A stretch of DNA of 64,000 nt from Halorubrum sp. DM2 (GTDB taxonomy: Archaea > Halobacteriota > Halobacteria > Halobacteriales > Haloferacaceae): positions 2,741,773-2,805,772 of the forward strand of contig NZ_LR594487.1 of the NCBI RefSeq assembly GCF_901686465.1, written 5' to 3'. The notes beneath the pieces are model-generated. The model saw only the letters and a list, made by a program, of their open reading frames with translations, did not search any database and was not told the DNA's origin. Numbering within the stretch: the stretch's first letter is position 1; the number at the start of each line of letters is the position of its first letter. Shown here piece by piece: positions 1 through 64,000 of the stretch. The translations under genes were made by a program, and so were the position numbers.

Positions 1-1058
1 CCGGTCGGCACGTCTCCGTCGGCGATCCCATCGTGGGGACGACGCTGCCGGACGGCTCGCGTGCCGAGCTCTCCCTCGGCGAGGAGGTGACGCCGCGCGG
101 CTCGGCGTTCACGATCCGTCAGTACGCCGAGGACCCGTTCACGCCGGTCGATCTCGTCGAGTACGGGACCTTCTCCGTCGAGCAGATGGCGTACTTCTGG
201 CTCTGTATCGAGCACAACAAGAGTCTCATCTTCGCCGGCGGTACCGCCTCCGGGAAGACCACGTCGATGAACGCGGTCTCGATGTTCATTCCGCCGCGCG
301 CGAAGGTTCTCTCGATCGAGGACACCCGCGAGCTCTCCTTATACCACGACAACTGGCTCTCCTCGATCACCCGCGAGCGCCGCTACGAGGGGGCCGATAT
401 CGACATGTACGACCTGCTGCGCTCCGCGCTGCGCCACCGCCCCGAGTACATCATCGTCGGCGAGGTCCGCGGGGAAGAGGCTATCACCCTGTTTCAGGCG
501 ATGAACACGGGACACACGACGTTCTCGACGATGCACGCCGACTCGATCGAGACGGTGATCAACCGGCTGGAGAACGAGCCGATCAACGTGCCGCGCGCGA
601 TGGTCCAGTCGCTCGATCTCCTCTCGGTCCAGACGATGACTCGCTCCGGCGAGCAGCGCGTCCGCCGCGCGAAGGCGATCGGCGAGATCGGCGGCATCGA
701 CCAGCGGACCGGCGAGCTCGACTACTCGTCGGCGTTCGAGTGGGACCCCGACTCTGACACGTTCCAGCGGAACGACTCGTCGCTGTTGGATGAGATCGCC
801 GACGAGCGCGGCTGGTCCCGCTCGGAGTTGCTCCGCGAGGTCCGCCGCCGCGAGCGCTTCCTCGAACTGCTTTCCGCGCTCGGCATCGACGACTACCGCA
901 CGTTCACCGCCCTCGTCAACGAGTACTACGCCGACGCCGACCGCGTGATGGACAAACTCGACGAGCGGGTCGCCGCGGCCGACGGCGTCGACGCCGACGC
1001 CCTCACGGACGAGGAAAACGCTGCCACCGCGGGGGACCCGGCGGCCACGGACCGATGA
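1..1058 (+). CDS. Type II/IV secretion ATPase, PilB/GspE-like (5' end outside window)
   Basis: C-terminal part of a secretion/pilus ATPase that powers assembly of type IV pilus-like structures at the inner face of the membrane. The frame stays open upstream to base 3 without a clear start, so the gene begins before the window. Visible motifs are the Walker A loop GGTASGKTT (about base 235), the Asp-box-like IEDTREL and the Walker B-like IIVGEVRG, followed by a His box with MNTGHTTFSTMHA. The stop overlaps the start of the next gene by ATGA, so the two are translationally coupled, as PilB-PilC pairs are in haloarchaea. Which Pil paralogue it is cannot be told from this fragment. Confidence 0.93.
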   Translation, partial: GRHVSVGDPIVGTTLPDGSRAELSLGEEVTPRGSAFTIRQYAEDPFTPVDLVEYGTFSVEQMAYFWLCIEHNKSLIFAGGTASGKTTSMNAVSMFIPPRAKVLSIEDTRELSLYHDNWLSSITRERRYEGADIDMYDLLRSALRHRPEYIIVGEVRGEEAITLFQAMNTGHTTFSTMHADSIETVINRLENEPINVPRAMVQSLDLLSVQTMTRSGEQRVRRAKAIGEIGGIDQRTGELDYSSAFEWDPDSDTFQRNDSSLLDEIADERGWSRSELLREVRRRERFLELLSALGIDDYRTFTALVNEYYADADRVMDKLDERVAAADGVDADALTDEENAATAGDPAATDR

Positions 1059-3262
1059 TCGAGTACGTCCCCCTCGTCGCGGCGGTCGCGGCCTGCCTCG
1101 CGCTCGCGCTCCCGCTCGTCGACGACCGGGCCGACCTGTTCGTCACCCGCGTCGCGCTGACGGCCTTCGGCGACTACGTCGGGGAGAACGAGACGCGGCG
1201 GCGGGCCCAGCGCGACCGGATGCGCGCGGCCCACGTCGCCGGGACGACGCACCGGGTGTACGCCTCGCGCACGCTGCTGTACGCCGCCGTTCTCGGCGTC
1301 GCCGGCAGCGTCATCGGCGTGTACGGTGCCGCGGGACTGCTCGCCGCGCTCGACGTCGGCGAGGCGGCGATCCGCGGGGCGCTCCCGGCCCAGTTCGGGT
1401 TCGTCGCGGTCGTCGCGCGGCTCGCCGACCTCGGTCTCGGGAGGCTGTTCGTCCTGCTCGCGGTCGTCTCCGCGACGGTCGGGTCGGGACTGGCGCTCGG
1501 CGCGTACGTCGCCCGGTGGCAGCTGCTCGACCAGCGCGCACACGCGAGGGCGGCTGAGATCGACGCCACCCTACCCCGGACCGTCGCGTTCATGTACGCG
1601 CTCTCGCGCTCGGGGATGGCGTTCCCGCGGGTGATGGACACGCTCGCGGAGAACGAGTCGGTGTACGGCGAGGCCGCCACGGAGCTGTCGGTCGCGGTCC
1701 GCGACATGAACGCCTTCGGGACCGACTCGCTCACCGCGCTCCAGCGCATCTCCCGGCGGACGCCCAGCGACGACTTAGCGGACTTCTCGGAGAACCTCGC
1801 GTCCGTCCTCGGGACCGGGCAGTCGGTGTCGGCGTTCCTCAACGACCAGTACGAGCGGTATCAGGCGGAGGCGGAGGCGAAACAGGAGCAGTACTTAGAG
1901 TTGCTCTCGACGTTCGCCGAGGCGTACGTGACCGCGCTGGTCGCCGGGCCGCTCTTTTTCATCACCATCCTCGTCGTCATCGGCCTCGTCTTACAGGACA
2001 CGATGCCGCTCTTACGCGTCGTCGTCTACGTCGGTGTCCCGCTCGCCACCTTCGGGTTCGTCGTCTACGTCGACAGCGTGACGCAGGGGATCGGCGGCAC
2101 CGAGACGGTCGCGGAGTCGTCGCTGTCGGACCCGGACACTCCGTCCGTCTCGGGGGTGCGCCACGCGACGGACGAGTCCGGAGACCGGGGCGGATCCCCG
2201 CGGTTCGACGGGGGGACGGCGAGCGGACGCGGGCCGGACGGGACCACCTCGGACGGGGCCGCCCGCGACGGTCCCGGCGCGGACCGGTGGGCGGCGAGCC
2301 GCGAACGCCTCCGGATCTACGACCGGCTCCGCGGGGCGCGTCAGCTGATCGCGTCGCCGGCCGAGACCGTGCTGGCCTCGCCGCGGACCGTGTTCCTCGC
2401 GGCCGTCCCGATCGCGGTCGTCGGGCTGCTGATCTTCGCGTTCCCGATAACGCTCGGGACGCCGGTGGAGATGGTCGGACAGGTCGACGGGCCGCTCGTC
2501 GCCGCGACCACGTTCGTCCTCGCGGCGTACGCGGTCGCCTACGAGTTCGGCAAGCGGCGGGTCCGGCGCGTCGAGTCCGCGGTCCCCGACTTCCTCGACC
2601 GACTCGCCAGCGTCAACGAGGCGGGGACCGCCGTGGTCGGCAGCGTCCGTCGCGTCGCGGACTCGAACTTGGAGGCGCTGACCGCGGACCTCCGGCGGAC
2701 GCGCCGCGACGTGGACTGGGGGGCGGACGTCTCGACCGCGCTGCGACGGCTCGAACGGCGGGTCCGGTCGCCGATGATGTCCCGGGCGGTCGCGCTCGTC
2801 ACGAACGCGATCCGGGCGAGCGGCGACGTCGGGCCGGTCCTGCGGATCGCCGCCGACGAGTCGCGCGCGACCTGGTCGCTCCGGCGCGAGCGCCGGCAGG
2901 TGATGTTGACCTACCTCATCGTCATTTACATCTCCTTTTTCGTCTTCATCGGGATCATCGCGGCGCTGTCGGTGTCGTTCATCCCCGCTATCGAGTCGGC
3001 GGGCGTTCCGGGAACGGGCGGCGGCCTCCCGGACGCCGGAAGCGGCGCTCCCTCCGGTCCGTCCGGGATCACGGACGGGATCGGCGACATCGACGTGGAC
3101 GCCTACGAGCAGCTGTTCTTCCACGCCGCGGCGATCCAGGCGACCTGCTCCGGGCTCGTCGCCGGCCAACTCGGGGAGGGGTCGGTGCGCGACGGCGTGA
3201 AACACGTCGTGGTACTGCTCGCGGTCACGCTCGTCACGTTCGTCGCGATCGGACTGGTGTGA
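1055..3262 (+). CDS. Type II secretion system F / PilC (TadC)-like membrane protein
   Basis: 735-residue polytopic membrane protein, partner of the upstream ATPase and likely the membrane platform of a type IV pilus or related secretion machine. It has two T2SSF-like halves (about residues 165-340 and 500-660), each with a helical cytoplasmic block followed by hydrophobic helices. A low-complexity Gly/Asp/Ser-rich linker (about residues 345-420) separates them. A final hydrophobic helix ends the protein. The double-length form is usual for haloarchaeal PilC/TadC proteins. Start ATG overlaps the ATPase stop by 4 bases. Confidence 0.9.
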   Translation: MIEYVPLVAAVAACLALALPLVDDRADLFVTRVALTAFGDYVGENETRRRAQRDRMRAAHVAGTTHRVYASRTLLYAAVLGVAGSVIGVYGAAGLLAALDVGEAAIRGALPAQFGFVAVVARLADLGLGRLFVLLAVVSATVGSGLALGAYVARWQLLDQRAHARAAEIDATLPRTVAFMYALSRSGMAFPRVMDTLAENESVYGEAATELSVAVRDMNAFGTDSLTALQRISRRTPSDDLADFSENLASVLGTGQSVSAFLNDQYERYQAEAEAKQEQYLELLSTFAEAYVTALVAGPLFFITILVVIGLVLQDTMPLLRVVVYVGVPLATFGFVVYVDSVTQGIGGTETVAESSLSDPDTPSVSGVRHATDESGDRGGSPRFDGGTASGRGPDGTTSDGAARDGPGADRWAASRERLRIYDRLRGARQLIASPAETVLASPRTVFLAAVPIAVVGLLIFAFPITLGTPVEMVGQVDGPLVAATTFVLAAYAVAYEFGKRRVRRVESAVPDFLDRLASVNEAGTAVVGSVRRVADSNLEALTADLRRTRRDVDWGADVSTALRRLERRVRSPMMSRAVALVTNAIRASGDVGPVLRIAADESRATWSLRRERRQVMLTYLIVIYISFFVFIGIIAALSVSFIPAIESAGVPGTGGGLPDAGSGAPSGPSGITDGIGDIDVDAYEQLFFHAAAIQATCSGLVAGQLGEGSVRDGVKHVVVLLAVTLVTFVAIGLV

Positions 3263-3322
3263 TCCGGCCGTCGAGCGACGCCCGGCCGCACGAGCTAAAC
3301 GGGTCGCCGCCGAGCGGGACGT

Positions 3323-4027
3323 ATGGACTCGGAATCGACCGGCGACTCGGAACCGACCGAAGACCCGGCGTCGATCGGTGGCCCGACGTCGACCGGCGAC
3401 CCGCAGTCGACCTACGACCGCATCGCGAGCCACTTCTCGAAGACCCGCGAGTACGCCTGGCCCGAGGTCGAGTCGTTCCTGGAGGGCCGGTCGGCGACCC
3501 GCGCGCTCGACGTCGGCTGCGGGAACGGTCGGCACACCGAGGCGCTCGTGTCGCACGCGGACACCGCGGTCGGCGTCGACCTCAGCCGCGGCCTGCTCGA
3601 CGAGGCGCTCTCCCGCGCCCGCGACCGGGGGTTCGCGGACGCGGCCGCGTTCGTCCACGGGGACGCCGCGTCGCTGCCGGTGCGCGACGACGCGGTCGAC
3701 CTCGCGGCCTACGTCGCCACGCTCCACCACCTCTCGCCCCGGGCCGCGCGCGTCGAGAGCCTGAACGAACTGGCTCGGGTCCTCGCGCCGGGCGGGGTCG
3801 CGCTCGTCAGCGCGTGGAGCACGGCCCACGACCGGTTCGACCGCGACGAGGGGTTCGACACGACCGTTGACTGGACGCTCCCGGGCGGCGAGACTGTCCC
3901 CCGGTACTATCACATCTACTCTCCCGCTGAGTTCGAGTCAGATCTCGCCGCGAGCGACCTCGAACTCCGTCACACGCGGGTTTCGAGCGGAAACTGTTAC
4001 GCGGTGGTGTCGGCGGTGAGCCGCTAA
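3323..4027 (+). CDS. SAM-dependent methyltransferase, Trm9-like
   Basis: Class I methyltransferase of 234 residues. The SAM-binding motif I is ALDVGCGNG (about residues 67-75), with an acidic motif II (VGVDLS) and a post-motif region LAAYVATLHHL. The segment YDRIASHFSKTR and the following WP resemble the start of the Trm9/ABH8 methyltransferase domain, which in eukaryotes methylates wobble uridine side chains in tRNA. A tRNA role here is therefore an inference from family resemblance. The first 30 residues are a Ser/Thr/Asp/Pro-rich repeat-like tail that is probably disordered. It stands alone between pilus genes and the transducer gene. Confidence 0.8.
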   Translation: MDSESTGDSEPTEDPASIGGPTSTGDPQSTYDRIASHFSKTREYAWPEVESFLEGRSATRALDVGCGNGRHTEALVSHADTAVGVDLSRGLLDEALSRARDRGFADAAAFVHGDAASLPVRDDAVDLAAYVATLHHLSPRAARVESLNELARVLAPGGVALVSAWSTAHDRFDRDEGFDTTVDWTLPGGETVPRYYHIYSPAEFESDLAASDLELRHTRVSSGNCYAVVSAVSR

Positions 4028-4055
4028 TTATCACCGAGGATACTGACGGGGGTGG

Positions 4056-4063
4056 ATTAAAGA
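4056..4063 (+). promoter_or_regulatory. TATA-like promoter of the transducer gene
   Basis: The TTAAAG box lies about 26-31 bases before the ATG at 4088, the spacing of a leaderless haloarchaeal transcript. It favours the second in-frame ATG (4088) over the first (4082). Confidence 0.5.
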
Positions 4064-4087
4064 GTCCCTGTCGAGCGCCTGATGATA

Positions 4088-6496
4088 ATGGCCGACACCC
4101 TTCTCGAACGGATCTTGCGTCGGGTCGCGCCCGACGCGGTGGCCCGGAGCTACCTCGCGAAGTTCCTCGTCGCTCTCGTTGTCGTCGTGCTCGCGATCGG
4201 TGCCGTCGGAGCCGTCACGTACGCGGAGACGACGGAGCAGCTCGAATCGAGCGCGCAGGACGACTACACCGCCGTCGCGGAGCTGAGCGCGACCGACCTT
4301 GACGCTTGGGCGACCGAGCGCCGCACCGCGATTCGGAACGTCGCCGACAACGACATCTTCTCTCAGGACGCAGACCGGGTGGACGGATACCTCGCGTCGC
4401 ACCTCTCGCGGGCCGACGAGTCGGTCGCCGCTCTCCACTTCGTCGACCCGGCCGAGGGGACCGTCCTCGCTACCACCGACGAGGGCGACGGCGGCGAGAC
4501 GGTGGCCTCGAAGGCGTGGTTTGGCGACGACATCGTGTACGGAGACGAGGTGTTCAGGAGCCAGCCGTACCGGGTCGACGGCGAACGCCGGATCGCGTAC
4601 GTCACCTCGACGCCGATCGGCGACTACCTCGTGATGGAGGTGTCGCTCGCCCCCGTCACGGCCGACCTCCGGCAGCCGACGGAGGGCGCGTTCACCACCA
4701 TCGTCGAGCCGAACGGCGAGATCACGGCGAGCGACAACGACTACGCCGCCGGTTTCCGCTACGACAACGAGATCCGGTCGACACTGTTCGACGAGGAGGG
4801 GGCCGTCGGCTTCCTCCCGTCGGCGACGTTCGGCTTCGCGGACGGCGGCGAGTACCTCGTCGCGTACGCGCCCCTCGAAACCGAGGACTGGCTGGTCGCG
4901 GTCCACGTCCCCCTCTCCGAGGCGTACGCGCTCTCCGGGATGATCGGACGGAACCTCCTCCTCATCGTCGGCGTCGCGGTCGTCGGGCTGGGCCTGCTCG
5001 GCGGGACGCTCGGCCGCGGCACCGTCGTCGAGCTGAACCGGCTCCGGTCGCGCGCGTCGGCGCTCGCCGACGGCGACCTCGACGTCGAGTTCGACACGGA
5101 ACGGCGCGACGAGTTCGGCGACCTCTCCGGGGCGTTCGCGACGATGCGCGACTCGCTGCGCGAGCAGATTCAGTCGGCCGAGACGCAGCGCGAGCGGGCC
5201 GAGGCGGCGAAGGCCGAGAGCGACGCGTTCGCCGAGCGGCTGGAGTCGCGCGCGAACGACTTCGGCGAGACGATGGCGGCCTGCGCCGAGGGCGACCTCA
5301 CCGCCCGGCTCCGCGCCGACGCTGACGACCCCGAGGCGCTCCGTTCCATCGCCACGGAGTTCAACGACGCGATGGACGAGTTGGAGGCCGCGATCGCCGA
5401 GGTCGACTCCTTCGCGGTCGAGGTGGCTGACCGGAGCGACGCCGTCACGGACGGGACCGACGAGGCCGCGGCCGCCGGCCGGGAGACCAGCGACGCGGTC
5501 GACGAGATCTCCGCCGGCGCGGAGCGACAGAGCCGCCAGCTGGCCGAGGTGGCCGGCGAGATGGAGGACATGTCCGCGACCGTCGAGGAGGTCGCCGCCT
5601 CCGCCGATCAGGTCGCGACCACCTCCCGGCAGGCCGACTCGCTCACCGAGGAGGGCCGCGAGGCGGCGGCCGACGCCGTCGAGGAACTCCACGGGATCGA
5701 GGCGCGCTCGGAGTCCGCTGCGGAGACGGTAGAGCGGCTCGAAGCCGAGATGGCGGAGGTCGACGAGATCGTCGAGACGATCTCGGAGATCGCGGACCAG
5801 ACCAACCTGCTCGCGCTGAACGCCTCGATCGAGGCCGCCCGCGCGGGCGAGAGCGGCTCCGGCTTCGCGGTCGTCGCGGAGGAGGTGAAGTCGCTCGCGG
5901 AGGAGACGCAGGAGTCCGCCGCCGAGGTGGAGTCGCTAATCGGTAGCCTCCGCGAGCGGACCGACGAGAGCGTCGACGAGATGGCCGCGATCCGTGAGGG
6001 GGTCGACGACGGCGTCGAGGTTGTCGAGGACGCGGAGGACGCCCTCGAAGAGGTCTCAGAGCGCGTGAGCGAGGCCGACGACGGCGTTCAGGAGATATCC
6101 GGCGCGATGGACGCGCAGGCGTCGTCGGTCAGCGAGGTCACCGGCGCGGTCGACGACCTCGCGGGCGTGAGCCAGCAGACCACCGCCGAGGCGACCACCG
6201 TCGCCTCAGCGGCAGAGGAGCAGGCCGCCACGCTCGGCGAAGTCTCCGAGCAGGCGCACGACCTCCACGAGCGCGCCCGCGACCTGCGAGAGATGACCGA
6301 GGGCTTCGAGGTCGACGCCGACGGAGCCGCTGTCGGTGGCGACGACTCGACCGAGACGACGGACGCGGCCGAGTCGGCGTTCTCCTTCGGCGCTGACGAG
6401 GTGTCCGCGGACGCCGCTCCCGCCAGCACGGACGGCGGCACCGCCGACGAGACGGTCCGAGCGAGCGATCCGGACGCAGACGGCTCGGAGAGCTGA
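4088..6496 (+). CDS. Membrane-bound methyl-accepting chemotaxis transducer (Htr)
   Basis: 802-residue transducer that senses an extracellular signal and controls CheA. Order: short cytoplasmic N-terminus, membrane helix about 25-46, a Cache-like extracellular sensor (about 47-285), a second helix (about 287-308), HAMP, a second HAMP-like region, then a long coiled-coil signalling domain. The hairpin tip carries [21 protein letters not shown], the conserved MCP signature. The C-terminus is acidic and Ser/Thr-rich. An in-frame ATG two codons upstream (4082) is possible, but the TATA spacing favours 4088. The ligand cannot be read from the sequence. No che genes are nearby. Confidence 0.93.
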
Positions 6497-6596
6497 GAGC
6501 GGTCGCTCGATGAGTAGGGTCGAACGGAAAAGCGATCGGTGTCGTCCGCGACGATGCCTCGGATCGGTCGCGTCGCGGTCAGCGGTCCCGCCTCCT

Positions 6597-6881
6597 TCAG
6601 TCGGCCATCGTCTCGTGGCTGACGCCCCGGCCGTCCGGGAGCGGTGCCACGATCCGGTACGCCGCGTACAGGCCCAGCACCGCGATGCCGGCCAGCACGA
6701 ACGCCGTGCGGATCTCCGGCGAGATCAGCGGCATCGCCGTCACTTCGCCCGCCTCGTTCGTGATCGGGGCCGGACTGAACGGCTGTCCCGAAAGGGTCTC
6801 AACCAGTCCGAGGACCACGATGCCGAACAGCATCAGTCCCGCGCTCAACGCCCGCGCCGCCGTGTCGATGATGTCTGTCAT
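6597..6881 (-). CDS. Small membrane protein paired with DoxX
   Basis: 94-residue protein with two hydrophobic helices, about residues 9-29 (AARALSAGLMLFGIVVLGLV) and 49-75. It lies 13 bases downstream of the doxX-like gene on the same strand. A strong Shine-Dalgarno-like GAGAGGTGA precedes the ATG, so it is probably co-transcribed. I do not recognise the family. The pairing suggests a partner subunit or co-regulated membrane protein, as in thiosulfate:quinone oxidoreductases that use two small membrane subunits, but there are no diagnostic residues. Confidence 0.75.
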   Translation of the reverse strand: MTDIIDTAARALSAGLMLFGIVVLGLVETLSGQPFSPAPITNEAGEVTAMPLISPEIRTAFVLAGIAVLGLYAAYRIVAPLPDGRGVSHETMAD

Positions 6882-6894
6882 TGGAAGTCACCTC

Positions 6895-7419
6895 TCAGCC
6901 GAGCAGGTACCGCAGCTTGGGGTTCTGTTTGACGAGCGCCGTCTCCTCGATGAGCGCGTCGAGACCGTAGTACCGACCGGCCGCAAGCACGATCACGGTC
7001 AGGAACAGGAGCAGTCCCATGAGGTCGCTGTTGACGACGCCGTGACCGAACTCGGCGTTGCCGATCCAGAACAAGGACATGAAGATGACCCCGCCGAACG
7101 CGGCGAACCGAGTGAACGCCCCGGCGATCAGCGCCAGCCCGATGAGCGTCTCGAACAGGGGTACTCCCGGCTCGATGAGAAACGCGAGGTTGTTCCCCAT
7201 CCACACCGGGATCGGGCCGAGGGCGGTCCCGGTCATCTCCGACATGTACATCGGGCCGTAGCTGTACGAGAACCCGTCGGTCAGGATCTTGGTGAACCCC
7301 GAGTGGAAGAACCACCAGCCAGTGACGACGCGCAGGAACGCGATCCAGTACGTCGCCCAGGGCCCGTCCAGCGCGAACTCGGTCTCGCCGACCAGCGGAC
7401 TGCTAGTTTGGTATGACAT
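6895..7419 (-). CDS. DoxX family membrane protein
   Basis: 174 residues from MSYQTS, with four hydrophobic helices typical of DoxX/DoxD proteins (RVVTGWWFFHSGFTKI, the FETLIGLALIAGAF helix and two more C-terminal helices). The family includes the quinone-reducing subunit of thiosulfate:quinone oxidoreductase, but many members have no assigned reaction. The start is set by TGAGGTGA about 6 bases before the ATG; the longer open frame begins 13 codons upstream inside the promoter. First gene of a two-gene operon with the small membrane protein. Confidence 0.85.
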   Translation of the reverse strand: MSYQTSSPLVGETEFALDGPWATYWIAFLRVVTGWWFFHSGFTKILTDGFSYSYGPMYMSEMTGTALGPIPVWMGNNLAFLIEPGVPLFETLIGLALIAGAFTRFAAFGGVIFMSLFWIGNAEFGHGVVNSDLMGLLLFLTVIVLAAGRYYGLDALIEETALVKQNPKLRYLLG

Positions 7420-7435
7420 CGGTGTCACCTCACGG

Positions 7436-7466
7436 GTGTACCTTGGGTGGGTACACACGTATATCC
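7436..7466 (-). promoter_or_regulatory. DoxX promoter with palindromic operator-like site
   Basis: Reading on the minus strand, a TATA-like GGATATACG (about 7459-7467) lies some 40-47 bases before the doxX ATG. Between it and the gene is a perfect inverted repeat, GTGTACC at 7436-7442 and GGTACAC at 7450-7456. The site would cover the transcription start and is placed like a repressor operator. No regulator for it is encoded next to the operon. Confidence 0.4.
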
Positions 7467-7656
7467 CGAACAGTGTTCTAAGCGGCTGAAAAGCGTTCTA
7501 GCGCGCTGGGAGGGGTCCGCAGTATCGTGGGTCTTTAAGTACGGCTCACGCAGATTGGTCGTTCAGCCACGACACTCCTCGGGGCGTTCGGTCCGAACAC
7601 GGAACGCTTATGAAACACGTTCCGCCTACGTATGGATGCGTCGTCGACCGACGCGA

Positions 7657-7727
7657 GCGCCGGTGGTCTAGTGGTAGGACCTGAGCCTTCCAAGCTCATG
7701 GCCCGGGTTCAAATCCCGGCCGGCGCA
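7657..7727 (+). tRNA. tRNA-Gly (anticodon UCC)
   Basis: 71-base tRNA with a full cloverleaf. The acceptor stem is GCGCCGG (7657-7663) with CCGGCGC (7720-7726), and the discriminator is A7727. The anticodon stem TGAGC/GCTCA encloses the loop CTTCCAA, giving anticodon TCC. The T arm is CCGGG-TTCAAAT-CCCGG. CCA is not encoded, as is normal in haloarchaea. A TATA-like GCTTATG lies about 50 bases upstream. Confidence 0.96.
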
Positions 7728-7887
7728 CTCCCTGCGGTCGTGCGCCGGCCGACCTCCCGCTCGCTTCGCTCGCGGGAGTCCCGGCCGGCGATTTCTTCGC
7801 CTCGCTCGGAAATCCTGAGAGGGATTTGAACCCTATCAGTCGCGCGCAGCGAGCGATACGAGGCACAAACGAAAGTCCCGGCCGGCC
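7714..7887 (+). repeat. Direct copies of the tRNA-Gly 3' end in a gene-free stretch
   Basis: The sequence TCCCGGCCGGC from the tRNA 3' end recurs at 7779-7789 and 7876-7886. Around 7820-7833 is GGATTTGAACCC, the inverse of a T-arm-like sequence. The stretch 7728-8130 holds no convincing gene; short open frames on both strands are byproducts of the base composition. Such partial tRNA ends beside an intact tRNA are what repeated integration and loss of elements at tRNA genes leaves behind. Confidence 0.5.
7717..7751 (+). repeat. Inverted copy of the tRNA 3' end, hairpin just after the tRNA
   Basis: CGGCCGGCGCA (7717-7727), the last bases of the tRNA, is followed 13 bases later by its exact inverse TGCGCCGGCCG (7741-7751). 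The hairpin could act in 3' processing or termination, or be part of an attachment-site remnant. Confidence 0.6.
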
Positions 7888-7940
7888 AAATTGTTTCGTT
7901 CGAAAATACGGCAGAGATGAACCTCGCTCTCTCACGTACG

Positions 7941-8075
7941 GCACCGCACAGCCTCACGCCTCCCCAGCCTCGTCGGCGGTCCTCCGCTTCGCTTCGGACC
8001 ACCGACTCCCTCGCGCGGCGCTGCTTCGCGGCCGCCGAGGGCGACCGCTCGCAGGCGCGCGCCGACCGCGAGGCT
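7941..8075 (+). repeat. Structured intergenic repeat, copy 1 (partial, right half)
   Basis: Contains the conserved box CTCACGCCTCCCCAGCCTCG (about 7953-7972). A hairpin follows, GTCGGCGGTCC (7972-7982) with GGACCACCGAC (7996-8006), one mismatch. Then come the box CTCCCTCGCGCGGCGCT and a second hairpin, GCGGCCGCC (8028-8036) with GGCGACCGC (8040-8048). It matches the right half of the copies near 12.9 and 14.0 kb. The left half is absent. Confidence 0.7.
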
Positions 8076-8130
8076 GTATGAATGGGTGAGTGAAAATCAC
8101 CTCAAAAGCCGAACCGCTCGCGTTCCGCGT

Positions 8131-9207
8131 TCAGTCGTCGTCCGCCGCGGGTGCCTCGGTGTTTTCTGCGGGTGCGTCCTCGCGCGGGCCGCCCGCGTGG
8201 CCCTCGTGGGCGACGGCGGTCGCCATGAGGTGCGGCGGGATGGCGGGCACCTCGTCGGCGTCGACGGGACCGTCGGCCTCGATCTCCTCCGTCGAGCGCG
8301 GGAACTCGCGGATCTCCTTGTGGATGGCGAGGCCGGCCTTCGCGCCCTGCCCCATCGCGACGGGCACCTGATTGTGGCCGGGCGTGATGTCGCCGACCGC
8401 GAACACGCCGTCCTCGCTGGTGCGCCCGTGGTCGTCGACGTCGATCTCGCCGCTCTCGGTCAACTCGCAGCCGAGCCCCTCGGCGAGCGCGGTGTTGTAG
8501 TCGGAGCCGTACATCGCGAACCCGCCGCGGTACTCGCGGCGGCTGCCGTCATCGAACTCCAGCGCTTCGAGCCAGCCGGAGTCGGGGTCGTTCTCGACGC
8601 CCGTCACGTCCTCGCGGACGACCTCGACGGGGTGGGCGTCGAGCTGGGCGGCCGTCTCGTCGCTCCACGTCGGCTCCTCGCCGCGGGTCAGGACGTCCAC
8701 GTCGTCGGTGACGTTGAGCATGATCATCGCGACGTGGGCGGCGGCCTCGCCGTGGCCCATCACGTACACCGGCTCGTCGACGAACATGTAGGCGTCGCAG
8801 TGGAGACAGTAGTGAAGCCCCTTGCCCGTCCGCGGGAGCGGCGGTTCGGGACGCTCGTCGGAGAAGCCGGTCCCGAGGACGACGCGATCCGCGGTGATCT
8901 CGGCGTCGTTCGTGGAGAGGCGGAACCGGTCGTCGTCGGTGCGCTCGACGTCGGTGACGAAGCCGCGCTCGAAGGTCCCGCCGTACGACTGCACCTGCTC
9001 GCGGCCGGTCTGGAGGAACTCGTTGCCGGAGGTGTCCTCGGTGACGCCGATCACGTTGTGCGTGTCGGCCATCATCGCCGCGCGCCCGCCGCCGCGGTCG
9101 ATCAGCACCGTCTCGTGGCCCAGTCGAGCGCCGTACAGCGCGGTCGTCAATCCGGCCGGTCCGCCGCCGACCACCGCGATCTCGTACGCGTCGTCTGCCG
9201 AACTCAT
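8131..9207 (-). CDS. Thioredoxin reductase-like FAD/NAD(P) oxidoreductase
   Basis: 358-residue flavoprotein. The FAD-binding Rossmann motif GGGPAGLTTALYGARLG is near the N-terminus. A redox-active CxxC is present as YCLHCDAYMF (about residue 140), matching the CAxCD position of thioredoxin reductases. An NAD(P)-binding VMGHGEAAAHVA and the C-terminal FAD motif TSEDGVFAVGDIT follow. The start MSSADD is chosen because a TTTAAA box (9232-9237) lies 25 bases upstream, giving a leaderless transcript; the open frame runs 35 codons further through the promoter. The acidic, Ala/Glu-rich C-terminal tail is longer than in typical TrxR. Substrate is unknown. Confidence 0.85.
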   Translation of the reverse strand: MSSADDAYEIAVVGGGPAGLTTALYGARLGHETVLIDRGGGRAAMMADTHNVIGVTEDTSGNEFLQTGREQVQSYGGTFERGFVTDVERTDDDRFRLSTNDAEITADRVVLGTGFSDERPEPPLPRTGKGLHYCLHCDAYMFVDEPVYVMGHGEAAAHVAMIMLNVTDDVDVLTRGEEPTWSDETAAQLDAHPVEVVREDVTGVENDPDSGWLEALEFDDGSRREYRGGFAMYGSDYNTALAEGLGCELTESGEIDVDDHGRTSEDGVFAVGDITPGHNQVPVAMGQGAKAGLAIHKEIREFPRSTEEIEADGPVDADEVPAIPPHLMATAVAHEGHAGGPREDAPAENTEAPAADDD

Positions 9208-9363
9208 TACCGATCGTACGCGTCGCGGCGGTTTAAATGGCCCCGTGCTGTGCGCGGTCGGCGACCAGCCACGTCGAGTCGTAGCGAGAGCGATGCCGGC
9301 TCGTCCACGCAACCCGACCGCGTGCCCGGAGATTTATGCCTGCGTACCGCGTTCGCTGGGGCA

Positions 9364-9681
9364 GTGCCCTCTCGTCTCGCTCTCGCCGTCTGCCTCCTGT
9401 TCGTCGGGGCCGCCGCGGACGTGGCGACGACGTACGTCGCCCTCACCGGCAGCGAGTACGTCGAGGGGTCGCCGATCGGCCGCCTGTTCATCTCCCGGTT
9501 CGGCCTCCTCCGCGGGATGCTCCTCACGAAGGTCGCCGGAATGGCCGTCATCGGGATTCCGGTGGCGGTCGCGGGCGGCACGCGTCGGTTCGTCGCGACG
9601 CTGATGTGCGCGGGCGTCGGCGTCCTCTCGCTTCTCGTCGCCGCGCGGAACCTCCTGTTCGTCGCCGGCGTGTGGCCCTGA
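9364..9681 (+). CDS. Small membrane protein, DUF5658-like
   Basis: 105 residues from GTG 9364 with three hydrophobic segments: LALAVCLLFVGAAADVATTY, GMLLTKVAGMAVIGIPVAVA and the C-terminal TLMCAGVGVLSLLVAARNLL. The pattern of a polar ATTYVAL near helix 1 followed by EGSPIGRLF recalls the DUF5658 family of short haloarchaeal membrane proteins; I give that from memory. A TTTATG box about 30 bases upstream supports a leaderless start. Function unknown. Divergent from the oxidoreductase gene. Confidence 0.65.
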   Translation: MPSRLALAVCLLFVGAAADVATTYVALTGSEYVEGSPIGRLFISRFGLLRGMLLTKVAGMAVIGIPVAVAGGTRRFVATLMCAGVGVLSLLVAARNLLFVAGVWP

Positions 9682-9771
9682 CGCCCGACGCCACCGGCTC
9701 GAAGCTGATCGACCCGCGGCGGCGGCCGCCGCGACCCCAGCGGTTTTGCGTTGCCGGCGACAGGCGATCGT

Positions 9772-11997
9772 ATGTCACGCCAGTCCGCTCCGGTCCCGTC
9801 TCCGCCGGAGACCGAACGTGAGGTCGTCACGGAGACGCTCCACGGGGTCGAGATCGACGACCCGTACCGGTGGCTCGAAGGCGACGACGAGGCGGTCCAC
9901 CGGTGGACCGACGCGCAGAACGACCACGCCGACGCCGCGCTCGACGACGACCTCCGGGAGGGACTCCGCCCGCGGTTCGACGACCTCGTTGAGGTGGCCG
10001 ACTACGGGCCGATCACCGTCCGCGAGGACCGCTACTTCGCGACGGTCCGCGAGCCGGGGGCGGACCACGCCCGTCTCGTCGTCCGCGACGCGCCGGACGG
10101 CGAGGACCGCGTCCTCGTCGATCCGAACGCGTGGGCGGCGAACCGCGACGACGACCGGCCGCCCCGGTCGATGGCGTGGTACGTCCCGTCTCACGACGGC
10201 GACCGCGTCGCGGTCGGCGTCACCGAGGGCGGCGACGAGAACTACGACGTCCGCGTCCTCTCGGTCCACGACCCGAGCGAAACGGTGTCGAACGCCGACG
10301 CGGCCGACGGCTTCGGCGCGGGCGTCGAGGAGGTCGCCGTCCTCCCCGAGCGCGGCCGCGTCAACGCGGGGAGCCTCGCGTGGGAGGCGGACGGCGAGGG
10401 GTTCGTCTACGTCGCCACCGGCGGCGCGGCCGACGGCGCGCAGATGGACAAAGAGATCCGCCGGTTCCGGCTCGCCGACGGTCCCGAAGCGGAGGAAGTG
10501 CTGCTTGAACACGACGACCGGCACGTCTGGCCCCGGGTGACCGTCGACCCCGACTCCGGCCTGCTCGCGGTCGCCTTCTCCGAGATGGTCGGAGGGACCG
10601 AGTGGTACGTCCACGTCGACGGCGACCTCCGTCCCGTCCTGACCGACACCGACGCCGAGACCTCGGTCCGGTTCCACGACGGGACGGCGTTCGTCACGAC
10701 CGATCACGACGCCCCCCGGCGGCGGCTGCTCGCCTGCTCGGTCGACCGGTTCCGCGAGGGCGACCTCTCGTTCGACGAGTGTCGCGAGGTGCTTCCCGAG
10801 GGCGAGGGGATCCTCCGGTCGGCGGTCCCGACGCCCGAGCGCCTCCTCGTGCACCGCCGGCGGGACGCGCACTCGCGGCTCTCGGTCCACGACCGCAACG
10901 GGACGCACCTGTGGGACGTGTCGCTGCCGGACTACTGCTCCGTGACGTGGGTCTCCGCGGCCCGCGACGCGCCGGAGGCGTTCTTCGGCGTGACGGGGTT
11001 CGACCGGCCGCCAGCGGTCCGCGGACTCGATCTGGCCGCCGAAGCGGGGAATGGCGTGGATGACGTGGATGAGGACGACTCCGACCCCGCCGAGTCGACC
11101 GCGATCGACTCGGTCGACCTGTCGGTCCCCGACGACCTCGTCGTCGAACAGCGGTTCGTCGACTCGACGGACGGTGCCGAGGTCCCGGTGTTCGTCTGCT
11201 ACCGCGAGGGGGTCCAGGTCGACGGGCCGCGGCCGACCCTGCTGTACGGCTACGGCGGGTTCCGCAACAGCGTCACGCCGTCGTTCGGCCGGTTTCGGCT
11301 CCCGTTCCTCGCGGACGGCGGCGCGTTCGCGGCGGTGTGCGCGCGCGGCGGGTACGAGTACGGCGAGCCGTGGCACGAGGCCGGGATGCTGGCCGAGAAA
11401 CAGCACACCTTCGACGACTTCATTGCGGCCGGCGAGGCGCTCTGCGAGTCGGGACTCACCGACAGCGACCATCTGGCGGTCGCGGGCGGGTCGAACGGCG
11501 GGCTCTCCGTCGGCGCGGTCGTCACGCAGCGGCCGGAGCTGTGGGCGGCCGCGCAGTGCGCGGTCCCGCTCTTGGACATGCTGCGGTTCCACCGCTTCCT
11601 GCTCGGCGAGTCGTGGACGACGGAGTACGGCCACCCGGAGGACCCGGAGGCGTTCGAGTACCTCCGGGCGTACTCGCCGTATCACAACATCGACCCCGAC
11701 GAAAGCTACCCGCCGGTGTACTTCACCACGGCCGCGAGCGACACGCGGGTCCATCCCTCACACGCCCGGAAAATGACCGCGCGGCTCCAGAACGAGGCCG
11801 CGGGCGGCCCCTTCCTGTTGCGCACCAAGCCCGAGACCGGCCACGGCGTCGGCAAGCCCGCCTCGATGATCGTCGACGAGCAGACGGACTCGTGGGCGTT
11901 CCTCTACGAGCGGTTGGAGGTTGAAGTCGGGGACGGCGGCGACCGCGATTCCGCTGCCACCGATCGCGCTGCCGCCGACCGCGACGACGGGGCGTAA
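9772..11997 (+). CDS. Prolyl oligopeptidase family serine peptidase (S9A)
   Basis: 741-residue cytoplasmic peptidase that cleaves short peptides after proline. The N-terminal part is a beta-propeller (LHGVEIDDPYRWLEG is the classic S9A opening); the C-terminal third is an alpha/beta hydrolase. The catalytic Ser is in GGSNGGLSVGAV (about base 11490), the Asp in SDTRVHPSHARKM and the His in KPETGHGVGKP. No signal peptide. ATG 9772 is preferred over an upstream TTG. Length matches the family. The last residues are an acidic Asp/Ala tail. Confidence 0.93.
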   Translation: MSRQSAPVPSPPETEREVVTETLHGVEIDDPYRWLEGDDEAVHRWTDAQNDHADAALDDDLREGLRPRFDDLVEVADYGPITVREDRYFATVREPGADHARLVVRDAPDGEDRVLVDPNAWAANRDDDRPPRSMAWYVPSHDGDRVAVGVTEGGDENYDVRVLSVHDPSETVSNADAADGFGAGVEEVAVLPERGRVNAGSLAWEADGEGFVYVATGGAADGAQMDKEIRRFRLADGPEAEEVLLEHDDRHVWPRVTVDPDSGLLAVAFSEMVGGTEWYVHVDGDLRPVLTDTDAETSVRFHDGTAFVTTDHDAPRRRLLACSVDRFREGDLSFDECREVLPEGEGILRSAVPTPERLLVHRRRDAHSRLSVHDRNGTHLWDVSLPDYCSVTWVSAARDAPEAFFGVTGFDRPPAVRGLDLAAEAGNGVDDVDEDDSDPAESTAIDSVDLSVPDDLVVEQRFVDSTDGAEVPVFVCYREGVQVDGPRPTLLYGYGGFRNSVTPSFGRFRLPFLADGGAFAAVCARGGYEYGEPWHEAGMLAEKQHTFDDFIAAGEALCESGLTDSDHLAVAGGSNGGLSVGAVVTQRPELWAAAQCAVPLLDMLRFHRFLLGESWTTEYGHPEDPEAFEYLRAYSPYHNIDPDESYPPVYFTTAASDTRVHPSHARKMTARLQNEAAGGPFLLRTKPETGHGVGKPASMIVDEQTDSWAFLYERLEVEVGDGGDRDSAATDRAAADRDDGA

Positions 11998-11998
11998 G

Positions 11999-12679
11999 TC
12001 ACTCGCCCTCGTAGAGGCGCTCGGCGGTCAGCTCCGGGAGGTCGGCCTCCCGGACCGCGGCGGCGACGCGGTCGATGTCGTACTCCACGCGGCGCGTCTC
12101 GACCGCGTCGGTCCCGTCGGTCGTCGTGTCGAGGACCGCGTAGCCGGCTCTGGGGTCGCCGTCGCGCGGCTGGCCAACGCTGCCCGGATTACAGACGAAC
12201 CCGCCGCCCGCCTCCCGGACGCCCTGAACGTGGGTGTGGCCGAGGACGATCCCGTCGTACTCGCCCATGTGGCGGTCGAGGGTCGGGAACTCCTCCGGGT
12301 AGACGTAGGCGTCCTCGCGCTCGGCCGCGGGGTGCGAGTGGACGAGCAGGTAGCGGTCGCCCGCGATCGTCTCGGTCCGCGGGAGGCCGCCGACCCACTC
12401 GCGCTGCTCGTCGTACAGCGACGCCTTCGCGTGTTCGAGGCCCGCCTCGGCCATCCGGTTGGCGCGGTAGCGCTCGGGGGTTTCGACGGTGCGGTCGTGG
12501 TTCCCGCGCACCGTCGCGGCCGCGATCTCGCGCACGCGCTCGACGCACTCGGCGGGCCACGGGTTGTAGCCGACCACGTCGCCCGCGCAGTAGATCCGGT
12601 CGACCGCGGGCATGTCGTCGAGGACCGTCTCCAGCGCCGGGAGGTTCGCGTGGACGTCCGAGATGAGACCGATCTTCAT
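11999..12679 (-). CDS. Metallophosphoesterase, YfcE/MJ0936-like
   Basis: 226-residue calcineurin-like phosphoesterase from MKIGLISDVHANLPALE. Metal ligands are visible in order: D and H in SDVHAN, D in CAGDVVGYNP, N and H in RGNHDRTVE, then H in LVHSHPAA and GHTHVQG. These are cytoplasmic phosphodiesterases of uncertain natural substrate. The open frame continues 24 codons upstream into a Pro-rich stretch, which I do not include. It converges on the peptidase gene with one base between their ends. Confidence 0.88.
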   Translation of the reverse strand: MKIGLISDVHANLPALETVLDDMPAVDRIYCAGDVVGYNPWPAECVERVREIAAATVRGNHDRTVETPERYRANRMAEAGLEHAKASLYDEQREWVGGLPRTETIAGDRYLLVHSHPAAEREDAYVYPEEFPTLDRHMGEYDGIVLGHTHVQGVREAGGGFVCNPGSVGQPRDGDPRAGYAVLDTTTDGTDAVETRRVEYDIDRVAAAVREADLPELTAERLYEGE

Positions 12680-12796
12680 CGGCGGAGGGTTCGGTCGGCG
12701 GGAGGGAATAGGTTGTGGCGGGAGGTGCGCCGCGGAACGGAACACATCCAAGTCCGGACCCTCGGCGGTCAGTCAACGCGAAAAAGCCGAAAACGT

Positions 12797-13102
12797 CTTT
12801 CTGCGGTGCTGTGGCGTCGCCGGCGGCTTCGCCGCCGGCTGCCAGAGGCGCGCAGCGCCTCACTGCGTGCCTCCGAGCGGTCGCCATCGGCGACCGTGAG
12901 GAGCACCGCGCGAGGGACGCGGCGACCGGAGGGAGCCGCGAGGTTGGGGAGGCGTGAGGCTGCGGTGCTGTGTGGGGCGGGACTCGAAGGGGCAGTCGCG
13001 AGGACAGCGCAGGCGACGCAAGCACCGCAACGAGGGAGCGAAGCGACCGAGTGAGGCGCACAGCGAGCGTGCGCTGTCCTCGCGGCTGGGGCTTCGGTGG
13101 TG
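12797..13102 (-). repeat. Structured intergenic repeat, copy 2 (full length, minus orientation)
   Basis: On the minus strand it begins ACCACCGAAGCCCCAGCCG (from 13102). It forms a 15-bp perfect stem, 13070-13084 with 12997-13011. The box CACAGCACCGCAGCCTCACG and CGCCTCCCCAACCTCG follow (12939-12972), then a short stem 12935-12940/12918-12923. Next is a perfect hairpin GGTCGCC/GGCGACC (12879-12885 with 12889-12895) and GCTCGGAGGCACGC. Beyond it lies a 9-bp hairpin (12819-12827/12831-12839) and a second CACAGCACCGC (12803-12813). The stretch 12680-13174 has no gene I can support. Confidence 0.75.
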
Positions 13103-13174
13103 TTCGCCGGACCAGTGACGAGTCCGCTCTCGTCGCCAACACCGGCCGAAAAGTAGGATTTGCCCTGTCGATCT

Positions 13175-13714
13175 CTACGCCGTGACCTTCTCGCGGAACC
13201 GCTCGCGGACCTTGTCGACCTTCGGCTGGGCGTGCATCGTACAGTAGGCGTCGGCCGGGTTCTTCTCGAAGTAGTCTTGGTGTTTCTCCTCGGCCCGGTA
13301 GAACGTCTCCAGCGGCTCGACTTCGGTGACCACGTCGTCGTCGTAGCCGCCCTCCTCGTTGAGCGCCTCGACGTACCGCGTCGCCGCCTCGTGCTGGTCG
13401 TCGTCGTGGGTCAGGACGATAGAGCGGTACTGGCTGCCGACGTCGGGGCCCTGTCGGTTGAGCTGTGTCGGGTCGTGGACGGTGAAGAAAATCTCCAGAA
13501 TGTCCCCGTAGGAGAGCGCCTCGGGGTCGTACTCGACCTGAACAACCTCGGCGTGGCCGGTGTTCCCGGAACAGACCTCCCGGTAGCTCGGGTCCTCGGC
13601 GTGGCCGCCGGCGTAGCCGGAGGTGACGCTGTGGACGCCGTCGAGTTCCTTGAATGCGGCCTCAACGCACCAGAAGCAGCCGCCGCCGACCGTCGCCGTC
13701 TCGGTGTTCGTCAT
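13175..13714 (-). CDS. msrA: Peptide methionine sulfoxide reductase MsrA
   Basis: 179 residues; repairs the S-form of methionine sulfoxide in proteins using thioredoxin. The catalytic motif GGGCFWCVEAAF is at residues 10-21, with SGYAGG, the Y and E of the active site (YREVCSGNTGHAEVVQVEYDP) and HQDYFEKNP. Start ATG 13714 has a TTAATA box 25 bases upstream. Length and order are standard for the family. The gene sits alone between two inverted copies of the intergenic repeat. Confidence 0.96.
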   Translation of the reverse strand: MTNTETATVGGGCFWCVEAAFKELDGVHSVTSGYAGGHAEDPSYREVCSGNTGHAEVVQVEYDPEALSYGDILEIFFTVHDPTQLNRQGPDVGSQYRSIVLTHDDDQHEAATRYVEALNEEGGYDDDVVTEVEPLETFYRAEEKHQDYFEKNPADAYCTMHAQPKVDKVRERFREKVTA

Positions 13715-13736
13715 GTACCGTTGTTAGCGTCGCAGA

Positions 13737-13746
13737 CGTATTAATG
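13737..13746 (-). promoter_or_regulatory. TATA-like promoter of msrA
   Basis: CATTAATACG on the minus strand, 24-32 bases before the msrA ATG, the spacing of a leaderless archaeal transcript. Confidence 0.5.
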
Positions 13747-13802
13747 ACGCGCGGCTGTACGAAGCTGCTCGGCTATACGCTGCTGATCCCGTCACAACTG
13801 CG

Positions 13803-14065
13803 ACCACCGAAGCCCCAGCCGGGAGGCGGGGCGCACGCTCGTTGCGCGCTTCAGTCGCTCGCTACGCTCGCTCCTTCCAGTGCTTACGTCGCCTGCGCCC
13901 GCCTCCCGGCTCGCCCCTTCGAGCCCCACCCCGCCACAGCACCGCCCCCCGCACCTCACGCCTCCCCAGCCTCGTCGACCGGTCTCCGCTTTCGCTCCGA
14001 CCGGTCGACTCCCTCGCGCGACGCTCCTCGCGCCGTTAAAAGGGCGCTCGGAGGCACGCGCCACC
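13803..14065 (+). repeat. Structured intergenic repeat, copy 3 (full length)
   Basis: Begins ACCACCGAAGCCCCAGCCGG. A 14-bp perfect stem, AGCCGGGAGGCGGG (13817-13830) with 13898-13911, extends 4 bp more after one bulged G. Then come TTCGAGCCCCACCCC, CACAGCACCGC and CTCACGCCTCCCCAGCCTCG. An 11-bp perfect hairpin follows, GTCGACCGGTC (13974-13984) with 13999-14009, then CTCCCTCGCGCG, a small stem GCGCC (14030-14034)/GGCGC (14043-14047) and GCTCGGAGGCACGC. A TATA-like GGCTATACG lies at 13771-13779, about 25-30 bases before the first box. The stretch 13715-14174 has no protein gene I can support. Confidence 0.75.
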
Positions 14066-14174
14066 GCTCCAGTTGCGTAACTGGCTCTCCGGTCACCTCC
14101 CGTCCCGAACGCGTTCGCCCGGCAACCCTGCGGTCGAACGGTAGACCTTTGCCGACGCCCGTACCAGTTCCGGT

Positions 14175-14579
14175 ATGGTCTCGCTGGGACTGGTGGTGGC
14201 GCGGTTCAACGACTCCGTCACGGAGCCGATGGCCGAGGCCGCCCGGGAGGCGGCCGCCGACCGCGACGCCGTCGTCGTCGACGAAGTGAGCGTGCCGGGC
14301 GCGTACGACAGCCCGCTGGCCGCCGACCGACTCGCGCGCCGCGACGACGTCGACGCGGTCGCGGTCGTCGGAGCCATCGTCACCGGCGACACCGACCACG
14401 ACCGCGTCATCGCGAACGCGACCGCTGAGAAGCTCACCGACGTGAGCCTCGACCGGGACACCCCGGTCACGTTCGGCGTGAGCGGCCCGGGGATGTCCGG
14501 CGCTGAGGCGCGCGAGCGGATCGACAAGGGGGCCGACGCCGCGAACGCGGCTATCGACCTCGCCGAGGAACTCGACTGA
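14175..14579 (+). CDS. ribH: 6,7-dimethyl-8-ribityllumazine synthase
   Basis: 134-residue lumazine synthase, the penultimate step of riboflavin synthesis. It condenses 5-amino-6-ribitylaminouracil with dihydroxybutanone phosphate. The N-terminus SLGLVVARFNDSVTEPM carries the substrate-binding aromatic/Asn, followed by VPGAYDSPLAA and AVVGAIVTGDTDHDRVIAN with the catalytic His region, then TPVTFGVSGPGM. Compact length is typical of archaeal RibH. No other rib genes are adjacent. The aminotransferase gene follows after 24 bases. Confidence 0.93.
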   Translation: MVSLGLVVARFNDSVTEPMAEAAREAAADRDAVVVDEVSVPGAYDSPLAADRLARRDDVDAVAVVGAIVTGDTDHDRVIANATAEKLTDVSLDRDTPVTFGVSGPGMSGAEARERIDKGADAANAAIDLAEELD

Positions 14580-14603
14580 CAGACACCCGACCACACACGA
14601 CAC

Positions 14604-15758
14604 ATGAGCGACGCATACGACTTCTCGGAGCGGATCGGACGCGTAGAGCCCAGCGCGACGCTGGCGATATCGAACCTCGCGGCGGAAAAGGAGGCGGAGG
14701 GAGCCGACATCGTCGACCTCTCCGTCGGCGAGCCGGACTTCGACACCCCGGAGAACGTCGTCGAGGCCGGTAAGGACGCCCTCGACGCGGGCCACACGGG
14801 GTACACCTCCTCGAACGGGATCCCGGCCCTGAAGGAGGCGATCGCGGAGAAGCTCGGCGAGACCGGGATCGACGCCGACGCCGACGAAGTGATCGTCACG
14901 CCCGGCGGCAAGCAGGCGCTGTACGAGACGTTCCAGACGCTGATCGACGAGGGCGACGAGGTCGTCCTCCTCGATCCGGCGTGGGTCTCCTACGAGGCGA
15001 TGGCGAAGCTCGCGGGCGCGGACCTCTCGCGCGTCGACCTCGCGCCGCACGGGTTCCAGCTCGAACCCGCGCTCGACGCGCTCGCGGAGACGGTGTCCGA
15101 CGACACCGAGCTGCTCGTCGTCAACTCCCCCGCGAACCCCACCGGCGCGGTCTTCTCGGAGGCCGCCTTGGAGGGCGTCCGCGCCCTCGCCGTCGAACAC
15201 GACGTCGCCGTCATCTCCGACGAGATCTACGAGCGCATCATCTACGACGCCGACCACGTCTCGCTCGCGAGCCTCGACGGGATGGCCGACCGCACGGTGA
15301 CGATCAACGGCTTCTCGAAGGCGTACTCGATGACCGGCTGGCGGCTCGGCTACCTCCACGCCACCGACGAGTTCGTCGGCGAGGCGGGCAAGCTCCACTC
15401 CCACTCCGTCTCCTGTGCGACCAACTTCGTCCAGCGTGCGGGGATCGAGGCGTTAGAGAACACCGACGAGTCCGTCGAGGAGATGCGCGACGCCTTCGCG
15501 GACCGCCGCGACCTGCTCGTCGACTTGTTCGACGAACACGGCGTCGACGTCGACGTCGGCGACGGCGCGTTCTACATGATGATCCCGGTCGCCGCCGACG
15601 ACCAGGCGTGGTGCGAGCGCGCCATCGAGGAGGCGTCGGTCGCCTGCGTCCCTGGCAGCGCGTTCAACGCCGACGGCCACGCCCGGATCTCCTACGCCGC
15701 GAGCGAGGACCGGCTGCGCGAGGCGGTCGACCGGCTCGTCGCGAACGACCTGCTGTAG
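14604..15758 (+). CDS. PLP-dependent class I/II aminotransferase (aspartate aminotransferase-like)
   Basis: 384 residues, fold-type I aminotransferase of the AspC/Aat subgroup (Iγ). The N-terminal DLSVGEPDFDTPENV and GYTSSNGIPALKEAI are family signatures. Substrate/PLP residues are in NSPANPTGAVFSE (the Asn) and ISDEIYERIIYD (Asp and Tyr). The PLP Lys is in NGFSKAYSMTGWRLGY and the substrate carboxylate Arg in ARISYAAS. Likely converts aspartate and 2-oxoglutarate, but related enzymes accept aromatic or branched substrates, so specificity is open. Confidence 0.9.
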   Translation: MSDAYDFSERIGRVEPSATLAISNLAAEKEAEGADIVDLSVGEPDFDTPENVVEAGKDALDAGHTGYTSSNGIPALKEAIAEKLGETGIDADADEVIVTPGGKQALYETFQTLIDEGDEVVLLDPAWVSYEAMAKLAGADLSRVDLAPHGFQLEPALDALAETVSDDTELLVVNSPANPTGAVFSEAALEGVRALAVEHDVAVISDEIYERIIYDADHVSLASLDGMADRTVTINGFSKAYSMTGWRLGYLHATDEFVGEAGKLHSHSVSCATNFVQRAGIEALENTDESVEEMRDAFADRRDLLVDLFDEHGVDVDVGDGAFYMMIPVAADDQAWCERAIEEASVACVPGSAFNADGHARISYAASEDRLREAVDRLVANDLL

Positions 15759-15783
15759 GTCGCTCCGGACGCCGGTTTCTCCC

Positions 15784-15830
15784 GTCTCGGCCGACCGGTC
15801 TCACCCTGTCTCGGCCGACCGGTCTCACCC
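15784..15830 (+). repeat. Tandem 23-bp duplication, 24-bp period
   Basis: GTCTCGGCCGACCGGTCTCA-CCC occurs twice in a row (15784-15806 and 15808-15830) between the aminotransferase and the stress-protein genes. Looks like slippage; no function evident. Confidence 0.8.
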
Positions 15831-15910
15831 CGCCGCGCCCCGCTTCGTCCGCACCCCTCACGACGAGAACACTTTTCAGCCGAGTCCGCGAAGTCTTACG
15901 GGGTGATAAC

Positions 15911-16429
15911 ATGTACCAAAGCATCCTCTACCCGACGGACGGAAGCGAGGGAGCGGGGAGCGCCGCCGATCACGTCCGGGAGATCGCGGGCGCGTTCGAC
16001 GCGACGGTCCACGTGTTGTACGTCGTCGACGCCCGGCACGCCGACTACGGGCTGAGCGGCGCGTTCCTCACCGACGAGGGGTCGGGCGTGAGAGCCGACC
16101 CCGCCCCCGACGAGGGCAGCGGCATGGTCGGCGAGGGGGGCAACGCGGAGGAGACGCGCGCGGCGCTCGTCGAGCGCGGCGAGGAGATCGTTGACCGCGC
16201 GGCGGCGACGATCGGAGACGGCGGGGTGTCCACCGAGACCGCCGTCGTGACCGGCACGCCCCACGAGGCCATCCTTGAGTACGCGGACGCGAACGACGTC
16301 GACCTCGTGGTGATGGGCACCCACGGTCGGACGGGGATCGAGCGGTACCTCCTCGGCAGCGTTACGGAGAAGGTGGTGCGCCTGTCGGACGCGCCCGTCG
16401 TGACGGTTCGGGCGGACGAGGCGGAGTGA
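15911..16429 (+). CDS. Universal stress protein (UspA family)
   Basis: 172-residue single-domain Usp. The N-terminal ILYPTDGSEGAGSAADHV and the C-terminal nucleotide-binding motif MGTHGRTGIERYLLGSV (G-2x-G-9x-G-S type) imply ATP binding. A flexible 45-residue insert after the second strand (about 50-95, Gly/Glu-rich) is longer than in minimal Usp proteins. ATG 15911 is preceded by GGGGTGATAAC, a Shine-Dalgarno-like element. The longer open frame over the aminotransferase is a shadow. Confidence 0.88.
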   Translation: MYQSILYPTDGSEGAGSAADHVREIAGAFDATVHVLYVVDARHADYGLSGAFLTDEGSGVRADPAPDEGSGMVGEGGNAEETRAALVERGEEIVDRAAATIGDGGVSTETAVVTGTPHEAILEYADANDVDLVVMGTHGRTGIERYLLGSVTEKVVRLSDAPVVTVRADEAE

Positions 16430-16502
16430 CGCCGCCGGCCCCCGCAACCGACCGCGCCGCTCGCACCGACGGTTTTTGTTTCCGGATCGAGTACTCGACC
16501 CC

Positions 16503-16931
16503 GTGACCGGATCCGATGCGACCGGCGTCACCGACGCGGAGCGCGAGGCGCTGCTCGACCGCGTGAACGATCAGAGCGCGACGATCGGGGCGAGCGTGCC
16601 CGACGAGGTCGAGATCGACGGGACCGCCGTCGACCTCTCGACGTTCATCGTCGAGTGCCGGAAGGTCGACGCGATCCCGCCGGCGATGGAGCGGAAGGTG
16701 GCGTCGACCCGAGAGGCCCTCCGCGCGGAGCGGGAGCGGCGCGTCGAGCGCCTGGAGACCGATCCGATCGACCGCGAGACCGCGGAGACGCTCGCCGAGG
16801 CGGTCATCGGCATCGACCGCGCGCTGAACGCGCTGTCGACGATCAGACACCCGAGCTTCGCCGACGAACACCACGCCGACAGGCTGGACGGCCACGAGCG
16901 CTGGCTCGCGTTCGTCGACCAGGTGCGGTGA
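16503..16931 (+). CDS. Conserved haloarchaeal protein (DUF5788-like)
   Basis: 142 residues from GTG 16503, all-helical and charged, no membrane segment or catalytic motif. The core SVPDEVEIDGTAVDLSTFIVECRKVDAIPP is followed by a long Glu/Arg-rich amphipathic helix and a C-terminal helix. It resembles the small haloarchaeal family I remember as DUF5788, but I cannot confirm this. A TTTTTG box about 30 bases upstream supports the GTG; a TTG at 16476 is the alternative. Its neighbour is gatC, with about 100 bases between. Confidence 0.65.
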   Translation: MTGSDATGVTDAEREALLDRVNDQSATIGASVPDEVEIDGTAVDLSTFIVECRKVDAIPPAMERKVASTREALRAERERRVERLETDPIDRETAETLAEAVIGIDRALNALSTIRHPSFADEHHADRLDGHERWLAFVDQVR

Positions 16932-17031
16932 CTCGATCTGCGGCCCGTACCGAGGCCGGACCGGCGACCCGGCCGGTCCCGCCGGCCCCCTTCCGAAACC
17001 CTTACTCGCCGCCCGCGTGGTACGTTCGGGT

Positions 17032-17337
17032 ATGAGCGACACCGCAGCGTCCGACGACGGTGAGGCGGCCGCCGTCGACGCCGAGGAGGTCAGACACGTC
17101 GCCGAACTCGCGCGGGTGCGGCTCGCCGACGACGAGGTCGACGAGTTCGCGGCGCAGTTCGGCGACATCTTGGAGTACTTCGAGGCGCTCGACGAGGTCC
17201 CGGAGACCGAACGCGAGGAGGAGCTGGTCAACGTGATGCGCCCCGACGAGGTCGAGGACGGGCTCTCGCAGGAGGCGGCGCTCGCGAACGCCGAGGAGAC
17301 GGAAGACGGCTTCTTCGTCGGGCCGAAGGTGTCGTAG
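17032..17337 (+). CDS. gatC: Asp-tRNA(Asn)/Glu-tRNA(Gln) amidotransferase subunit C
   Basis: 101 residues. GatC is the belt-like small subunit that stabilises GatA in the tRNA-dependent transamidation complex. The family core EVRHVAELARVRLADDEVDEFAAQFGDILEYFE is intact, followed by NVMRPDEVEDGLSQEAALANA. The start is MSDTAAS at 17032; an upstream open frame adds five codons. The stop is directly followed by the gatA ATG, so the pair forms an operon. Confidence 0.95.
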   Translation: MSDTAASDDGEAAAVDAEEVRHVAELARVRLADDEVDEFAAQFGDILEYFEALDEVPETEREEELVNVMRPDEVEDGLSQEAALANAEETEDGFFVGPKVS

Positions 17338-18642
17338 ATGACGGCCGACATCAACGCCTTCGTCACGGAGGAGCAGATTGAGGGCGCCGCGGACGCCGAC
17401 GCCCCCCTCGCGGACGCGACAGTCGCGGTGAAGGACAACATCTCGACGGCCGGGATCCGGACGACCTGCGGCTCCGAGATGCTGGCCGACTACGTCCCGC
17501 CGTACTCCGCGACCGTCGTCGACCGGCTCACCGAGGCGGGCGCGACGGTGGTCGGGAAGACGAACATGGACGAGTTCGGGATGGGGACGACGACGGAGAC
17601 CTCCGCGTTCGGTCCCACCCGGAATCCGGCCGACACCGACCGCGTGCCGGGCGGCTCCTCCGGCGGCTCCGCGGCCGCGGTCGCCGCGGGCGAGGCCGAC
17701 ATCGCGCTCGGCTCCGACACGGGCGGCTCGGTGCGCTGTCCGGCCGCGTTCTGCGGCGTCGTCGGGATCAAGCCCACCTACGGGCTGGTGTCGCGGTACG
17801 GGCTCATCGCGTACGCGAACTCGCTCGAACAGATCGGGCCGATCGCGGGCACCGTCGAGGAGGCGGCCGCCGCGCTCGACGTCATGGCCGGGCCGGACCC
17901 CAACGACGGCACCACACGCGACCTGAGCGAGGTTGAGGGCGCGGACCCGTCGGCGAGCTATGCCGACGCCGCCGACGGCGACGTGGAGGGGATGACCGTC
18001 GGCGTCCCGACGGAGCTGTTCGAGGGGGCTGACGAGCGCGTCGTCGAGACGGTCGAGGCGGCCATCGCGGAGCTGGAGGCGCAGGGCGCGGAGACGACCG
18101 AAATTTCGCTGCCGTCGGTCGAACACGCGGTCCAAGCGTACTACGTCATCGCGATGGCGGAGGCCTCCTCGAACCTCGCGCGCTTCGACGGCGTGCGGTA
18201 CGGCCACCGGAGCGAGTCGGACGGCAACTGGAACGAGTCGTTCGCGGAGACGCGAGAGGAGGGGTTCGGCGCGGAGGTCAAACGCCGGATCCTGCTCGGC
18301 ACGTACGCGCTCTCGGCCGGCTACCACGACAAGTACTACGAGAAGGCGCAGGACGCCCGCGCGTGGGTCCGGCAGGACTTCGAGGAGGCGTTCGAGGACG
18401 TGGACGTGATCGCCTCGCCGACGATGCCGGTCCTCCCCTTCGAACTCGGCGAGAGCCTCGACGACCCGCTGCGGATGTACCTCGCGGACGCCAACACGAC
18501 GCCGGTGAACCTCGCGAACCTCCCCGCGATATCGGTGCCGGCCGGCGAGGCCGACGGCCTCCCCGTCGGGCTACAGCTCGTCGGCGCGAAGTTCGACGAG
18601 GAGACGATCGTTCGCGCCGCGAGCGCGGTCGAGGACCGATGA
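17338..18642 (+). CDS. gatA: Asp-tRNA(Asn)/Glu-tRNA(Gln) amidotransferase subunit A
   Basis: 434-residue amidase-signature protein that releases ammonia from glutamine for conversion of misacylated Glu-tRNA(Gln)/Asp-tRNA(Asn). The catalytic Lys is in VAVKDNIST (K32), and the cis-Ser and nucleophile Ser lie in the Gly/Ser-rich VPGGSSGGSAAAVAAGE and DTGGSVRCPAAFCGVVG. Slightly shorter than bacterial GatA, as is usual in haloarchaea. gatB is not in the window. The ATG abuts the gatC stop, and its own stop overlaps the next start by ATGA. Confidence 0.95.
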   Translation: MTADINAFVTEEQIEGAADADAPLADATVAVKDNISTAGIRTTCGSEMLADYVPPYSATVVDRLTEAGATVVGKTNMDEFGMGTTTETSAFGPTRNPADTDRVPGGSSGGSAAAVAAGEADIALGSDTGGSVRCPAAFCGVVGIKPTYGLVSRYGLIAYANSLEQIGPIAGTVEEAAAALDVMAGPDPNDGTTRDLSEVEGADPSASYADAADGDVEGMTVGVPTELFEGADERVVETVEAAIAELEAQGAETTEISLPSVEHAVQAYYVIAMAEASSNLARFDGVRYGHRSESDGNWNESFAETREEGFGAEVKRRILLGTYALSAGYHDKYYEKAQDARAWVRQDFEEAFEDVDVIASPTMPVLPFELGESLDDPLRMYLADANTTPVNLANLPAISVPAGEADGLPVGLQLVGAKFDEETIVRAASAVEDR

Positions 18643-19145
18643 GCCTCACGGACGAGGAACGGAGCCGACTCGCGGACGTGGTCCGCCTCCAGCCGACGAA
18701 GAACGGCGAGCTACAGGACGCGTGGGAGATGGATAGCGGCAGCGAGGTTCACGGCTACCTCGAAGACCACCTGAAAGAGTACTACTACCGCGACGACGAC
18801 AGCCTGATCCGCACGACGGCGGAGGCGAACGACCTCGTCGACGTCGAGCCGGGCGTCGAACCGGACGCGGTCGCGAAGGGAGGCGTCCCGGAGACGATCC
18901 GCGTCCCGGAGCTGGAAGCGCGGGTCGTCGAGGTCCTCGCCGGGCCGGAGGAGCGCTCGCAGTCGGTCGTCAGCGTGCTCAACGCGCTTCGGGAGGCGTA
19001 CGACGGCGATCCCGAGGTCGACGCGGTGCGACGTGCGCTCCGCAGCCTCGAACGCAAGAACGTCGTCGAGGTCGTCTACCGGACCGTGCCGACGTTCCGG
19101 CTGGCGGTCGAGCGCGACGAGATCGAAGTCGAGATAAGCGAGTAG
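18639..19145 (+). CDS. Conserved haloarchaeal protein, DUF5797-like, wHTH-like
   Basis: 168 residues, acidic and soluble. The N-terminus RLADVVRLQPTKNGELQDAW followed by SGSEVHGYLEDHLKEYYYRDDDSLI resembles a winged-helix start in which a unit must choose whether to read the next element. The C-terminus ends in a second helix-rich domain (residues 90-160, RRALRSLERKNVVEVVYR). I recall this as the DUF5797 family; the DNA/RNA-binding idea is inference. Its ATG overlaps the gatA stop, so it is co-translated with the amidotransferase. Confidence 0.7.
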   Translation: MSLTDEERSRLADVVRLQPTKNGELQDAWEMDSGSEVHGYLEDHLKEYYYRDDDSLIRTTAEANDLVDVEPGVEPDAVAKGGVPETIRVPELEARVVEVLAGPEERSQSVVSVLNALREAYDGDPEVDAVRRALRSLERKNVVEVVYRTVPTFRLAVERDEIEVEISE

Positions 19146-19170
19146 GTCACGGTCGAGATAAGCGAGTAGG
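19128..19170 (+). repeat. Tandem duplication across a stop codon
   Basis: GTCGAGATAAGCGAGTAGG, the last codons and stop of the preceding gene, is repeated 24 bases downstream (19128-19146 and 19152-19170). The duplicate also ends in a TAG. A local slippage event. Confidence 0.8.
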
Positions 19171-19232
19171 AGCCCGTTGGCGGCGGCCGGCCGCCGACAC
19201 GACTTTGTACCGCGCCGGAGAGGGTCCGTCCG

Positions 19233-19673
19233 ATGACGGACGACGAGACCCTCCGCGAGCGGTTCCGCGAGAACGCGAGCGGCATCGCCGCGACGACCGT
19301 GACCGGGATCTGGCTCGCGGCGCTCCTCGCCGACTTCGGGTGGTGGCTCCCGTTCATGCTGTTCGGGTACGTCGTCATCGTCCCCGTCGTCTCGATGCTG
19401 TTCGACGACGAGGAGCCCGAGTCGGTCCACGTCGAGTCGGAGTCCGGCTCGGTCCGGGTCGAACGGGGGGAGGCGGCGGAACGCGACGACCGCCGAAGCG
19501 AGGACACGACCGACGCGCTCGAACGGCTGCGAACCCGGTACGCCGACGGCGACCTCACCGACGAGCAGTTCGAGCGGAAGCTCGACCGGCTCTTGGAGAC
19601 GGAGACGCCCGAAGATGCGGCCGAGTGGGTCGAGCGCGAGCGGGCGGCGGGCGAGGTCGAACGCGAACGCTGA
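19233..19673 (+). CDS. Membrane protein with C-terminal SHOCT domain
   Basis: 146 residues. Two hydrophobic helices lie near the N-terminus (GIAATTVTGIWLAALLA and PFMLFGYVVIVPVVSMLF), then an acidic/Arg linker and a SHOCT-type short helical domain (LERLRTRYADGDLTDEQFER, continuing to LLETE). SHOCT domains are thought to mediate oligomerisation and are common at the ends of haloarchaeal membrane proteins. Function otherwise unknown. It stands alone between the gatCA operon and the YhbY-like gene. Confidence 0.8.
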   Translation: MTDDETLRERFRENASGIAATTVTGIWLAALLADFGWWLPFMLFGYVVIVPVVSMLFDDEEPESVHVESESGSVRVERGEAAERDDRRSEDTTDALERLRTRYADGDLTDEQFERKLDRLLETETPEDAAEWVERERAAGEVERER

Positions 19674-19753
19674 CCGCGGAGCGGCGGAGCCGCGAACTGC
19701 CGGAGCCGCGGCCGAACCTCAAGCTTCAATGCGCGCGGCCGACTCGACCGCGT

Positions 19754-19999
19754 ATGAGCGACCAGGAACTCCGAAAAGAGGCGCACGACCTCGACGTCAC
19801 CGTCTGGGTCGGGAAACACGGCATCGACTCGGTCGTCGACGAGACGGCGGACCAGCTCGACGACCGGAAGCTGGTGAAAGTGAAGTTCTTGCGGGCGGCC
19901 CGCGGCGGGACCTCGACGGACGAGCTGGCCGCCGAGCTGGCCGACGCCGTCGACGCCGAGCTGATCGAGACGCGCGGGAACACGGCGGTGCTTCACTGA
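19754..19999 (+). CDS. YhbY-like CRM-domain RNA-binding protein
   Basis: 81 residues, a single CRM domain. The start SDQELRKEAHDLDVTVWVGKHGI and the fold-defining KLVKVKFLRAARGG and AELIETRGNTAVLH match the YhbY family, which binds pre-ribosomal RNA in bacteria and acts in splicing in plants. A ribosome-related role is inferred. The start ATG at 19754 gives the family length; longer upstream frames overlap the SHOCT gene. The stop TGA shares one base with the next ATG (TGATG), suggesting coupling to the MscS gene. Confidence 0.85.
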   Translation: MSDQELRKEAHDLDVTVWVGKHGIDSVVDETADQLDDRKLVKVKFLRAARGGTSTDELAAELADAVDAELIETRGNTAVLH

Positions 20000-20946
20000 T
20001 GGGACTCCCCGCGGCCCCGGTCCCGGCCACCGCGGCCGGAACGGCTCCCACGGCTCCGGTCACGGACGCGTTGGAGCCGTTCCTCGGGCCGCTCGCCGGG
20101 CTGGTCGTCTCCGCGGCGATATTCCTCGTCGTCCTGGTCGGCGTCTACGCCCTCAACCGCGCCCTCGTCGCCCCCCTCGTCGGGCGCGTCTTCGACCGGC
20201 AGGGGCTCGACGAACACGCGCGCCGCCCGCTGCGGAAGATCGTCACCTTCCTCGTGCTGTTCGCGGGCGTGACGGTCGCGTTCGGCGCGGCCGGCTACAG
20301 CGGCTTCCTCCGCTCGCTGGCGACGATCGCGGCCGCGGCGACGCTCGCGATCGGCTTCGCCCTACAGGACGTGATCAAGAACTTCGTCGCCGGCGTGTTC
20401 ATCTACACGGACAAGCCGTTCCGCATCGGCGACTGGATCGAGTGGCAGGGCAACTCCGGCGTCGTCGAGGACATCTCCTTCCGCGTCACGCGCGTCCGAA
20501 CCTTCGACAACGAACTGCTCACGGTGCCGAACCACGTCCTCACCGGCGACGTGATCAAGAACCCGGTCGCGAAGGGGACGCTGCGCCTGAAGTTCGTCTT
20601 CGGCATCGACTACGGCGACAACGTCGAGCGCGCGACGGAGATCATCGTCGAGGAGGCCGAGAAGAGCGACGCGATCCTGGACGACCCCGCGCCGTCGGTC
20701 CGACTGACGGAGCTGGCCGACTCGTACGTCGGTCTCCAGTCGCGGATCTGGATCGACGAGCCGTCGCGGGCGGACTTCGTGAAGGCGCGCGCCGACTACG
20801 TGAAGGCCGTCAAAGCGCGGTTCGACGAGGAGGACATCACCATCCCGTTCCCGCAACGGACCGTCTCGGGCCGGGACGCGTGGTCCGAGCCGTCGTCGTT
20901 CGGCGAGGCGGGCGAGCCCGGACGCGGCGGCGCGGACGGGTCCTGA
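19999..20946 (+). CDS. Mechanosensitive ion channel, MscS family
   Basis: 315-residue membrane channel releasing solutes on membrane tension, a response to osmotic downshock. Three hydrophobic helices (about 30-55, 78-97, 104-132) come first. The pore helix has the Gly/Ala pattern FLRSLATIAAAATLAIGFAL ending QDVIKNFVAGVFI, and the beta domain follows with FRIGDWIEWQGNSGVVEDI. The C-terminal domain is soluble and mixed alpha/beta. It starts one base into the preceding stop. Confidence 0.92.
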   Translation: MGLPAAPVPATAAGTAPTAPVTDALEPFLGPLAGLVVSAAIFLVVLVGVYALNRALVAPLVGRVFDRQGLDEHARRPLRKIVTFLVLFAGVTVAFGAAGYSGFLRSLATIAAAATLAIGFALQDVIKNFVAGVFIYTDKPFRIGDWIEWQGNSGVVEDISFRVTRVRTFDNELLTVPNHVLTGDVIKNPVAKGTLRLKFVFGIDYGDNVERATEIIVEEAEKSDAILDDPAPSVRLTELADSYVGLQSRIWIDEPSRADFVKARADYVKAVKARFDEEDITIPFPQRTVSGRDAWSEPSSFGEAGEPGRGGADGS

Positions 20947-21031
20947 CGCGGCGGCGACTCGGAGCGCGTCGCCTTGCGATCCCGGCGGCGCGATAGTAAC
21001 GAACTTGAGGGTTCGGTGACTCGTTGTCCCC

Positions 21032-22369
21032 ATGCATGTGGTCGTCATCGGGGCCGGCGAGGTCGGCACGAGCATCGCTTCGAGCCTCGCGTCGGACCAC
21101 GAGGTCGTCGTCGTCGACGTCGACCCCGACCGGGCGGAACAGCTCAAGTACGAGCTCGACGTGCTGACCATCGCCGGAGATGGGACCTCCTCGGAGATCC
21201 AGACGGCGGCCGACGTCGGCCGCGCGGACATGGTCATCGCCTGTACCGACAACGACCAGACGAACCTCGTCGCCTGCGGCACCGCGAAGACGCTCGGCGA
21301 CGGGTTCACCATCGCCCGCGTGAAAAGCACCGACTTCCTCCGCACGTGGGAGGGCAACGAGGGCGCGTTCGGCGTCGACTTCATGGTGTGTACCGACCTG
21401 TTGACCGCGGAGAACATCGTCCGGGTCATCGGGCTGCCGGCGGCGATCGACGTCGACCCGTTCGCCGGCGGGCTGGTCCAGATGGCGGAGTTCGAGATTG
21501 CGGCGGACAGCCCCGTCGCCGGACAGACGGTCTCGGAGGCCGACCGCTTCGAGTCGCTCACGTTCGTCGGCATCTTCCGCGACGGCGAGATGATCATCCC
21601 GCGCGGCGACACCGACATCCGCGTCAGTGACCGCGCGGTGGTGATCGGAAGCCCCGAGAGCGTCCAGTCGTTCGCGACGGACGTGGCTCCGGAGACGACG
21701 CCCGACCGGGCCGACGAGATCGTCGTCGTCGGCGGCAGCGAGATCGGGTACCAGACGGCCCGGCTGCTCGAAGAGCGCGACTTCAAGCCGCGGCTGATCG
21801 AACGGGACGCGGACCGCGCCCGCTGGCTCGCGGAGAACCTCCCGAACTCCGTCGTGATGGAACACGACGCGACCGACACCGAGTTCCTCTCGCGCGAACA
21901 CGTCGACGAGGCCGACATCGTCGTCACCGCGCTGCGGTCCGACGAGAAGAACCTGCTCATCTCCGTGCTCGCGAAGCGGCTCGGCGTCGACCGCGTGATC
22001 GCCGTCGTCGACAGCCCCGACTACGTCACCGTCTTCGAGGAGATCGGCATCGACATCGCGATCAACCCCCGAACCGTCACCGCCGAGGAGATCACGCGGT
22101 TCACCTACGAGAGCGTCGCGGAGAACATCGCCGTGCTGGAGAACGACCAGGCGGAGGTGCTCGAACTCGAACTCACGGAGGGGTGCGGACTCGTTGGGCG
22201 ACCGATCTCAGAGATCGTCGCGGAAAGCGACGTGCGCTTCGTCATCGGCGCGATCACCCGGAACCGCAAGCTGGTCACTCCTCGCGGGGACACCGTCCTC
22301 CAAGCGGGCGACCACGTCATCCTGCTCGTGGAGTCCGACTCGGTGAGCGACATCGCCTCGATGGCGTGA
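21032..22369 (+). CDS. trkA: Potassium uptake regulatory protein TrkA
   Basis: 445-residue cytoplasmic regulator of K+ uptake through TrkH. It carries two RCK units, each with an NAD-binding Rossmann domain plus a TrkA_C domain. Unit one starts VVVIGAGEVGTSIASSLAS (residues 3-21) and unit two IVVVGGSEIGYQTARLLEE (about 230). Acidic strand ends VVDVD and LIERD bind the nucleotide ribose. A double-RCK protein of this length matches TrkA. The neighbouring trkH gene begins 7 bases after its stop. Confidence 0.95.
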   Translation: MHVVVIGAGEVGTSIASSLASDHEVVVVDVDPDRAEQLKYELDVLTIAGDGTSSEIQTAADVGRADMVIACTDNDQTNLVACGTAKTLGDGFTIARVKSTDFLRTWEGNEGAFGVDFMVCTDLLTAENIVRVIGLPAAIDVDPFAGGLVQMAEFEIAADSPVAGQTVSEADRFESLTFVGIFRDGEMIIPRGDTDIRVSDRAVVIGSPESVQSFATDVAPETTPDRADEIVVVGGSEIGYQTARLLEERDFKPRLIERDADRARWLAENLPNSVVMEHDATDTEFLSREHVDEADIVVTALRSDEKNLLISVLAKRLGVDRVIAVVDSPDYVTVFEEIGIDIAINPRTVTAEEITRFTYESVAENIAVLENDQAEVLELELTEGCGLVGRPISEIVAESDVRFVIGAITRNRKLVTPRGDTVLQAGDHVILLVESDSVSDIASMA

Positions 22370-22376
22370 GAACTCC

Positions 22377-23879
22377 GTGAACGCAAAGATCCGCGTTGGA
22401 TGGCGGGCGAGCGTGGGACTCACCGGCGACGTCCTCGCCGCGCTCTCGCTCCCACTGGCGTTCCCGCTGCTCGTCGCCTTCTACTACGGCGAGTCCCCCC
22501 TCCCCTTCATCGCGGCGATCGCGGTCTCGCTCGCGCTCGGCGCTGCGTTCCGGACGGTGCAGGACCCCGAGGTGAACCTCGGTCCGCGCGAGGCGTTCCT
22601 CGCGGTGGCGCTGATCTGGTTCCTCGTCGCCGCGGTGGGCGCGATCCCGTTCGTGGTCGCGGGCGTCGGGACGGTCGCGCATCCGGTCAACGCCATGTTC
22701 GAGTCGATGAGCGGGCTGACGACGACCGGCGCGACCGTCCTGCGCGACTTCTCGCTCCACTCGCGGTCCGTGCTGATGTGGCGGCAGGTGATCCAGTGGC
22801 TCGGCGGACTGGGGATCCTCATCTTAGCGACCGCGGTGCTCTCCGAGCTCGGCGTCGGTGGCGCACAGCTCATGGAGTCGGAGTCGCAGAATCAAGACGT
22901 CAACAAGCTCACGCCGAAGATCTCACGGACGGCCCAGCTCATCTGGGGGATTTACCTCGGGCTCACAATGCTCGCGGTCATCGTCTACTTCGGACTCGGA
23001 CTCGCCGTCGACCCCCAGATGGACCTGTACAACGCGGTCGCCCACGCGTTCACGTCTGTCGCGACCGCCGGCTTCTCGCCGGAGCCGCTCTCTGTCGGCG
23101 CGTTCCACCCGCTCATCCAGTGGGCGGTCGTCCCGTTCATGGTGATCGGCTCGACGAGCTTCGTCCTGATCTACTTCGCCATCAACGGCGATCCGATGCG
23201 TCTACTGCGGAACGAGGAGTTCCACTTCTACCTCGGTGCGATGGGGACGCTCGCGTCGATCGTCGCCGTCGGCCTGTTCCTCGACCCGGGGAGCAACTTC
23301 GGAGTCGAGGGGACGATACGCCACGCCGTGTTCAACGTCGCGTCGATCGTGACGACGACGGGGTACGCCAGCACCGACTACGTACAGTGGGCACCCGCGG
23401 CGAAACACATGCTGTTCATGGGGATGTTCATCGGCGGGATGGTCGGGTCGACGACCTGCTCGATCAAGTCGCTCCGGTGGCTGGTCGCGCTGAAGTCGTT
23501 CCGGCGGAACCTCTTCACCGCGATCCACCCGGAATCCGTTCGGCCGGTCCGGATCTCCGGAAAGACGGTCGACGAGGGCGCGATCCGAGACATCTACGCG
23601 TATCTCCTCTTGAGCATCGTGATCTTCTTCCTGCTCGCTATCGTGATAGTCGTCGACGCCGAGCGCGCCGACCTTCCGGTCACCGAGTTCGAGGCGCTGG
23701 GGGCGGCGGCGACGACGTTCCTCAACATCGGTCCGGCCTTCGGCGACGCCGGCCCCTACGGGACGTTCGCGAGCTTCTCGTTGAGCACCCGCGCCGTGAT
23801 GGTCGTTCTCATGTGGATCGGGCGAATCGAGATTATCCCCGTGCTCGTGCTGTTCACGAAGGCGTTCTGGACCTCCTGA
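22377..23879 (+). CDS. trkH: TrkH family potassium transporter
   Basis: 500-residue K+-conducting membrane subunit, start GTG. Four repeated pore motifs can be read in order: SMSGLTTTGATV, AFTSVATAGFSPE, SIVTTTGYASTD and TTFLNIGPAFGDAGP. Each Gly marks a selectivity-filter strand. About ten helices are visible and no signal peptide is needed. It sits 7 bases after trkA in the same operon. The transport mode (cotransport or channel) is not readable. Confidence 0.94.
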   Translation: MNAKIRVGWRASVGLTGDVLAALSLPLAFPLLVAFYYGESPLPFIAAIAVSLALGAAFRTVQDPEVNLGPREAFLAVALIWFLVAAVGAIPFVVAGVGTVAHPVNAMFESMSGLTTTGATVLRDFSLHSRSVLMWRQVIQWLGGLGILILATAVLSELGVGGAQLMESESQNQDVNKLTPKISRTAQLIWGIYLGLTMLAVIVYFGLGLAVDPQMDLYNAVAHAFTSVATAGFSPEPLSVGAFHPLIQWAVVPFMVIGSTSFVLIYFAINGDPMRLLRNEEFHFYLGAMGTLASIVAVGLFLDPGSNFGVEGTIRHAVFNVASIVTTTGYASTDYVQWAPAAKHMLFMGMFIGGMVGSTTCSIKSLRWLVALKSFRRNLFTAIHPESVRPVRISGKTVDEGAIRDIYAYLLLSIVIFFLLAIVIVVDAERADLPVTEFEALGAAATTFLNIGPAFGDAGPYGTFASFSLSTRAVMVVLMWIGRIEIIPVLVLFTKAFWTS

Positions 23880-23985
23880 CCCCGGATCCGAGACCGTCCG
23901 TACGCTGTCGCGCGATCCCGTCTATCGACGGCTTCTTACCGCGTCGGGAAGCTACGACGGATATCGTGATGTACGAGGTGGAGCC

Positions 23986-25524
23986 GTGACGCGGACGGTC
24001 GACCCCCGGGCGGTGCTCAGCTACACCGGGACCATCGTCAAGATCCTCTCGGCGTCGATGACCGTTCCGCTCGTCGTGGGGCTGATCTACGGCGAGGACG
24101 CGCTCGCGTTCGCCGTGTCGATGACGGTCGCGGTCGCGATCGGGGCGGGGATGGAACGCCTTCACGACGACCCCGACCTCGGTCCCCGCGACGCGCTGGC
24201 GGTCGTCTCGCTCGCGTGGTTCGCGGCCGCGCTCGTCGGCGCGATCCCGTACGTCATCGCCGGGCACGGCACCGCGTCCGCGCTGGGTCAGCCGATGAAC
24301 GCGCTGTTCGAGTCGATGAGCGGCTTCACGACGACGGGCGCGACCGCGACCACCGAGATCAGCTTCGAACGGCACTCGCACGCGGTGTTGATGTGGCGAC
24401 AGCTCACCCAGTGGCTCGGCGGGATGGGGATCATCGTGCTGATGGTCGCCATCCTCCCGCAGCTGGCGGTCAACGGCGCGGAGCTGATGAAATCGGAGGC
24501 CCCGGGACCGGGCCTCCAGAAGCTCACGCCGCGGATCGCACAGACCGCGCGGGCGCTCTGGCTCATCTACCTCGCGTTCACGGTCGCGTTGATCGCGATC
24601 TTGGCGCTCCTCGGACTCACCGGGCTCGCGCCGGAGATGAACCTGTACAACGCGATCGCCCACGGCTTCTCGACGCTGCCGACGGGCGGATTCTCGCCGC
24701 AGGCGGAGAGCATCGCGGCGTTCTCGCCGGTCGCGCAGTGGGTCTTCGTCCCGTTCATGGTCATTGCGGGCGTGAACTTCGCGCTGTTCTGGTTACTCCT
24801 CCGCGACGAGCCCCGCCGGATGTTCGACAATACCGAGTTCCGCGTCTACCTCGGGCTCGTGACCGGGTTCGCGGCCGTCCTCGCCGTCGGGCTGTTCTAC
24901 GGCGGTGCGCCGGCGACGGAGATCGGGGGGATCACGGAGGGTGCGACGGAGAACGCGCTCAGACAGGGGGTCTTTCAGGTCGCGTCGCTGATGAACTCGA
25001 CCGGGTACGCGACCGCCGACTTCGCGCAGTGGGACACGCAGACCCGATTTTTCCTGCTGTTCGTGATGTTCGTCGGCGGCTCCGCGGGATCGACCGGTGG
25101 CGGAATTAAGGTGATCCGGTGGCTCATCGTGGCCAAGGTGCTGTACCGCGAGCTGTACACCACGGCGAACCCGGAGGTCGTCCGACCGGTCCGGCTCGGC
25201 GGCGAGGTCATCGACGAGAACGTGATCCGCGGGATCATGGTGTTCACACTGCTGTACTTCCTCCTGTTCGCGCTCGCCGCGGTGTTCATCGAGATCGACA
25301 CGAGCCGGGTCCCGGGGATGACTCTCAGCGGGACGGAGGCGTTCGCGGCGTCGCTCGCGACGATCGGGAACATCGGACCGGGGCTCGGACCGTTGGGCCC
25401 GTTCGGGAGCTACGAGGTCCTGCCCAACACGACGAAGCTACTGATGATCGGGCTGATGTGGATCGGCCGGCTGGAGATCGTTCCCGTCCTCGCGCTGTTC
25501 GTCGCCGGGTTCGACGACCGGTGA
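23986..25524 (+). CDS. Second TrkH family potassium transporter
   Basis: 512-residue paralogue of the preceding TrkH, start GTG, with a Shine-Dalgarno-like GAGGTGGAG just upstream. Pore motifs: SMSGFTTTGATA, HGFSTLPTGGFSPQ, ASLMNSTGYATAD and ATIGNIGPGLGPLGP. It differs from its neighbour at pore flanks, so the two may have different affinity or partners. The 106-base gap leaves room for a separate promoter. Both could be controlled by the single TrkA. Confidence 0.93.
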   Translation: MTRTVDPRAVLSYTGTIVKILSASMTVPLVVGLIYGEDALAFAVSMTVAVAIGAGMERLHDDPDLGPRDALAVVSLAWFAAALVGAIPYVIAGHGTASALGQPMNALFESMSGFTTTGATATTEISFERHSHAVLMWRQLTQWLGGMGIIVLMVAILPQLAVNGAELMKSEAPGPGLQKLTPRIAQTARALWLIYLAFTVALIAILALLGLTGLAPEMNLYNAIAHGFSTLPTGGFSPQAESIAAFSPVAQWVFVPFMVIAGVNFALFWLLLRDEPRRMFDNTEFRVYLGLVTGFAAVLAVGLFYGGAPATEIGGITEGATENALRQGVFQVASLMNSTGYATADFAQWDTQTRFFLLFVMFVGGSAGSTGGGIKVIRWLIVAKVLYRELYTTANPEVVRPVRLGGEVIDENVIRGIMVFTLLYFLLFALAAVFIEIDTSRVPGMTLSGTEAFAASLATIGNIGPGLGPLGPFGSYEVLPNTTKLLMIGLMWIGRLEIVPVLALFVAGFDDR

Positions 25525-25567
25525 GCGGGCGAGCACATTCTTAACCCGCGGCGTCGAACGTCGCCGT

Positions 25568-26008
25568 ATGAGTTCATCCGACGACGGTGAGGCCGTCGAC
25601 CTGCTCGCGCACGCACTCCTCCCCGTCGCGAACGAGGACGACGCGCTGGCGACCGCGAGGGCGCTCGAACCGTACGACCCAGAGCGCGTGACCGCCCTCC
25701 ACGTCGTCGAGAAGGGGGACGGCGTCCCGGACAAGACGCCCGTCGAACAGTCCGAAGAGCTCGCGGCCGAGTCGTACGCCGCGGTGCGGTCGGTGTTCCC
25801 GGACGCGGCGGAACACACGGCGTACGGCCGGGACGTCGTCGAGGAGATATTCGAGGCGGCCGACGCCGTCGGCGCGACGGCCATCGTCTACCGGGCGCGA
25901 GAGGGCAACCGCCTCGTCCAGCTGCTCTCCGGCGACCTGTCGACCAAGCTCGTGAGCGGAGCGCCCGTCCCAGTCGTGGCGCTTCCGCGCGCGGAGTCGG
26001 ACGAATGA
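25568..26008 (+). CDS. Universal stress protein (UspA-like)
   Basis: 146 residues, single Usp domain. N-terminal HALLPVANEDDALATARALE and C-terminal IVYRAREGNRLVQLLSGDLS. The usual G-2x-G motif is altered, with R-EGNR in place of GxxG, so ATP binding is doubtful. A CTTAACC box 25-30 bases upstream supports ATG 25568. Its position beside trkH genes suggests a role in K+ uptake control, as Usp proteins are often found with transporters. Confidence 0.84.
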   Translation: MSSSDDGEAVDLLAHALLPVANEDDALATARALEPYDPERVTALHVVEKGDGVPDKTPVEQSEELAAESYAAVRSVFPDAAEHTAYGRDVVEEIFEAADAVGATAIVYRAREGNRLVQLLSGDLSTKLVSGAPVPVVALPRAESDE

Positions 26009-26060
26009 CCGAACCGCGGCCGGGCGGGGTCCCGGTGGCTCGCGACTGAGGGTACGAGAC

Positions 26061-26909
26061 GTGACCGCGATCGACGACGGGCCGACGATCCTGGTCGCGC
26101 TCTCGAACCCCCGGACCGAGGGCGCGCTCGTCGCGCTCGCCGGGGCGCTCGCCGAGCACCGCGGCGGGCGCGTGCTGGCGGTACACGTCGTCACCGTCCC
26201 CGACCAGACGTCGCTGGAGAAGGCGGCGGAAGAGCGGGCGACGCTCGACCGGTCCTCGGCGGAACTGCTCGACGCCGCCGTCGCCGACGCCGCCGCGTTC
26301 GACGCGCCGGTCGAGACGAAGACGATCCTCTCGCACCGCAGGGTCGAGGAGGTGTTCGACGCCGCGCGGACGAACGACGCCGCCGCCGTCGCGATGGGGT
26401 ACGGCGGAACGCGGTTCGCGGGCGGCCGCGCGGAGGGGTCGCTCGACGAGATCGCTCAGGACCTGCCGTGCGACTTCCTCGTGTTCGACGGCCGGCGGCT
26501 GGAGCCGTCGGACGTGCTCGTGCCGACCGCCGGCGGCCCCTCCTCTGACCTCTCCGCCGAGGTCGCGACCGCGCTCCGCGACGCCCTCGGCGCGAACGTC
26601 TCCCTGCTACACGTCGTCGATTCGGGCGGAGAGGCGGAGGGGCGAGCGTTCCTCGCGGACTGGGCGGCGAGTCGCGGTCTCGGCGACGCGACGCTGCGGG
26701 TCGAGACGGGCGACGCCGAGGAGGCGATCGCCCGTCTGGGGCCGACGTGCGACCTCGTGATCGTCGGGGCGACCGAGCGCGGCCTCCTGTCGCGGGTCGT
26801 CCGCGGGTCGCCGGCGTCCGAGGCGATCGACCGGCTCGACGCTCCGGTGCTGCTGACGGAGCGGCCGTCCTCGCGGTCGCTCCGCGAGCGCCTGTTCGGG
26901 CGTCGCTGA
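26061..26909 (+). CDS. Tandem universal stress protein
   Basis: 282 residues made of two Usp-like domains, about 1-140 and 148-270. Domain one ends AVAMGYGGTRFAGGRAEGSL and domain two VIVGATERGLLSRVVRGSPA, which has the G-A-T-E-R-G nucleotide-binding pattern. Start GTG 26061. Follows the single-domain Usp by 52 bases and is probably part of the same potassium-associated unit. Confidence 0.85.
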   Translation: MTAIDDGPTILVALSNPRTEGALVALAGALAEHRGGRVLAVHVVTVPDQTSLEKAAEERATLDRSSAELLDAAVADAAAFDAPVETKTILSHRRVEEVFDAARTNDAAAVAMGYGGTRFAGGRAEGSLDEIAQDLPCDFLVFDGRRLEPSDVLVPTAGGPSSDLSAEVATALRDALGANVSLLHVVDSGGEAEGRAFLADWAASRGLGDATLRVETGDAEEAIARLGPTCDLVIVGATERGLLSRVVRGSPASEAIDRLDAPVLLTERPSSRSLRERLFGRR

Positions 26910-26979
26910 GGGCGGCCGGTCTCCGGATCGGGAAGACCGGGTCGCAATCCTCGTCGCGACCGTAATGTTCATAAACAAT

Positions 26980-26987
26980 CTTTATAG
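26980..26987 (+). promoter_or_regulatory. TATA box of the methylmalonyl-CoA mutase gene
   Basis: CTTTATAG in an AT-rich patch lies 24-31 bases before the ATG, a leaderless arrangement. Confidence 0.6.
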
Positions 26988-27010
26988 ATCGCGGGCGGCT
27001 ACGGAGAGCC

Positions 27011-28711
<1,701 letters not shown>

Positions 28712-28757
28712 CCGAGCGGGGAAGCGTCGCCGGAAAACGGTGGGCACCGACCGCGCG

Positions 28758-28997
28758 CTACGTCGCGTCGACTGCCCGAGCGGACTCCGCGCACCACGCG
28801 TTGCCCCGGCGACCCGCGCGGCGGAGGTCCAGTTCGACGACCGAGCCGGGGTCGAGCGACGACAGCTCGGCCTCTACCTCGGGATCGTCGTACTCGACGA
28901 CGTACAGCGTCCCGTTCCGCGGGTGTTCGCGGAGCGTGATCGCCCCGTGGTCGTTACACGCTTCCACGACCGTGTACTTTCCAGTCCGGTTCATCAT
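28758..28997 (-). CDS. Small conserved haloarchaeal protein, function unknown
   Basis: 79 residues from the first of two adjacent ATGs. Predicted compact beta-rich fold: KYTVVEACNDHGAITL, NGTLYVVEYDDPEVEAEL, then PGSVVELDLRRAGRRGNAW with a Cys near the end. No catalytic motif is evident. A TATA-like CATAACTA lies about 27 bases upstream, supporting a leaderless start. It converges on the mutase gene. Confidence 0.65.
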   Translation of the reverse strand: MMNRTGKYTVVEACNDHGAITLREHPRNGTLYVVEYDDPEVEAELSSLDPGSVVELDLRRAGRRGNAWCAESARAVDAT

Positions 28998-29111
28998 ATC
29001 TGGCGGTCCCGACTCCAGCGGCTTAGTTATGCCACGCATACCGGCGCGTGCGGCCGGACCGGCGACACGTCAATCTCGATTCGGAGCCGCGAGCGGACCG
29101 CGAACGGTCCA

Positions 29112-29117
29112 TTTTAA
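29112..29117 (+). promoter_or_regulatory. TATA-like box of the phosphopantothenate synthetase gene
   Basis: TTTTAA, 24-29 bases upstream of ATG 29141. Confidence 0.5.
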
Positions 29118-29140
29118 TCGGCGCGCCGTCTCGCTCGGGT

Positions 29141-29905
29141 ATGACGGAGACGGAGATCCCCAAGGACCACCCGCGCTACGCGTCGCTCGTGACGCGCCAC
29201 CGGATCGAGGCGGGCGTCGAGCGGGGGATCACCTCGAAACAGGGGCTGATCGCACAGGGGCGCGGCGAGGCGTTCGACTACCTCCTCGGCGAGCGCACGC
29301 TCCCGAGCGCCGACGCGGCCGCCCGCGCCGCGGCGGCGACGCTCCTCCTCGCAGAGCGGCCGGTCATCTCGGTGAACGGCAACGTCGCGGCGCTCGCGCC
29401 GAGCGAGACGGTCGACCTCGCCGCGGCGGTCGACGCCGACCTCGAAGTGAACCTGTTCAACCACACCGACGAGCGCGTCCGGCGGATCGCCGACCACCTG
29501 CGCGACCACGGCGCGACCGAGGTGAAGGGGCTCGCCGGCGACGGCGAGATCCCCGGCCTCGATCACGCGCGCGGCGTCGTCGACGCCGACGGGATCGAGG
29601 CGGCCGACGTCGTCGTGGTCCCGCTGGAGGACGGCGACCGCGCGGCCGCGCTCGACGCCATGGGGAAGACGGAGATCGTGATCGACCTCAACCCCGGGAG
29701 CCGGTCGCCGCGGACCGCAGACGTGCCGATAATCGACAACCTGCTGCGCGCGGTGCCGAACGTGACCGCTCACGCCCGGGACCTCGCCGACGCAACGCCG
29801 ACAGAACTGGAACGGATCGTCGACGAGTTCGACGTCGAGGCCGCGCTCGATGCGGCCGAAGCGGCGATCCGTGAGGGTTCCTTCTCGGCTCCCGACGACG
29901 AGTAG
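29141..29905 (+). CDS. 4-phosphopantoate--beta-alanine ligase (archaeal phosphopantothenate synthetase)
   Basis: 254 residues, the archaeal enzyme (DUF137/COG1701) that joins 4-phosphopantoate and beta-alanine, replacing bacterial PanC in CoA synthesis. Signatures at the N-terminus: IPKDHPRYASLVTRHRIEAG, and QGLIAQGRGEAFDYLLGE, then SVNGNVAALAP and LNPGSRSPRTADVPIIDNL toward the C-terminus. ATP-dependent. Start MTETEIP fits the promoter. coaBC, a later step of the same pathway, is 2.5 kb downstream. Confidence 0.92.
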   Translation: MTETEIPKDHPRYASLVTRHRIEAGVERGITSKQGLIAQGRGEAFDYLLGERTLPSADAAARAAAATLLLAERPVISVNGNVAALAPSETVDLAAAVDADLEVNLFNHTDERVRRIADHLRDHGATEVKGLAGDGEIPGLDHARGVVDADGIEAADVVVVPLEDGDRAAALDAMGKTEIVIDLNPGSRSPRTADVPIIDNLLRAVPNVTAHARDLADATPTELERIVDEFDVEAALDAAEAAIREGSFSAPDDE

Positions 29906-30013
29906 CGCATCGCCGCTTACTCGCGTCCGCGGGTCGGATCGACCGCGATCTGCTCCGGATCGCTTGCGGGGCTCGCCGGAAGGCAAAAGCATATCCCGCC
30001 CGTACCGAACGAT

Positions 30014-30463
30014 ATGGAACTTGACGAGACGGACCGGGCGATCCTGCGGATCTTACAGGAGGACGCGCGGACCCCGTTCTCGGAGGTCGCGCGCCGGATC
30101 GACATGTCCAGCGCCACCGTCCACGACCGGGTCAGCCGCCTCGAAGAGGCGGGCGTCATCCGGGGGTACCACGCGGACATCGACCCGAAGGCGGTCGGGT
30201 ACGGGGTCGGCGCGTTCGTCGGCCTGCGCGTCGAACAGGGCCGCGAGGAGGACGCGCTCGAACGGCTCCGCGGCATCGACGGGGTCCGCGAGATCCACCT
30301 CACCACCGGCGAGTGGGACGTGATACTCCGGGTCGTCGCGGCCGACACCGACCGGCTCAGAGAGCTGATGTTCGAGCGGATCGCGGAGACGGAGGGCTTC
30401 TCGCGCTCGCAGACGATGGTCATTCTCGGGACCGACTACGAGCAGCCCGGGCCGCCGCTGTAG
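30014..30463 (+). CDS. Lrp/AsnC family transcriptional regulator
   Basis: 149 residues. The N-terminal winged helix LDETDRAILRILQEDARTPF, then EVARRIDMSSATVHDRVSRL, recognises DNA. The C-terminal RAM-like domain (about 70-145) includes GIDGVREIHLTTGEWDVILRV, where an amino acid effector could bind. A TATA-like GCATATCC about 25 bases upstream suggests leaderless expression. Likely responds to amino acids or redox state. Target genes unknown; the neighbouring CoA and membrane genes give no clear clue. Confidence 0.92.
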   Translation: MELDETDRAILRILQEDARTPFSEVARRIDMSSATVHDRVSRLEEAGVIRGYHADIDPKAVGYGVGAFVGLRVEQGREEDALERLRGIDGVREIHLTTGEWDVILRVVAADTDRLRELMFERIAETEGFSRSQTMVILGTDYEQPGPPL

Positions 30464-30556
30464 GGAGCGCTGCTGTGGGTAGTGCGGTGACGGGCGGGAG
30501 GCCGCCGCTCGCCCGCGACCGGAACGCTCAACTCGGGACCCCTCCGAACGGTGACC

Positions 30557-31711
30557 ATGAGCACAGCGGTCGCGGACCGGTTCGACCTCACGCCGGAGCA
30601 GGCTTGGGCCGCCGTCGTCGGCGGGGTGACGGCGCTTCTGGCCGTCGGTTCGGTCGTCTTCCCGCGCGTCGTCTACGACCGGTTCCTCTGGCGCTACTTC
30701 TGGGGCCCCGTCGTCGCGGACGGCGAGGGCGCGCAGTGCGCGGTCCGGGGCGGCGGCACCACGGAGCTGCTCGGCAGCGAGGCGGCGTGCCAGTCGGCCG
30801 TCAGCGCCGGCGAGGTCGTCGCGACGCCGGGGTACACCACCTTCTCGACCGTGAGCTACGTGGTGATCCTGCTGGCGATGCTGATCGGCGTCGTCTTCCT
30901 GCTCCGCCGGCTCGACATCGCGACCGAACTCCGATTCTTCTTCGCGCTGTTCCCGTTCATGCTGTTCGGCGGCGCGATGCGGACGGTCGAGGACGCGGGG
31001 GTCGCCGCGACCGCCGCCGGCGTCGACCCGCTGATCGGCTTCCCGGCGAGCGCGCTGCTGATCAGCCCGTTCATCTATTTCACGGTGTTCGTCTTCACCC
31101 TCGCCTGCGTCCTCGCGGCGTACGCGCTCGAACGGCGCGGGATCGTCGACGACTACGCCCGACCGCTGTTCGCGTCGGGCGCGGTCGGACTGACGCTCGC
31201 GGTCGGCTACCTCGCCGTGCTCGCCGCGACGACCGGCTACGTGACGTTCTACCCGCAGGTGCTGATCCCGACGCTCGTCATCGCGACGGCCGCGACCGCG
31301 GGGACGTGGGCGCTGGCGACGCGGCAGATTCCGACGATCCGACAGGGGACCGGGGCCGCGGGGATCGTGATAATCTGGGGCCACGCTATCGACGGCGTCG
31401 CGAACGTGATCGGTCTCGACTGGATGCCCGCGCTGACCGGGACCGCGAACCTCGTCCCGAAACACGTCGTCAACGCCCTGATCGTCGACTGGACCGGTCG
31501 ACTGCTCCCGGCGTCCGTCTCCGCCGTCACCGGCGACGCGTGGCCGTTCCTCCTCGTGAAGCTGGCGGCCGCGACGTTCGTCGTCTGGATCTTCAACGGG
31601 GAGATGTACGACGAGTCGCCGCGGTACACGCTGCTGCTCTTGATCACCGTCCTCGCGGTCGGTCTCGGCCCGGGGACCCGCGACATGCTCCGCGCGACGT
31701 TCGGCGTCTGA
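30557..31711 (+). CDS. DUF63 family membrane protein
   Basis: 384 residues with about nine hydrophobic helices and no signal peptide. The conserved [15 protein letters not shown] and the following region match the archaeal DUF63 family, whose function is unknown. Acidic/polar residues within helices ([14 protein letters not shown]) hint at transport or an intramembrane active site, which is inference. ATG 30557 is chosen over the GTG two codons earlier. It precedes the lipoprotein gene. Confidence 0.82.
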
Positions 31712-31804
31712 GCGGGCCGAGACCGTGCGTCCGTTCGACTGGAGCCCTTCGAACGGCGGGCGCTCGTACGGAACCGACAAGTGGCCCGAGCGCCGAGCGC
31801 GGAC

Positions 31805-32326
31805 GTGACAGACACACCGCGACGGCGCGTGCTGGCGGCCGCGGCGACGGGATCGACGCTCGGGCTGGCCGGCTGTGGCGGCCTCGGCGGATCGGACGGC
31901 GACGCGCCCGGACAGACCGACGACGGGAACGGCTCCGAGACCGGAGACGCCGGCGACGGCGGGAGCGGGCCCGGCGACGACGCCCGCGCGACGGTCGCGC
32001 TCGACGTTCAGGCGGAGATCCAGACGGCCCAAGAGGAGATCCGGACGCGCGTTCAGGAGGGGAACCTCTCGCGGGAGGACGCGCAGGCGGAGCTGCTCGA
32101 CGCGCAACGCGAGATCGTCTCGGCCGCCGTCGACGATCTGGAGTCGTACGCGGCCGACGTCGACGGACTCGGGATCGACGAGACCAACGAGCGGGCCGGT
32201 GCCGTGCTGGTCAGCGGGCCGGCCGCGGCGCTGCTCGACGCGCTGGAGGCGGACCCGGTGAACGCGCTGCTGTCCGCGGACGACTTCCCCGCGCCGCAGG
32301 AGGGCGGGCAGCCGAACGGCTCCTGA
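31805..32326 (+). CDS. Tat-exported lipoprotein, function unknown
   Basis: 173 residues from GTG 31805. The twin-arginine signal TPRRRVLAAAATGSTLGLAGCGG ends in a lipobox (L-A-G-C), so it is predicted to be Tat-exported and lipid-anchored, common for haloarchaeal surface proteins. A flexible Gly/Asp/Thr-rich spacer (about 30-60) precedes a helical, acidic domain (ALDVQAEIQTAQEEIRTRV) with no recognised motif. A GTG 8 codons upstream is an alternative start. Confidence 0.75.
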   Translation: MTDTPRRRVLAAAATGSTLGLAGCGGLGGSDGDAPGQTDDGNGSETGDAGDGGSGPGDDARATVALDVQAEIQTAQEEIRTRVQEGNLSREDAQAELLDAQREIVSAAVDDLESYAADVDGLGIDETNERAGAVLVSGPAAALLDALEADPVNALLSADDFPAPQEGGQPNGS

Positions 32327-32344
32327 TCGGGACCGCAACGACAC

Positions 32345-32352
32345 CTTATAAG
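32345..32352 (+). promoter_or_regulatory. TATA box of coaBC
   Basis: CTTATAAG, 27-34 bases before ATG 32379. Confidence 0.55.
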
Positions 32353-32378
32353 CCGTCGGGGGCGGAACGGACTCGGTA

Positions 32379-33554
32379 ATGCTGGACGGGGTCAACGTCG
32401 CGCTGGGGGTCTCCGGGAGCATCGCAGCGGTGAAGGTCGTCGAACTCGCCCACGAACTGCGCCGGCAGGGCGCTCGCGTCCGCGCCGTCATGTCCCCGGC
32501 GGCGACGAACATCGTCCACCCGTGGGCGGTCGACTTCGCGACGGACGAGCCGGTCGTCACTGAGATCACGGGCGACGTCGAACACGTCGAGCTGTGCGGC
32601 CGCGACGGGTGGGCCGACGTGCTCCTGTTAGCGCCCGCGACCGCCAACACCGCCGGGAAGGTCGCCGCCGCCGTCGACGACACGCCCGTCACCACCTGCG
32701 CGACGACCGCGCTCGGCGCGGACGTGCCGGTCGTGATGGCACCCGCGATGCACGAGCCGATGTACGACCACCCGGGCGTCCTCGACGCGCTCGACCGCTT
32801 GGAGTCGTGGGGGGTTCGATTCGCGGACCCCCGGATCGAGGAGGGAAAAGCGAAGATAGCGGCGGAGGCGGACATCGTCACCGAAGTCGCCCGCGCCACG
32901 ACCCCGCAGTCGCTCGCCGGGTCGCACGTCGTCGTCACCGCCGGCGCGACGAAAGAGCGGATCGACCCGATCCGGATCCTGACGAACCGCGCGTCGGGGA
33001 AGACCGGTCGGGCCGTCGCCAGAGCGCTCTACGCCCGCGGCGCGCGGGTAACGCTCGTTCAGGACGGCCCCGAGGTCCCCTACGCCGACGTTGTCTCGGT
33101 CGAGACGGCAGACGAGATGATGGCGGCCTGTCGCCGGACGGCGGCGACCGCGGACGCACTGGTGTCCGCGGCCGCCATCTCGGATTTCACCGCCGACGCC
33201 GTCGACGAGAAGATCCGGTCCGGCTCCCCGCTGTCGGTCGAACTGGAACCGACGCCGAAGCTGATCGACTCGGTCCGGGAGGCGTACCCCGACCTCCCGA
33301 TCGTCGGGTTCAAGGCCGAGACGTCGGGCGACGACGCGGCGATGGTCGCGGAGGCCGAGCGCATCCGCGACCGCGTCGGGCTGTCGTTCGTTGTCGCCAA
33401 CGACGCGAGCGTGATGGGCGACGACGAGACGCGGGTCCTGTTGGTCGGCGCGTCCGGGACCGAGCCGGAGGAGGTCGCCGGCTCGAAAGACGCCGTCGCC
33501 GGCCGGATCGCGGACCGGCTCGCGGCGACGCTCGACGCGTCGGCGTCCGTCTGA
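32379..33554 (+). CDS. coaBC: Bifunctional phosphopantothenoylcysteine decarboxylase/phosphopantothenate--cysteine ligase
   Basis: 391 residues in two domains. CoaC (about 1-180) is the FMN-dependent decarboxylase: GVSGSIAAVKVVELAHEL, the catalytic His in the MSPAATNIVHPWAVDF loop, PAMHEPMYDHP and the downstream Cys. CoaB (about 185-390) is the ligase: VTAGATKERIDPIRILTNRA, SGKTGRAVARAL, VSAAAISDFTAD, and LIDSVREAYPDLPIVGFKAET. It makes 4'-phosphopantetheine for CoA. With the PPS gene upstream it marks a CoA biosynthesis neighbourhood. Confidence 0.95.
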   Translation: MLDGVNVALGVSGSIAAVKVVELAHELRRQGARVRAVMSPAATNIVHPWAVDFATDEPVVTEITGDVEHVELCGRDGWADVLLLAPATANTAGKVAAAVDDTPVTTCATTALGADVPVVMAPAMHEPMYDHPGVLDALDRLESWGVRFADPRIEEGKAKIAAEADIVTEVARATTPQSLAGSHVVVTAGATKERIDPIRILTNRASGKTGRAVARALYARGARVTLVQDGPEVPYADVVSVETADEMMAACRRTAATADALVSAAAISDFTADAVDEKIRSGSPLSVELEPTPKLIDSVREAYPDLPIVGFKAETSGDDAAMVAEAERIRDRVGLSFVVANDASVMGDDETRVLLVGASGTEPEEVAGSKDAVAGRIADRLAATLDASASV

Positions 33555-33648
33555 CGGGACCGGTCCCGAAGCCCGCATCGCCCGCCCCCGGCACCGCGGA
33601 TACAAACTGTTTTGAGGCGTTGGAGTAACCACACGGATAGAGATACCC

Positions 33649-33702
33649 ATGTGTAACGAGACGGTCACGCACGGCTCCGTGGGAGGTGTGGTGGGTGGCT
33701 GA
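33649..33702 (+). other. Possible 17-codon upstream ORF overlapping the mnhE start
   Basis: ATG TGT AAC then 14 codons to a TGA at 33700-33702, giving MCNETVTHGSVGGVVGG, in a different frame from mnhE. It overlaps the mnhE Shine-Dalgarno (GGGAGGTG) and the GTG start at 33695. It may be a leader peptide that couples translation, or chance. Confidence 0.3.
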
Positions 33703-35020
33703 CGCGGACCCTCCGCTCGGCGACACCGATCGCGGCGGTGACGATCGCGGCGGTGACAGCCCGACCGGGGCCGCCGACGCGTCGGACGCCGACGCCGCGA
33801 GCGAACCGCCGGCGGCCGGCGCGGTCATCGTTCCGGTCGAGCCGACCTCCACGCTCCGCTCGACGATCGCACACGTCGCGGACGCCGCGGCGACCGACGG
33901 TGCCCCGGCGATCCACCTCGTCGAGATCGCCTCGTGGCGGAACGGCGACCCCGAGAGCGACGAGCGCGCCGCCGCGGCCGAGCGGGTACTCGAACGCGCC
34001 GCGGCGTGGACGGCGGCGGACCTCGACGACTCAGAGGCCCCCGGTGCCGCGGACGTCGAGGTCGTCACGGCGGTGATCGGCGCGGACGACTACCTGTTCG
34101 GTGCCGACGACTACGTCCGCGTCCTCGTGGAGTACGCCGAGCGCAACGACGCCGACCGCGTCGTGCTCGATCCCGAGTACACGCCGGTCGGGAACACGAC
34201 GCTGCTACAGCCGCTGGAGTTCGCGCTCTCGAACACGTCGCTGTCGGTCGAGACCGCGCCGGTCGACCGTCCGACCCGTCGCGAGCGGTTCCGCACCGAG
34301 GCAACGACCGGACGGTTCGTGGCGCTGTTCGGACTCTCGCTCGCGTTTTACCTGCTGTTGGGCGACCCGACGTACTGGTTCGACGCGGTGACGGGGGTCG
34401 CGACGGCGGCGATCGTGTCGATCACCCTCTCGCGAGTGAGCCTCGACTCGACTCCGGCGATCCCGCGGACGCCGATGCGAATCCTCCGCGGGCTGGTGTA
34501 CGTCCCAGTACTGCTCTTCGAGATCCTGAAGGCGAACCTCGTCGTCGCCCGCGTCATCCTCGATCCGCGGCTCCCGATCGAACCGACGATGAACCGAGTG
34601 CGGGTGATCGTCGGGAGCGGTCTCCCGCTGATGACGCTCGCGAACTCGATCACGCTGACGCCCGGGACACTGACGGTCCGCGCTCGCGACAGCGACTTGT
34701 ACGTCCACTCGCTCGTCCCGTGGGCCCGCGAGGGCCTGTTCGACGGCTCCTTAGAGCGGTGGACGCGCTTTGTCTACTACGGCCGCCGGTCGGCGCGCCT
34801 GCCGACCCCCCGCGAGCGCGACGACGTCGCGATCCTCCAGGGCGACGACGCGACCGAGGAGCTGCCGATCGCCGCCGCCGACGGCGGACGGGCGGACGCG
34901 ACTGACGAGATTGATACGGTTGACGCCACGGATCCGTCCGCGGCGACTGACACGATCGATACGACCGACGACGAGGACGCGACCGCTCCGGTCGACGGCA
35001 GGGAGGTGATTGATCGATGA
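33695..35020 (+). CDS. mnhE: Mrp Na+/H+ antiporter subunit E fused to a Usp-like N-terminal domain
   Basis: 441 residues. The first 190 form a Usp-like domain (VIVPVEPTSTLRSTIAHVAD, DYVRVLVEYAERNDADRVVL). The C-terminal half is MnhE: FVALFGLSLAFYLLLGDPTYW, TPMRILRGLVYVPVLLFEIL and NSITLTPGTLTVRARDSDLY, with about three helices. An acidic tail ends the protein. Start GTG 33695 with GGGAGGTG 6 bases upstream. First gene of the nine-gene Mrp operon; the stop overlaps the next start. The fused domain may bind nucleotide. Confidence 0.88.
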   Translation: MADADPPLGDTDRGGDDRGGDSPTGAADASDADAASEPPAAGAVIVPVEPTSTLRSTIAHVADAAATDGAPAIHLVEIASWRNGDPESDERAAAAERVLERAAAWTAADLDDSEAPGAADVEVVTAVIGADDYLFGADDYVRVLVEYAERNDADRVVLDPEYTPVGNTTLLQPLEFALSNTSLSVETAPVDRPTRRERFRTEATTGRFVALFGLSLAFYLLLGDPTYWFDAVTGVATAAIVSITLSRVSLDSTPAIPRTPMRILRGLVYVPVLLFEILKANLVVARVILDPRLPIEPTMNRVRVIVGSGLPLMTLANSITLTPGTLTVRARDSDLYVHSLVPWAREGLFDGSLERWTRFVYYGRRSARLPTPRERDDVAILQGDDATEELPIAAADGGRADATDEIDTVDATDPSAATDTIDTTDDEDATAPVDGREVIDR

Positions 35021-35322
35021 GCCTCGTGGACGCCACGCTCGCGGCCGGCTACACTCTCGGTGACTTCCTCCTCGTCGCGGCCGCCGGGTTCGCCGTCCTC
35101 GCGGTGGGGATGCTCTACCGCGCGGTCGTCGGGCCGACGATGCAAGACCGGGTGCTTGCGGTGAACGTCCTCGGGACGAACACCGTCGTCATCCTCGCGA
35201 TTCTCGGGGCTGCGCTCGGTGAGCCGACGTTCCTCGACATCGCCTTAGTGTACGCCCTGTTGAATTTCCTGATGGCGATTGCCATCTCGAAGTTCACCGT
35301 CGAACAGGGGGGTGTGTTATGA
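35017..35322 (+). CDS. mnhF: Mrp antiporter subunit F
   Basis: 101 residues, three hydrophobic helices. The family core LLVAAAGFAVLAVGMLYRAV, the GPTMQDRVLAVNVLGTNTV loop and LDIALVYALLNFLMAIAIS fit MnhF. It starts by ATGA overlap with the E subunit and its stop overlaps subunit G. MrpF is a small membrane subunit needed for assembly or activity of the antiporter. Confidence 0.9.
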   Translation: MSLVDATLAAGYTLGDFLLVAAAGFAVLAVGMLYRAVVGPTMQDRVLAVNVLGTNTVVILAILGAALGEPTFLDIALVYALLNFLMAIAISKFTVEQGGVL

Positions 35323-35651
35323 CCGCCGCCGCGCTGGAGACGGCCCGGCTCTGGCTGATCGTCGTGTTCACGCTGCTCGGGCTGTTTTTTTCGTTCGTCT
35401 CGATGACGGGCGTGCTCCGGCTGCCGGACGTCTACTCCCGGGCGCACACCGCCTCGCAGGCGGACACGCTGGGGGCCGGCTTCGGACTCGCCGCCGTGGC
35501 GCTCACCGTCGGGCTGGCGGGGGCCGGATTCAAGTCGGTCCTCCTGCTGTTTTTCATCTTCCTGACGAACCCGACCGCGGCCCACGCGATCGCGCGGGCC
35601 GCCTTCGAGGAGGGCATCGTGCCGTGGACCAACGGGGATGATCGCCGATGA
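35319..35651 (+). CDS. mnhG: Mrp antiporter subunit G
   Basis: 110 residues, three helices. Signatures: LIVVFTLLGLFFSFVSMTGV, RLPDVYSRAHTASQADTLGA and LFFIFLTNPTAAHAIARAAF match MnhG (PF03334). Small membrane subunit of the Mrp complex. Its start and stop overlap its neighbours by 4 bases. Confidence 0.92.
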   Translation: MTAAALETARLWLIVVFTLLGLFFSFVSMTGVLRLPDVYSRAHTASQADTLGAGFGLAAVALTVGLAGAGFKSVLLLFFIFLTNPTAAHAIARAAFEEGIVPWTNGDDRR

Positions 35652-36238
35652 CCGGCGCGCTCGCGTCTGTCGGGCCCGTCGGCGCGCCGGTCGTCGCGCA
35701 GGTAACAGCCATCGAGGCGAGCCTGTTCGCCTTCGTGGTGTTGACCGCGCTGTTTACCGCGCTGGCGCGCGACGTGCTCGCCGCGGTGATCATCTTCGGG
35801 GCGTACAGCCTCGGGATGGCCGCGCTGTACACGTTCTACCGCGCCCCGGACGTCGCGATGACCGAGGCCGCGATCTCCGCCGGAGTGACCACCGTGCTGC
35901 TACTCCTCACGCTCGCGAAGACGACCCGCCGCGACCACGAGGCCGCCTTCGAGTCGGTGAACCTCCCCGCCGTGGGAGCGGTCGGGCTGCTGTTCGGCGG
36001 GCTGATGCTCACCATGGGCGACATCCCGGCCGTCGGCTCCGCGGACGCACCGATCTGGTCGAACCCGGACGTGAGCCAGTGGTACATCGCGGAGACGTAC
36101 GCCGAGACGGGTGTCGAGAACTCGGTGATGGCCGTGTTGGCGGCGTTCCGCGGGTTCGATACCTTCGGCGAGGCGGTCGTCGTCTTCGCGGCCGGGATCG
36201 CCGCCCTCATCGTCCTCCACCGGGAGGTGTTCGCATGA
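35648..36238 (+). CDS. Mrp antiporter DUF4040 subunit (MnhA C-terminal / MbhD-like)
   Basis: 196 residues, with at least five hydrophobic helices. The start SLFAFVVLTALFTALARDVL, followed by AVIIFGAYSLGMAALYTFYR and APDVAMTEAAISAGVTTVLL, is the DUF4040 motif found at the end of full-length MrpA or as separate subunits in archaeal Mrp/Mbh. Separation from the large antiporter domain here implies a split MrpA. ATGA overlaps at both ends. Confidence 0.85.
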   Translation: MTGALASVGPVGAPVVAQVTAIEASLFAFVVLTALFTALARDVLAAVIIFGAYSLGMAALYTFYRAPDVAMTEAAISAGVTTVLLLLTLAKTTRRDHEAAFESVNLPAVGAVGLLFGGLMLTMGDIPAVGSADAPIWSNPDVSQWYIAETYAETGVENSVMAVLAAFRGFDTFGEAVVVFAAGIAALIVLHREVFA

Positions 36239-36963
36239 GCGGTACAGACTCCGGCGTCGACGACGACGCCGTCAACACCGACGCCGCTGATTCCGGGTTC
36301 GCTTCCGACGGCGGATTCAGCCGCGATCGACCGCCCCGAAGCGACGGGCGGCTCGACTCGGACCACCGGCAGGGAACCCCGTACACGGAGAGTCAGGTGA
36401 TCATGCCGACGGTGAAGATCGTCGCGCCGTTCGCGTTCACTTACGGGCTGTTCGTCACCTTCCACGGCGGTGGCTCTCCGGGCGGCGGGTTCCAGGGCGG
36501 CGCGATAGTCGCGGCGGTCGTGTTCATGATCGCGTTCGCGTTCGGCATCGAAGCCACCCGCCAGTGGCTCGCAAACACCGTGATCGTCGGGCTCGCGGTC
36601 GGTGGAACGCTCGTGTTCGCCGGGATCGGACTAGTTCCGGTCGCGCTCGGCGGCGCGTTCCTCCAGTACGAGCTTCTCCCGATCCCCGACCCGGTCAAGT
36701 ACGGGATGGAGGGCGTCGAGATCCTCGGGATCGGGACCATCGTCGCCGGCGTGCTCATGGGGCTGTTCTTCGTCCTCGCGAACGGCTTCAGCGACGCGGG
36801 CGGGTTCGCCGACGCCGACGCGTTCGACGACGAGGTGGCCGGTCCCGGGTCGGACGAAGATCAGGACGGTTCGACCACCGTCACCGACCCGACCGCCGAC
36901 ACCGGATCGGCCGACGCTGACGCGTCGGGGGCGCCCACGACCGACGGGGGTGAGCGGCGATGA
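36235..36963 (+). CDS. mnhB: Mrp antiporter subunit B
   Basis: 242 residues. A 55-residue acidic, probably disordered N-terminal extension precedes four helices. Core: KIVAPFAFTYGLFVTFHGGG, GGFQGGAIVAAVVFMIAFAF, with MnhB (PF04039) character. The C-terminus is again acidic. Translation is coupled to both neighbours by ATGA. Confidence 0.9.
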   Translation: MSGTDSGVDDDAVNTDAADSGFASDGGFSRDRPPRSDGRLDSDHRQGTPYTESQVIMPTVKIVAPFAFTYGLFVTFHGGGSPGGGFQGGAIVAAVVFMIAFAFGIEATRQWLANTVIVGLAVGGTLVFAGIGLVPVALGGAFLQYELLPIPDPVKYGMEGVEILGIGTIVAGVLMGLFFVLANGFSDAGGFADADAFDDEVAGPGSDEDQDGSTTVTDPTADTGSADADASGAPTTDGGERR

Positions 36964-37472
36964 TCGCGCTCGCCGCGGCCGGCGGTGCCGCCGAGATACT
37001 CGCGACGAGACACGCGTACGTCGCGTTCGCGCTCCTGTTGTGCATCGGACTGTACATGATGATAGCCAACCCCAATCTCGTGAAGAAGATCATCGGGCTC
37101 AACCTGTTCCAGACGGCGATATTCTTGCTTTTCATCGCTTCGGCGTACGTCGACGGCGGGGCGATACCGATCGTCCCGAGCGGCGGTCCCGACGGCGGGC
37201 TCTACGTCAGCCCGCTCCCGCACGTCCTCGTGCTCACCGCCATCGTCGTCGGCGTGAGCCTCACCGCGGTCGCGCTCGCGCTGTGTATTCGGATCTACGA
37301 CGAGTACGGCACGCTGCGGACCGACACCCTCCGCGAACTGCTCCGCGACGAGGGGTCGATCCCGGGGTCGCGAGCGTCGAGCGACGCCGGCTCCGAGACG
37401 CCGAGCGCGTCGACGGCGGCGCTCGCCCCCGGTGAGACGGGCGACACGACCGGAGGTGACGGCGATGACTGA
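36960..37472 (+). CDS. mnhC: Mrp antiporter subunit C (NuoK-like)
   Basis: 170 residues. Three helices with AFALLLCIGLYMMIANPNLV, KKIIGLNLFQTAIFLLFIAS and PLPHVLVLTAIVVGVSLTAV, the NuoK/MnhC pattern with a conserved acidic/polar residue in helix 3 context. C-terminal tail of about 50 residues is hydrophilic. Starts by ATGA with mnhB and overlaps the mnhD start by 8 bases. Confidence 0.93.
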   Translation: MIALAAAGGAAEILATRHAYVAFALLLCIGLYMMIANPNLVKKIIGLNLFQTAIFLLFIASAYVDGGAIPIVPSGGPDGGLYVSPLPHVLVLTAIVVGVSLTAVALALCIRIYDEYGTLRTDTLRELLRDEGSIPGSRASSDAGSETPSASTAALAPGETGDTTGGDGDD

Positions 37473-39063
37473 CGTCCTCTTACCGCTCGCGGTCGTCGTC
37501 CCCATCGTCGCGGCGACGCTGCCGCTGGCGCTCGGACTGCGGTACGACCGCGTCGGCTGGCCGGTCGCGGCGGTCGGAACGACCGTCACGGCCGGGATCG
37601 CGGCCGCGATAGCCGCGGAGACAGTGATAAACGGCCCGTTCAGCCACGCGCTGGGCGGCTTCCTCCCCCCGGTCGGGATCGAACTCGTCGCCGACCGGCT
37701 CTCGGTGGCGGTGCTGCTGCTCGTCGCGGCGGTCTCGGTCGCGACACTCGCGTTCGCGCGGGTCGCCGGCCCGCGCGAGAACCCGTTCTACAGCGCCTAC
37801 CTCCTGCTGGTCGGGGGATTGGTGGGAATGGTCCTCACCGGCGACCTGTTCAACCTGTTCGTGTTCTTGGAGATCACCGGGCTGACGACGTACGCGCTCA
37901 TCGCCGCGGACCGCTCGGGCGCGAGCGCGTACGCCTCGCTGAAGTACCTCGTCGTCGGGACCGTCGGCGCGTCGCTGTACCTGCTCGGCGTCGGCTACGT
38001 CTTCCTCGCGACGGGGACGCTGAACATGCTCGACGTTCAGGCGCAGATCGTCGCGCAGGCCGGCTACGGCGACCCGCTCGTCCGCGCGGGCTACGCGTTC
38101 ATCGCGACCGGGCTCGCGCTGAAGATCGCCTTATTCCCGGTCCACTCCTGGCAGCCGGACGCCTACCAGCGCGCGCCGGACTCGGTCACGACGATCGTCG
38201 CGGCGCTCGTCTCGACGGCGAGCGCGTACGCGCTGATCCGCGTGACCTACACCGTGTTCACGGTCGACTTCCTCGCGGCCAACGAGGGGATCGCGACCGC
38301 GCTGCTCGTCGTCTCGACGGTCTCGATCGTCGCCGGCTCCGCGCTCGCCGCGATGCAGTCGAACCTCAAGCGGATGTTCGCGTACTCCTCGGTCGCGCAG
38401 TTCGGCATGATCGGGGCGGCGATCGCGCTCGCGAACGAGACGGCGCTGCTCGGCGGGATCGTCCACCTGATCGGCCACGGGCTCGTGAAGTTCGGCCTGT
38501 TCTTGGGGATCGGGATGCTCGCGCTCGGCTACGGCACGCGCCGGATCGAGAACCTCGCGAGCGCGGCCCGCGCGGCCCCGTACACGTCGGGCGCGGTCGC
38601 GGTCCTCGGGCTCGTCCTCGTCGGAATTCCGCCCTCGATCGGCTTCCTCGGCAAGTGGTACATCGGCGTCGGCGCGGTCGACGCCGGACTCGCCGACGGC
38701 GGCGCGGTCGGGATCGCGGTCGCGGCGGCGATATTCGTCAGCACGCTGTTCACGCTGTCGTACGTCGCACGGATAATAGAGCGGTTCTACTTCGCCGGTG
38801 CCGGACTCCCCGGCGACCACGGCGACGGTGACGCCCCCGCGGACGCGGCCGCCACCGACGGCGGGGAGTCGCCCGCCCGGACCGCGAGCGGGCTGCCGGC
38901 CCCCGTCGCGGGTGCGCCGCGCTCGTCGCTCGTCCCCGACCGGGTGCCGACGGCGTCGCTGCTCGCGCTCGCGCTCGCCGTGTTCGCGGCGGTCGCGCTC
39001 GGCTTCGGCGGCTTCGCGCTCGCCGAGTGGTTCGACCCGTTCCTCACGGAGGCCTTCGCATGA
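37465..39063 (+). CDS. mnhD: Mrp antiporter subunit D (proton-translocating, NuoM/N-like), first copy
   Basis: 532 residues with about 14 helices. The proton-pumping motif is intact: the Glu in LFNLFVFLEITGLTTYALIA, the Lys in RSGASAYASLKYLVVGTVGA, then LALKIALFPVHSWQPDAYQR and LKRMFAYSSVAQFGMIGAAI. A 50-residue hydrophilic insert (about 450-500) lies before the last helix. Starts 8 bases before the mnhC stop and ends by ATGA into the next gene. Confidence 0.93.
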   Translation: MTDVLLPLAVVVPIVAATLPLALGLRYDRVGWPVAAVGTTVTAGIAAAIAAETVINGPFSHALGGFLPPVGIELVADRLSVAVLLLVAAVSVATLAFARVAGPRENPFYSAYLLLVGGLVGMVLTGDLFNLFVFLEITGLTTYALIAADRSGASAYASLKYLVVGTVGASLYLLGVGYVFLATGTLNMLDVQAQIVAQAGYGDPLVRAGYAFIATGLALKIALFPVHSWQPDAYQRAPDSVTTIVAALVSTASAYALIRVTYTVFTVDFLAANEGIATALLVVSTVSIVAGSALAAMQSNLKRMFAYSSVAQFGMIGAAIALANETALLGGIVHLIGHGLVKFGLFLGIGMLALGYGTRRIENLASAARAAPYTSGAVAVLGLVLVGIPPSIGFLGKWYIGVGAVDAGLADGGAVGIAVAAAIFVSTLFTLSYVARIIERFYFAGAGLPGDHGDGDAPADAAATDGGESPARTASGLPAPVAGAPRSSLVPDRVPTASLLALALAVFAAVALGFGGFALAEWFDPFLTEAFA

Positions 39064-41189
39064 CTGACGTCGTACTACAGGACCCACGACCCCTACTGGC
39101 GGTTCTCGTCTCGTTCGTCGCGGCGGCTCTCATCGTCGCGTCGCACCGCTCCCCGAACGTCCGCGAGGGATGGACGCTCGTCGCGTCGCTCGCGAAGTTC
39201 GGGATCGTCGCGTCGATGCTCCCGGCGGTCCTCGACGGCCAGACCTTCGAGTACTCGCTCGGGGCGTTCCTACCCGGGATCGGGACGCCGATCGAGTTCG
39301 TCCTGCGGGCGGACGCGCTCGGCATGCTGTTCGCGTTCCTCGCGAGCGGGCTGTGGATCGTCACCTCCTTCTACAGCATCGGCTACATGCGCGGGCTTGA
39401 CGAGGCGAATCAGACCCGCTACTTCGCCGCGTTCGCGGTATCGCTGTCGACGACGATGGGGATCGCGTTCGCGGGGAACCTCGTGACCATCTTCGTCTTC
39501 TACGAGCTGCTGTCGATCGCGACGTACCCGCTCGTCGCGCACGACGAGACGGCGGAGGCGCGCTCGGCCGGCCGCAAGTACCTCGCGTACACGATGTTCG
39601 GCGGCGGCGTGCTCGTGCTCGCCGGGACCGTCCTCGTCTACCTGCTCGCGGGCACGGTCGCGTTCACGCCCGGCGGCATCGCCGAACTCGCGAACGCCGA
39701 CCCCGGGCTGGCGATGCTCGCCTTCTTCCTGCTCGCCGTCGGTTTCGGCGTCAAGGCGGGTATCATGCCGCTCCACCAGTGGCTCCCCGAAGCGATGGTG
39801 GCACCGACGCCGGTCTCCGGACTGCTCCACGCGGTCGCGGTCGTCAAGTCCGGAGCGTTCGGCGTCTCGCGGGTCGTCCTCGACGTGTTCGGCCCAGAAC
39901 TCGTCTTCGACCTCTCGCTTCCCTTCGGCTTCACCGCCGGACTCGTGCTCTCGACTATCGGCGCGGTCACGCTCACCGCGGCCTCGCTCATCGCCTTACG
40001 GAAGGACCACCTGAAACGCCGGCTCGCCTACTCGACGATAAGCCAGCTGAGCTACATCATCCTCGGGCTCGGCCTGTTCGGGTGGTACGGGCTGGTCGGC
40101 GCGCTCTTGCACATCCCGGCGCACGCGTTCATGAAGCTCACCCTGTTCTTCTGTGCGGGCAACGTCCACGTCGAGACCCACACCGACTACATCTCGCAGA
40201 TGGCCGGGATCGGCAAGCGGATGCCCCTGACGATGGGGGCGTTCACCGTCGCCTCGCTCGGGATGGCCGGAATGCCGCTGCTCGCCGGGTTCGTCAGCAA
40301 GTACTACATGCTGATCGGCGGGGTGCGGATGGGAATGAACTTCACCCCCGTCGCCTACTACCTCGCCGGGGCGCTGCTGCTGTCGGGCGTGCTCAACGTC
40401 GCCTACTTCTGGCCGGTGATCTACACCGCCTTCTTCGAGGCGGAGGACGCCCACGACGCGAAGCCCCTCGTCGACTTCCCGCTCGGCGGCGAGTCGCGGT
40501 CCATCGTGGCCGCGACCGACGGCGGCCGGGAAGGTGACGGGGGCGACGAGAGCGTCGACGATCCCGACGACCTCGACGACGTCATCGACGACGCGGGCGC
40601 AGGCGACGCCGACGCGGGTGACGACGAGGCCGCGACCGAGGCTCCGGCCGACTCGGCCACGGACGCCGATGACATTCCCGACGCCGACCTCGACGACCTG
40701 CCGACCGACGAGGAGGGGGTCGTCCGACCGGACTTCGCGGCGAGCGAGCGCGACTTCTCGGAGCCGGCCGAGCGGGTCGACACGGGCGATTACGCCGTCG
40801 ACCAGCGCCCCTCCGACGCCGACGTGCCGTTCGGTCCCGGTCGCGGCGACGCGCCCGAGGAGTCGCCGTCCGACGCCGCCGAGGTCGACTCCGCCAGCGA
40901 GACAGAGAGGGACCACGACGATAAGAGCGGTGACGACCACGACGCCGACCACGCTGCCGGCGCTCACGACGACGGCCACCACGGCGGGCCGCCCGCGGGC
41001 GGCTGGGAACACGTCGCCGGTCTCGACGCCCTCCGCGGGCGCGAGTCGACGTGGTTCACGCTCGGGCCGATCCTCACCGTGATGAGCCTCGCGGTGCTGC
41101 TCGGCGTGATCCCCCACGAGATGGGCTTCCTGGAGCTGATCGAGCTCATCGTCGACACGCGGCTTCCCGAGGGGGTGGTGCGCCCGTGA
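39060..41189 (+). CDS. Mrp antiporter subunit D-like, second copy, with long acidic insert
   Basis: 709 residues. N-terminal 470 carry about 14 helices with VTIFVFYELLSIATYPLVAH (Glu), KYLAYTMFGGGVLVLAGTVL (Lys), FGVKAGIMPLHQWLPEAMVA and RRLAYSTISQLSYIILGLGL. Then about 170 residues are very acidic and low-complexity (Asp/Glu/Ala/Ser), with a last helix LGPILTVMSLAVLLGVIPHE near the end. The insert is unusual in length and is probably disordered, likely facing the cytoplasm. ATGA and GTGA overlaps link it to both neighbours. Confidence 0.9.
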   Translation: MTDVVLQDPRPLLAVLVSFVAAALIVASHRSPNVREGWTLVASLAKFGIVASMLPAVLDGQTFEYSLGAFLPGIGTPIEFVLRADALGMLFAFLASGLWIVTSFYSIGYMRGLDEANQTRYFAAFAVSLSTTMGIAFAGNLVTIFVFYELLSIATYPLVAHDETAEARSAGRKYLAYTMFGGGVLVLAGTVLVYLLAGTVAFTPGGIAELANADPGLAMLAFFLLAVGFGVKAGIMPLHQWLPEAMVAPTPVSGLLHAVAVVKSGAFGVSRVVLDVFGPELVFDLSLPFGFTAGLVLSTIGAVTLTAASLIALRKDHLKRRLAYSTISQLSYIILGLGLFGWYGLVGALLHIPAHAFMKLTLFFCAGNVHVETHTDYISQMAGIGKRMPLTMGAFTVASLGMAGMPLLAGFVSKYYMLIGGVRMGMNFTPVAYYLAGALLLSGVLNVAYFWPVIYTAFFEAEDAHDAKPLVDFPLGGESRSIVAATDGGREGDGGDESVDDPDDLDDVIDDAGAGDADAGDDEAATEAPADSATDADDIPDADLDDLPTDEEGVVRPDFAASERDFSEPAERVDTGDYAVDQRPSDADVPFGPGRGDAPEESPSDAAEVDSASETERDHDDKSGDDHDADHAAGAHDDGHHGGPPAGGWEHVAGLDALRGRESTWFTLGPILTVMSLAVLLGVIPHEMGFLELIELIVDTRLPEGVVRP

Positions 41190-42985
41190 CGGTGCCGACC
41201 GACCTCCTCACCTCGATTCCGCCGTACGTCCTGATCGCGTTCGCGGCGCTGGCGGTGCTGGCCCTGCCGCGGCGATCGGGCCACGCGGTCGCCGCGCTGG
41301 CGACGGCGTTCACCTTCGCGCAGGCTGTGTTGCTCGGGGACGGCGGGACGGGCGCGCACCTCGCGACGCAGTTCCTCGGGTTCGACGTGGTGTTCTTCAA
41401 CGTCGACCAGTTCTCGCTGCTGATGGGCGTCGTCGTCGGGTTCCTCGCGACCGCCGCGGTGCTGTACGCCTACGGGAGCGAGGCCCCGACGTGGGTGACC
41501 GCGTTCGCGCTGATCTACGTTGCCACGACCGTCGGGACTATCTACGCCGGCGACTGGCTCACCCTGATCTTCTTCTGGGAGCTGATGGCCGTCACCTCGA
41601 CGCTGCTCGTCTGGCAGCACGGCGGGGCGGCGGTCCGGGCCGGCTACCGCTACGCGCTGTTCCACGGCACGGGTGGGACGATCCTGCTCGCGGCCGTCGT
41701 CGTCCACGGCGTGTCGATGCTCGGTAGCGTCCCGGCGGCCGAGATATTCCTGTTCTCGTCGACGACCGGGATCCACGCCTCCGCGACGGTCCTCGCGGCG
41801 GTCGGCATCGGGATCAACTGCGGGTTCATCTTCCTGCACAGCTGGCTGCCCGACACCTACCCGCGCCCGCACGTCGCGGCGTCGGTGTTCCTCTCGGTGT
41901 TCACGACGAAGACCGCCGCCTACGTGATGTACCGCGCGTTCCCGGAGGGAGGAATGTGGCTCGCGTACCTCGGCGGGTTCATGGCCGTCTACGGCGCGTT
42001 CTTCGCGCTGCTCCAGTACGACCCGCGCCGGCTGCTGTCGTACCATATCCAGGCGCAGGTCGGCTACATGCTCGCCGGGTTCGGGCTGGCGACGTACGTG
42101 GGCGACTTCGCCGTCGTCGGCGGGTTCGCGCACCTGTTCAACAACGTGCTCTACAAGAGTCTCCTGTTCATGGCGGTCGGCGTCGTGATCTATCGGACCG
42201 GCGTCGAGGACATCCGCGAGATGGGCGGGCTCTGGCGGGTGATGCCGGTCACGTTCCTCGTGTACCTCGTCGGCGCGGCCTCGATTACCGCGGTGCCGGG
42301 CTTCAACGGGTTCATCTCGAAGGGGATGGTGATCGACTCCGCCCACGAGGTCCACAACTACGTCCTGCTCCTCGACAGCGGGCTGCTCTGGTGGCTACTC
42401 ATCCTCGGCGGCGTAGGGACGTTCATGTCGTTCATCAAGCTCGGTTACTACGTGTTCTTCCACGGTTCCGCGACGCTGTCGCCGGACGACGCCACCGCGT
42501 TCCAGACCGGCGGGATGCTGCTGGCCGCGGGGGCGTGCGTCTTCTTCGGCGTCTTCTACGGGCAGCTGATCGAGCTGATGCCGTTCACCGAGTTCATCCG
42601 GAGCGACGAGGTGTACTTCAATCCGTACAGCCAGAGCCACCTGACCGAGAGCGCCGCGCTGCTCGTCGCCGGCTTCGTCGGTTTCTTCTCGCTGAAGCGC
42701 CCGCTCGCGTGGGTCGCCCACCGGATGCCTGACATCGACGCCCTCCTCTTCCCGGGCGCGTTCTACCTCGGCCGGTACTCCGTCTGGGGCGTCACGGAGC
42801 TGTGGGCAGCCGTCGACCGGGCGACGATGGCGCTCGCCGGCGCGACGATGCGGACCGCGTCCGATCCGCGCGGAGCCCTCTCCCGCGCCGGGGTCGACGT
42901 CGAGATCCGGGCCGGAATCGGCCGGAGCGTGCTGTTCCTCACGCTCGCGGTCGGGATCGCGCTGTTCGCGTTCCTGCTGGTCTGA
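41186..42985 (+). CDS. Mrp antiporter subunit D/A-like, third proton-translocating subunit
   Basis: 599 residues, start GTG overlapping the previous stop. Signatures: DWLTLIFFWELMAVTSTLLV (Glu), RAGYRYALFHGTGGTILLAA, NCGFIFLHSWLPDTYPRPHV, and RRLLSYHIQAQVGYMLAGFG. C-terminal amphipathic helix plus a final helix (SVLFLTLAVGIALFAFLLV) is reminiscent of NuoL/MrpA. It is the last gene of the operon; the 244-base gap after it before the next gene shows no feature I can support. Confidence 0.9.
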   Translation: MTVPTDLLTSIPPYVLIAFAALAVLALPRRSGHAVAALATAFTFAQAVLLGDGGTGAHLATQFLGFDVVFFNVDQFSLLMGVVVGFLATAAVLYAYGSEAPTWVTAFALIYVATTVGTIYAGDWLTLIFFWELMAVTSTLLVWQHGGAAVRAGYRYALFHGTGGTILLAAVVVHGVSMLGSVPAAEIFLFSSTTGIHASATVLAAVGIGINCGFIFLHSWLPDTYPRPHVAASVFLSVFTTKTAAYVMYRAFPEGGMWLAYLGGFMAVYGAFFALLQYDPRRLLSYHIQAQVGYMLAGFGLATYVGDFAVVGGFAHLFNNVLYKSLLFMAVGVVIYRTGVEDIREMGGLWRVMPVTFLVYLVGAASITAVPGFNGFISKGMVIDSAHEVHNYVLLLDSGLLWWLLILGGVGTFMSFIKLGYYVFFHGSATLSPDDATAFQTGGMLLAAGACVFFGVFYGQLIELMPFTEFIRSDEVYFNPYSQSHLTESAALLVAGFVGFFSLKRPLAWVAHRMPDIDALLFPGAFYLGRYSVWGVTELWAAVDRATMALAGATMRTASDPRGALSRAGVDVEIRAGIGRSVLFLTLAVGIALFAFLLV

Positions 42986-43229
42986 CGCGCGGCAGCCCGT
43001 CGCGTCGCCCCTCTGCCCTCAGACAGGCTCCGGGGCGCGTGGGTCGCTCGTCCCGAGCGCGCCGAAGCTGCCGAGGCCGACGGCTGGTAGGTGGAATCAA
43101 TTCGCGCGCGACGGTCCCCGCAGAGGGGTAAAAAGGGTCGCGGCGATGCGGGCAGAACGCCCGACAGGGTCGGTTGACGAAGACGGACGGGACGCGCGCG
43201 AAGCGACGGTCGACGGCGACGCCGGCGGC

Positions 43230-43583
43230 TCAGTGTTCTTCGTACGCGAGGTTCATCATCCACTGCGAGAAGGCGTCGGCCTGCGCGTCGACCTCCTCCT
43301 CGCCGATGAACGGCGAGAGCATGTCTCCGGCCATCAAAAGCGAGAAGTCGAGATCGCGCGGGGCCGGCTCCAAGTAGTAGGTGTTGTGGCCGTCGTAGAC
43401 GGTGTCCTCGCGCTGGATGACCCCGGCCTCCTCCAAGCTCTCCGCGATCCGGCTCCCCTTCCGGGAGGAGACGTCCAGCTTCTTCCAGAAGTCGCTTTGA
43501 TGGATCCCGCCGGTCTCGCGGATGAGTTCGAGACCGGCGCGCTCGTCCGCCGACAGCTCGGACTCGATTTCGGACGCGCTCAT
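43230..43583 (-). CDS. Winged-helix transcriptional regulator (MarR/helix-turn-helix type)
   Basis: 117 residues. The N-terminal winged helix ERAGLELIRETGGIHQSDFW, KKLDVSSRKGSRIAESLEEA, then GVIQREDTVYDGHNTYYL is a typical HTH with wing. The C-terminus (LLMAGDMLSPFIGEEEVDAQ) is helical and acidic and may dimerise. No metal-binding set is visible. TTTTAAG box about 24-31 bases upstream of ATG 43583 indicates a leaderless gene. Target unknown; convergent with the Mrp operon. Confidence 0.82.
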   Translation of the reverse strand: MSASEIESELSADERAGLELIRETGGIHQSDFWKKLDVSSRKGSRIAESLEEAGVIQREDTVYDGHNTYYLEPAPRDLDFSLLMAGDMLSPFIGEEEVDAQADAFSQWMMNLAYEEH

Positions 43584-43651
43584 GGTTTCACACGCCTCCC
43601 GAATCGCTTAAAACTGGCTTTCCGTCCGGACGCCCGGCGACCGCCGCGTCG

Positions 43652-44422
43652 TCACTCACCGGCGAGCGCGAAGTCGTCCGGCAGCGACACCGGCTCCGCC
43701 GGCGTCTCGCAGGGCGGACCGTCGGCGTAGCCGACGGCCGGACGCTCACCGGTTCGGACTCTGGTGAACGACCGAGTCCCGAACGCGTCGCCGTGGAGAC
43801 AGGCGTCGTACTCGTGGTCCGCGAGGACGCCGCTCGCGCGGTCGAGCCACGACGCTCCGGACTCGCCCGGACCGGGGACGAGCGCGGCCGCGATCCGTCT
43901 GGCGCTGTCGGCGCGCTCCTCGCCGAACTCGCGTCGCCGCTCGGGGACCGCGAACCGCTCCGCGCCGTTCACCACGCCGCCGACGTTGCCCACGACGTGG
44001 ACGCCGGAGTCGAGTCGGGTGACGACGAGGCGGCCGTCGTACGTCAGCAGGAACGCCGCCCGGGCGTCGGCGAGCACGAGGTTGAACCCGTCGTAGGCGC
44101 GCTCGTCGATCTCGCGTTCAACCGTTCGCACCGCGTCCTCCGCGGAGGCGACCGTCAGGCAGTCGCGGACGAGCAGCCCGCGGGAGCGGTCGCCCTCGCG
44201 GTCGGCGTCGAGCCACCGGTTCGTGACGGCGACGACGAGTCCGCCCTCGGAGACGCCGATCCACGTGCCGCCCGCCTCGGCGTCGCGCGGGGCCACGTAT
44301 CGGGGGTCGCCGCCCCGGAGCGCGGGCGGCTCGCTGGGGCGGTCGAGCGCCTCGTCGCGGGTCGCCGCGAGCGCGACGGGCGCGTCACCGAACGTCCGCC
44401 ACGCGAGGGTCAGGGTACACAC
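43652..44422 (-). CDS. NRDE/TANGO2 family protein
   Basis: 256 residues from GTG 44422. The N-terminus CTLTLAWR has the conserved Cys2, and AATRDEALDRP carries a TRDE variant of the family's NRDE motif. Then come GGTWIGVSEGGLVVAVTNR and RGLLVRDCL. The family is linked to haem/membrane trafficking in eukaryotes; an archaeal role is unknown. A TTTTGGG box lies about 27 bases upstream on the minus strand. Divergent from the glucose dehydrogenase gene. Confidence 0.88.
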   Translation of the reverse strand: MCTLTLAWRTFGDAPVALAATRDEALDRPSEPPALRGGDPRYVAPRDAEAGGTWIGVSEGGLVVAVTNRWLDADREGDRSRGLLVRDCLTVASAEDAVRTVEREIDERAYDGFNLVLADARAAFLLTYDGRLVVTRLDSGVHVVGNVGGVVNGAERFAVPERRREFGEERADSARRIAAALVPGPGESGASWLDRASGVLADHEYDACLHGDAFGTRSFTRVRTGERPAVGYADGPPCETPAEPVSLPDDFALAGE

Positions 44423-44527
44423 GGTGTCGGCTACGCGCGAGCGACCCAAAACTCCACGGGGGATCGGGTATCGGTGTTTACTCGAAATAAAAGAAATCTT
44501 TTGGTGGCTGACCGCTTGAGTCGAGAC

Positions 44528-45598
44528 ATGAACGCGATTGCCGTCTACGAGGGAGCCGACGAACCGGTCGTGACCGAGAAGCCGCGACCGGAGCCCGCGC
44601 CCGGCGAGGCGTTGGTCCGAACCCTCCGAGTCGGCGTCGACGGGACCGACCACGAGGTCATCGCCGGCGGACACGGGGGTACCCCCGCGGGTGAGGATCA
44701 CCTCGTCTTGGGCCACGAGGCGGTCGGCGTGGTCGAGGACCCGAACGACACGCCGTTCGAGGTCGGCGACGTCGTCGTCCCGACGGTGCGACGCCCGCCC
44801 AACGGTGCCAACGAGTACTTCGCGCGCGGCGAACCCGACATGGCACCCGACGGCGAGTACCACGAGCGCGGCATCGTCGGCGCGCACGGCTTCATGGCGG
44901 AGTACTTCACCAGCCCGGCCGAGTTCCTCGTCTCGATTCCGCCAGAACTCGCCGAGTGGGGCTTCCTCGTCGAGCCGGTCTCGATCGCGGAGAAGGCGAT
45001 CGAACACGCCTACGCCAGCCGGTCGGCGTTCCACTGGGACCCCGAGTCGGCGCTCGTCCTCGGCAACGGGTCGCTCGGGCTGTTGACCGTCGCGACCCTC
45101 GACGAGTCGTTCGAGCGGGTCTACTGTCTCGGGCGGCGCGAGCGCCCCGACCCGACGATCGACATCATTGAGTCGCTCGGGGCGACGTACGTGAACTCCA
45201 ACGAGACGCCGATCCCCGGCGTTCCCGAGGCGCACGAGCCGATGGACCTCGTCTTCGAGGCGACCGGTCACGCGCCCCACGCCTTCGAGACAATCGAGGC
45301 GCTCGCGCCCAACGGCGTCGGCGCGCTCCTCGGCGTCCCGGGCGACTGGGAGTTCGAGATCGACGGCGGCCGGCTCCACCGCGAGTTCGTCCTCCACAAC
45401 AAGGCGCTCGTCGGCAGCGTCAACTCCGGTTACGGGCACTTCGAATCAGCGATCGAGTCGCTCTCGGGGCTCTCCGAGGATTTCTTGGGCGATCTCGTCA
45501 CCGGCGTCCACGGGCTGGACGACTTCGAGGCCGCGTTCGCGGATGACGACACGACTATTAAAACGGCGGTCGAATTTGCCGCGTATGAAGAACGTTGA
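44528..45598 (+). CDS. gdh: Glucose 1-dehydrogenase (haloarchaeal MDR type)
   Basis: 356 residues, zinc-dependent medium-chain dehydrogenase oxidising glucose to gluconolactone with NAD(P)+, the first step of the semi-phosphorylative Entner-Doudoroff pathway. Features match the Haloferax enzyme: LRVGVDGTDHEVIAGGHGG, EDHLVLGHEAVGVV, VVPTVRRPP, HERGIVGAHGFMAEYF, LGNGSLGLLTVATL and VLHNKALVGSVNS. Catalytic zinc ligands are Asp/His/Glu type rather than Cys. The AT-rich leader has TATA-like stretches. The stop overlaps gfcR by 14 bases. Confidence 0.95.
   Translation: MNAIAVYEGADEPVVTEKPRPEPAPGEALVRTLRVGVDGTDHEVIAGGHGGTPAGEDHLVLGHEAVGVVEDPNDTPFEVGDVVVPTVRRPPNGANEYFARGEPDMAPDGEYHERGIVGAHGFMAEYFTSPAEFLVSIPPELAEWGFLVEPVSIAEKAIEHAYASRSAFHWDPESALVLGNGSLGLLTVATLDESFERVYCLGRRERPDPTIDIIESLGATYVNSNETPIPGVPEAHEPMDLVFEATGHAPHAFETIEALAPNGVGALLGVPGDWEFEIDGGRLHREFVLHNKALVGSVNSGYGHFESAIESLSGLSEDFLGDLVTGVHGLDDFEAAFADDDTTIKTAVEFAAYEER
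45556..45563 (+). promoter_or_regulatory. gfcR promoter inside the end of gdh
   Basis: TATTAAAA lies 22-29 bases before the gfcR ATG, within gdh codons. It would give a leaderless gfcR transcript separate from gdh. Confidence 0.5.
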
Positions 45599-46220
45599 CG
45601 ACCTGATAGATAGTGCCGCCGAGCTGGCGGAACACGGTCTCTCGAAGGGCGAAATCGCCGACGAACTGAACGTCTCCCGGGAGACCGCGAGCTGGCTGGT
45701 CGAGCGCGCGGGCGGGTCCGAGGCCGACGACTCGACGGCCGAGACGACCGCGTCCGCCGACATCCACGTCGACTGGTCGGCCCTCGGCCGCGACTCCACG
45801 CGCCTCGGCTACGCGGCGAGCGCGATGGCCGACCTCTTGGCCAAGCAGGGCGAGGAGGTCGATCTCACCGTCGGGGTCGAGAAGGCCGGCGCGCCGCTCG
45901 CGACCGCGGTCGCGGACCGGCTCGACACCGACCTCGGCACGTACGCGCCCGCGAAACATCAGTGGAACGAGGGCGACATCGACGAGCAGGGGGGCGGCTT
46001 CTCGCGGAACTTCGCGGCCATCCGCGACCGCGACTGCTACGTCGTCGACGACATCATCACCTCGGGGACGACGATGCGGGAGTCGATCGACGCGATCCGC
46101 GAACAGGGCGGCGACCCCGTCGCCTGCGTCGTGTTGGTCGACAAGAAGGGGTACGACGAGATCGACGGGGTGCCCGTCTACTCGCTCGTCGATGTCGTCG
46201 CCGTCGACCGCGACGAGTAG
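45585..46220 (+). CDS. gfcR: Sugar-catabolism transcriptional regulator GfcR (PRT-domain)
   Basis: 211 residues. An N-terminal HTH, ELAEHGLSKGEIADELNVSR, is fused to a type I phosphoribosyltransferase-like domain (about 80-205). PRPP loop: RDCYVVDDIITSGTTMRESI (about 155-175). GfcR of Haloferax volcanii is known to activate glucose/fructose degradation genes, and here it sits directly after gdh. MKNVDDL is the start; the longer frame is inside gdh. It overlaps gdh by 14 bases. Confidence 0.92.
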   Translation: MKNVDDLIDSAAELAEHGLSKGEIADELNVSRETASWLVERAGGSEADDSTAETTASADIHVDWSALGRDSTRLGYAASAMADLLAKQGEEVDLTVGVEKAGAPLATAVADRLDTDLGTYAPAKHQWNEGDIDEQGGGFSRNFAAIRDRDCYVVDDIITSGTTMRESIDAIREQGGDPVACVVLVDKKGYDEIDGVPVYSLVDVVAVDRDE

Positions 46221-46355
46221 GCCGTCCGCATCGTCCGGGAGTAGGTCACCGCCCGCGAGGAGCGGACCGCCGCCCTCCAGACCGGTCCGTTCCGCTCTCG
46301 AACCGAACACGTTCCGTGCGGAACCCATTTGCGTCGGCGGCGCATACCGGGCTCC

Positions 46356-46700
46356 ATGACGTTCAGCCCCGAAACCGACGCCGACCCCGAGGAGATCGAA
46401 CAGCGCGTCGAGACGGTTCTCGCCGACAACGACGTGGTCCTCTTCATGAAGGGGAACCGCCTGATGCCGCAGTGCGGCTACTCGAAGCGCGCCGTCGAGC
46501 TGATCAGCCAGCACGTCGAGGAGTTCGAGACGGTCGACGTGTTACCCGCGCTGCCGCAGTACCGCGAGGCGCTGGAGGCCCACAGCGGCTGGGAGACGAT
46601 CCCGCAGACGTTCGTCGACGGGGAGTTCGTCGGCGGCAGCGACGTACTCGCGGAACTCGACGAGCGCGGCGAGCTCGCCGCCGAGCTGGGTGCCGACTGA
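46356..46700 (+). CDS. Monothiol glutaredoxin-like protein
   Basis: 114 residues. The active site MKGNRLMPQCGYSKRAVELI (C in PQCGYS, cf. CGFS in monothiol Grx) and the glutathione-binding ETIPQTFVDGEFVGGSDVL identify the monothiol family used in Fe-S delivery and redox regulation. The N-terminus has an added acidic helix. ATG 46356. Upstream 135-base gap holds no clear gene. Confidence 0.92.
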   Translation: MTFSPETDADPEEIEQRVETVLADNDVVLFMKGNRLMPQCGYSKRAVELISQHVEEFETVDVLPALPQYREALEAHSGWETIPQTFVDGEFVGGSDVLAELDERGELAAELGAD

Positions 46701-46862
46701 GGCATCGCTCCGGCGGGACCGCGCGCCCCCGGCCGAACCTTCCGCCGATCCTTTGCTCTGGAAGGGCAGCCCATATAAACCCACGGTGCCTATACAGGGT
46801 AGAAGCAGCCGTTGCCGCTGCCGCCCCGACCACCGGTTCGACCCCACCGCATTCCACAAACA

Positions 46863-47432
46863 ATGACAGGCCGCGTGTTCCGACTTCATTCGACGCTCGA
46901 ACTGCCACTCGAAGACGTAGAGGCGTACTTCGACGAAGATCCCGATCTGCCGCCGGAGATCGATGACATCGACATCACGCGTCGAAACAACACACTCATC
47001 ATCAAGGCCCTGTCCGACGACGAGTCGATCAGTAAGTACACGCCGACCGCACAGCTGAAGGCGTCGGTCACGGAGACGCGCGTGTGGGAGGAGGAGCCGC
47101 CACGCGCCGGCGGCCCGCAGTGGATGGACGACGAGGAGGAGGAGATCCCCTCCGAGCTGGTCGAGTTCGCCTGCTTCAAGGGCGACCGCGAGACCGTCCT
47201 CCAGAACTCCGCGCTCCAGTATCCGATGTTCTTGGTGCTCCGCGAGATCGCGACCCTCTCGGAGAAGGGGACGCTGACGGCGATCACCGAGGAGAACGAC
47301 GAACTCGAAGCGACCCGGATCGTCGAGGGCGAGCGGCGTCCCGCGAGCATCGAGGTCGTCGAGAGCCCGCAGGGTGCCGGCGAGGGCGACGGCGGCGTCA
47401 ACTGGCGCGATAACGAGTTCATCTCGGACTGA
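46863..47432 (+). CDS. Conserved haloarchaeal protein, DUF7110-like
   Basis: 189 residues, acidic and soluble. It begins TGRVFRLHSTLELPLEDVEA, followed by VTETRVWEEEPPRAGGPQWM and ELVEFACFKGDRETVLQNSA. I recall it as DUF7110 of haloarchaea; function unknown. A TATA-like CCATATAAA about 90 bases upstream leaves a long leader for this class. ATG 46863. Confidence 0.72.
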   Translation: MTGRVFRLHSTLELPLEDVEAYFDEDPDLPPEIDDIDITRRNNTLIIKALSDDESISKYTPTAQLKASVTETRVWEEEPPRAGGPQWMDDEEEEIPSELVEFACFKGDRETVLQNSALQYPMFLVLREIATLSEKGTLTAITEENDELEATRIVEGERRPASIEVVESPQGAGEGDGGVNWRDNEFISD

Positions 47433-47503
47433 GGCGGCGCGCTCACCGCGTGTCACGCGTGCGCCCCGCCACGTCCCGTTCCGACGCCGTTCGACCGCCG
47501 ACG

Positions 47504-47511
47504 CTTTATCC
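47504..47511 (+). promoter_or_regulatory. TATA-like box of the dph6-like gene
   Basis: CTTTATCC, 22-29 bases before ATG 47533. Confidence 0.5.
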
Positions 47512-47532
47512 GTGCGACCCACTCTTTCCGTC

Positions 47533-48246
47533 ATGAGCGATTGGGTGAGCCTCTTTTCCGGCGGGAAGGACTCTTCGTGGGCGCTGTACCGCGCCGTGGA
47601 AGAGGGTCTCGACGTCTCGCGGATGTTGACAGTCCACCCCGCCGGCGACTCGTACATGTACCACACGCCGGCGACGGAGCTCGCCGCGCTCGCCGCCGAG
47701 AGCGTCGGGATCGACCTCGTTGAGGTGTCGCCGGACGACTTCGGCGCGGACGACGTCGACGACGCCGGGGCGCAGGGCGACGCCGAACTGGAGCCGATGG
47801 AAGCGGCCCTCCGAGAGATCGCTGCCGGAAGCGACGTCGACCTCGCGGGCGTCACCGCGGGCGCGGTCGAGAGCGAGTTTCAGACGAGCCGCATTCAGGC
47901 GATGTGCGACCGCCTGGGGATCGACCTGTTCGCGCCGCTGTGGCAGCGTGACCCGGTCGAACTCGCCGAGGCGATGTTCGACGCCGGCTTCGAGATCCGT
48001 ATCGTTCAGGTGGCGGCATACGGTCTCGACGAGTCGTGGCTCGGACGCCGGTACGACGCCGACGCGCTCGACGACCTGCTCGCGCTCCGCGAGGAGTACG
48101 GCGTCCACCCGCTCGGCGAGGGCGGCGAGTTCGAGACGTACGTCGTCGACGGCCCGCACATGGACCGCCGCATCGACCTCACCTACGACGCGGTCTGGGA
48201 GGGCGACCGCGGCCACGTCGAGATCCGGGACGCGCAGCTGAAGTGA
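47533..48246 (+). CDS. dph6: Diphthine--ammonia ligase (Dph6-like PP-loop ATPase)
   Basis: 237 residues. The N-type PP-loop SLFSGGKDSSWALYRAVEEG is at residues 6-25, and the C-terminal GRRYDADALDDLLALREEYG and GEGGEFETYVVDGP match the MJ0570/Dph6 family, which amidates diphthine to diphthamide on elongation factor 2. Archaeal Dph6 lacks the eukaryotic C-terminal RidA-like domains, as here. dph2 is 9 kb downstream. Confidence 0.9.
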   Translation: MSDWVSLFSGGKDSSWALYRAVEEGLDVSRMLTVHPAGDSYMYHTPATELAALAAESVGIDLVEVSPDDFGADDVDDAGAQGDAELEPMEAALREIAAGSDVDLAGVTAGAVESEFQTSRIQAMCDRLGIDLFAPLWQRDPVELAEAMFDAGFEIRIVQVAAYGLDESWLGRRYDADALDDLLALREEYGVHPLGEGGEFETYVVDGPHMDRRIDLTYDAVWEGDRGHVEIRDAQLK

Positions 48247-48305
48247 GTCCGCGGCCGGAGTGAATCCGTGATCGGAGTGAATCCGCGGCCGGCCAAGCCC
48301 GCCCG

Positions 48306-49559
48306 TTACGGCCAGCTGCCGGCCTGATCGTACGCGTCCACGATCCGGCCGATACCGACGACGTACGCGGCGGTTCTGAGGGTGTGAACGTCGTTCGACT
48401 CGTAGGTCTCGACTAGGGTGTCGAACGCGTCCGTAATGACGCGCTCCAACTCCTCGTTGACGCGCTCCTCGGTCCAACTGAACCGCTGGCGGTTCTGGAC
48501 CCACTCGAAGTACGAGACGGTGACGCCGCCCGCGTTCGCGAGGATGTCGGGGACGATGTGGACGTCCCGGTCGGCCAACACGTCGTCGGCGTCGGGCGTG
48601 AGCGGGCCGTTCGCCGCCTCGACGATCAGGTCCGCGCGCACGTCGGCCGCGAGGTCGCCGTCGACGGCGTTCTCCAGCGCGGCCGGGACGAGGCAGTCGA
48701 CGTCGAGCGTGAGCAGTTCGTCGTTCGTGATCTCCTCCGCGCCGGGATAGCCGGTCACCGTTCCGGTCTCGGACTTGTGTGACTTCACCTCGCGCGGATC
48801 GAGGCCGTCGCGATCGAGGATGCCTCCCGAGGAGTCGGAGACGGCGACCACGCTCGCCCCGAGGTCGTCGAGCAGCGCCGCGGCGACCGACCCGGCGTTG
48901 CCGTACCCTTGGACCGCGACCGTCGCGCCCGCGAGGTCGCGGCCGAGCCAGTCGAACGCCTCGCGCGCGGACAGCGCCACCGAGCGCCCGGTCGCCTCGA
49001 CGCGTCCCTCGCTGCCGCCGGAGTCGATCGCCTTCCCGGTGATGACCCCGGGTGCGGTGGTGTTCTCTAAGGTCTCGTAGGTGTCTTTGATCCAGTTCAT
49101 CTCCCGTTGCCCGGTGTTGACGTCCGGCGCGGGGATGTCGCGGTCCTCGCCGATCAGCGGGCGCAGCTCGGTCGCGAACGCGCGGGTGAGCCGCTCTAGC
49201 TCGTCGGCGGAGTAGTCGGCCGGATCGATCGCGATCCCGCCTTTGCCGCCGCCGTACGGAACGTCGACGACCGCGCACTTGTACGCCATCCAGCCGGACA
49301 GCGCCTTCACCTCGTCGCGGGTGACACCCGGATGGTAGCGGATTCCGCCCTTGTACGGGCCGCGGTCGCCGTTGAACTGCGAGCGGTAGGCGCGGACGGT
49401 CTCCAAGGAGCCGTCGTCGCGCTCGAACGTCAGGTTCGTCTCCAACACCCGCTCAGGGGTCTTCAGGCGCTCGATAACGCCCGGATCGGTCTCGACGACC
49501 GCCGCCGCGTCGTCCACCTGCTCTCGCAGACTCTCGAACGGGTTCGCCTCCGAAGACAT
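48306..49559 (-). CDS. gdhB: Glutamate dehydrogenase
   Basis: 417 residues, hexameric GDH interconverting glutamate and 2-oxoglutarate with ammonia. Signatures: [39 protein letters not shown] with the catalytic Lys, [17 protein letters not shown], and the nucleotide-binding [20 protein letters not shown]. Substrate residues and length are standard. Promoter-like CAATTAAC lies about 25 bases upstream. Specific cofactor (NAD or NADP) not determined. Neighbours are CitE-like and MaoC genes. Confidence 0.95.
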
Positions 49560-49631
49560 ACTCTCACGTGCTGGCGGCCGGGGGTTAATTGTGGCGGACG
49601 GTCGCGGGGCGTCACGGATCGCGCGCCGCCG

Positions 49632-50513
49632 TCAGCGGTCGGTCTCGGGGGCTCGGTCGAGGATGCCCTCCGCCTGCGCGATGAGCGGCGCGTCGACCAT
49701 CTCGCCGTCGACCTCGAAGACGGCCCGCCCCGCCGACTCCGCCTCGTCGCGGGCGTCGAGGACGGCCCTCGCCCACTCGATGTCCTCCGGGTCCGGGGTG
49801 AACGCCTCCGTGATCGGCCCCACCTGCGCCGGGTGGATCGCGAGCTTCCCGTCGTAGCCGAGCCGCCGTGCGAACGCCGCGTCCTCGCGGAGTCCGGCGT
49901 CGTCCGAGAAGTCCGTGTACACGGTGTCGATCGCGTCGACCTCGGCCGCGCTCGCCGCGAGCACGACGTGTTCCCTGGCGTACAGCACCTCCGTCCCCTC
50001 GTCGGTCCGGGTCGCGCCCACGTCGGCGGCGAGGTCCTCGGCTCCGAACACGAGCGCGTCGGTCGCGTCCGCGGCCGCGATCGATTGCGCCGAGAGGATC
50101 CCCGCCGCGGTCTCGACGAGCGCGAACACGGCGAGATCGCGCCCCCGCTCGGCGCACAGCGCCGCGACGCGGTCGACGCGGTCTGCGGACTCGACCTTCG
50201 GGAGCATCACCGCGTCGAGCCGAACGTCGTCGGTCCCGGCCTCCGCGTCGACCCCGTTTCCCGAATCGCTCCCCAGCACGCCGTCGAGGTCGACCGCGGG
50301 CGACTCGGCGGTCAGCCGGACGCACACCTCCGCGTCCGGGTCGAAGGACGGGTCGGCGAGCACCTCGCCGACCGCCGCTCTCGCCTCGTCCTTCCGAGCG
50401 GGAGCGACGGCGTCTTCGAGGTCGAAACAAATCACGTCGGCTCCGGCCCCGGGGGCCTTTCGCATGAGATCCGGGCTGTCGCCGGGGGAGAACAGGAGGC
50501 TTCGGCGTGGCAT
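49632..50513 (-). CDS. HpcH/HpaI aldolase / CitE-like lyase (L-malyl-CoA or methylmalyl-CoA lyase type)
   Basis: 293 residues, Mg-dependent TIM-barrel CitE-family enzyme. Signatures: PRRSLLFSPGDSPDLMRKAP, GADVICFDLEDAVAPARKDE, FALVETAAGILSAQSIAAAD with the catalytic Glu, DALVFGAEDLAADVG with the metal Asp, and DGKLAIHPAQVGPITEAFTP. Haloarchaea use such enzymes as beta-methylmalyl-CoA lyase or malyl-CoA thioesterase in the methylaspartate cycle; which is not readable. TTTTTAG box 20-28 bases before the ATG. Divergent from the MaoC gene. Confidence 0.9.
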   Translation of the reverse strand: MPRRSLLFSPGDSPDLMRKAPGAGADVICFDLEDAVAPARKDEARAAVGEVLADPSFDPDAEVCVRLTAESPAVDLDGVLGSDSGNGVDAEAGTDDVRLDAVMLPKVESADRVDRVAALCAERGRDLAVFALVETAAGILSAQSIAAADATDALVFGAEDLAADVGATRTDEGTEVLYAREHVVLAASAAEVDAIDTVYTDFSDDAGLREDAAFARRLGYDGKLAIHPAQVGPITEAFTPDPEDIEWARAVLDARDEAESAGRAVFEVDGEMVDAPLIAQAEGILDRAPETDR

Positions 50514-50641
50514 GTGCCGAGGTCCGCGGGCGGACGGCTAAAAACCGCCGGCCGCCTCGTCACGACCCCGCCGCGCTCGCGTCGACGCTCGCCCCGGCGG
50601 AGAGCGGTATCGATTTCACGCGCCCGGTCGACCGCGAGGGC

Positions 50642-51124
50642 ATGACCGGACGCTACTACGAGGAGTTCGCGGTCGGCGAGACGATAGAACACGCGAAGCG
50701 ACGAACGATAAGCGAGGCCGACAACCAGCGGTTCTGCGACATGACGATGAACCAGCAGCCGCTCCACCTCGACGCCGATTTCGCCGCGGAGACGCAGTTC
50801 GGCGAGCGGCTCGTGAACGGGCTGTACACCATGTCGCTCGCGGTCGGCGTCTCCATCCCGGAGACGACCGACGGGACCATCGTCGCGAACCTCTCGTACG
50901 ACGGCGTCGAACACCCGAACCCGGTGTTCCACGGCGACACGATCCGCGCGCGGTCGACCGTCGTCGACAAGCGGGAGACGAGCGACGGCGAGCGCGGCGT
51001 CATCACAATGCGCGTCGAGGCCTTCAAGGTCGTCGACGGCGGCGACGACGTCCTCGTCTGCGAGTTCGAGCGAACGGTGCTCTCCCAGAAGCGACCGGCT
51101 GACGGCGACGGGTCGGCCGACTGA
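50642..51124 (+). CDS. MaoC family dehydratase (mesaconyl-CoA hydratase-like)
   Basis: 160 residues, hot-dog fold hydratase. Family motif: YYEEFAVGETIEHAKRRTIS, ADNQRFCDMTMNQQPLHLDA with the catalytic Asn/Asp/His set, GERLVNGLYTMSLAVGVSI and PVFHGDTIRARSTVVDKRE. Matches MaoC/mesaconyl-CoA hydratase types; a methylaspartate-cycle role is supported by the adjacent CitE gene but is not proven. ATG 50642 is chosen over an upstream open frame. Confidence 0.9.
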   Translation: MTGRYYEEFAVGETIEHAKRRTISEADNQRFCDMTMNQQPLHLDADFAAETQFGERLVNGLYTMSLAVGVSIPETTDGTIVANLSYDGVEHPNPVFHGDTIRARSTVVDKRETSDGERGVITMRVEAFKVVDGGDDVLVCEFERTVLSQKRPADGDGSAD

Positions 51125-51136
51125 CCGGCGCGCCGA

Positions 51137-51715
51137 TCAGTCGCCGTCGCCGGCCAGCAACAGTCCGAGGTAGGAGGTCCGCACCTGCTCGTCCGCGTCG
51201 AGACCCAGTCGGTCGAGCGCCTCTATCGCCGCCTCGCGCGCCGCGTCGACCTCGCGCTCCTCGTCGACCGCGCGTTCGATCTCGACGTACTCGTCGAGAC
51301 CGGCGACGGCGTCGAGCGTGACCGTGAAGCCGTCGTACGACCAGAACTCGCGGCGCTTCTCCACCGTCGCCGCCGGCTCGAACCCGAGGCCGGAGAGGAC
51401 CGACGCGAGCGCCTCGCCGTCGTCGACGCCGGTCTCGTGTTCGGCGCGCGTCTTCGAGGCGTCCTCGAGGAGCGGTCCCTTATAGGTGACCGTCGCCGCC
51501 GCGTCGCGGTCGGTCTCGGCCGACGACACGTCCCCCTCCAGCGGCGTCTCGCGCCGGATCCGGAGCGCCTCGTCGGTCTCGGCGAACTCGCGGTGCGGCG
51601 CGTCGTAGTAGGTGTCGCGCTGCCGGCGGGCGTCCGCGCGCTCGGCGCCGACCGCGCGGAGCCGCTCCCGGGTCGCGTCGAGGTCGGCCGGGACCTTGAT
51701 CTCGACTTCGTACAT
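51137..51715 (-). CDS. CYTH domain protein, class IV adenylate cyclase-like
   Basis: 192 residues. The N-terminal MYEVEIKVPADLDATRERLR has the EIK of CYTH (ExExK) domains; RQRDTYYDAPHREFAETDEA and ALRIRRET follow, then TVTYKGPL and KRREFWSYDGFTVTLDAVAG. CYTH proteins act on triphosphate substrates, as adenylate cyclase or triphosphatase. ATG 51715 chosen by match to the family start. No partner. Confidence 0.9.
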   Translation of the reverse strand: MYEVEIKVPADLDATRERLRAVGAERADARRQRDTYYDAPHREFAETDEALRIRRETPLEGDVSSAETDRDAAATVTYKGPLLEDASKTRAEHETGVDDGEALASVLSGLGFEPAATVEKRREFWSYDGFTVTLDAVAGLDEYVEIERAVDEEREVDAAREAAIEALDRLGLDADEQVRTSYLGLLLAGDGD

Positions 51716-51886
51716 GGCAGTGCGTGCGTCCGGCGCGTTCAAAAGGGACCCGGGACCGCGCTCCGCAGACGGCCGACGGGTCCCACGCGCCGACGCGTCA
51801 GCGGCCGAACCGCCGCCGTTTCCCGCTCGTCGGCGGCCCTCGCGCTGAACCGTGCTTCTTAAGGGTGTAACAGGTGACCTTCAGGT

Positions 51887-52819
51887 ATGAGCGATCAGGA
51901 GCAAGCGGACGCGGCCGACGAGGCCGAAGAGACCGAGACCGAGACCGACGCCGGCGGACTCGAGGACGGCGACTTCGTCCGCGTCGCGTACACGATCCGA
52001 ACGGCCGACGACGGTCGCGTCATCGACACGACCGACAAAGAGACGGCCGAGGACGCCGAGATCGACGTCGACGAGTACGACTTCGAGCCGCGCATCATCG
52101 CGCTCGGTGCGGGCCACGTGTTCCCCTCCGTCGAGGAAGCGTTCGTCGGCGGCTCGGTCGGCGACGAGGGCACCGTCGACGTCCCCGCCGAGGACGCCTT
52201 CGGCGAGTACGACCCCGACGAGGTCGAGACGGTCAAGGCCGACAAGATCCCCGAGGACGACCGCTACCCCGGCGCGCAGATCCAGATCGACAACCGTCAG
52301 GGCCACCTCGAGACGATAATCGGCGGCCGCGCCCGCGTCGACTTCAATCACCCGCTGGCCGGCGAGGACCTCGAGTACGAGTACGAGATCCTCGAAGCCA
52401 TCGACGACCGCGAGGAGCAGGCGTCGGGCATGCTCGGCATGTACCTCCAGGAGGCCCCCGAGGTCCGCATCGAGACGGTCACCGAGGAGGAGGAGACGGT
52501 CACCGAGGACGACGACGGCGAGGAGACCGTCGAGACCGAAGAGGTCGAGAAGGACGTCCTCTACGTCACCGCGACGCAGGCGATGCAGATGAACCAGCAG
52601 TGGATGTTCCAGAAACAGCAGATCGCGCAGGACCTGATGGACCGCCTCGATCTCGACCGCGTCGTGATCGAGGAGGTCATCGAGGGCGGCGGCATGGGCG
52701 GTCTCGGCGGTATGATGGGCGGCATGGGCGGCGGTGCCGGTGATGTCGACATCGAGGAGGCGCTCGAAGACGTCGACGTTGACGCCGACGAGATCGTCGA
52801 CGAGATCGACGAAGAGTAA
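51887..52819 (+). CDS. FKBP-type peptidyl-prolyl cis-trans isomerase (SlyD-like)
   Basis: 310 residues. FKBP domain GDFVRVAYTIRTADDGRVID, followed by EPRIIALGAGHVFPSVEEAF, VGGSVGDEGTVDVPAEDAFG, and HPLAGEDLEYEYEILEAIDD, with an inserted-flap-type region (SlyD). A C-terminal extension of about 120 residues has an acidic helical domain (MQMNQQWMFQKQQIAQDLMD) and a Gly/Met-rich linker (GGMGGLGGMMGGMGG). It acts as a folding chaperone in the cytoplasm. A terminator-like hairpin follows. The extension is unusual compared with bacterial SlyD. Confidence 0.9.
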   Translation: MSDQEQADAADEAEETETETDAGGLEDGDFVRVAYTIRTADDGRVIDTTDKETAEDAEIDVDEYDFEPRIIALGAGHVFPSVEEAFVGGSVGDEGTVDVPAEDAFGEYDPDEVETVKADKIPEDDRYPGAQIQIDNRQGHLETIIGGRARVDFNHPLAGEDLEYEYEILEAIDDREEQASGMLGMYLQEAPEVRIETVTEEEETVTEDDDGEETVETEEVEKDVLYVTATQAMQMNQQWMFQKQQIAQDLMDRLDLDRVVIEEVIEGGGMGGLGGMMGGMGGGAGDVDIEEALEDVDVDADEIVDEIDEE

Positions 52820-52843
52820 CCGATCCCGATCCGCTCGGTCCGT

Positions 52844-52861
52844 CCGAGTCACTCGGTTTTT
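52844..52861 (+). terminator. Hairpin plus T-tract terminator after the FKBP gene
   Basis: CCGAG-TCA-CTCGG (52844-52856) followed by TTTTT (52857-52861), 25 bases after the stop. Confidence 0.65.
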
Positions 52862-52862
52862 C

Positions 52863-52919
52863 CGTAGAACCGTCCCGTTCTCGTAGAACCATCTCGTTTC
52901 CGTAGAGCCACCGCGTTCG
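52863..52919 (+). repeat. Three 19-bp tandem units
   Basis: CGTAGAACCGTCCCGTTCT and two variants with the same 19-base spacing (starts 52863, 52882, 52901). Starts directly after the terminator. No function evident. Confidence 0.75.
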
Positions 52920-53005
52920 CTCGGCGTCGCGTGTGTGGACCGTCCCGCGGGGCGGCGCGGCCGCCGAACAGATCCCTTTTGCCCGCCCGCCCGCCCACAC
53001 CGGAC

Positions 53006-53266
53006 ATGGAGATCGAACGGGCGCGCGAGGACGCGCTGGTCGCCGCGAGCGCCGCGGCGGCGACGGTCGCGGTCGCGCTGCTGTCGAGTTTCACCGCCCT
53101 CGTCTCGGTCGGTCGGCTCCCGACGCTGGCACCGCTCGCTGTGTATGCGCTGTACCTCTTCTCCCGGAAGGGCGGCCCGTACGGCGCGTTCGACACCGCA
53201 CGGAACTGGGCGGTCGCGGCGGCCGCCACGGGCGTCGTCGTCCTCGCCGTCTCCGCGGTGATCTGA
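53006..53266 (+). CDS. Small membrane protein, haloarchaeal, function unknown
   Basis: 86 residues. Two hydrophobic segments, ALVAASAAAATVAVALLSSF and WAVAAAATGVVVLAVSAVI, with TLAPLAVYALYLFSRKGGP between. Resembles short haloarchaeal conserved membrane proteins; no domain recognised. ATG 53006 is preceded by a C-rich stretch, weak promoter. Convergent with the HTR-like gene. Confidence 0.6.
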   Translation: MEIERAREDALVAASAAAATVAVALLSSFTALVSVGRLPTLAPLAVYALYLFSRKGGPYGAFDTARNWAVAAAATGVVVLAVSAVI

Positions 53267-53314
53267 CCCGAGAACCGGGCCGGACCGAGCCGATCGCGCG
53301 GCCACCCGGCCGAA

Positions 53315-54043
53315 TCAGGCGATGTCGCGGCTCGTGTCGACGGCGACCTCGTCGGTGAGCTTCAGCTTCAGCGGCTCCTCGAGGGCCGCGCCGCCGCGGA
53401 ACTTGGAGACGACGAGCCGGTTCGCGATCTCGGTCCCGGTGACGGTGGTGCGGAGGTCGAACACGACGTCCGCGACCTGCTCCGTGACCCGCCTCGTTTG
53501 AGGGTCCTCGCCGCCGCGGAGCGCGTGGAGCACTGCCACCCCGCCGGCGTCGTCGACGCGGGACCGGACCCCGTCGAGGAACTCGGCGTACGCCGACGGG
53601 GCGGTCTCCGCCTCCAGCGGCTCCACGGAGTCGACGATCAGCGTCCCGCTCTCGGGGGGATCCTCGGTCAGTGACGCCGCCTCGTCGAGGTCCCCGGGGT
53701 CGTCCGCGGCCTCGACGCTCGTTTCCTCGTCCCCGTCGAGGCCGAGCGCCGCCTCCACCGCACCGGTCGACCGGACGGTCGTCAGGTACCGACACCGCCG
53801 ACTCCTCGCGAACCGGTTCAAAATAAGTTCCGACTGGCTGTCGGGGTTCGCCTTCAACACGACGACGCTACCGCTCGGGAGCCCTCCGCCGAACTGTCGG
53901 TCCAGCACCGAGATCCCAGTCGGGAGCGCCTCCATACGATCGCTGCCGCCCGTGGACGCTTGGGTCTGTCGATGACGGCTCTCTCGGCCGCCGACGGCCC
54001 CGCTGTCCGCCGTTCCGGGGCCGCCCGCCTCCGCGGTCCTCAC
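53315..54043 (-). CDS. KaiC/RecA-like HTR-like protein with degenerate Walker A
   Basis: 242 residues from GTG 54043, which overlaps the upstream stop (GTGA). KaiC-like start LPTGISVLDRQFGGGLPSGS, but the P-loop position reads VVVLKANPDSQSELIL with no GKT/S, so ATP binding is unlikely. Then SGTLIVDSVEPLEAE (Walker B-like), the C-terminus with NRLVVSKFRGG. Haloarchaea have many such HTR-like/DUF7504 proteins of unknown role. The N-terminal 35 residues are low complexity; ATG 53935 is a possible shorter start. Confidence 0.75.
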   Translation of the reverse strand: MRTAEAGGPGTADSGAVGGRESRHRQTQASTGGSDRMEALPTGISVLDRQFGGGLPSGSVVVLKANPDSQSELILNRFARSRRCRYLTTVRSTGAVEAALGLDGDEETSVEAADDPGDLDEAASLTEDPPESGTLIVDSVEPLEAETAPSAYAEFLDGVRSRVDDAGGVAVLHALRGGEDPQTRRVTEQVADVVFDLRTTVTGTEIANRLVVSKFRGGAALEEPLKLKLTDEVAVDTSRDIA

Positions 54044-54738
54044 GCGATCTTCCACTCCGTCGCCGCCGCCGTCCCGCCGAGCCGCCGGGCGAGGTCGTCG
54101 TACGCCTCCCGGACCGCCGGGTCAGAGAGCGGAGCGCCCCCGCCGTCCGGTATCTCGCCGAGGACGGGGCAGCCGAGCAGCGTCGCCACCTCCTCCGGGA
54201 CGCTCGTCTCGCCGATCGCGACCGCGCCGAGCGGCGGGCAGTCGAGACGCCGCGCTATCGCCGCCGTCTTCGCGGCGTCGCGGAGCGCGGCGCGCCGGAG
54301 CGGCGTCGCGATGAGCGAACGGTCCGCCGCCCGCAGGGGCGCGGCCACGTCGGGCGACGCGCCGGCCGGACAGTCGAGCAACACCGGCGCGGAACCGGGC
54401 GTCGCGCCGTCCAACGCGTCGAACGTCGCGTTCGCGTCGACGGACCGCGGAGCCTCCGGGGCCGCGAGGACCGTCGGCCCGGAGCGGTCGGGACGCACCA
54501 GGTCGGTCCCGCGAGCGGCGTCGAGGACCGTCCGCGCGTCTCTGTCGACCGCTCCCGATTCCGGTCCGGCCACCATGGAGTCGACCGCGGTCTCCGCGGC
54601 CAGCCGCGCGAGGTTCGGCAGGTCCCAGTCGGCGTCGGCCGCGACCACCGGAGCGCCGCGCCGCGAGAGCGCGCGGGCGAGCCCGAGGGTAGTCGTCGTC
54701 TTTCCGCTTCCGCCCTTGCCGCCGGCGACGGCTATCAC
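54040..54738 (-). CDS. MinD/ParA-like ATPase
   Basis: 232 residues from GTG 54738. Deviant Walker A GGKGGSGKTTTTLGLARALS at residues 6-25, then VVAADADWDLPNLARLA and VLLDCPAGASPDVAAPLRAA (Walker B), TPLRRAALRDAAKTAAIARR, typical of MinD-type ATPases that sit on membranes or locate cargo. Shorter than MinD and without the amphipathic C-terminal helix of canonical MinD. A TATA-like CCTTATATCC lies 21-30 bases upstream, giving a leaderless start. Its stop overlaps the HTR-like start. Confidence 0.88.
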   Translation of the reverse strand: MIAVAGGKGGSGKTTTTLGLARALSRRGAPVVAADADWDLPNLARLAAETAVDSMVAGPESGAVDRDARTVLDAARGTDLVRPDRSGPTVLAAPEAPRSVDANATFDALDGATPGSAPVLLDCPAGASPDVAAPLRAADRSLIATPLRRAALRDAAKTAAIARRLDCPPLGAVAIGETSVPEEVATLLGCPVLGEIPDGGGAPLSDPAVREAYDDLARRLGGTAAATEWKIA

Positions 54739-54830
54739 GGGGAGGCTGCGTCGCTATCGGATATAAGGTGTCGGGAGAATCGCCGGGCGCGACGGACGTT
54801 CGGTCGCGACGCCGGGCATCGACCCGCCGG

Positions 54831-55205
54831 TCAGTCCTGACAGCAGCCGCCCGCCTCGCCGCCGAAGTCGACCGCGAGCGGCTCCGAGATGGCCTCGTTG
54901 ACGGCTTCGAGCGTGTCTTCGAGCTCGTCTTGCGCGTCGAGGTACTCGCTCATCACGGGCATCGAGTGGAGTTCGTCCTGCGCCTCTTGGACGCGCTGAA
55001 GTCCCTCGTTCGTCGCCTGTCCGGACTGCCGCGCCTGCATGAACTCGGCGCGAAGCTGCTCGAACTCGTCGATCCGGCTCTGGACTTCCTCGTCGCGCTG
55101 GACCGCAGCTCTCGCCTCTTCGAACCGCTCGTACTCCGGGGTTTCGGCGATCCGTTCGCCGAGCTCTCGGCCGAGGTCCTCGATGGAGACCTGTTCGACG
55201 CTCAT
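54831..55205 (-). CDS. YlbF/YmcA family protein
   Basis: 124 residues, all helical. DLGRELGERIAETPEYERFE, ARAAVQRDEEVQSRIDEFEQ and the long coiled helix are the YlbF/YmcA domain, which in Bacillus forms part of an RNA-processing control complex. C-terminus ends GGCCQD, with a Cys pair like the YmcA/YlbF Fe-S tails. Archaeal role unknown. First or second gene of a minus-strand run hydrolase-YlbF-MinD-HTR. Confidence 0.85.
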   Translation of the reverse strand: MSVEQVSIEDLGRELGERIAETPEYERFEEARAAVQRDEEVQSRIDEFEQLRAEFMQARQSGQATNEGLQRVQEAQDELHSMPVMSEYLDAQDELEDTLEAVNEAISEPLAVDFGGEAGGCCQD

Positions 55206-55274
55206 ACCCGAACGTCGTGACCGAGCCGTTTGAACCTGCCGGAGCCGGGGGTCAGGGTCGGCTTTCGGCGTCCG

Positions 55275-55931
55275 CTACACCTGTGATTCGACGAACTCGA
55301 CGACCGCCTCCAGCTCCTGCGGGCCGATGCCGTGCCCGCCCGGGAAGCTCCCGTGGGTGACGGCGGCGTCGACGGCCTCCAGTCGCTCGACGGCGGCGTT
55401 CGTCCGCTCGTCGGGGATCACGCGGTCGCCCGCGCCAGCGCCGACGAAGACGGGCTTGCCCTCGATCCCGTCCGGGTCGAGGTCGGCGTGCGACTCCGGG
55501 AGGTAGCCGTGGAGCGCGACGACCCACGCGTAGCGGTCCGGGTCCTCCAAGAGGAGCGAGAGGCTCGTGATCGCGCCCTGACTGAACCCGAGCAGGCCGA
55601 GCCGGTCGGCGTCAAGTCCGTAGGCGTCGACCGCCCCCTCGACGCTCTCGACGATCAGGTCGAGGCTCCGCCGGAAGTCGGTGGCGTCGGGCTGGCTCGA
55701 TTCCAGTCCGCCGGCCGAGAGGTCGAGTTCGTACCAGGTGTACCCGCCCTGAAGCGGATCGGGCGCACGGAGGCTGATCACGTGGAGTTCGTCCGGGAGT
55801 TCGGCGGCGACCGGGAGCAGGTCCTCCTCGTCGGCCCCGCGGCCGTGGAGGACGAAGACGGCGGGTGCCGGCTCGCCGTCCGTGCCGTCGTCGGGCGCGA
55901 CGTGAACGTGTTCGAGCGGAACGTCTGTCAT
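55275..55931 (-). CDS. Alpha/beta hydrolase, phospholipase/carboxylesterase family
   Basis: 218 residues. PAVFVLHGRGADEEDLLPVA holds the oxyanion HGRG; the nucleophile Ser is in LLGFSQGAITSLSLLL (about residue 117); the Asp and His follow in GAGDRVIPDERTNAAVE and THGSFPGGHGIGPQELEAVV. Cytoplasmic carboxylesterase of unknown substrate. No signal peptide. Length typical of the family. Confidence 0.9.
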   Translation of the reverse strand: MTDVPLEHVHVAPDDGTDGEPAPAVFVLHGRGADEEDLLPVAAELPDELHVISLRAPDPLQGGYTWYELDLSAGGLESSQPDATDFRRSLDLIVESVEGAVDAYGLDADRLGLLGFSQGAITSLSLLLEDPDRYAWVVALHGYLPESHADLDPDGIEGKPVFVGAGAGDRVIPDERTNAAVERLEAVDAAVTHGSFPGGHGIGPQELEAVVEFVESQV

Positions 55932-56020
55932 CGCCTGAGGGTTGACAGGGGCAGCCGTTAGGTCCGTCGGCCGCGGCAGCGCGTCGGTTCGGGCGGACCA
56001 GTCCGGCTTTCGGGGTGTGA

Positions 56021-56027
56021 TTTATAC
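56021..56027 (+). promoter_or_regulatory. TATA box of the exported protein gene
   Basis: TTTATAC, 24-30 bases before ATG 56051. Confidence 0.55.
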
Positions 56028-56050
56028 GGTGTCCCCCTCACGGGCCGCAT

Positions 56051-56752
56051 ATGGGTCCTCGCAGCCTCTCCGTACTGGTAGCGCTGTTCCTCTGTGTGAC
56101 CGCGGTGGTCGCCGTGGCACCGGTCGACGCGCGCGCACCCCCGACGCCCGTCTGCGGCGTCTGCGAACTCGACCGCACGACCGCGGACGGAACGTCCGTG
56201 GTCGCCGGCGGGAGTTCGCTGACCGTCACCGTTCACGGGAACGGGTCGACGACGTGGGACGCGCGGGTCGACCTCGCGGCCGGCGGCGACGCGCTCGCGG
56301 CCAACGAGTCGCTCCGTCGCACGGTCGTCTCTGACGCCGTCGGGAACGGGATCGCGGAACCGAGAGATGTCGACGCTCGGATCGACGGGGACGCGCTGGC
56401 GGTCACGTACCGCGATCCGAACGCCACGGAACGCCACTTCGGCGTCGTGACCTTCACGCCGTTGACGCCCGCCGCCCCGCGGAACCCCATCGCGATCGGC
56501 GGCGAGGGGTCGCGGTACCTCGCCGCCGACCGGCTCACCGTCCGCGGCGAGTCCGACTGGGCGGTCCGCGGCGACGCGCCCGCGGAAGGTCCCGACGGGG
56601 GGCTGGTCTGGACGCCCGAGGCGGTCGAACGCGGGAGCACGGACCGCGTTCGCCTCGACGTCGAGCGGGATCCGGTCGCGGTCGCGGACGACGCGCCGCT
56701 CCCCGGCCTGCGGGCGTGGATCGCCCGACTGCTCACCGACGACAGCCTCTGA
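56051..56752 (+). CDS. Exported protein of unknown function
   Basis: 233 residues. A Sec-type signal, MGPRSLSVLVALFLCVTAVV then AVAPVDARA, ends near residue 29. The mature protein is Thr/Asp-rich with two Cys (PVCGVCELD), and looks like a beta-rich surface domain: SSLTVTVHGNGSTTWDARVD, VVTFTPLTPAAPRN. No membrane anchor at the C-terminus. I do not recognise the family. Confidence 0.72.
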   Translation: MGPRSLSVLVALFLCVTAVVAVAPVDARAPPTPVCGVCELDRTTADGTSVVAGGSSLTVTVHGNGSTTWDARVDLAAGGDALAANESLRRTVVSDAVGNGIAEPRDVDARIDGDALAVTYRDPNATERHFGVVTFTPLTPAAPRNPIAIGGEGSRYLAADRLTVRGESDWAVRGDAPAEGPDGGLVWTPEAVERGSTDRVRLDVERDPVAVADDAPLPGLRAWIARLLTDDSL

Positions 56753-56867
56753 CAGGCCCGACGCGTCCGGGCGACCGCGCCGAACGGACCCGACGATCAC
56801 GAACGTCGGGGACGAAACTCGGGGTCGAACGCGCCGTTTAACCGTCCTGCCGCACAATTCGGTCGAC

Positions 56868-57911
56868 ATGAGCGGCTCCACGGAGGGCGACCTGACGAAG
56901 ACGGGGATGGCCCTGAAACACGACCGCGAGTGGGACTACGAACTCGACCGGATCTTAGAGGCCATCGAAGAACGGGACGCCACGAAGGTCGGGCTCCAGT
57001 TCCCCGAGGGACTCAAGCGCCGCGGGCCGAAGGTCGCCGACGACCTCCGCGAGGTCGCGCCCGACGACGTGACGTTCATGCTCTCCGGGCAGCCCTGCTA
57101 CGGTGCCTGCGACCTCGACACGTACCTGATGCGGCGGACGGACGTGTTCGTCCACTTCGGCCACACGCCGATGAAGGAGTCCGACAGCATCGTCTACGTC
57201 CCGCTGTTCTCGAACGTCGACCCCTTCCCGATCATGGAGGACGCGCTGGCGGAGGAGCTGTCGCCGCCGGAGGAGGACGCCGACGTGGGCCTCGTCACGA
57301 CGGCCCAGCACATGAACCGGTTCGAGGAGATGACCGACTGGCTCGAAGAGCGCGGCTACGAAGTCCATACCCGCCGAGGCGACGACCGCCTCACCAAGGA
57401 GGGACAGGTGCTCGGCTGTAACTACGCCTCCGCGGACATCGACGCCGACCAAGTGCTGTACGTCGGCGGCGGGAAGTTCCACCCGGTCGGACTTGCGATG
57501 GAACACCCCGACAAGCGGGTCGTCATCGCCGACCCGGTCAACAACGCGGTATCGGTCGCGGAACACGACCAGTTCCTCAAGCAGCGCTACGCCGCGGTCC
57601 ACAAGGCGATGGACGCCGAGAAGTGGGGCGTCATCTTCTGTACGAAGATCGGGCAGGGCCGGTGGGAGAAGGCCCAAGAGATCGTCGACAACAACGAGAA
57701 CGCCTACCTGATCACGATGGACGAGGTGACGCCGGACCGCCTGCGGAACTTCGACATGGACGCGTTCGTCAACACCGGCTGCCCGCGGATCACCACCGAC
57801 GACGGCCCGCGCTTCCACAAGCCCATGCTGACGCCGGGCGAGTACGAGGCCGCGATCGGCGAGAAGCCGCTCGACTCGATCGAGTTCGACACGTTCCACG
57901 ATACCTGGTAA
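56868..57911 (+). CDS. dph2: Diphthamide biosynthesis enzyme Dph2
   Basis: 347 residues. Transfers the 3-amino-3-carboxypropyl group of SAM to the EF2 histidine using a [4Fe-4S] cluster. Three Cys: LSGQPCYGACDLDTYLM, LGCNYASADIDADQVL, and NTGCPRITTDDGPRFHK. These match archaeal Dph2. Also GLQFPEGLKRRGPKVADDL at the N-terminus. The AT-poor leader does not clearly show a promoter. The MetE-like gene follows 81 bases later. Confidence 0.95.
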   Translation: MSGSTEGDLTKTGMALKHDREWDYELDRILEAIEERDATKVGLQFPEGLKRRGPKVADDLREVAPDDVTFMLSGQPCYGACDLDTYLMRRTDVFVHFGHTPMKESDSIVYVPLFSNVDPFPIMEDALAEELSPPEEDADVGLVTTAQHMNRFEEMTDWLEERGYEVHTRRGDDRLTKEGQVLGCNYASADIDADQVLYVGGGKFHPVGLAMEHPDKRVVIADPVNNAVSVAEHDQFLKQRYAAVHKAMDAEKWGVIFCTKIGQGRWEKAQEIVDNNENAYLITMDEVTPDRLRNFDMDAFVNTGCPRITTDDGPRFHKPMLTPGEYEAAIGEKPLDSIEFDTFHDTW

Positions 57912-57961
57912 CGCCTTCGGCGTTCCCTTCGTCATCGGCCGCTTCTGCCAGATCCTCGGCG

Positions 57962-57967
57962 TTTTAG
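57962..57967 (+). promoter_or_regulatory. TATA-like box of the MetE-like gene
   Basis: TTTTAG, 26-31 bases before ATG 57993. Confidence 0.45.
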
Positions 57968-57992
57968 TTCTCCCGACGAGACGTGTGTCATA

Positions 57993-59144
57993 ATGGCGAA
58001 CGACGCACACATCGGGACGACGCACATCGGAAGCCTGCCGCGACCGCCGGCGCTGCTCGACCTGCTCACGAAGCGGCAGGACGGGGAGGACGTGGACGGC
58101 GACGAGTGGGACGCGACCGTCGCGGAGGCGACTCGCGACGTCGTCGACCGACAGGTCGAGACCGGGCTGGACTCGATCAACAACGGCGAGCAGTCCCGCG
58201 TCTCGTTCAACTGGTACGTCGCCGACCGGCTCAGCGGCATCGGCGGCACGCAGGAGACGGAGCTGTGGGCGGATCTCCAGGAGTTCCCCTCATATGCCGA
58301 GGAGACGTTCAAGACCGACGTGATCGACCTCTCCGAACACCCGGTCGTCGACGGGCCGATCGAGTACACCGGCCGCGAGGAGGCCGAGGCGGAGGTCGAC
58401 GGACTCCTCGACGCGCTGGAGGCCGCCGACCGCGACGCCGACGACGCGTTCATGACCGCGGCGTCGCCGAGCGTCGTCACCGCGACGCACGTCGACGAGC
58501 ACTACGGCGACTACGAGGAGTACCTCTTCGCGGTGGCGGAGGCGATGAAGACCGAGTACGAACTCGTCGCGGACGCCGGACTCACCCTCCAGATCGACGC
58601 CCCCGAACTGCTCACCGTCGGCCACACCGCGGCGTACGCCGACGAGCCGCTGGAGGCGGCGAAGGACGCGACGCGGCTCCACGTCGAGGCGCTCAACGAG
58701 GCGCTCGCGAACGTCCCCGCCGAGCAGGTTCGGCTCCACACCTGCTGGGGGAGCTACGAGGGGCCCCACCACCTCGACACCGACCTCGCCGAGATGCTGC
58801 CGCTGATCTACGAGGCCGACATCACCGGGCTCAGCGTCGAGCAGGCGAACCCGCGCCACCAACACGAGTACCGCGCCTTCGGCGAACACCCCGTCCCGGA
58901 CGGCTGGACGCTCGTCCCGGGCGTCGTCGACGTGAAGACGAACATCATCGACCACCCGGAGACGATCGCCGACCGCTTGGAGCGCGTCGCCGACGCGGTC
59001 GGCGACGGGACTCCCCTCGTCGCCGCGCCCGACTGCGGGTTCGGCACGCAGGCGGGGCTCGGCATGGTCGACCCCGAGATCGCGTGGGCAAAGCTCGCGG
59101 CGCTCGTCGAGGGCGCGGAGATCGCCGGCGAGCGGCTCGCCTGA
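57993..59144 (+). CDS. Methionine synthase II (cobalamin-independent, MetE-like) family protein
   Basis: 383 residues, one MetE-type TIM barrel. N-terminal THIGSLPRPPALLDLLTKR and GLDSINNGEQSRVSFNWYVA, then LQIDAPELLTVGHTAA and RLHTCWGSYEGPHHLDTDL with the Zn ligands His and Cys, then VAAPDCGFGTQAGLGM with the last Cys. Shorter than full MetE, lacking the N-terminal half. It may use methylcobalamin or a folate derivative, or act on another thiol; substrate not readable. Standard in archaea. Confidence 0.87.
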   Translation: MANDAHIGTTHIGSLPRPPALLDLLTKRQDGEDVDGDEWDATVAEATRDVVDRQVETGLDSINNGEQSRVSFNWYVADRLSGIGGTQETELWADLQEFPSYAEETFKTDVIDLSEHPVVDGPIEYTGREEAEAEVDGLLDALEAADRDADDAFMTAASPSVVTATHVDEHYGDYEEYLFAVAEAMKTEYELVADAGLTLQIDAPELLTVGHTAAYADEPLEAAKDATRLHVEALNEALANVPAEQVRLHTCWGSYEGPHHLDTDLAEMLPLIYEADITGLSVEQANPRHQHEYRAFGEHPVPDGWTLVPGVVDVKTNIIDHPETIADRLERVADAVGDGTPLVAAPDCGFGTQAGLGMVDPEIAWAKLAALVEGAEIAGERLA

Positions 59145-59161
59145 CGGGTCCGCGAATAGCG

Positions 59162-59614
59162 TTATCGGTCGGCTCCGACCGCGTCCTCGACGTACTCTAC
59201 CGCCGCCGCCGGCGAGTCGACGGCCTCGACGCCGTCGATCTCATGGGTGTCTATCCCCGCCACCCGCCGTCCCTGTGCGAGCGCGAGCCCGATCTCAGAG
59301 AGCGTCCCGCTCGCCCCGTCGACGGCGACCGCGGCGTCGCCGTTCATCACGACCAAGGCGTTGCGCGCGTGGCCGAGTCCCGTCGCGATCGGCGTCGTGA
59401 CGTGCGGATTGGCGTCGCCCCGTTTCTCCGTCGGGAGGATCCCGATCGTCTCGCCGTCCGCCTCCCGCGCGCCGCGACAGGCCGCCTCCATGACGCCGCC
59501 GAGACCGCCGCAGACGACGGTGTGGCCCCGCTCCGCGAGTCGCTTCCCGAGTTCCTCCGCGACCGCCGCGGTCTCGGGACCGATCGAACTCCCGCCGATG
59601 ACGCTCACGCGCAT
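59162..59614 (-). CDS. TIGR00725/LOG-like Rossmann protein
   Basis: 150 residues from MRVSVIGG. Features: VSVIGGSSIGPETAAVAEEL, HTVVCGGLGGVMEAACRGAR and MNGDAAVAVDGASGTLSEIG, where the GGxGGxMEA and GxxGTxxE pattern matches lysine decarboxylase-like/LOG proteins (cytokinin-activating phosphoribohydrolases in plants). The real substrate in archaea is unknown. Start chosen at MRV rather than four codons upstream. Confidence 0.87.
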   Translation of the reverse strand: MRVSVIGGSSIGPETAAVAEELGKRLAERGHTVVCGGLGGVMEAACRGAREADGETIGILPTEKRGDANPHVTTPIATGLGHARNALVVMNGDAAVAVDGASGTLSEIGLALAQGRRVAGIDTHEIDGVEAVDSPAAAVEYVEDAVGADR

Positions 59615-59757
59615 GAGCGGCCCCACGAGTCGGCGGCCGGTAAACCGTCCGGATCCGACGTTCGCCCGCTATAACTCCCCTCGTCACCGTTCTCGCCGGT
59701 TCTCGACGCCGAGAACCCCACTGAAACGCTTATCCCTCCCCGCCGTGAACGGGAGTT

Positions 59758-60414
59758 ATGACGTACGATACCGTCGTGTTCGACAACGACGGTGTCCTCG
59801 TGGGCCGCACGCGCTTCGACGTGCTCCGGGACGCGACCCGGAACGCGTTCGAGGAGTGCGGCGTCGAGGAGCCCGATCCGGACGACGTAGAGCAGATGAC
59901 CATCGGTGCGACCCCCGGCAGCGTCGGCACCGTCTGTCAGACGTACGACCTCGATCCGGGGTCGTTCTGGCGAACGCGCGACGACGTGGTGTCGCGGGCC
60001 CAACAGCAGGAGGCCCGCGAGGGACGCAAGACCCCGTACGACGACCTCGACGAGCTTCAGGACCTCGACGTCGAGATGGGGATCGTCTCCTCGAACCAGC
60101 AGGCGACCGTCGACTTCCTCGTCGACCACTTCGACGGGTTCGAGCGGATGGGAGCCGCGTACGGCCGCGAGCCGACGATCCACTCGCTCCAGCTCCGCAA
60201 GCCGAACCCCCACTACATCGAGCAGGCGCTCGGCGACCTCGACGCGGGCAACGCGCTGTTCGTCGGCGACAACGAGTCCGACGTCCGCGCGGCCGAGAAC
60301 GCCGGCATCGACTCGGCGTTTATCCGCCGCCCCCACCGCCGCGACTGGGAGCTGAACGTCTGGCCGACTTGGGAGATCGAGAACCTCTCCGACCTCCACG
60401 ACATAGTGGAGTGA
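59758..60414 (+). CDS. HAD family hydrolase
   Basis: 218 residues. Motif I VVFDNDGVLVGRTRFDVLRD has Asp-Asn-Asp, i.e. the second Asp two positions on. Motif II SSNQQATVDFL, motif III Lys in QLRKPNPHYIEQAL, motif IV VGDNESDVRAAENAG. The cap helical region is about 15-90. Phosphatase of unknown substrate. TATA-like CTTATCC 23-29 bases before ATG 59758. The gene ends just before the transposon. Confidence 0.9.
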   Translation: MTYDTVVFDNDGVLVGRTRFDVLRDATRNAFEECGVEEPDPDDVEQMTIGATPGSVGTVCQTYDLDPGSFWRTRDDVVSRAQQQEAREGRKTPYDDLDELQDLDVEMGIVSSNQQATVDFLVDHFDGFERMGAAYGREPTIHSLQLRKPNPHYIEQALGDLDAGNALFVGDNESDVRAAENAGIDSAFIRRPHRRDWELNVWPTWEIENLSDLHDIVE

Positions 60415-60499
60415 GCGGGGCGGTCCGCCCGTCGGAGCCGCGGTCGCGTAGCCGCGCGACTCCGCGACGCTCGGTCGCCGCGCCGATGAAGCGTGTGAA

Positions 60500-60700
60500 C
60501 TACCCCACCCTACTCGCTCACGGCTGACGCGGTTCGCTCCTTGAGGGTGGGGCTTCCTGTTTCCACGACGCGCTTTGCAGATACAGGTGTATCCGCAGGG
60601 AGCGCAGTCTCCACAGGCGGTGATTCGGAGTGTCCCACTCCTACTTCTTCGAGACCGCGAGAAAGGATGTTCCACGCCGCGTTCGCGTCTCTGTCCGCTT
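60500..60700 (-). ncRNA. Likely TnpB guide RNA (omega-RNA/sotRNA) overlapping the tnpB 3' end
   Basis: The tnpB stop (60510-60512) lies within the right-end hairpin CCCCACCCT (60503-60511) / AGGGTGGGG (60544-60552). In TnpB systems the scaffold derives from this end, and the guide is the flanking sequence, here starting near 60502 and running down in coordinate (TAGTTCACACGCTTC). Sense overlapping RNAs of this kind have been reported for IS1341-type genes in Halobacterium. Limits are inferred. Confidence 0.45.
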
Positions 60701-61739
60701 CAAACCCACACGACGGACACGAGTGTTCGCGTACCCACAGCGGTTTGTCCGTTTCCGTTCCGCACGACGCACACTCTTTGGTCGTGCCTCGGGGGTCTAC
60801 GGTAATGAAGTGCGTGCCTTCGCGTTCGCACTTGTATTCGAGCATTCGCAGGAACGTTCCCCACGAGGCCCCGGCTCGATTCCGAGAGTTGCCCGGTAGT
60901 TCGACTAATCCCTTCGCATCCAAATCCTCAACGGCCACAAGGTCGTACTCACGGGCGTAGTAGTTCGATAATTTGTGGAGGAAGTCTCGGCGCTTCCGTT
61001 TCAGGTCGGCGTAACGTTGGGCAACCGTCTTACGTTGTTCTTCCCAGTTGTTCGAGCCGTGTTCCTTCCGAGAGAGTTCACGTTGGGCATGTTCCAATCG
61101 TTCGCGCTCGTCGGAGAAATTTGGTGACTCGACAGCGGTTCCGTCCGTATCATGTACGTACTTCAGGATGCCAACGTCAATTCCGACGATTCGCTCGGGA
61201 TTCTCCGACTTTTCGGGCGTGGCTTCGTCCACGTCGATGCCGAAGGTAGCGATCCACTTGCCCGTAGGCTCTTGTTTGACCGTGACCTGTTTGATGGTCG
61301 CGTTCTCGGGAATATCTCGGTGGAGATGGATCGGTATCTCACCGATTTTGCTCAACCACAGGACAGGCCGACCACTCGTATTCTTGAGTTCGAAGCCGGA
61401 CTGATTGTAGGTGAGCGACCGATACTCCCGAGGCGGTTTCCACTTGAGCATCCCTACGGCGCGTCCGTTCTCCTTCTGTGCTTCGAGTGTGGAGAGGTTG
61501 TCGTAGACGCGCTTGACGACCATCTGGAGAACTTTCGAGTGAACGTCGTTCAGGTCGTCCCACCACGATTTGAGGTCGGGGAGCGTTCCCTGTACCTTGT
61601 AGCGGGCTGGAATCTCGTCGGTCTCGTTGAGTTTGTAGAGGACGTGGTTGTAGAGTTGCCTACAAGTATCGACGTGATGTAGAAGCGTCTCGCAGAGGGC
61701 TTCCGGTGGGTCGAGTCGATACTTGTAGTTGTAGTACAT
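60510..61739 (-). CDS. tnpB: RNA-guided nuclease TnpB (IS200/IS605 OrfB)
   Basis: 409 residues. RuvC-type triad intact: Asp188 in ERIVGIDVGILKYVHD, Glu271 in YDLVAVEDLDAKGLV, Asp351 in EADRDANAAWNIL. Zn ribbon C323-x2-C326 and C341-x2-C344 (CASCGTE, CPSCGF). The N-terminus MYYNYKYRLDPPEALCE is a TnpB start. Length equals the well-studied TnpB of ISDra2. Likely an active or recently active RNA-guided endonuclease that helps the element persist. The ATG follows the preceding stop with no gap (TAGATG). Confidence 0.95.
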   Translation of the reverse strand: MYYNYKYRLDPPEALCETLLHHVDTCRQLYNHVLYKLNETDEIPARYKVQGTLPDLKSWWDDLNDVHSKVLQMVVKRVYDNLSTLEAQKENGRAVGMLKWKPPREYRSLTYNQSGFELKNTSGRPVLWLSKIGEIPIHLHRDIPENATIKQVTVKQEPTGKWIATFGIDVDEATPEKSENPERIVGIDVGILKYVHDTDGTAVESPNFSDERERLEHAQRELSRKEHGSNNWEEQRKTVAQRYADLKRKRRDFLHKLSNYYAREYDLVAVEDLDAKGLVELPGNSRNRAGASWGTFLRMLEYKCEREGTHFITVDPRGTTKECASCGTETDKPLWVREHSCPSCGFEADRDANAAWNILSRGLEEVGVGHSESPPVETALPADTPVSAKRVVETGSPTLKERTASAVSE

Positions 61740-61865
61740 CTATGACTCTCGTTGCTCGATAAGTTCGTCCAGTTTCTCTTGGACGAACGAGGAGAGGTTC
61801 AGGTGGTTGTCCTGAATCCACTCCTCTTGGTCGTCGCGGATGGAGATGTTTTTGCGAGTCACCAT
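61740..61865 (-). CDS. 41-residue ribbon-helix-helix protein upstream of TnpB
   Basis: MVTRKNISIRDDQEEWIQDN, then HLNLSSFVQEKLDELIEQRE and a final Ser. The pattern of a beta strand (KNISIRDD), a helix, NLSSF turn and second helix is a CopG-type RHH. Its TAG is directly followed by the tnpB ATG, so it is translated as an operon leader gene and probably represses the promoter. A TATA-like CATATTTG lies about 25-30 bases upstream. Confidence 0.75.
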   Translation of the reverse strand: MVTRKNISIRDDQEEWIQDNHLNLSSFVQEKLDELIEQRES

Positions 61866-61952
61866 AACACACTATACACAAACTACACAAATATGAGTTG
61901 CGATTACGTCGGCCGGTTGTCGCGGAGTGTTTGGAAGACTATGACGGGCGTC

Positions 61953-62003
61953 GTCAGATTCCACAGGAATCTGACTGCCAATCAGAAATCTTCAATTTCT
62001 GAT
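61953..62003. repeat. Two perfect hairpins at the left end of the element
   Basis: GTCAGATTCC-ACA-GGAATCTGAC (61953-61975) and ATCAGAAAT-CTTCA-ATTTCTGAT (61981-62003). Left-end subterminal structures of this kind are what an IS200/605 TnpA would recognise. Confidence 0.6.
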
Positions 62004-62013
62004 GACGCTGTAT

Positions 62014-62072
62014 CCCCTCCCTACTGCGCTACTCGGTCGCTTCGCTCCCTGCGTTGCTCCTTGAGGGAGGGA
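62014..62072 (-). repeat. Solitary right-end/guide-scaffold-like hairpin
   Basis: On the minus strand, CCCTCCCTCAAGGAGC (from 62071) and AGGGAGGG (62015-62022) form a stem. The order CCCTCAAGGAGC...GTAGGG is shared with the tnpB right end (CACCCTCAAGGAGC...GAGTAGGG), with the stem changed from CCCCACCCT to CCCTCCCT on both arms. No coding sequence comes with it. May be the relic of another element or a stand-alone scaffold. Confidence 0.55.
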
Positions 62073-62099
62073 ACTTAGCGCCTGAATACAGTTAAGTTC
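62071..62099. repeat. Inverted repeat between the solitary hairpin and the helicase start
   Basis: GAACTTA (62071-62077) and TAAGTTC (62093-62099), a 7-bp inverted repeat. The TTAAG part lies at the helicase promoter position, so it may mark an element end or an operator. Confidence 0.4.
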
Positions 62100-62120
62100 G
62101 ATGCCGCGTAACTCGCTTTC

Positions 62121-64000
62121 GTGACCGACTCGCCCCCGTGGGCCGACCTCTTCGGCCATCCCGAACCCTACCCCGAGCAGGCCGACGGCATCGACGCCGC
62201 CATCGACGCCGCCGAGGACGGCGGCTTCCTCGCCTTAGAGGGTGCCTGCGGGACCGGAAAGACGATGCTCGCGCTCACGGCCGGACTCGACCGCGTCCGG
62301 GACCCGGAGTCCGACTTCGAGCGCATCTTCGTCCTCACCAGCGTCAAACAGCAGCTACGCCAGTTCGAGACGGACCTGCGGACCATAAATGACGACCTCC
62401 CGGGCGACTACGACCCGGTCTCCGGGCTCACGCTCGTCGGCAAGGCCGATGTCTGCCCGTACGCCCGGGAAAATCGCGGCGGTATCGACCGCGAGAACGT
62501 CTACGAGCGCTGCGAGGGCCTCCGCGAGCGAACCCGGAACCTCGTCGGCGACGGCGGGGCGACGACGACCTCGAACCTCGTGAGCGAGGCGCGGAGCCAG
62601 CAGGTCGGCCTGATGGACTCCGGGAACGCCGCCGAATCCCCCGCGGACGGCGCGGCCGACTACCTCTCGGTCGACGGCGAGCCGACACCGTACCGACCGG
62701 ACACCGAGGAGTACGACGGGACCGAGTTCTGTCCCTTTTATGCCGGCTTCCTCGACGACCTCCCGGAGGACGGCGACCCCGCCGAGGCGGTCCCGTTCGA
62801 CGTGACCGAACTCGGCCACGTCGACGCCGACGAACTCGTCCGGCTCGCGGCGGGCCACGGCTCGTGTCCCCACTCGATCATGGGCGCGCTCGTCCCAGAG
62901 GTCGAGGTCGTGATCGGTAACTACTACCACGCGTTCGACCCAGTGACGACCGGGACGTTCACCGGCGCGCTGCTCGACGACTCGACGTTCGTCGTCTGCG
63001 ACGAGGCACACATGCTCGAACCGCGCGTCCGGGACCTCGTGAGCGACGCGGTCGCGGACGCGAGCCTGCGCGACGCCGAGGACGAACTCACCCGCGTCGT
63101 CCAGCCGCTATCCTTCGAGTCGGCGGGCGCGGAGTCCGACGACGCCGCGCTGGTCCGCGGCGAACTGGAGGACGCCGACGTGACGGTCGAGGAGATCGAG
63201 GCGGTCCGGAAGTTCTACGCCGACCTCCGCGGCGAACTCGACCGCCGCGTGACCGCGCACCTCGACCGCGAACGCCCCGACTGGCGGGCGTCGATGCGCG
63301 ACCTCGACGACGACGAGATCCCGCTCCGCGACCCGAAGGAGCCGGATGAAGACGAGATCACGGCGTGGGCGGACGGCGAGGGGTACGGCGAGCGCGTCTG
63401 GGCGCGCGCCGAGCAGGTCGGCGCGGTCGTCAAGCGCGTCCTCGACTCGCTCGAAGACGAGGACAAGCGGCGCGCCGCGCCGGGCGTCGGTCGCACCCTC
63501 AACGCCTGGTACCGCGAGGGACACACCGACTTCTTCCGCGCGATAGAACTCGAACGCACGTTCGACGAGACGGAGCCGCCCGACTCGTGGCGGCGGGCGT
63601 ACAACGCGCGCCTCGCGCTCCACAACTGCCTGCCGAGCGAGCCGATCGGCGACCGGCTCGCGTCGTTCGGCGGCGGCGTCCTCATGAGCGCGACGCTGGA
63701 GCCGATGGACCTGTTCCGAGAGGTGACCGGCCTCGACCACGTGGCGGAGCGGGGGCGGCCGGTCGTCGAGCGGACGTACGGCCTCTCGTTCCCGGAGGAG
63801 AACCGCGCCAGCCTCGCGGTCGACGCGCCGAAGTTCACCCACCAGAACCGCGGATCACCGGGCGAGGAGAACCCGACGCGGCTCGCGCATATCGACGCGA
63901 CAGTCGCGGTCGCCCGCCGCGAGGGGAACGTGCTGGTCGGCACCCCGAACTACGCGGAGGCGACGTGGATGGCCGAGGCGCTCGCCGACCGGCTCGACAA
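62121..64000 (+). CDS. XPD/Rad3-like Fe-S ATP-dependent DNA helicase (3' end outside window)
   Basis: Open from GTG 62121 to the window end (626 codons). Walker A is ALEGACGTGKTMLALT (residues 41-48), and the DEAH box is VVCDEAHMLE (294-297). Four Cys at 112, 131, 204 and 249 (ADVCPYA, YERCEGL, EFCPFY, GSCPHS) are placed to bind the 4Fe-4S cluster of XPD family helicases. Motif III-type GGVLMSATLEPMDLFREV is at about 518. A 5'-to-3' DNA unwinding role in repair is expected from the family. A TTAAG box sits about 30 bases upstream. Confidence 0.93.
   Translation, partial: MTDSPPWADLFGHPEPYPEQADGIDAAIDAAEDGGFLALEGACGTGKTMLALTAGLDRVRDPESDFERIFVLTSVKQQLRQFETDLRTINDDLPGDYDPVSGLTLVGKADVCPYARENRGGIDRENVYERCEGLRERTRNLVGDGGATTTSNLVSEARSQQVGLMDSGNAAESPADGAADYLSVDGEPTPYRPDTEEYDGTEFCPFYAGFLDDLPEDGDPAEAVPFDVTELGHVDADELVRLAAGHGSCPHSIMGALVPEVEVVIGNYYHAFDPVTTGTFTGALLDDSTFVVCDEAHMLEPRVRDLVSDAVADASLRDAEDELTRVVQPLSFESAGAESDDAALVRGELEDADVTVEEIEAVRKFYADLRGELDRRVTAHLDRERPDWRASMRDLDDDEIPLRDPKEPDEDEITAWADGEGYGERVWARAEQVGAVVKRVLDSLEDEDKRRAAPGVGRTLNAWYREGHTDFFRAIELERTFDETEPPDSWRRAYNARLALHNCLPSEPIGDRLASFGGGVLMSATLEPMDLFREVTGLDHVAERGRPVVERTYGLSFPEENRASLAVDAPKFTHQNRGSPGEENPTRLAHIDATVAVARREGNVLVGTPNYAEATWMAEALADRLD

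Follow-up and report, generated by a model that had tools for sequence, protein, structure and literature searches.

FlhG/FleN, MipZ and the orphan ParA/MinD positioning proteins each combine an ATPase that has a deviant Walker A motif with a dedicated adaptor whose gene is linked to its own, as does the locus described here; to our knowledge, no KaiC-fold pseudo-ATPase is paired with or fused to any of them. In Haloferax volcanii, MinD2 has been described with its downstream gene HVO_0596 and with the mutants K16A and D117A, and no phenotype was found for HVO_0596 (Patro et al. 2024, PMC11588486), which cautions that a conserved neighbour may be of no consequence in the laboratory. According to a second paper, no function had been described for MinD1-3 of H. 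volcanii and no partner of the MinE kind was known for them, and a strain with a quadruple minD deletion shows the motility of the minD2/minD4 double mutant (Brown et al. 2024, PMC11621097). On the KaiC side, ArlH (FlaH) is an accessory protein of the archaellum motor, where its neighbours are an ATPase of the PilB type and a platform of the PilC type; it has Walker motifs and autophosphorylates, and a review calls it unique to archaella, with other type IV filaments assembling without an ArlH homolog (PMC12024892). A further review gives its source as unknown (PMC9087265). KaiC-like ATPases near archaeal type IV pilus loci were noted in 2016, and for some of the families concerned (arCOG01171-01175) co-transcription with VirB11/TadC was considered possible in Methanomicrobia (Makarova et al. 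2016, PMC4858521).

The locus analyzed here lies on the minus strand of a stretch of 64,000 nucleotides from Halorubrum sp. DM2 (the window), in which a MinD-like open reading frame (54738..54040) is followed by a KaiC-like one of the DUF7125 family that ends at 53315. The first gene (54040..54738; 232 aa from a GTG start) codes for a MinD-type ATPase. As an earlier note on this DNA had read it, the deviant Walker A motif (KGGxGKT, GGKGGSGKTTTT at 54688..54723) is intact and has the signature lysine; the Walker B motif is DCPAG. Of 161 linked loci, 152 have the string GGKGGxGKTT; the remaining nine gave no match in the frame that was scored, and several of them are masked or truncated at a contig end. 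The protein is above the Pfam cut-offs for CbiA (53.1 bits against 25.4) and for ParA (PF10609, 27.1), which makes it a member of this superfamily, and its 72 bits against minD_arch (TIGR01969) lie under the cut-off of 201.75 and place it outside that subfamily. The nearest solved chains are archaeal MinD (1hyq, 1g3q and 1ion), followed by FleN (5j1j). When relatives were inspected by eye for a membrane-targeting helix, their C-termini were seen to vary in length and sequence. A TATA-like box at 54760..54768, some 22-30 nt before the MinD start, would fit a leaderless transcript.

To define which MinD paralog is linked to DUF7125, we made use of residue numbering and gene spacing in Haloferax. 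The window MinD scores 237.6 bits against the A2 profile (the next paralog in its genome reaches 122) and is closest to the DUF7125-linked MinD of Haloferax (39.9% identity, 3e-24). That protein has K13 and a Lys-Asp distance of 90, or of 83 in some species. In the Haloferax genome G243, the spacing of the published MinD2 mutants (K16, with 101 as the distance from Lys to Asp) belongs to another MinD, and the gene that overlaps this one codes not for DUF7125 but for an unrelated protein of 194 aa. The published MinD2/HVO_0596 operon thus resembles the window pair in that a MinD gene and a conserved neighbour overlap in the Haloferax genome examined, but it contains another MinD paralog and another partner. 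We therefore rejected the identity of the two pairs, which is highly improbable and already refuted unless the gene order of H. volcanii departs from that of its genus. The MinD2 gene and its downstream neighbour, presumed to be of the HVO_0596 type, form a separate coupled pair (L243:1229-2667, minus strand). MinD4 was assigned in Haloferax by K16 together with a frame of 663 codons, and MinD1 by its distance of 102 kb from MinD4. Because MinD1, MinD2 and MinD4 are otherwise assigned, the DUF7125-linked MinD would by elimination, and by the spacing seen in a Haloferax genome other than that of H. volcanii, be MinD3 (HVO_1634). MinD3 is unlikely to serve swimming, since the quadruple minD deletion moves no differently from the minD2/minD4 double deletion.

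The second gene (53315..53935; 206 aa from the preferred ATG start at 53935, see below) belongs to the DUF7125 family, as it matches PF23442 with 179.3 bits (6.9e-53; curated cut-off 29.1). Matches to DUF7504 (29.6 bits) and KaiC (PF06745, 27.7 bits) are each barely above the cut-off, and the best NCBIfam match, ArlH, is weak (27.7 bits, far under the equivalog cut-off of 215). The nearest named loci over the window DUF7125 are those of H. tebenquichense (93%) and H. trapanicum (91%). Where KaiC-type proteins have GxPGTGKT (GEPGTGKT in the alignment with PDB 2w0m), the window protein has ANPDSQSEL (53825..53851; haloarchaeal consensus P-x-S-Q-x-E-L), and in the HMM alignment with 2w0m a serine stands at the Walker A lysine and a glutamate at the threonine. 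We examined this site in 192 distinct sequences, comprising 142 stand-alone copies, 43 copies fused to MinD and 7 from other classes of the phylum, after removal of identical rows. The Walker A lysine is present in none of the 192, and the glutamate at the following position (Glu36) in all of them. The second glutamate of the KaiC catalytic pair is replaced by arginine in 188 of 192 sequences, and the position of the first is varied, being mainly V or I in single copies and often E or D in fused ones. Like KaiC and the archaeal KaiC-like ATPases, the family retains the Walker B aspartate (192/192) and the C-terminal KxR (190/192, the other two being gaps), but it differs from them in the loss of Walker A and in the Glu-to-Arg replacement. 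It likewise differs from ArlH, whose Walker motifs and autophosphorylation were noted above. The seven relatives outside the class Halobacteria also lack the Walker A lysine and have Pro31, Glu36, Arg55, Asp102 and KxR in common with the haloarchaeal proteins; Ser33, Gln34, Glu108, His137 and Arg148 are mostly not kept in them. Judged by its sequences, DUF7125 is ATPase-dead throughout the family, and chance decay of the P-loop does not account for this, because the lysine is missing in every sequence while Glu36 is invariant.

These data bear out the earlier suggestion that the second gene is KaiC-like without a Walker A lysine and a likely pseudo-ATPase partner of MinD. Structure prediction, which had been proposed as a check, also returned a KaiC fold: the AlphaFold2 model (pLDDT 87.9, pTM 0.87) has a best Z of 22.2 (rmsd 2.7, 198 residues aligned), with 21.5 for SSO2452 and 20.1 for the FlaH (ArlH) of M. 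jannaschii (4wia). In the sets aligned, mean column identity is higher for DUF7125 (68%, 42 rows) than for its MinD partner (36%, 37 rows). The C-terminal tail DTSRDIA (53318..53338) is of low confidence in the monomer model; residues 196-199 and 203-206 are under pLDDT 50, so that this conserved segment is unplaced in the monomer, which would fit a docking peptide.

The earlier note had taken unlinked genes in most relatives as the outcome that would speak against a functional pair. This was not the case in the loci collected: we found MinD directly upstream of DUF7125 in 88 of 101 of them, a non-random set made up of the window copy, the 30 best-scoring loci, 40 across genera and 30 of the genus, and in 73 of 80 named loci; the linked MinD scored under 150 bits in 2 of the 88 and 3 of the 73, all of them incomplete through masking, a contig end or some other cause. 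Moreover, among 292 genomes of the class (at least 90% complete, 76 genera), at least 43 encode MinD and DUF7125 as a fusion in a single frame that is matched by both profiles. These natural fusions show that MinD and DUF7125 are able to function as a single chain. Five fusions (G057, G087, G137, G246 and G271) are the sole DUF7125 match of their genome, and all five keep DTSRDI; the other 38 are in genomes with two or more DUF7125 matches, and none of these keeps it (Fisher 1e-6, ignoring kinship, and with match counts that may include split pieces). In a DUF7125 tree of 129 rows, from which 20 near-duplicate rows, 75 of the 80 named loci and 2 repeat fusion rows had been left out by hand, all 43 fused domains are nested among rows of the family f4, and the fusion label needs two changes. 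Fused copies in the families f3 and f7 were probably acquired by transfer. Our reading of the order is that an adjacent gene became a fused sole copy and then a fused extra copy.

Coupling of MinD and DUF7125 is thus strong but not obligate. This was followed up in 26 genomes picked as unlinked, absent or control. Among the 11 with an unlinked DUF7125, 3 have a fusion elsewhere, 1 has an unlinked MinD3, and 7 have no MinD3 (at most 138 bits). Among the 10 genomes without an over-cut-off DUF7125, MinD3 is kept in 6 (in G010 and G220 as split matches) and missing in 4. In G014, G129, G010 and G220 (L185, L186, L187 and L182) MinD3 is kept and no DUF7125 lies between it and the conserved FKBP isomerase gene. 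The DTSRDI motif near the C-terminus is present in all 142 stand-alone copies and in 5 of 43 fused ones; the seven relatives outside Halobacteria have DTSRDI (5), DTSKDI (1) or DTSVYI (1), and no MinD3-profile match was found there within the 3.5-3.6 kb fetched. The idea that the tail is a MinD-docking peptide is weakened by its retention in these relatives and in stand-alone copies of genomes without MinD3; a genome seems to require one copy with the tail, whether or not MinD is there.

The gene neighbourhoods of divergent DUF7125 proteins point to type IV pili. Within the window's order, two divergent copies from two families are encoded beside pilB-pilC, the only two haloarchaeal loci in which this was seen. 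In one of them (L282), PilB (1049-3151) and PilC (3190-5265) are followed by DUF7125 (5268-6041) with the tail ETSREIA; in the other (L283), a MinD nearest to MinD4 precedes PilB, PilC and a DUF7125 with the tail DTSRDIA. In the latter the MinD gene stands directly before pilB-pilC-DUF7125 on the same strand (L283:529-7881), a second link between a MinD and a pilus machine. Outside Halobacteria, we analyzed 13 genomes with one long DUF7125-like match among the matches listed. The DUF7125-like gene is within 4 kb of pilC (T2SSF) in 7 of these 13, adjoining it in 6, and no pilC was found within the 3.6-5.8 kb fetched in the other 6. Pfam identified both T2SSE and T2SSF in L259, L258 and L255, and PilB3_C scored 50 bits in L259. 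In a further locus outside the class (L253:1391-2879, plus strand), a KaiC protein (Pfam KaiC, 119.5 bits) adjoins a DUF7125-like gene on the same strand, which makes this a possible active-dead KaiC pair. In the window genome itself, DUF7125 lies about 550 kb from the clade-b pilB-pilC genes (defined below) and is not encoded together with them. The start of the window (1-3262, plus strand) falls inside another PilB-PilC pair, with a PilB3_C match at about 753-995 and a T2SSF protein frame at 1055..3262; by score this pair is PilB3-like and not of the PilB clade that tracks DUF7125.

That clade, here termed clade b, is a haloarchaeal PilB clade (support 100/99; 11 of 25 tree rows) with longer frames that have unmatched N- and C-terminal parts. 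The PilB proteins of the two haloarchaeal pilB-pilC-DUF7125 loci scored 605 (L282) and 585 (L283) bits against the clade-b profile, and in a comparison of 12 genomes no other PilB scored above 499. Makarova et al. (2016, PMC4858521) describe extra parts at both termini of the H. volcanii PilB4 ATPase HVO_1160, and clade b is probably the PilB4 type of these authors. Among the 292 genomes, clade-b PilB is absent from all 10 that have no over-cut-off DUF7125 (G066 and G174, counted as lacking clade b, have a diverged PilB of unsure placement). In the 282 genomes with DUF7125, it is absent from one (G234), broken by stops in one (G215) and split in one (G208). This co-loss (Fisher 3e-16; genus-level hypergeometric 2e-8) is spread over 7 genera of 4 families. 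The broken gene of G215 (L284; G215:C5:348500-354500) has stops or frame changes, together with a good DUF7125 match, and reflects either recent decay or an assembly error. In G208 (G208:C4:52211-60407) some 6.4 kb separate the two halves, which share a strand, so that a large insert seems to split the gene; DUF7125 is present. MinD3 does not follow clade b: 6 genomes retain MinD3 although both DUF7125 and clade b are missing, and in another 7, which have these two, there is no MinD3.

Because DUF7125 is encoded in pilB-pilC operons of distant lineages and is lost together with clade-b PilB, we favour the reading, at a probability of roughly 0.55, that DUF7125 is a dead KaiC/ArlH-fold accessory subunit of the clade-b PilB/PilC machine and that a MinD3-type ATPase places or licenses this machine. 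MinD3 would cycle between an ATP-bound dimer and a monomer. DUF7125, without ATP hydrolysis, would be the adaptor: it would dock onto the PilB/PilC motor as ArlH docks onto ArlI/ArlJ, perhaps through the conserved tail and the retained KxR edge, and would present the motor to MinD3. The latter would be an optional, gene-coupled regulator of a PilB4-type machine, with positioning as its putative output. The earlier proposal of a spatial cargo or sensory switch is thereby sharpened, since the distant operons and the co-loss name a type IV pilus machine as the candidate cargo. Somewhat more tentatively, at less than even odds, DUF7125 could be to a type IV pilus machine other than the archaellum what ArlH is to the archaellum, a subunit that lost ATP binding, kept its place at the motor and was handed to MinD in haloarchaea. 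A role as an archaellum-specific adaptor, a decoy of ArlH, was rejected, as DUF7125 shows no such tie to ArlH, being kept in 17 of 19 genomes without an over-cut-off ArlH (Fisher 0.24).

Other explanations of the same observations need to be weighed against the pilus-machine reading. MinD3 and DUF7125 might act like FleN/FlhG and limit how many pilus motors the cell builds or runs, without imposing any spatial pattern. The loss of MinD3 from genomes that retain DUF7125 and clade-b PilB is what an optional regulator would show, and FleN/MinD ATPases are predicted to be general regulators of type IV pili by Makarova et al. (2016, PMC4858521). The present data do not separate number from placement, but MinD2 and MinD4 of H. 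volcanii are described as acting on placement (PMC11588486, PMC11621097), and we regard control of number as doubtful. It is less probable still, and in our judgement unlikely, that the pair is unrelated to pili and forms a general module of signalling or of the cytoskeleton, which disappears along with PilB because genomes that are reduced or ecologically shifted lose both. The persistence of MinD3 in the six genomes without clade-b PilB would suit such a module, and 5 of the 10 loss genomes are indeed small (2.3-2.7 Mb); yet the other five (G014, G124, G174, G183 and G276) have 3.3-4.3 Mb and nonetheless lack both DUF7125 and clade b, and the pilB-pilC-DUF7125 operons are independent of profile statistics.

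A sensory variant, which corresponds to the sensory switch of the earlier note and to which we give a similarly small chance, holds that the old active site of DUF7125 was re-invented, so that a pocket formed by P-x-S-Q-x-E and Arg55 senses another ligand and MinD3 reads the result. Among haloarchaeal copies the polar residues of this site vary little or not at all, which is more conservation than a mere scaffold would need. Such invariance, however, equally fits an interface locked by salt bridges, the pocket itself is putative, and the five polar residues named above (Ser33, Gln34, Glu108, His137 and Arg148) are mostly absent from the seven distant relatives. The data offer a named partner for one of the MinD1-3 proteins of H. 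volcanii and, under the pilus-machine reading, a named candidate machine, so that the origin of ArlH and the function of such a MinD become testable in a genetically tractable archaeon. If DUF7125 is indeed an ArlH counterpart, a pattern-former of the MinD type would have a direct connection to the motor of a pilus, archaella would not be alone in having an ArlH, and pilus-associated KaiC proteins would be the group from which ArlH arose. In the literature searched, mostly the main texts of open-access papers among those listed, we found no report of the dead DUF7125 family, its fusion to MinD3 or its co-loss with a PilB clade. The statement of the earlier note that the role of the pair is not described accordingly holds for MinD-DUF7125 in this literature, the similar MinD2/HVO_0596 pair being a different locus.

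As for the form of the coupling, the two genes had been described as overlapping by GTGA. This overlap (54040-54043) exists only if DUF7125 starts at GTG 54043 (an in-frame GTG at 54055 would give an overlap of 16 nt), in which case 53936..54043 codes for an N-terminal extension. It is absent with the likelier ATG at 53935, which lies 104 nt past the MinD stop, at the point where the domain begins and where the genes of various genera start, and for which the same segment is a spacer. Nor is GTGA a conserved form of coupling: an in-frame NTGA overlap occurs in 57 of 70 linked loci of the Halorubrum clade, a list made by locus number that contains a few non-Halorubrum labels, versus 1 of 91 other linked loci, and in 66 of these 91 it is ruled out by an in-frame stop. 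It was therefore rejected as a feature conserved beyond the Halorubrum clade. In 14 distinct sequences, the three codon positions of the would-be extension have similar numbers of substitutions (586/662/634), compared to 51/49/260 in the domain. Against the ATG start, synonymous single-base changes in the extension number 334 of 863 in the coding frame versus 231 of 880 and 243 of 787 in the other frames, and several Halorubrum spacer lengths preserve one reading frame. Upstream of the domain-start codon, the A+T content rises at −35 to −30, −29 to −24 and −12 to −10 in 86 of 140 distinct stretches; the GACAG block of Halorubrum marks the 54 that remain. These rises persist (0.61, 0.60 and 0.57 versus 0.44-0.46) in the 31 of the 86 that have the MinD stop outside −45 to −15, a few of which have it at −12 to −10. 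A+T rises at such spacing are the pattern of haloarchaeal leaderless promoters. In Halorubrum, a GC-rich block is kept at the same distance from the domain start; in the window it is the conserved CATCGACAGACCCAAGC block at 53958..53974 (−39 to −23 from ATG 53935), a putative GC-rich equivalent of the BRE/TATA element. Taken together, the A+T rises and the GC-rich block make it probable that DUF7125 has its own promoter, with a TATA box that often overlaps the MinD stop, and because this leaderless-type promoter precedes the ATG, 53935 is the likelier start. A longer, GTG-started form of DUF7125 may nonetheless be made.
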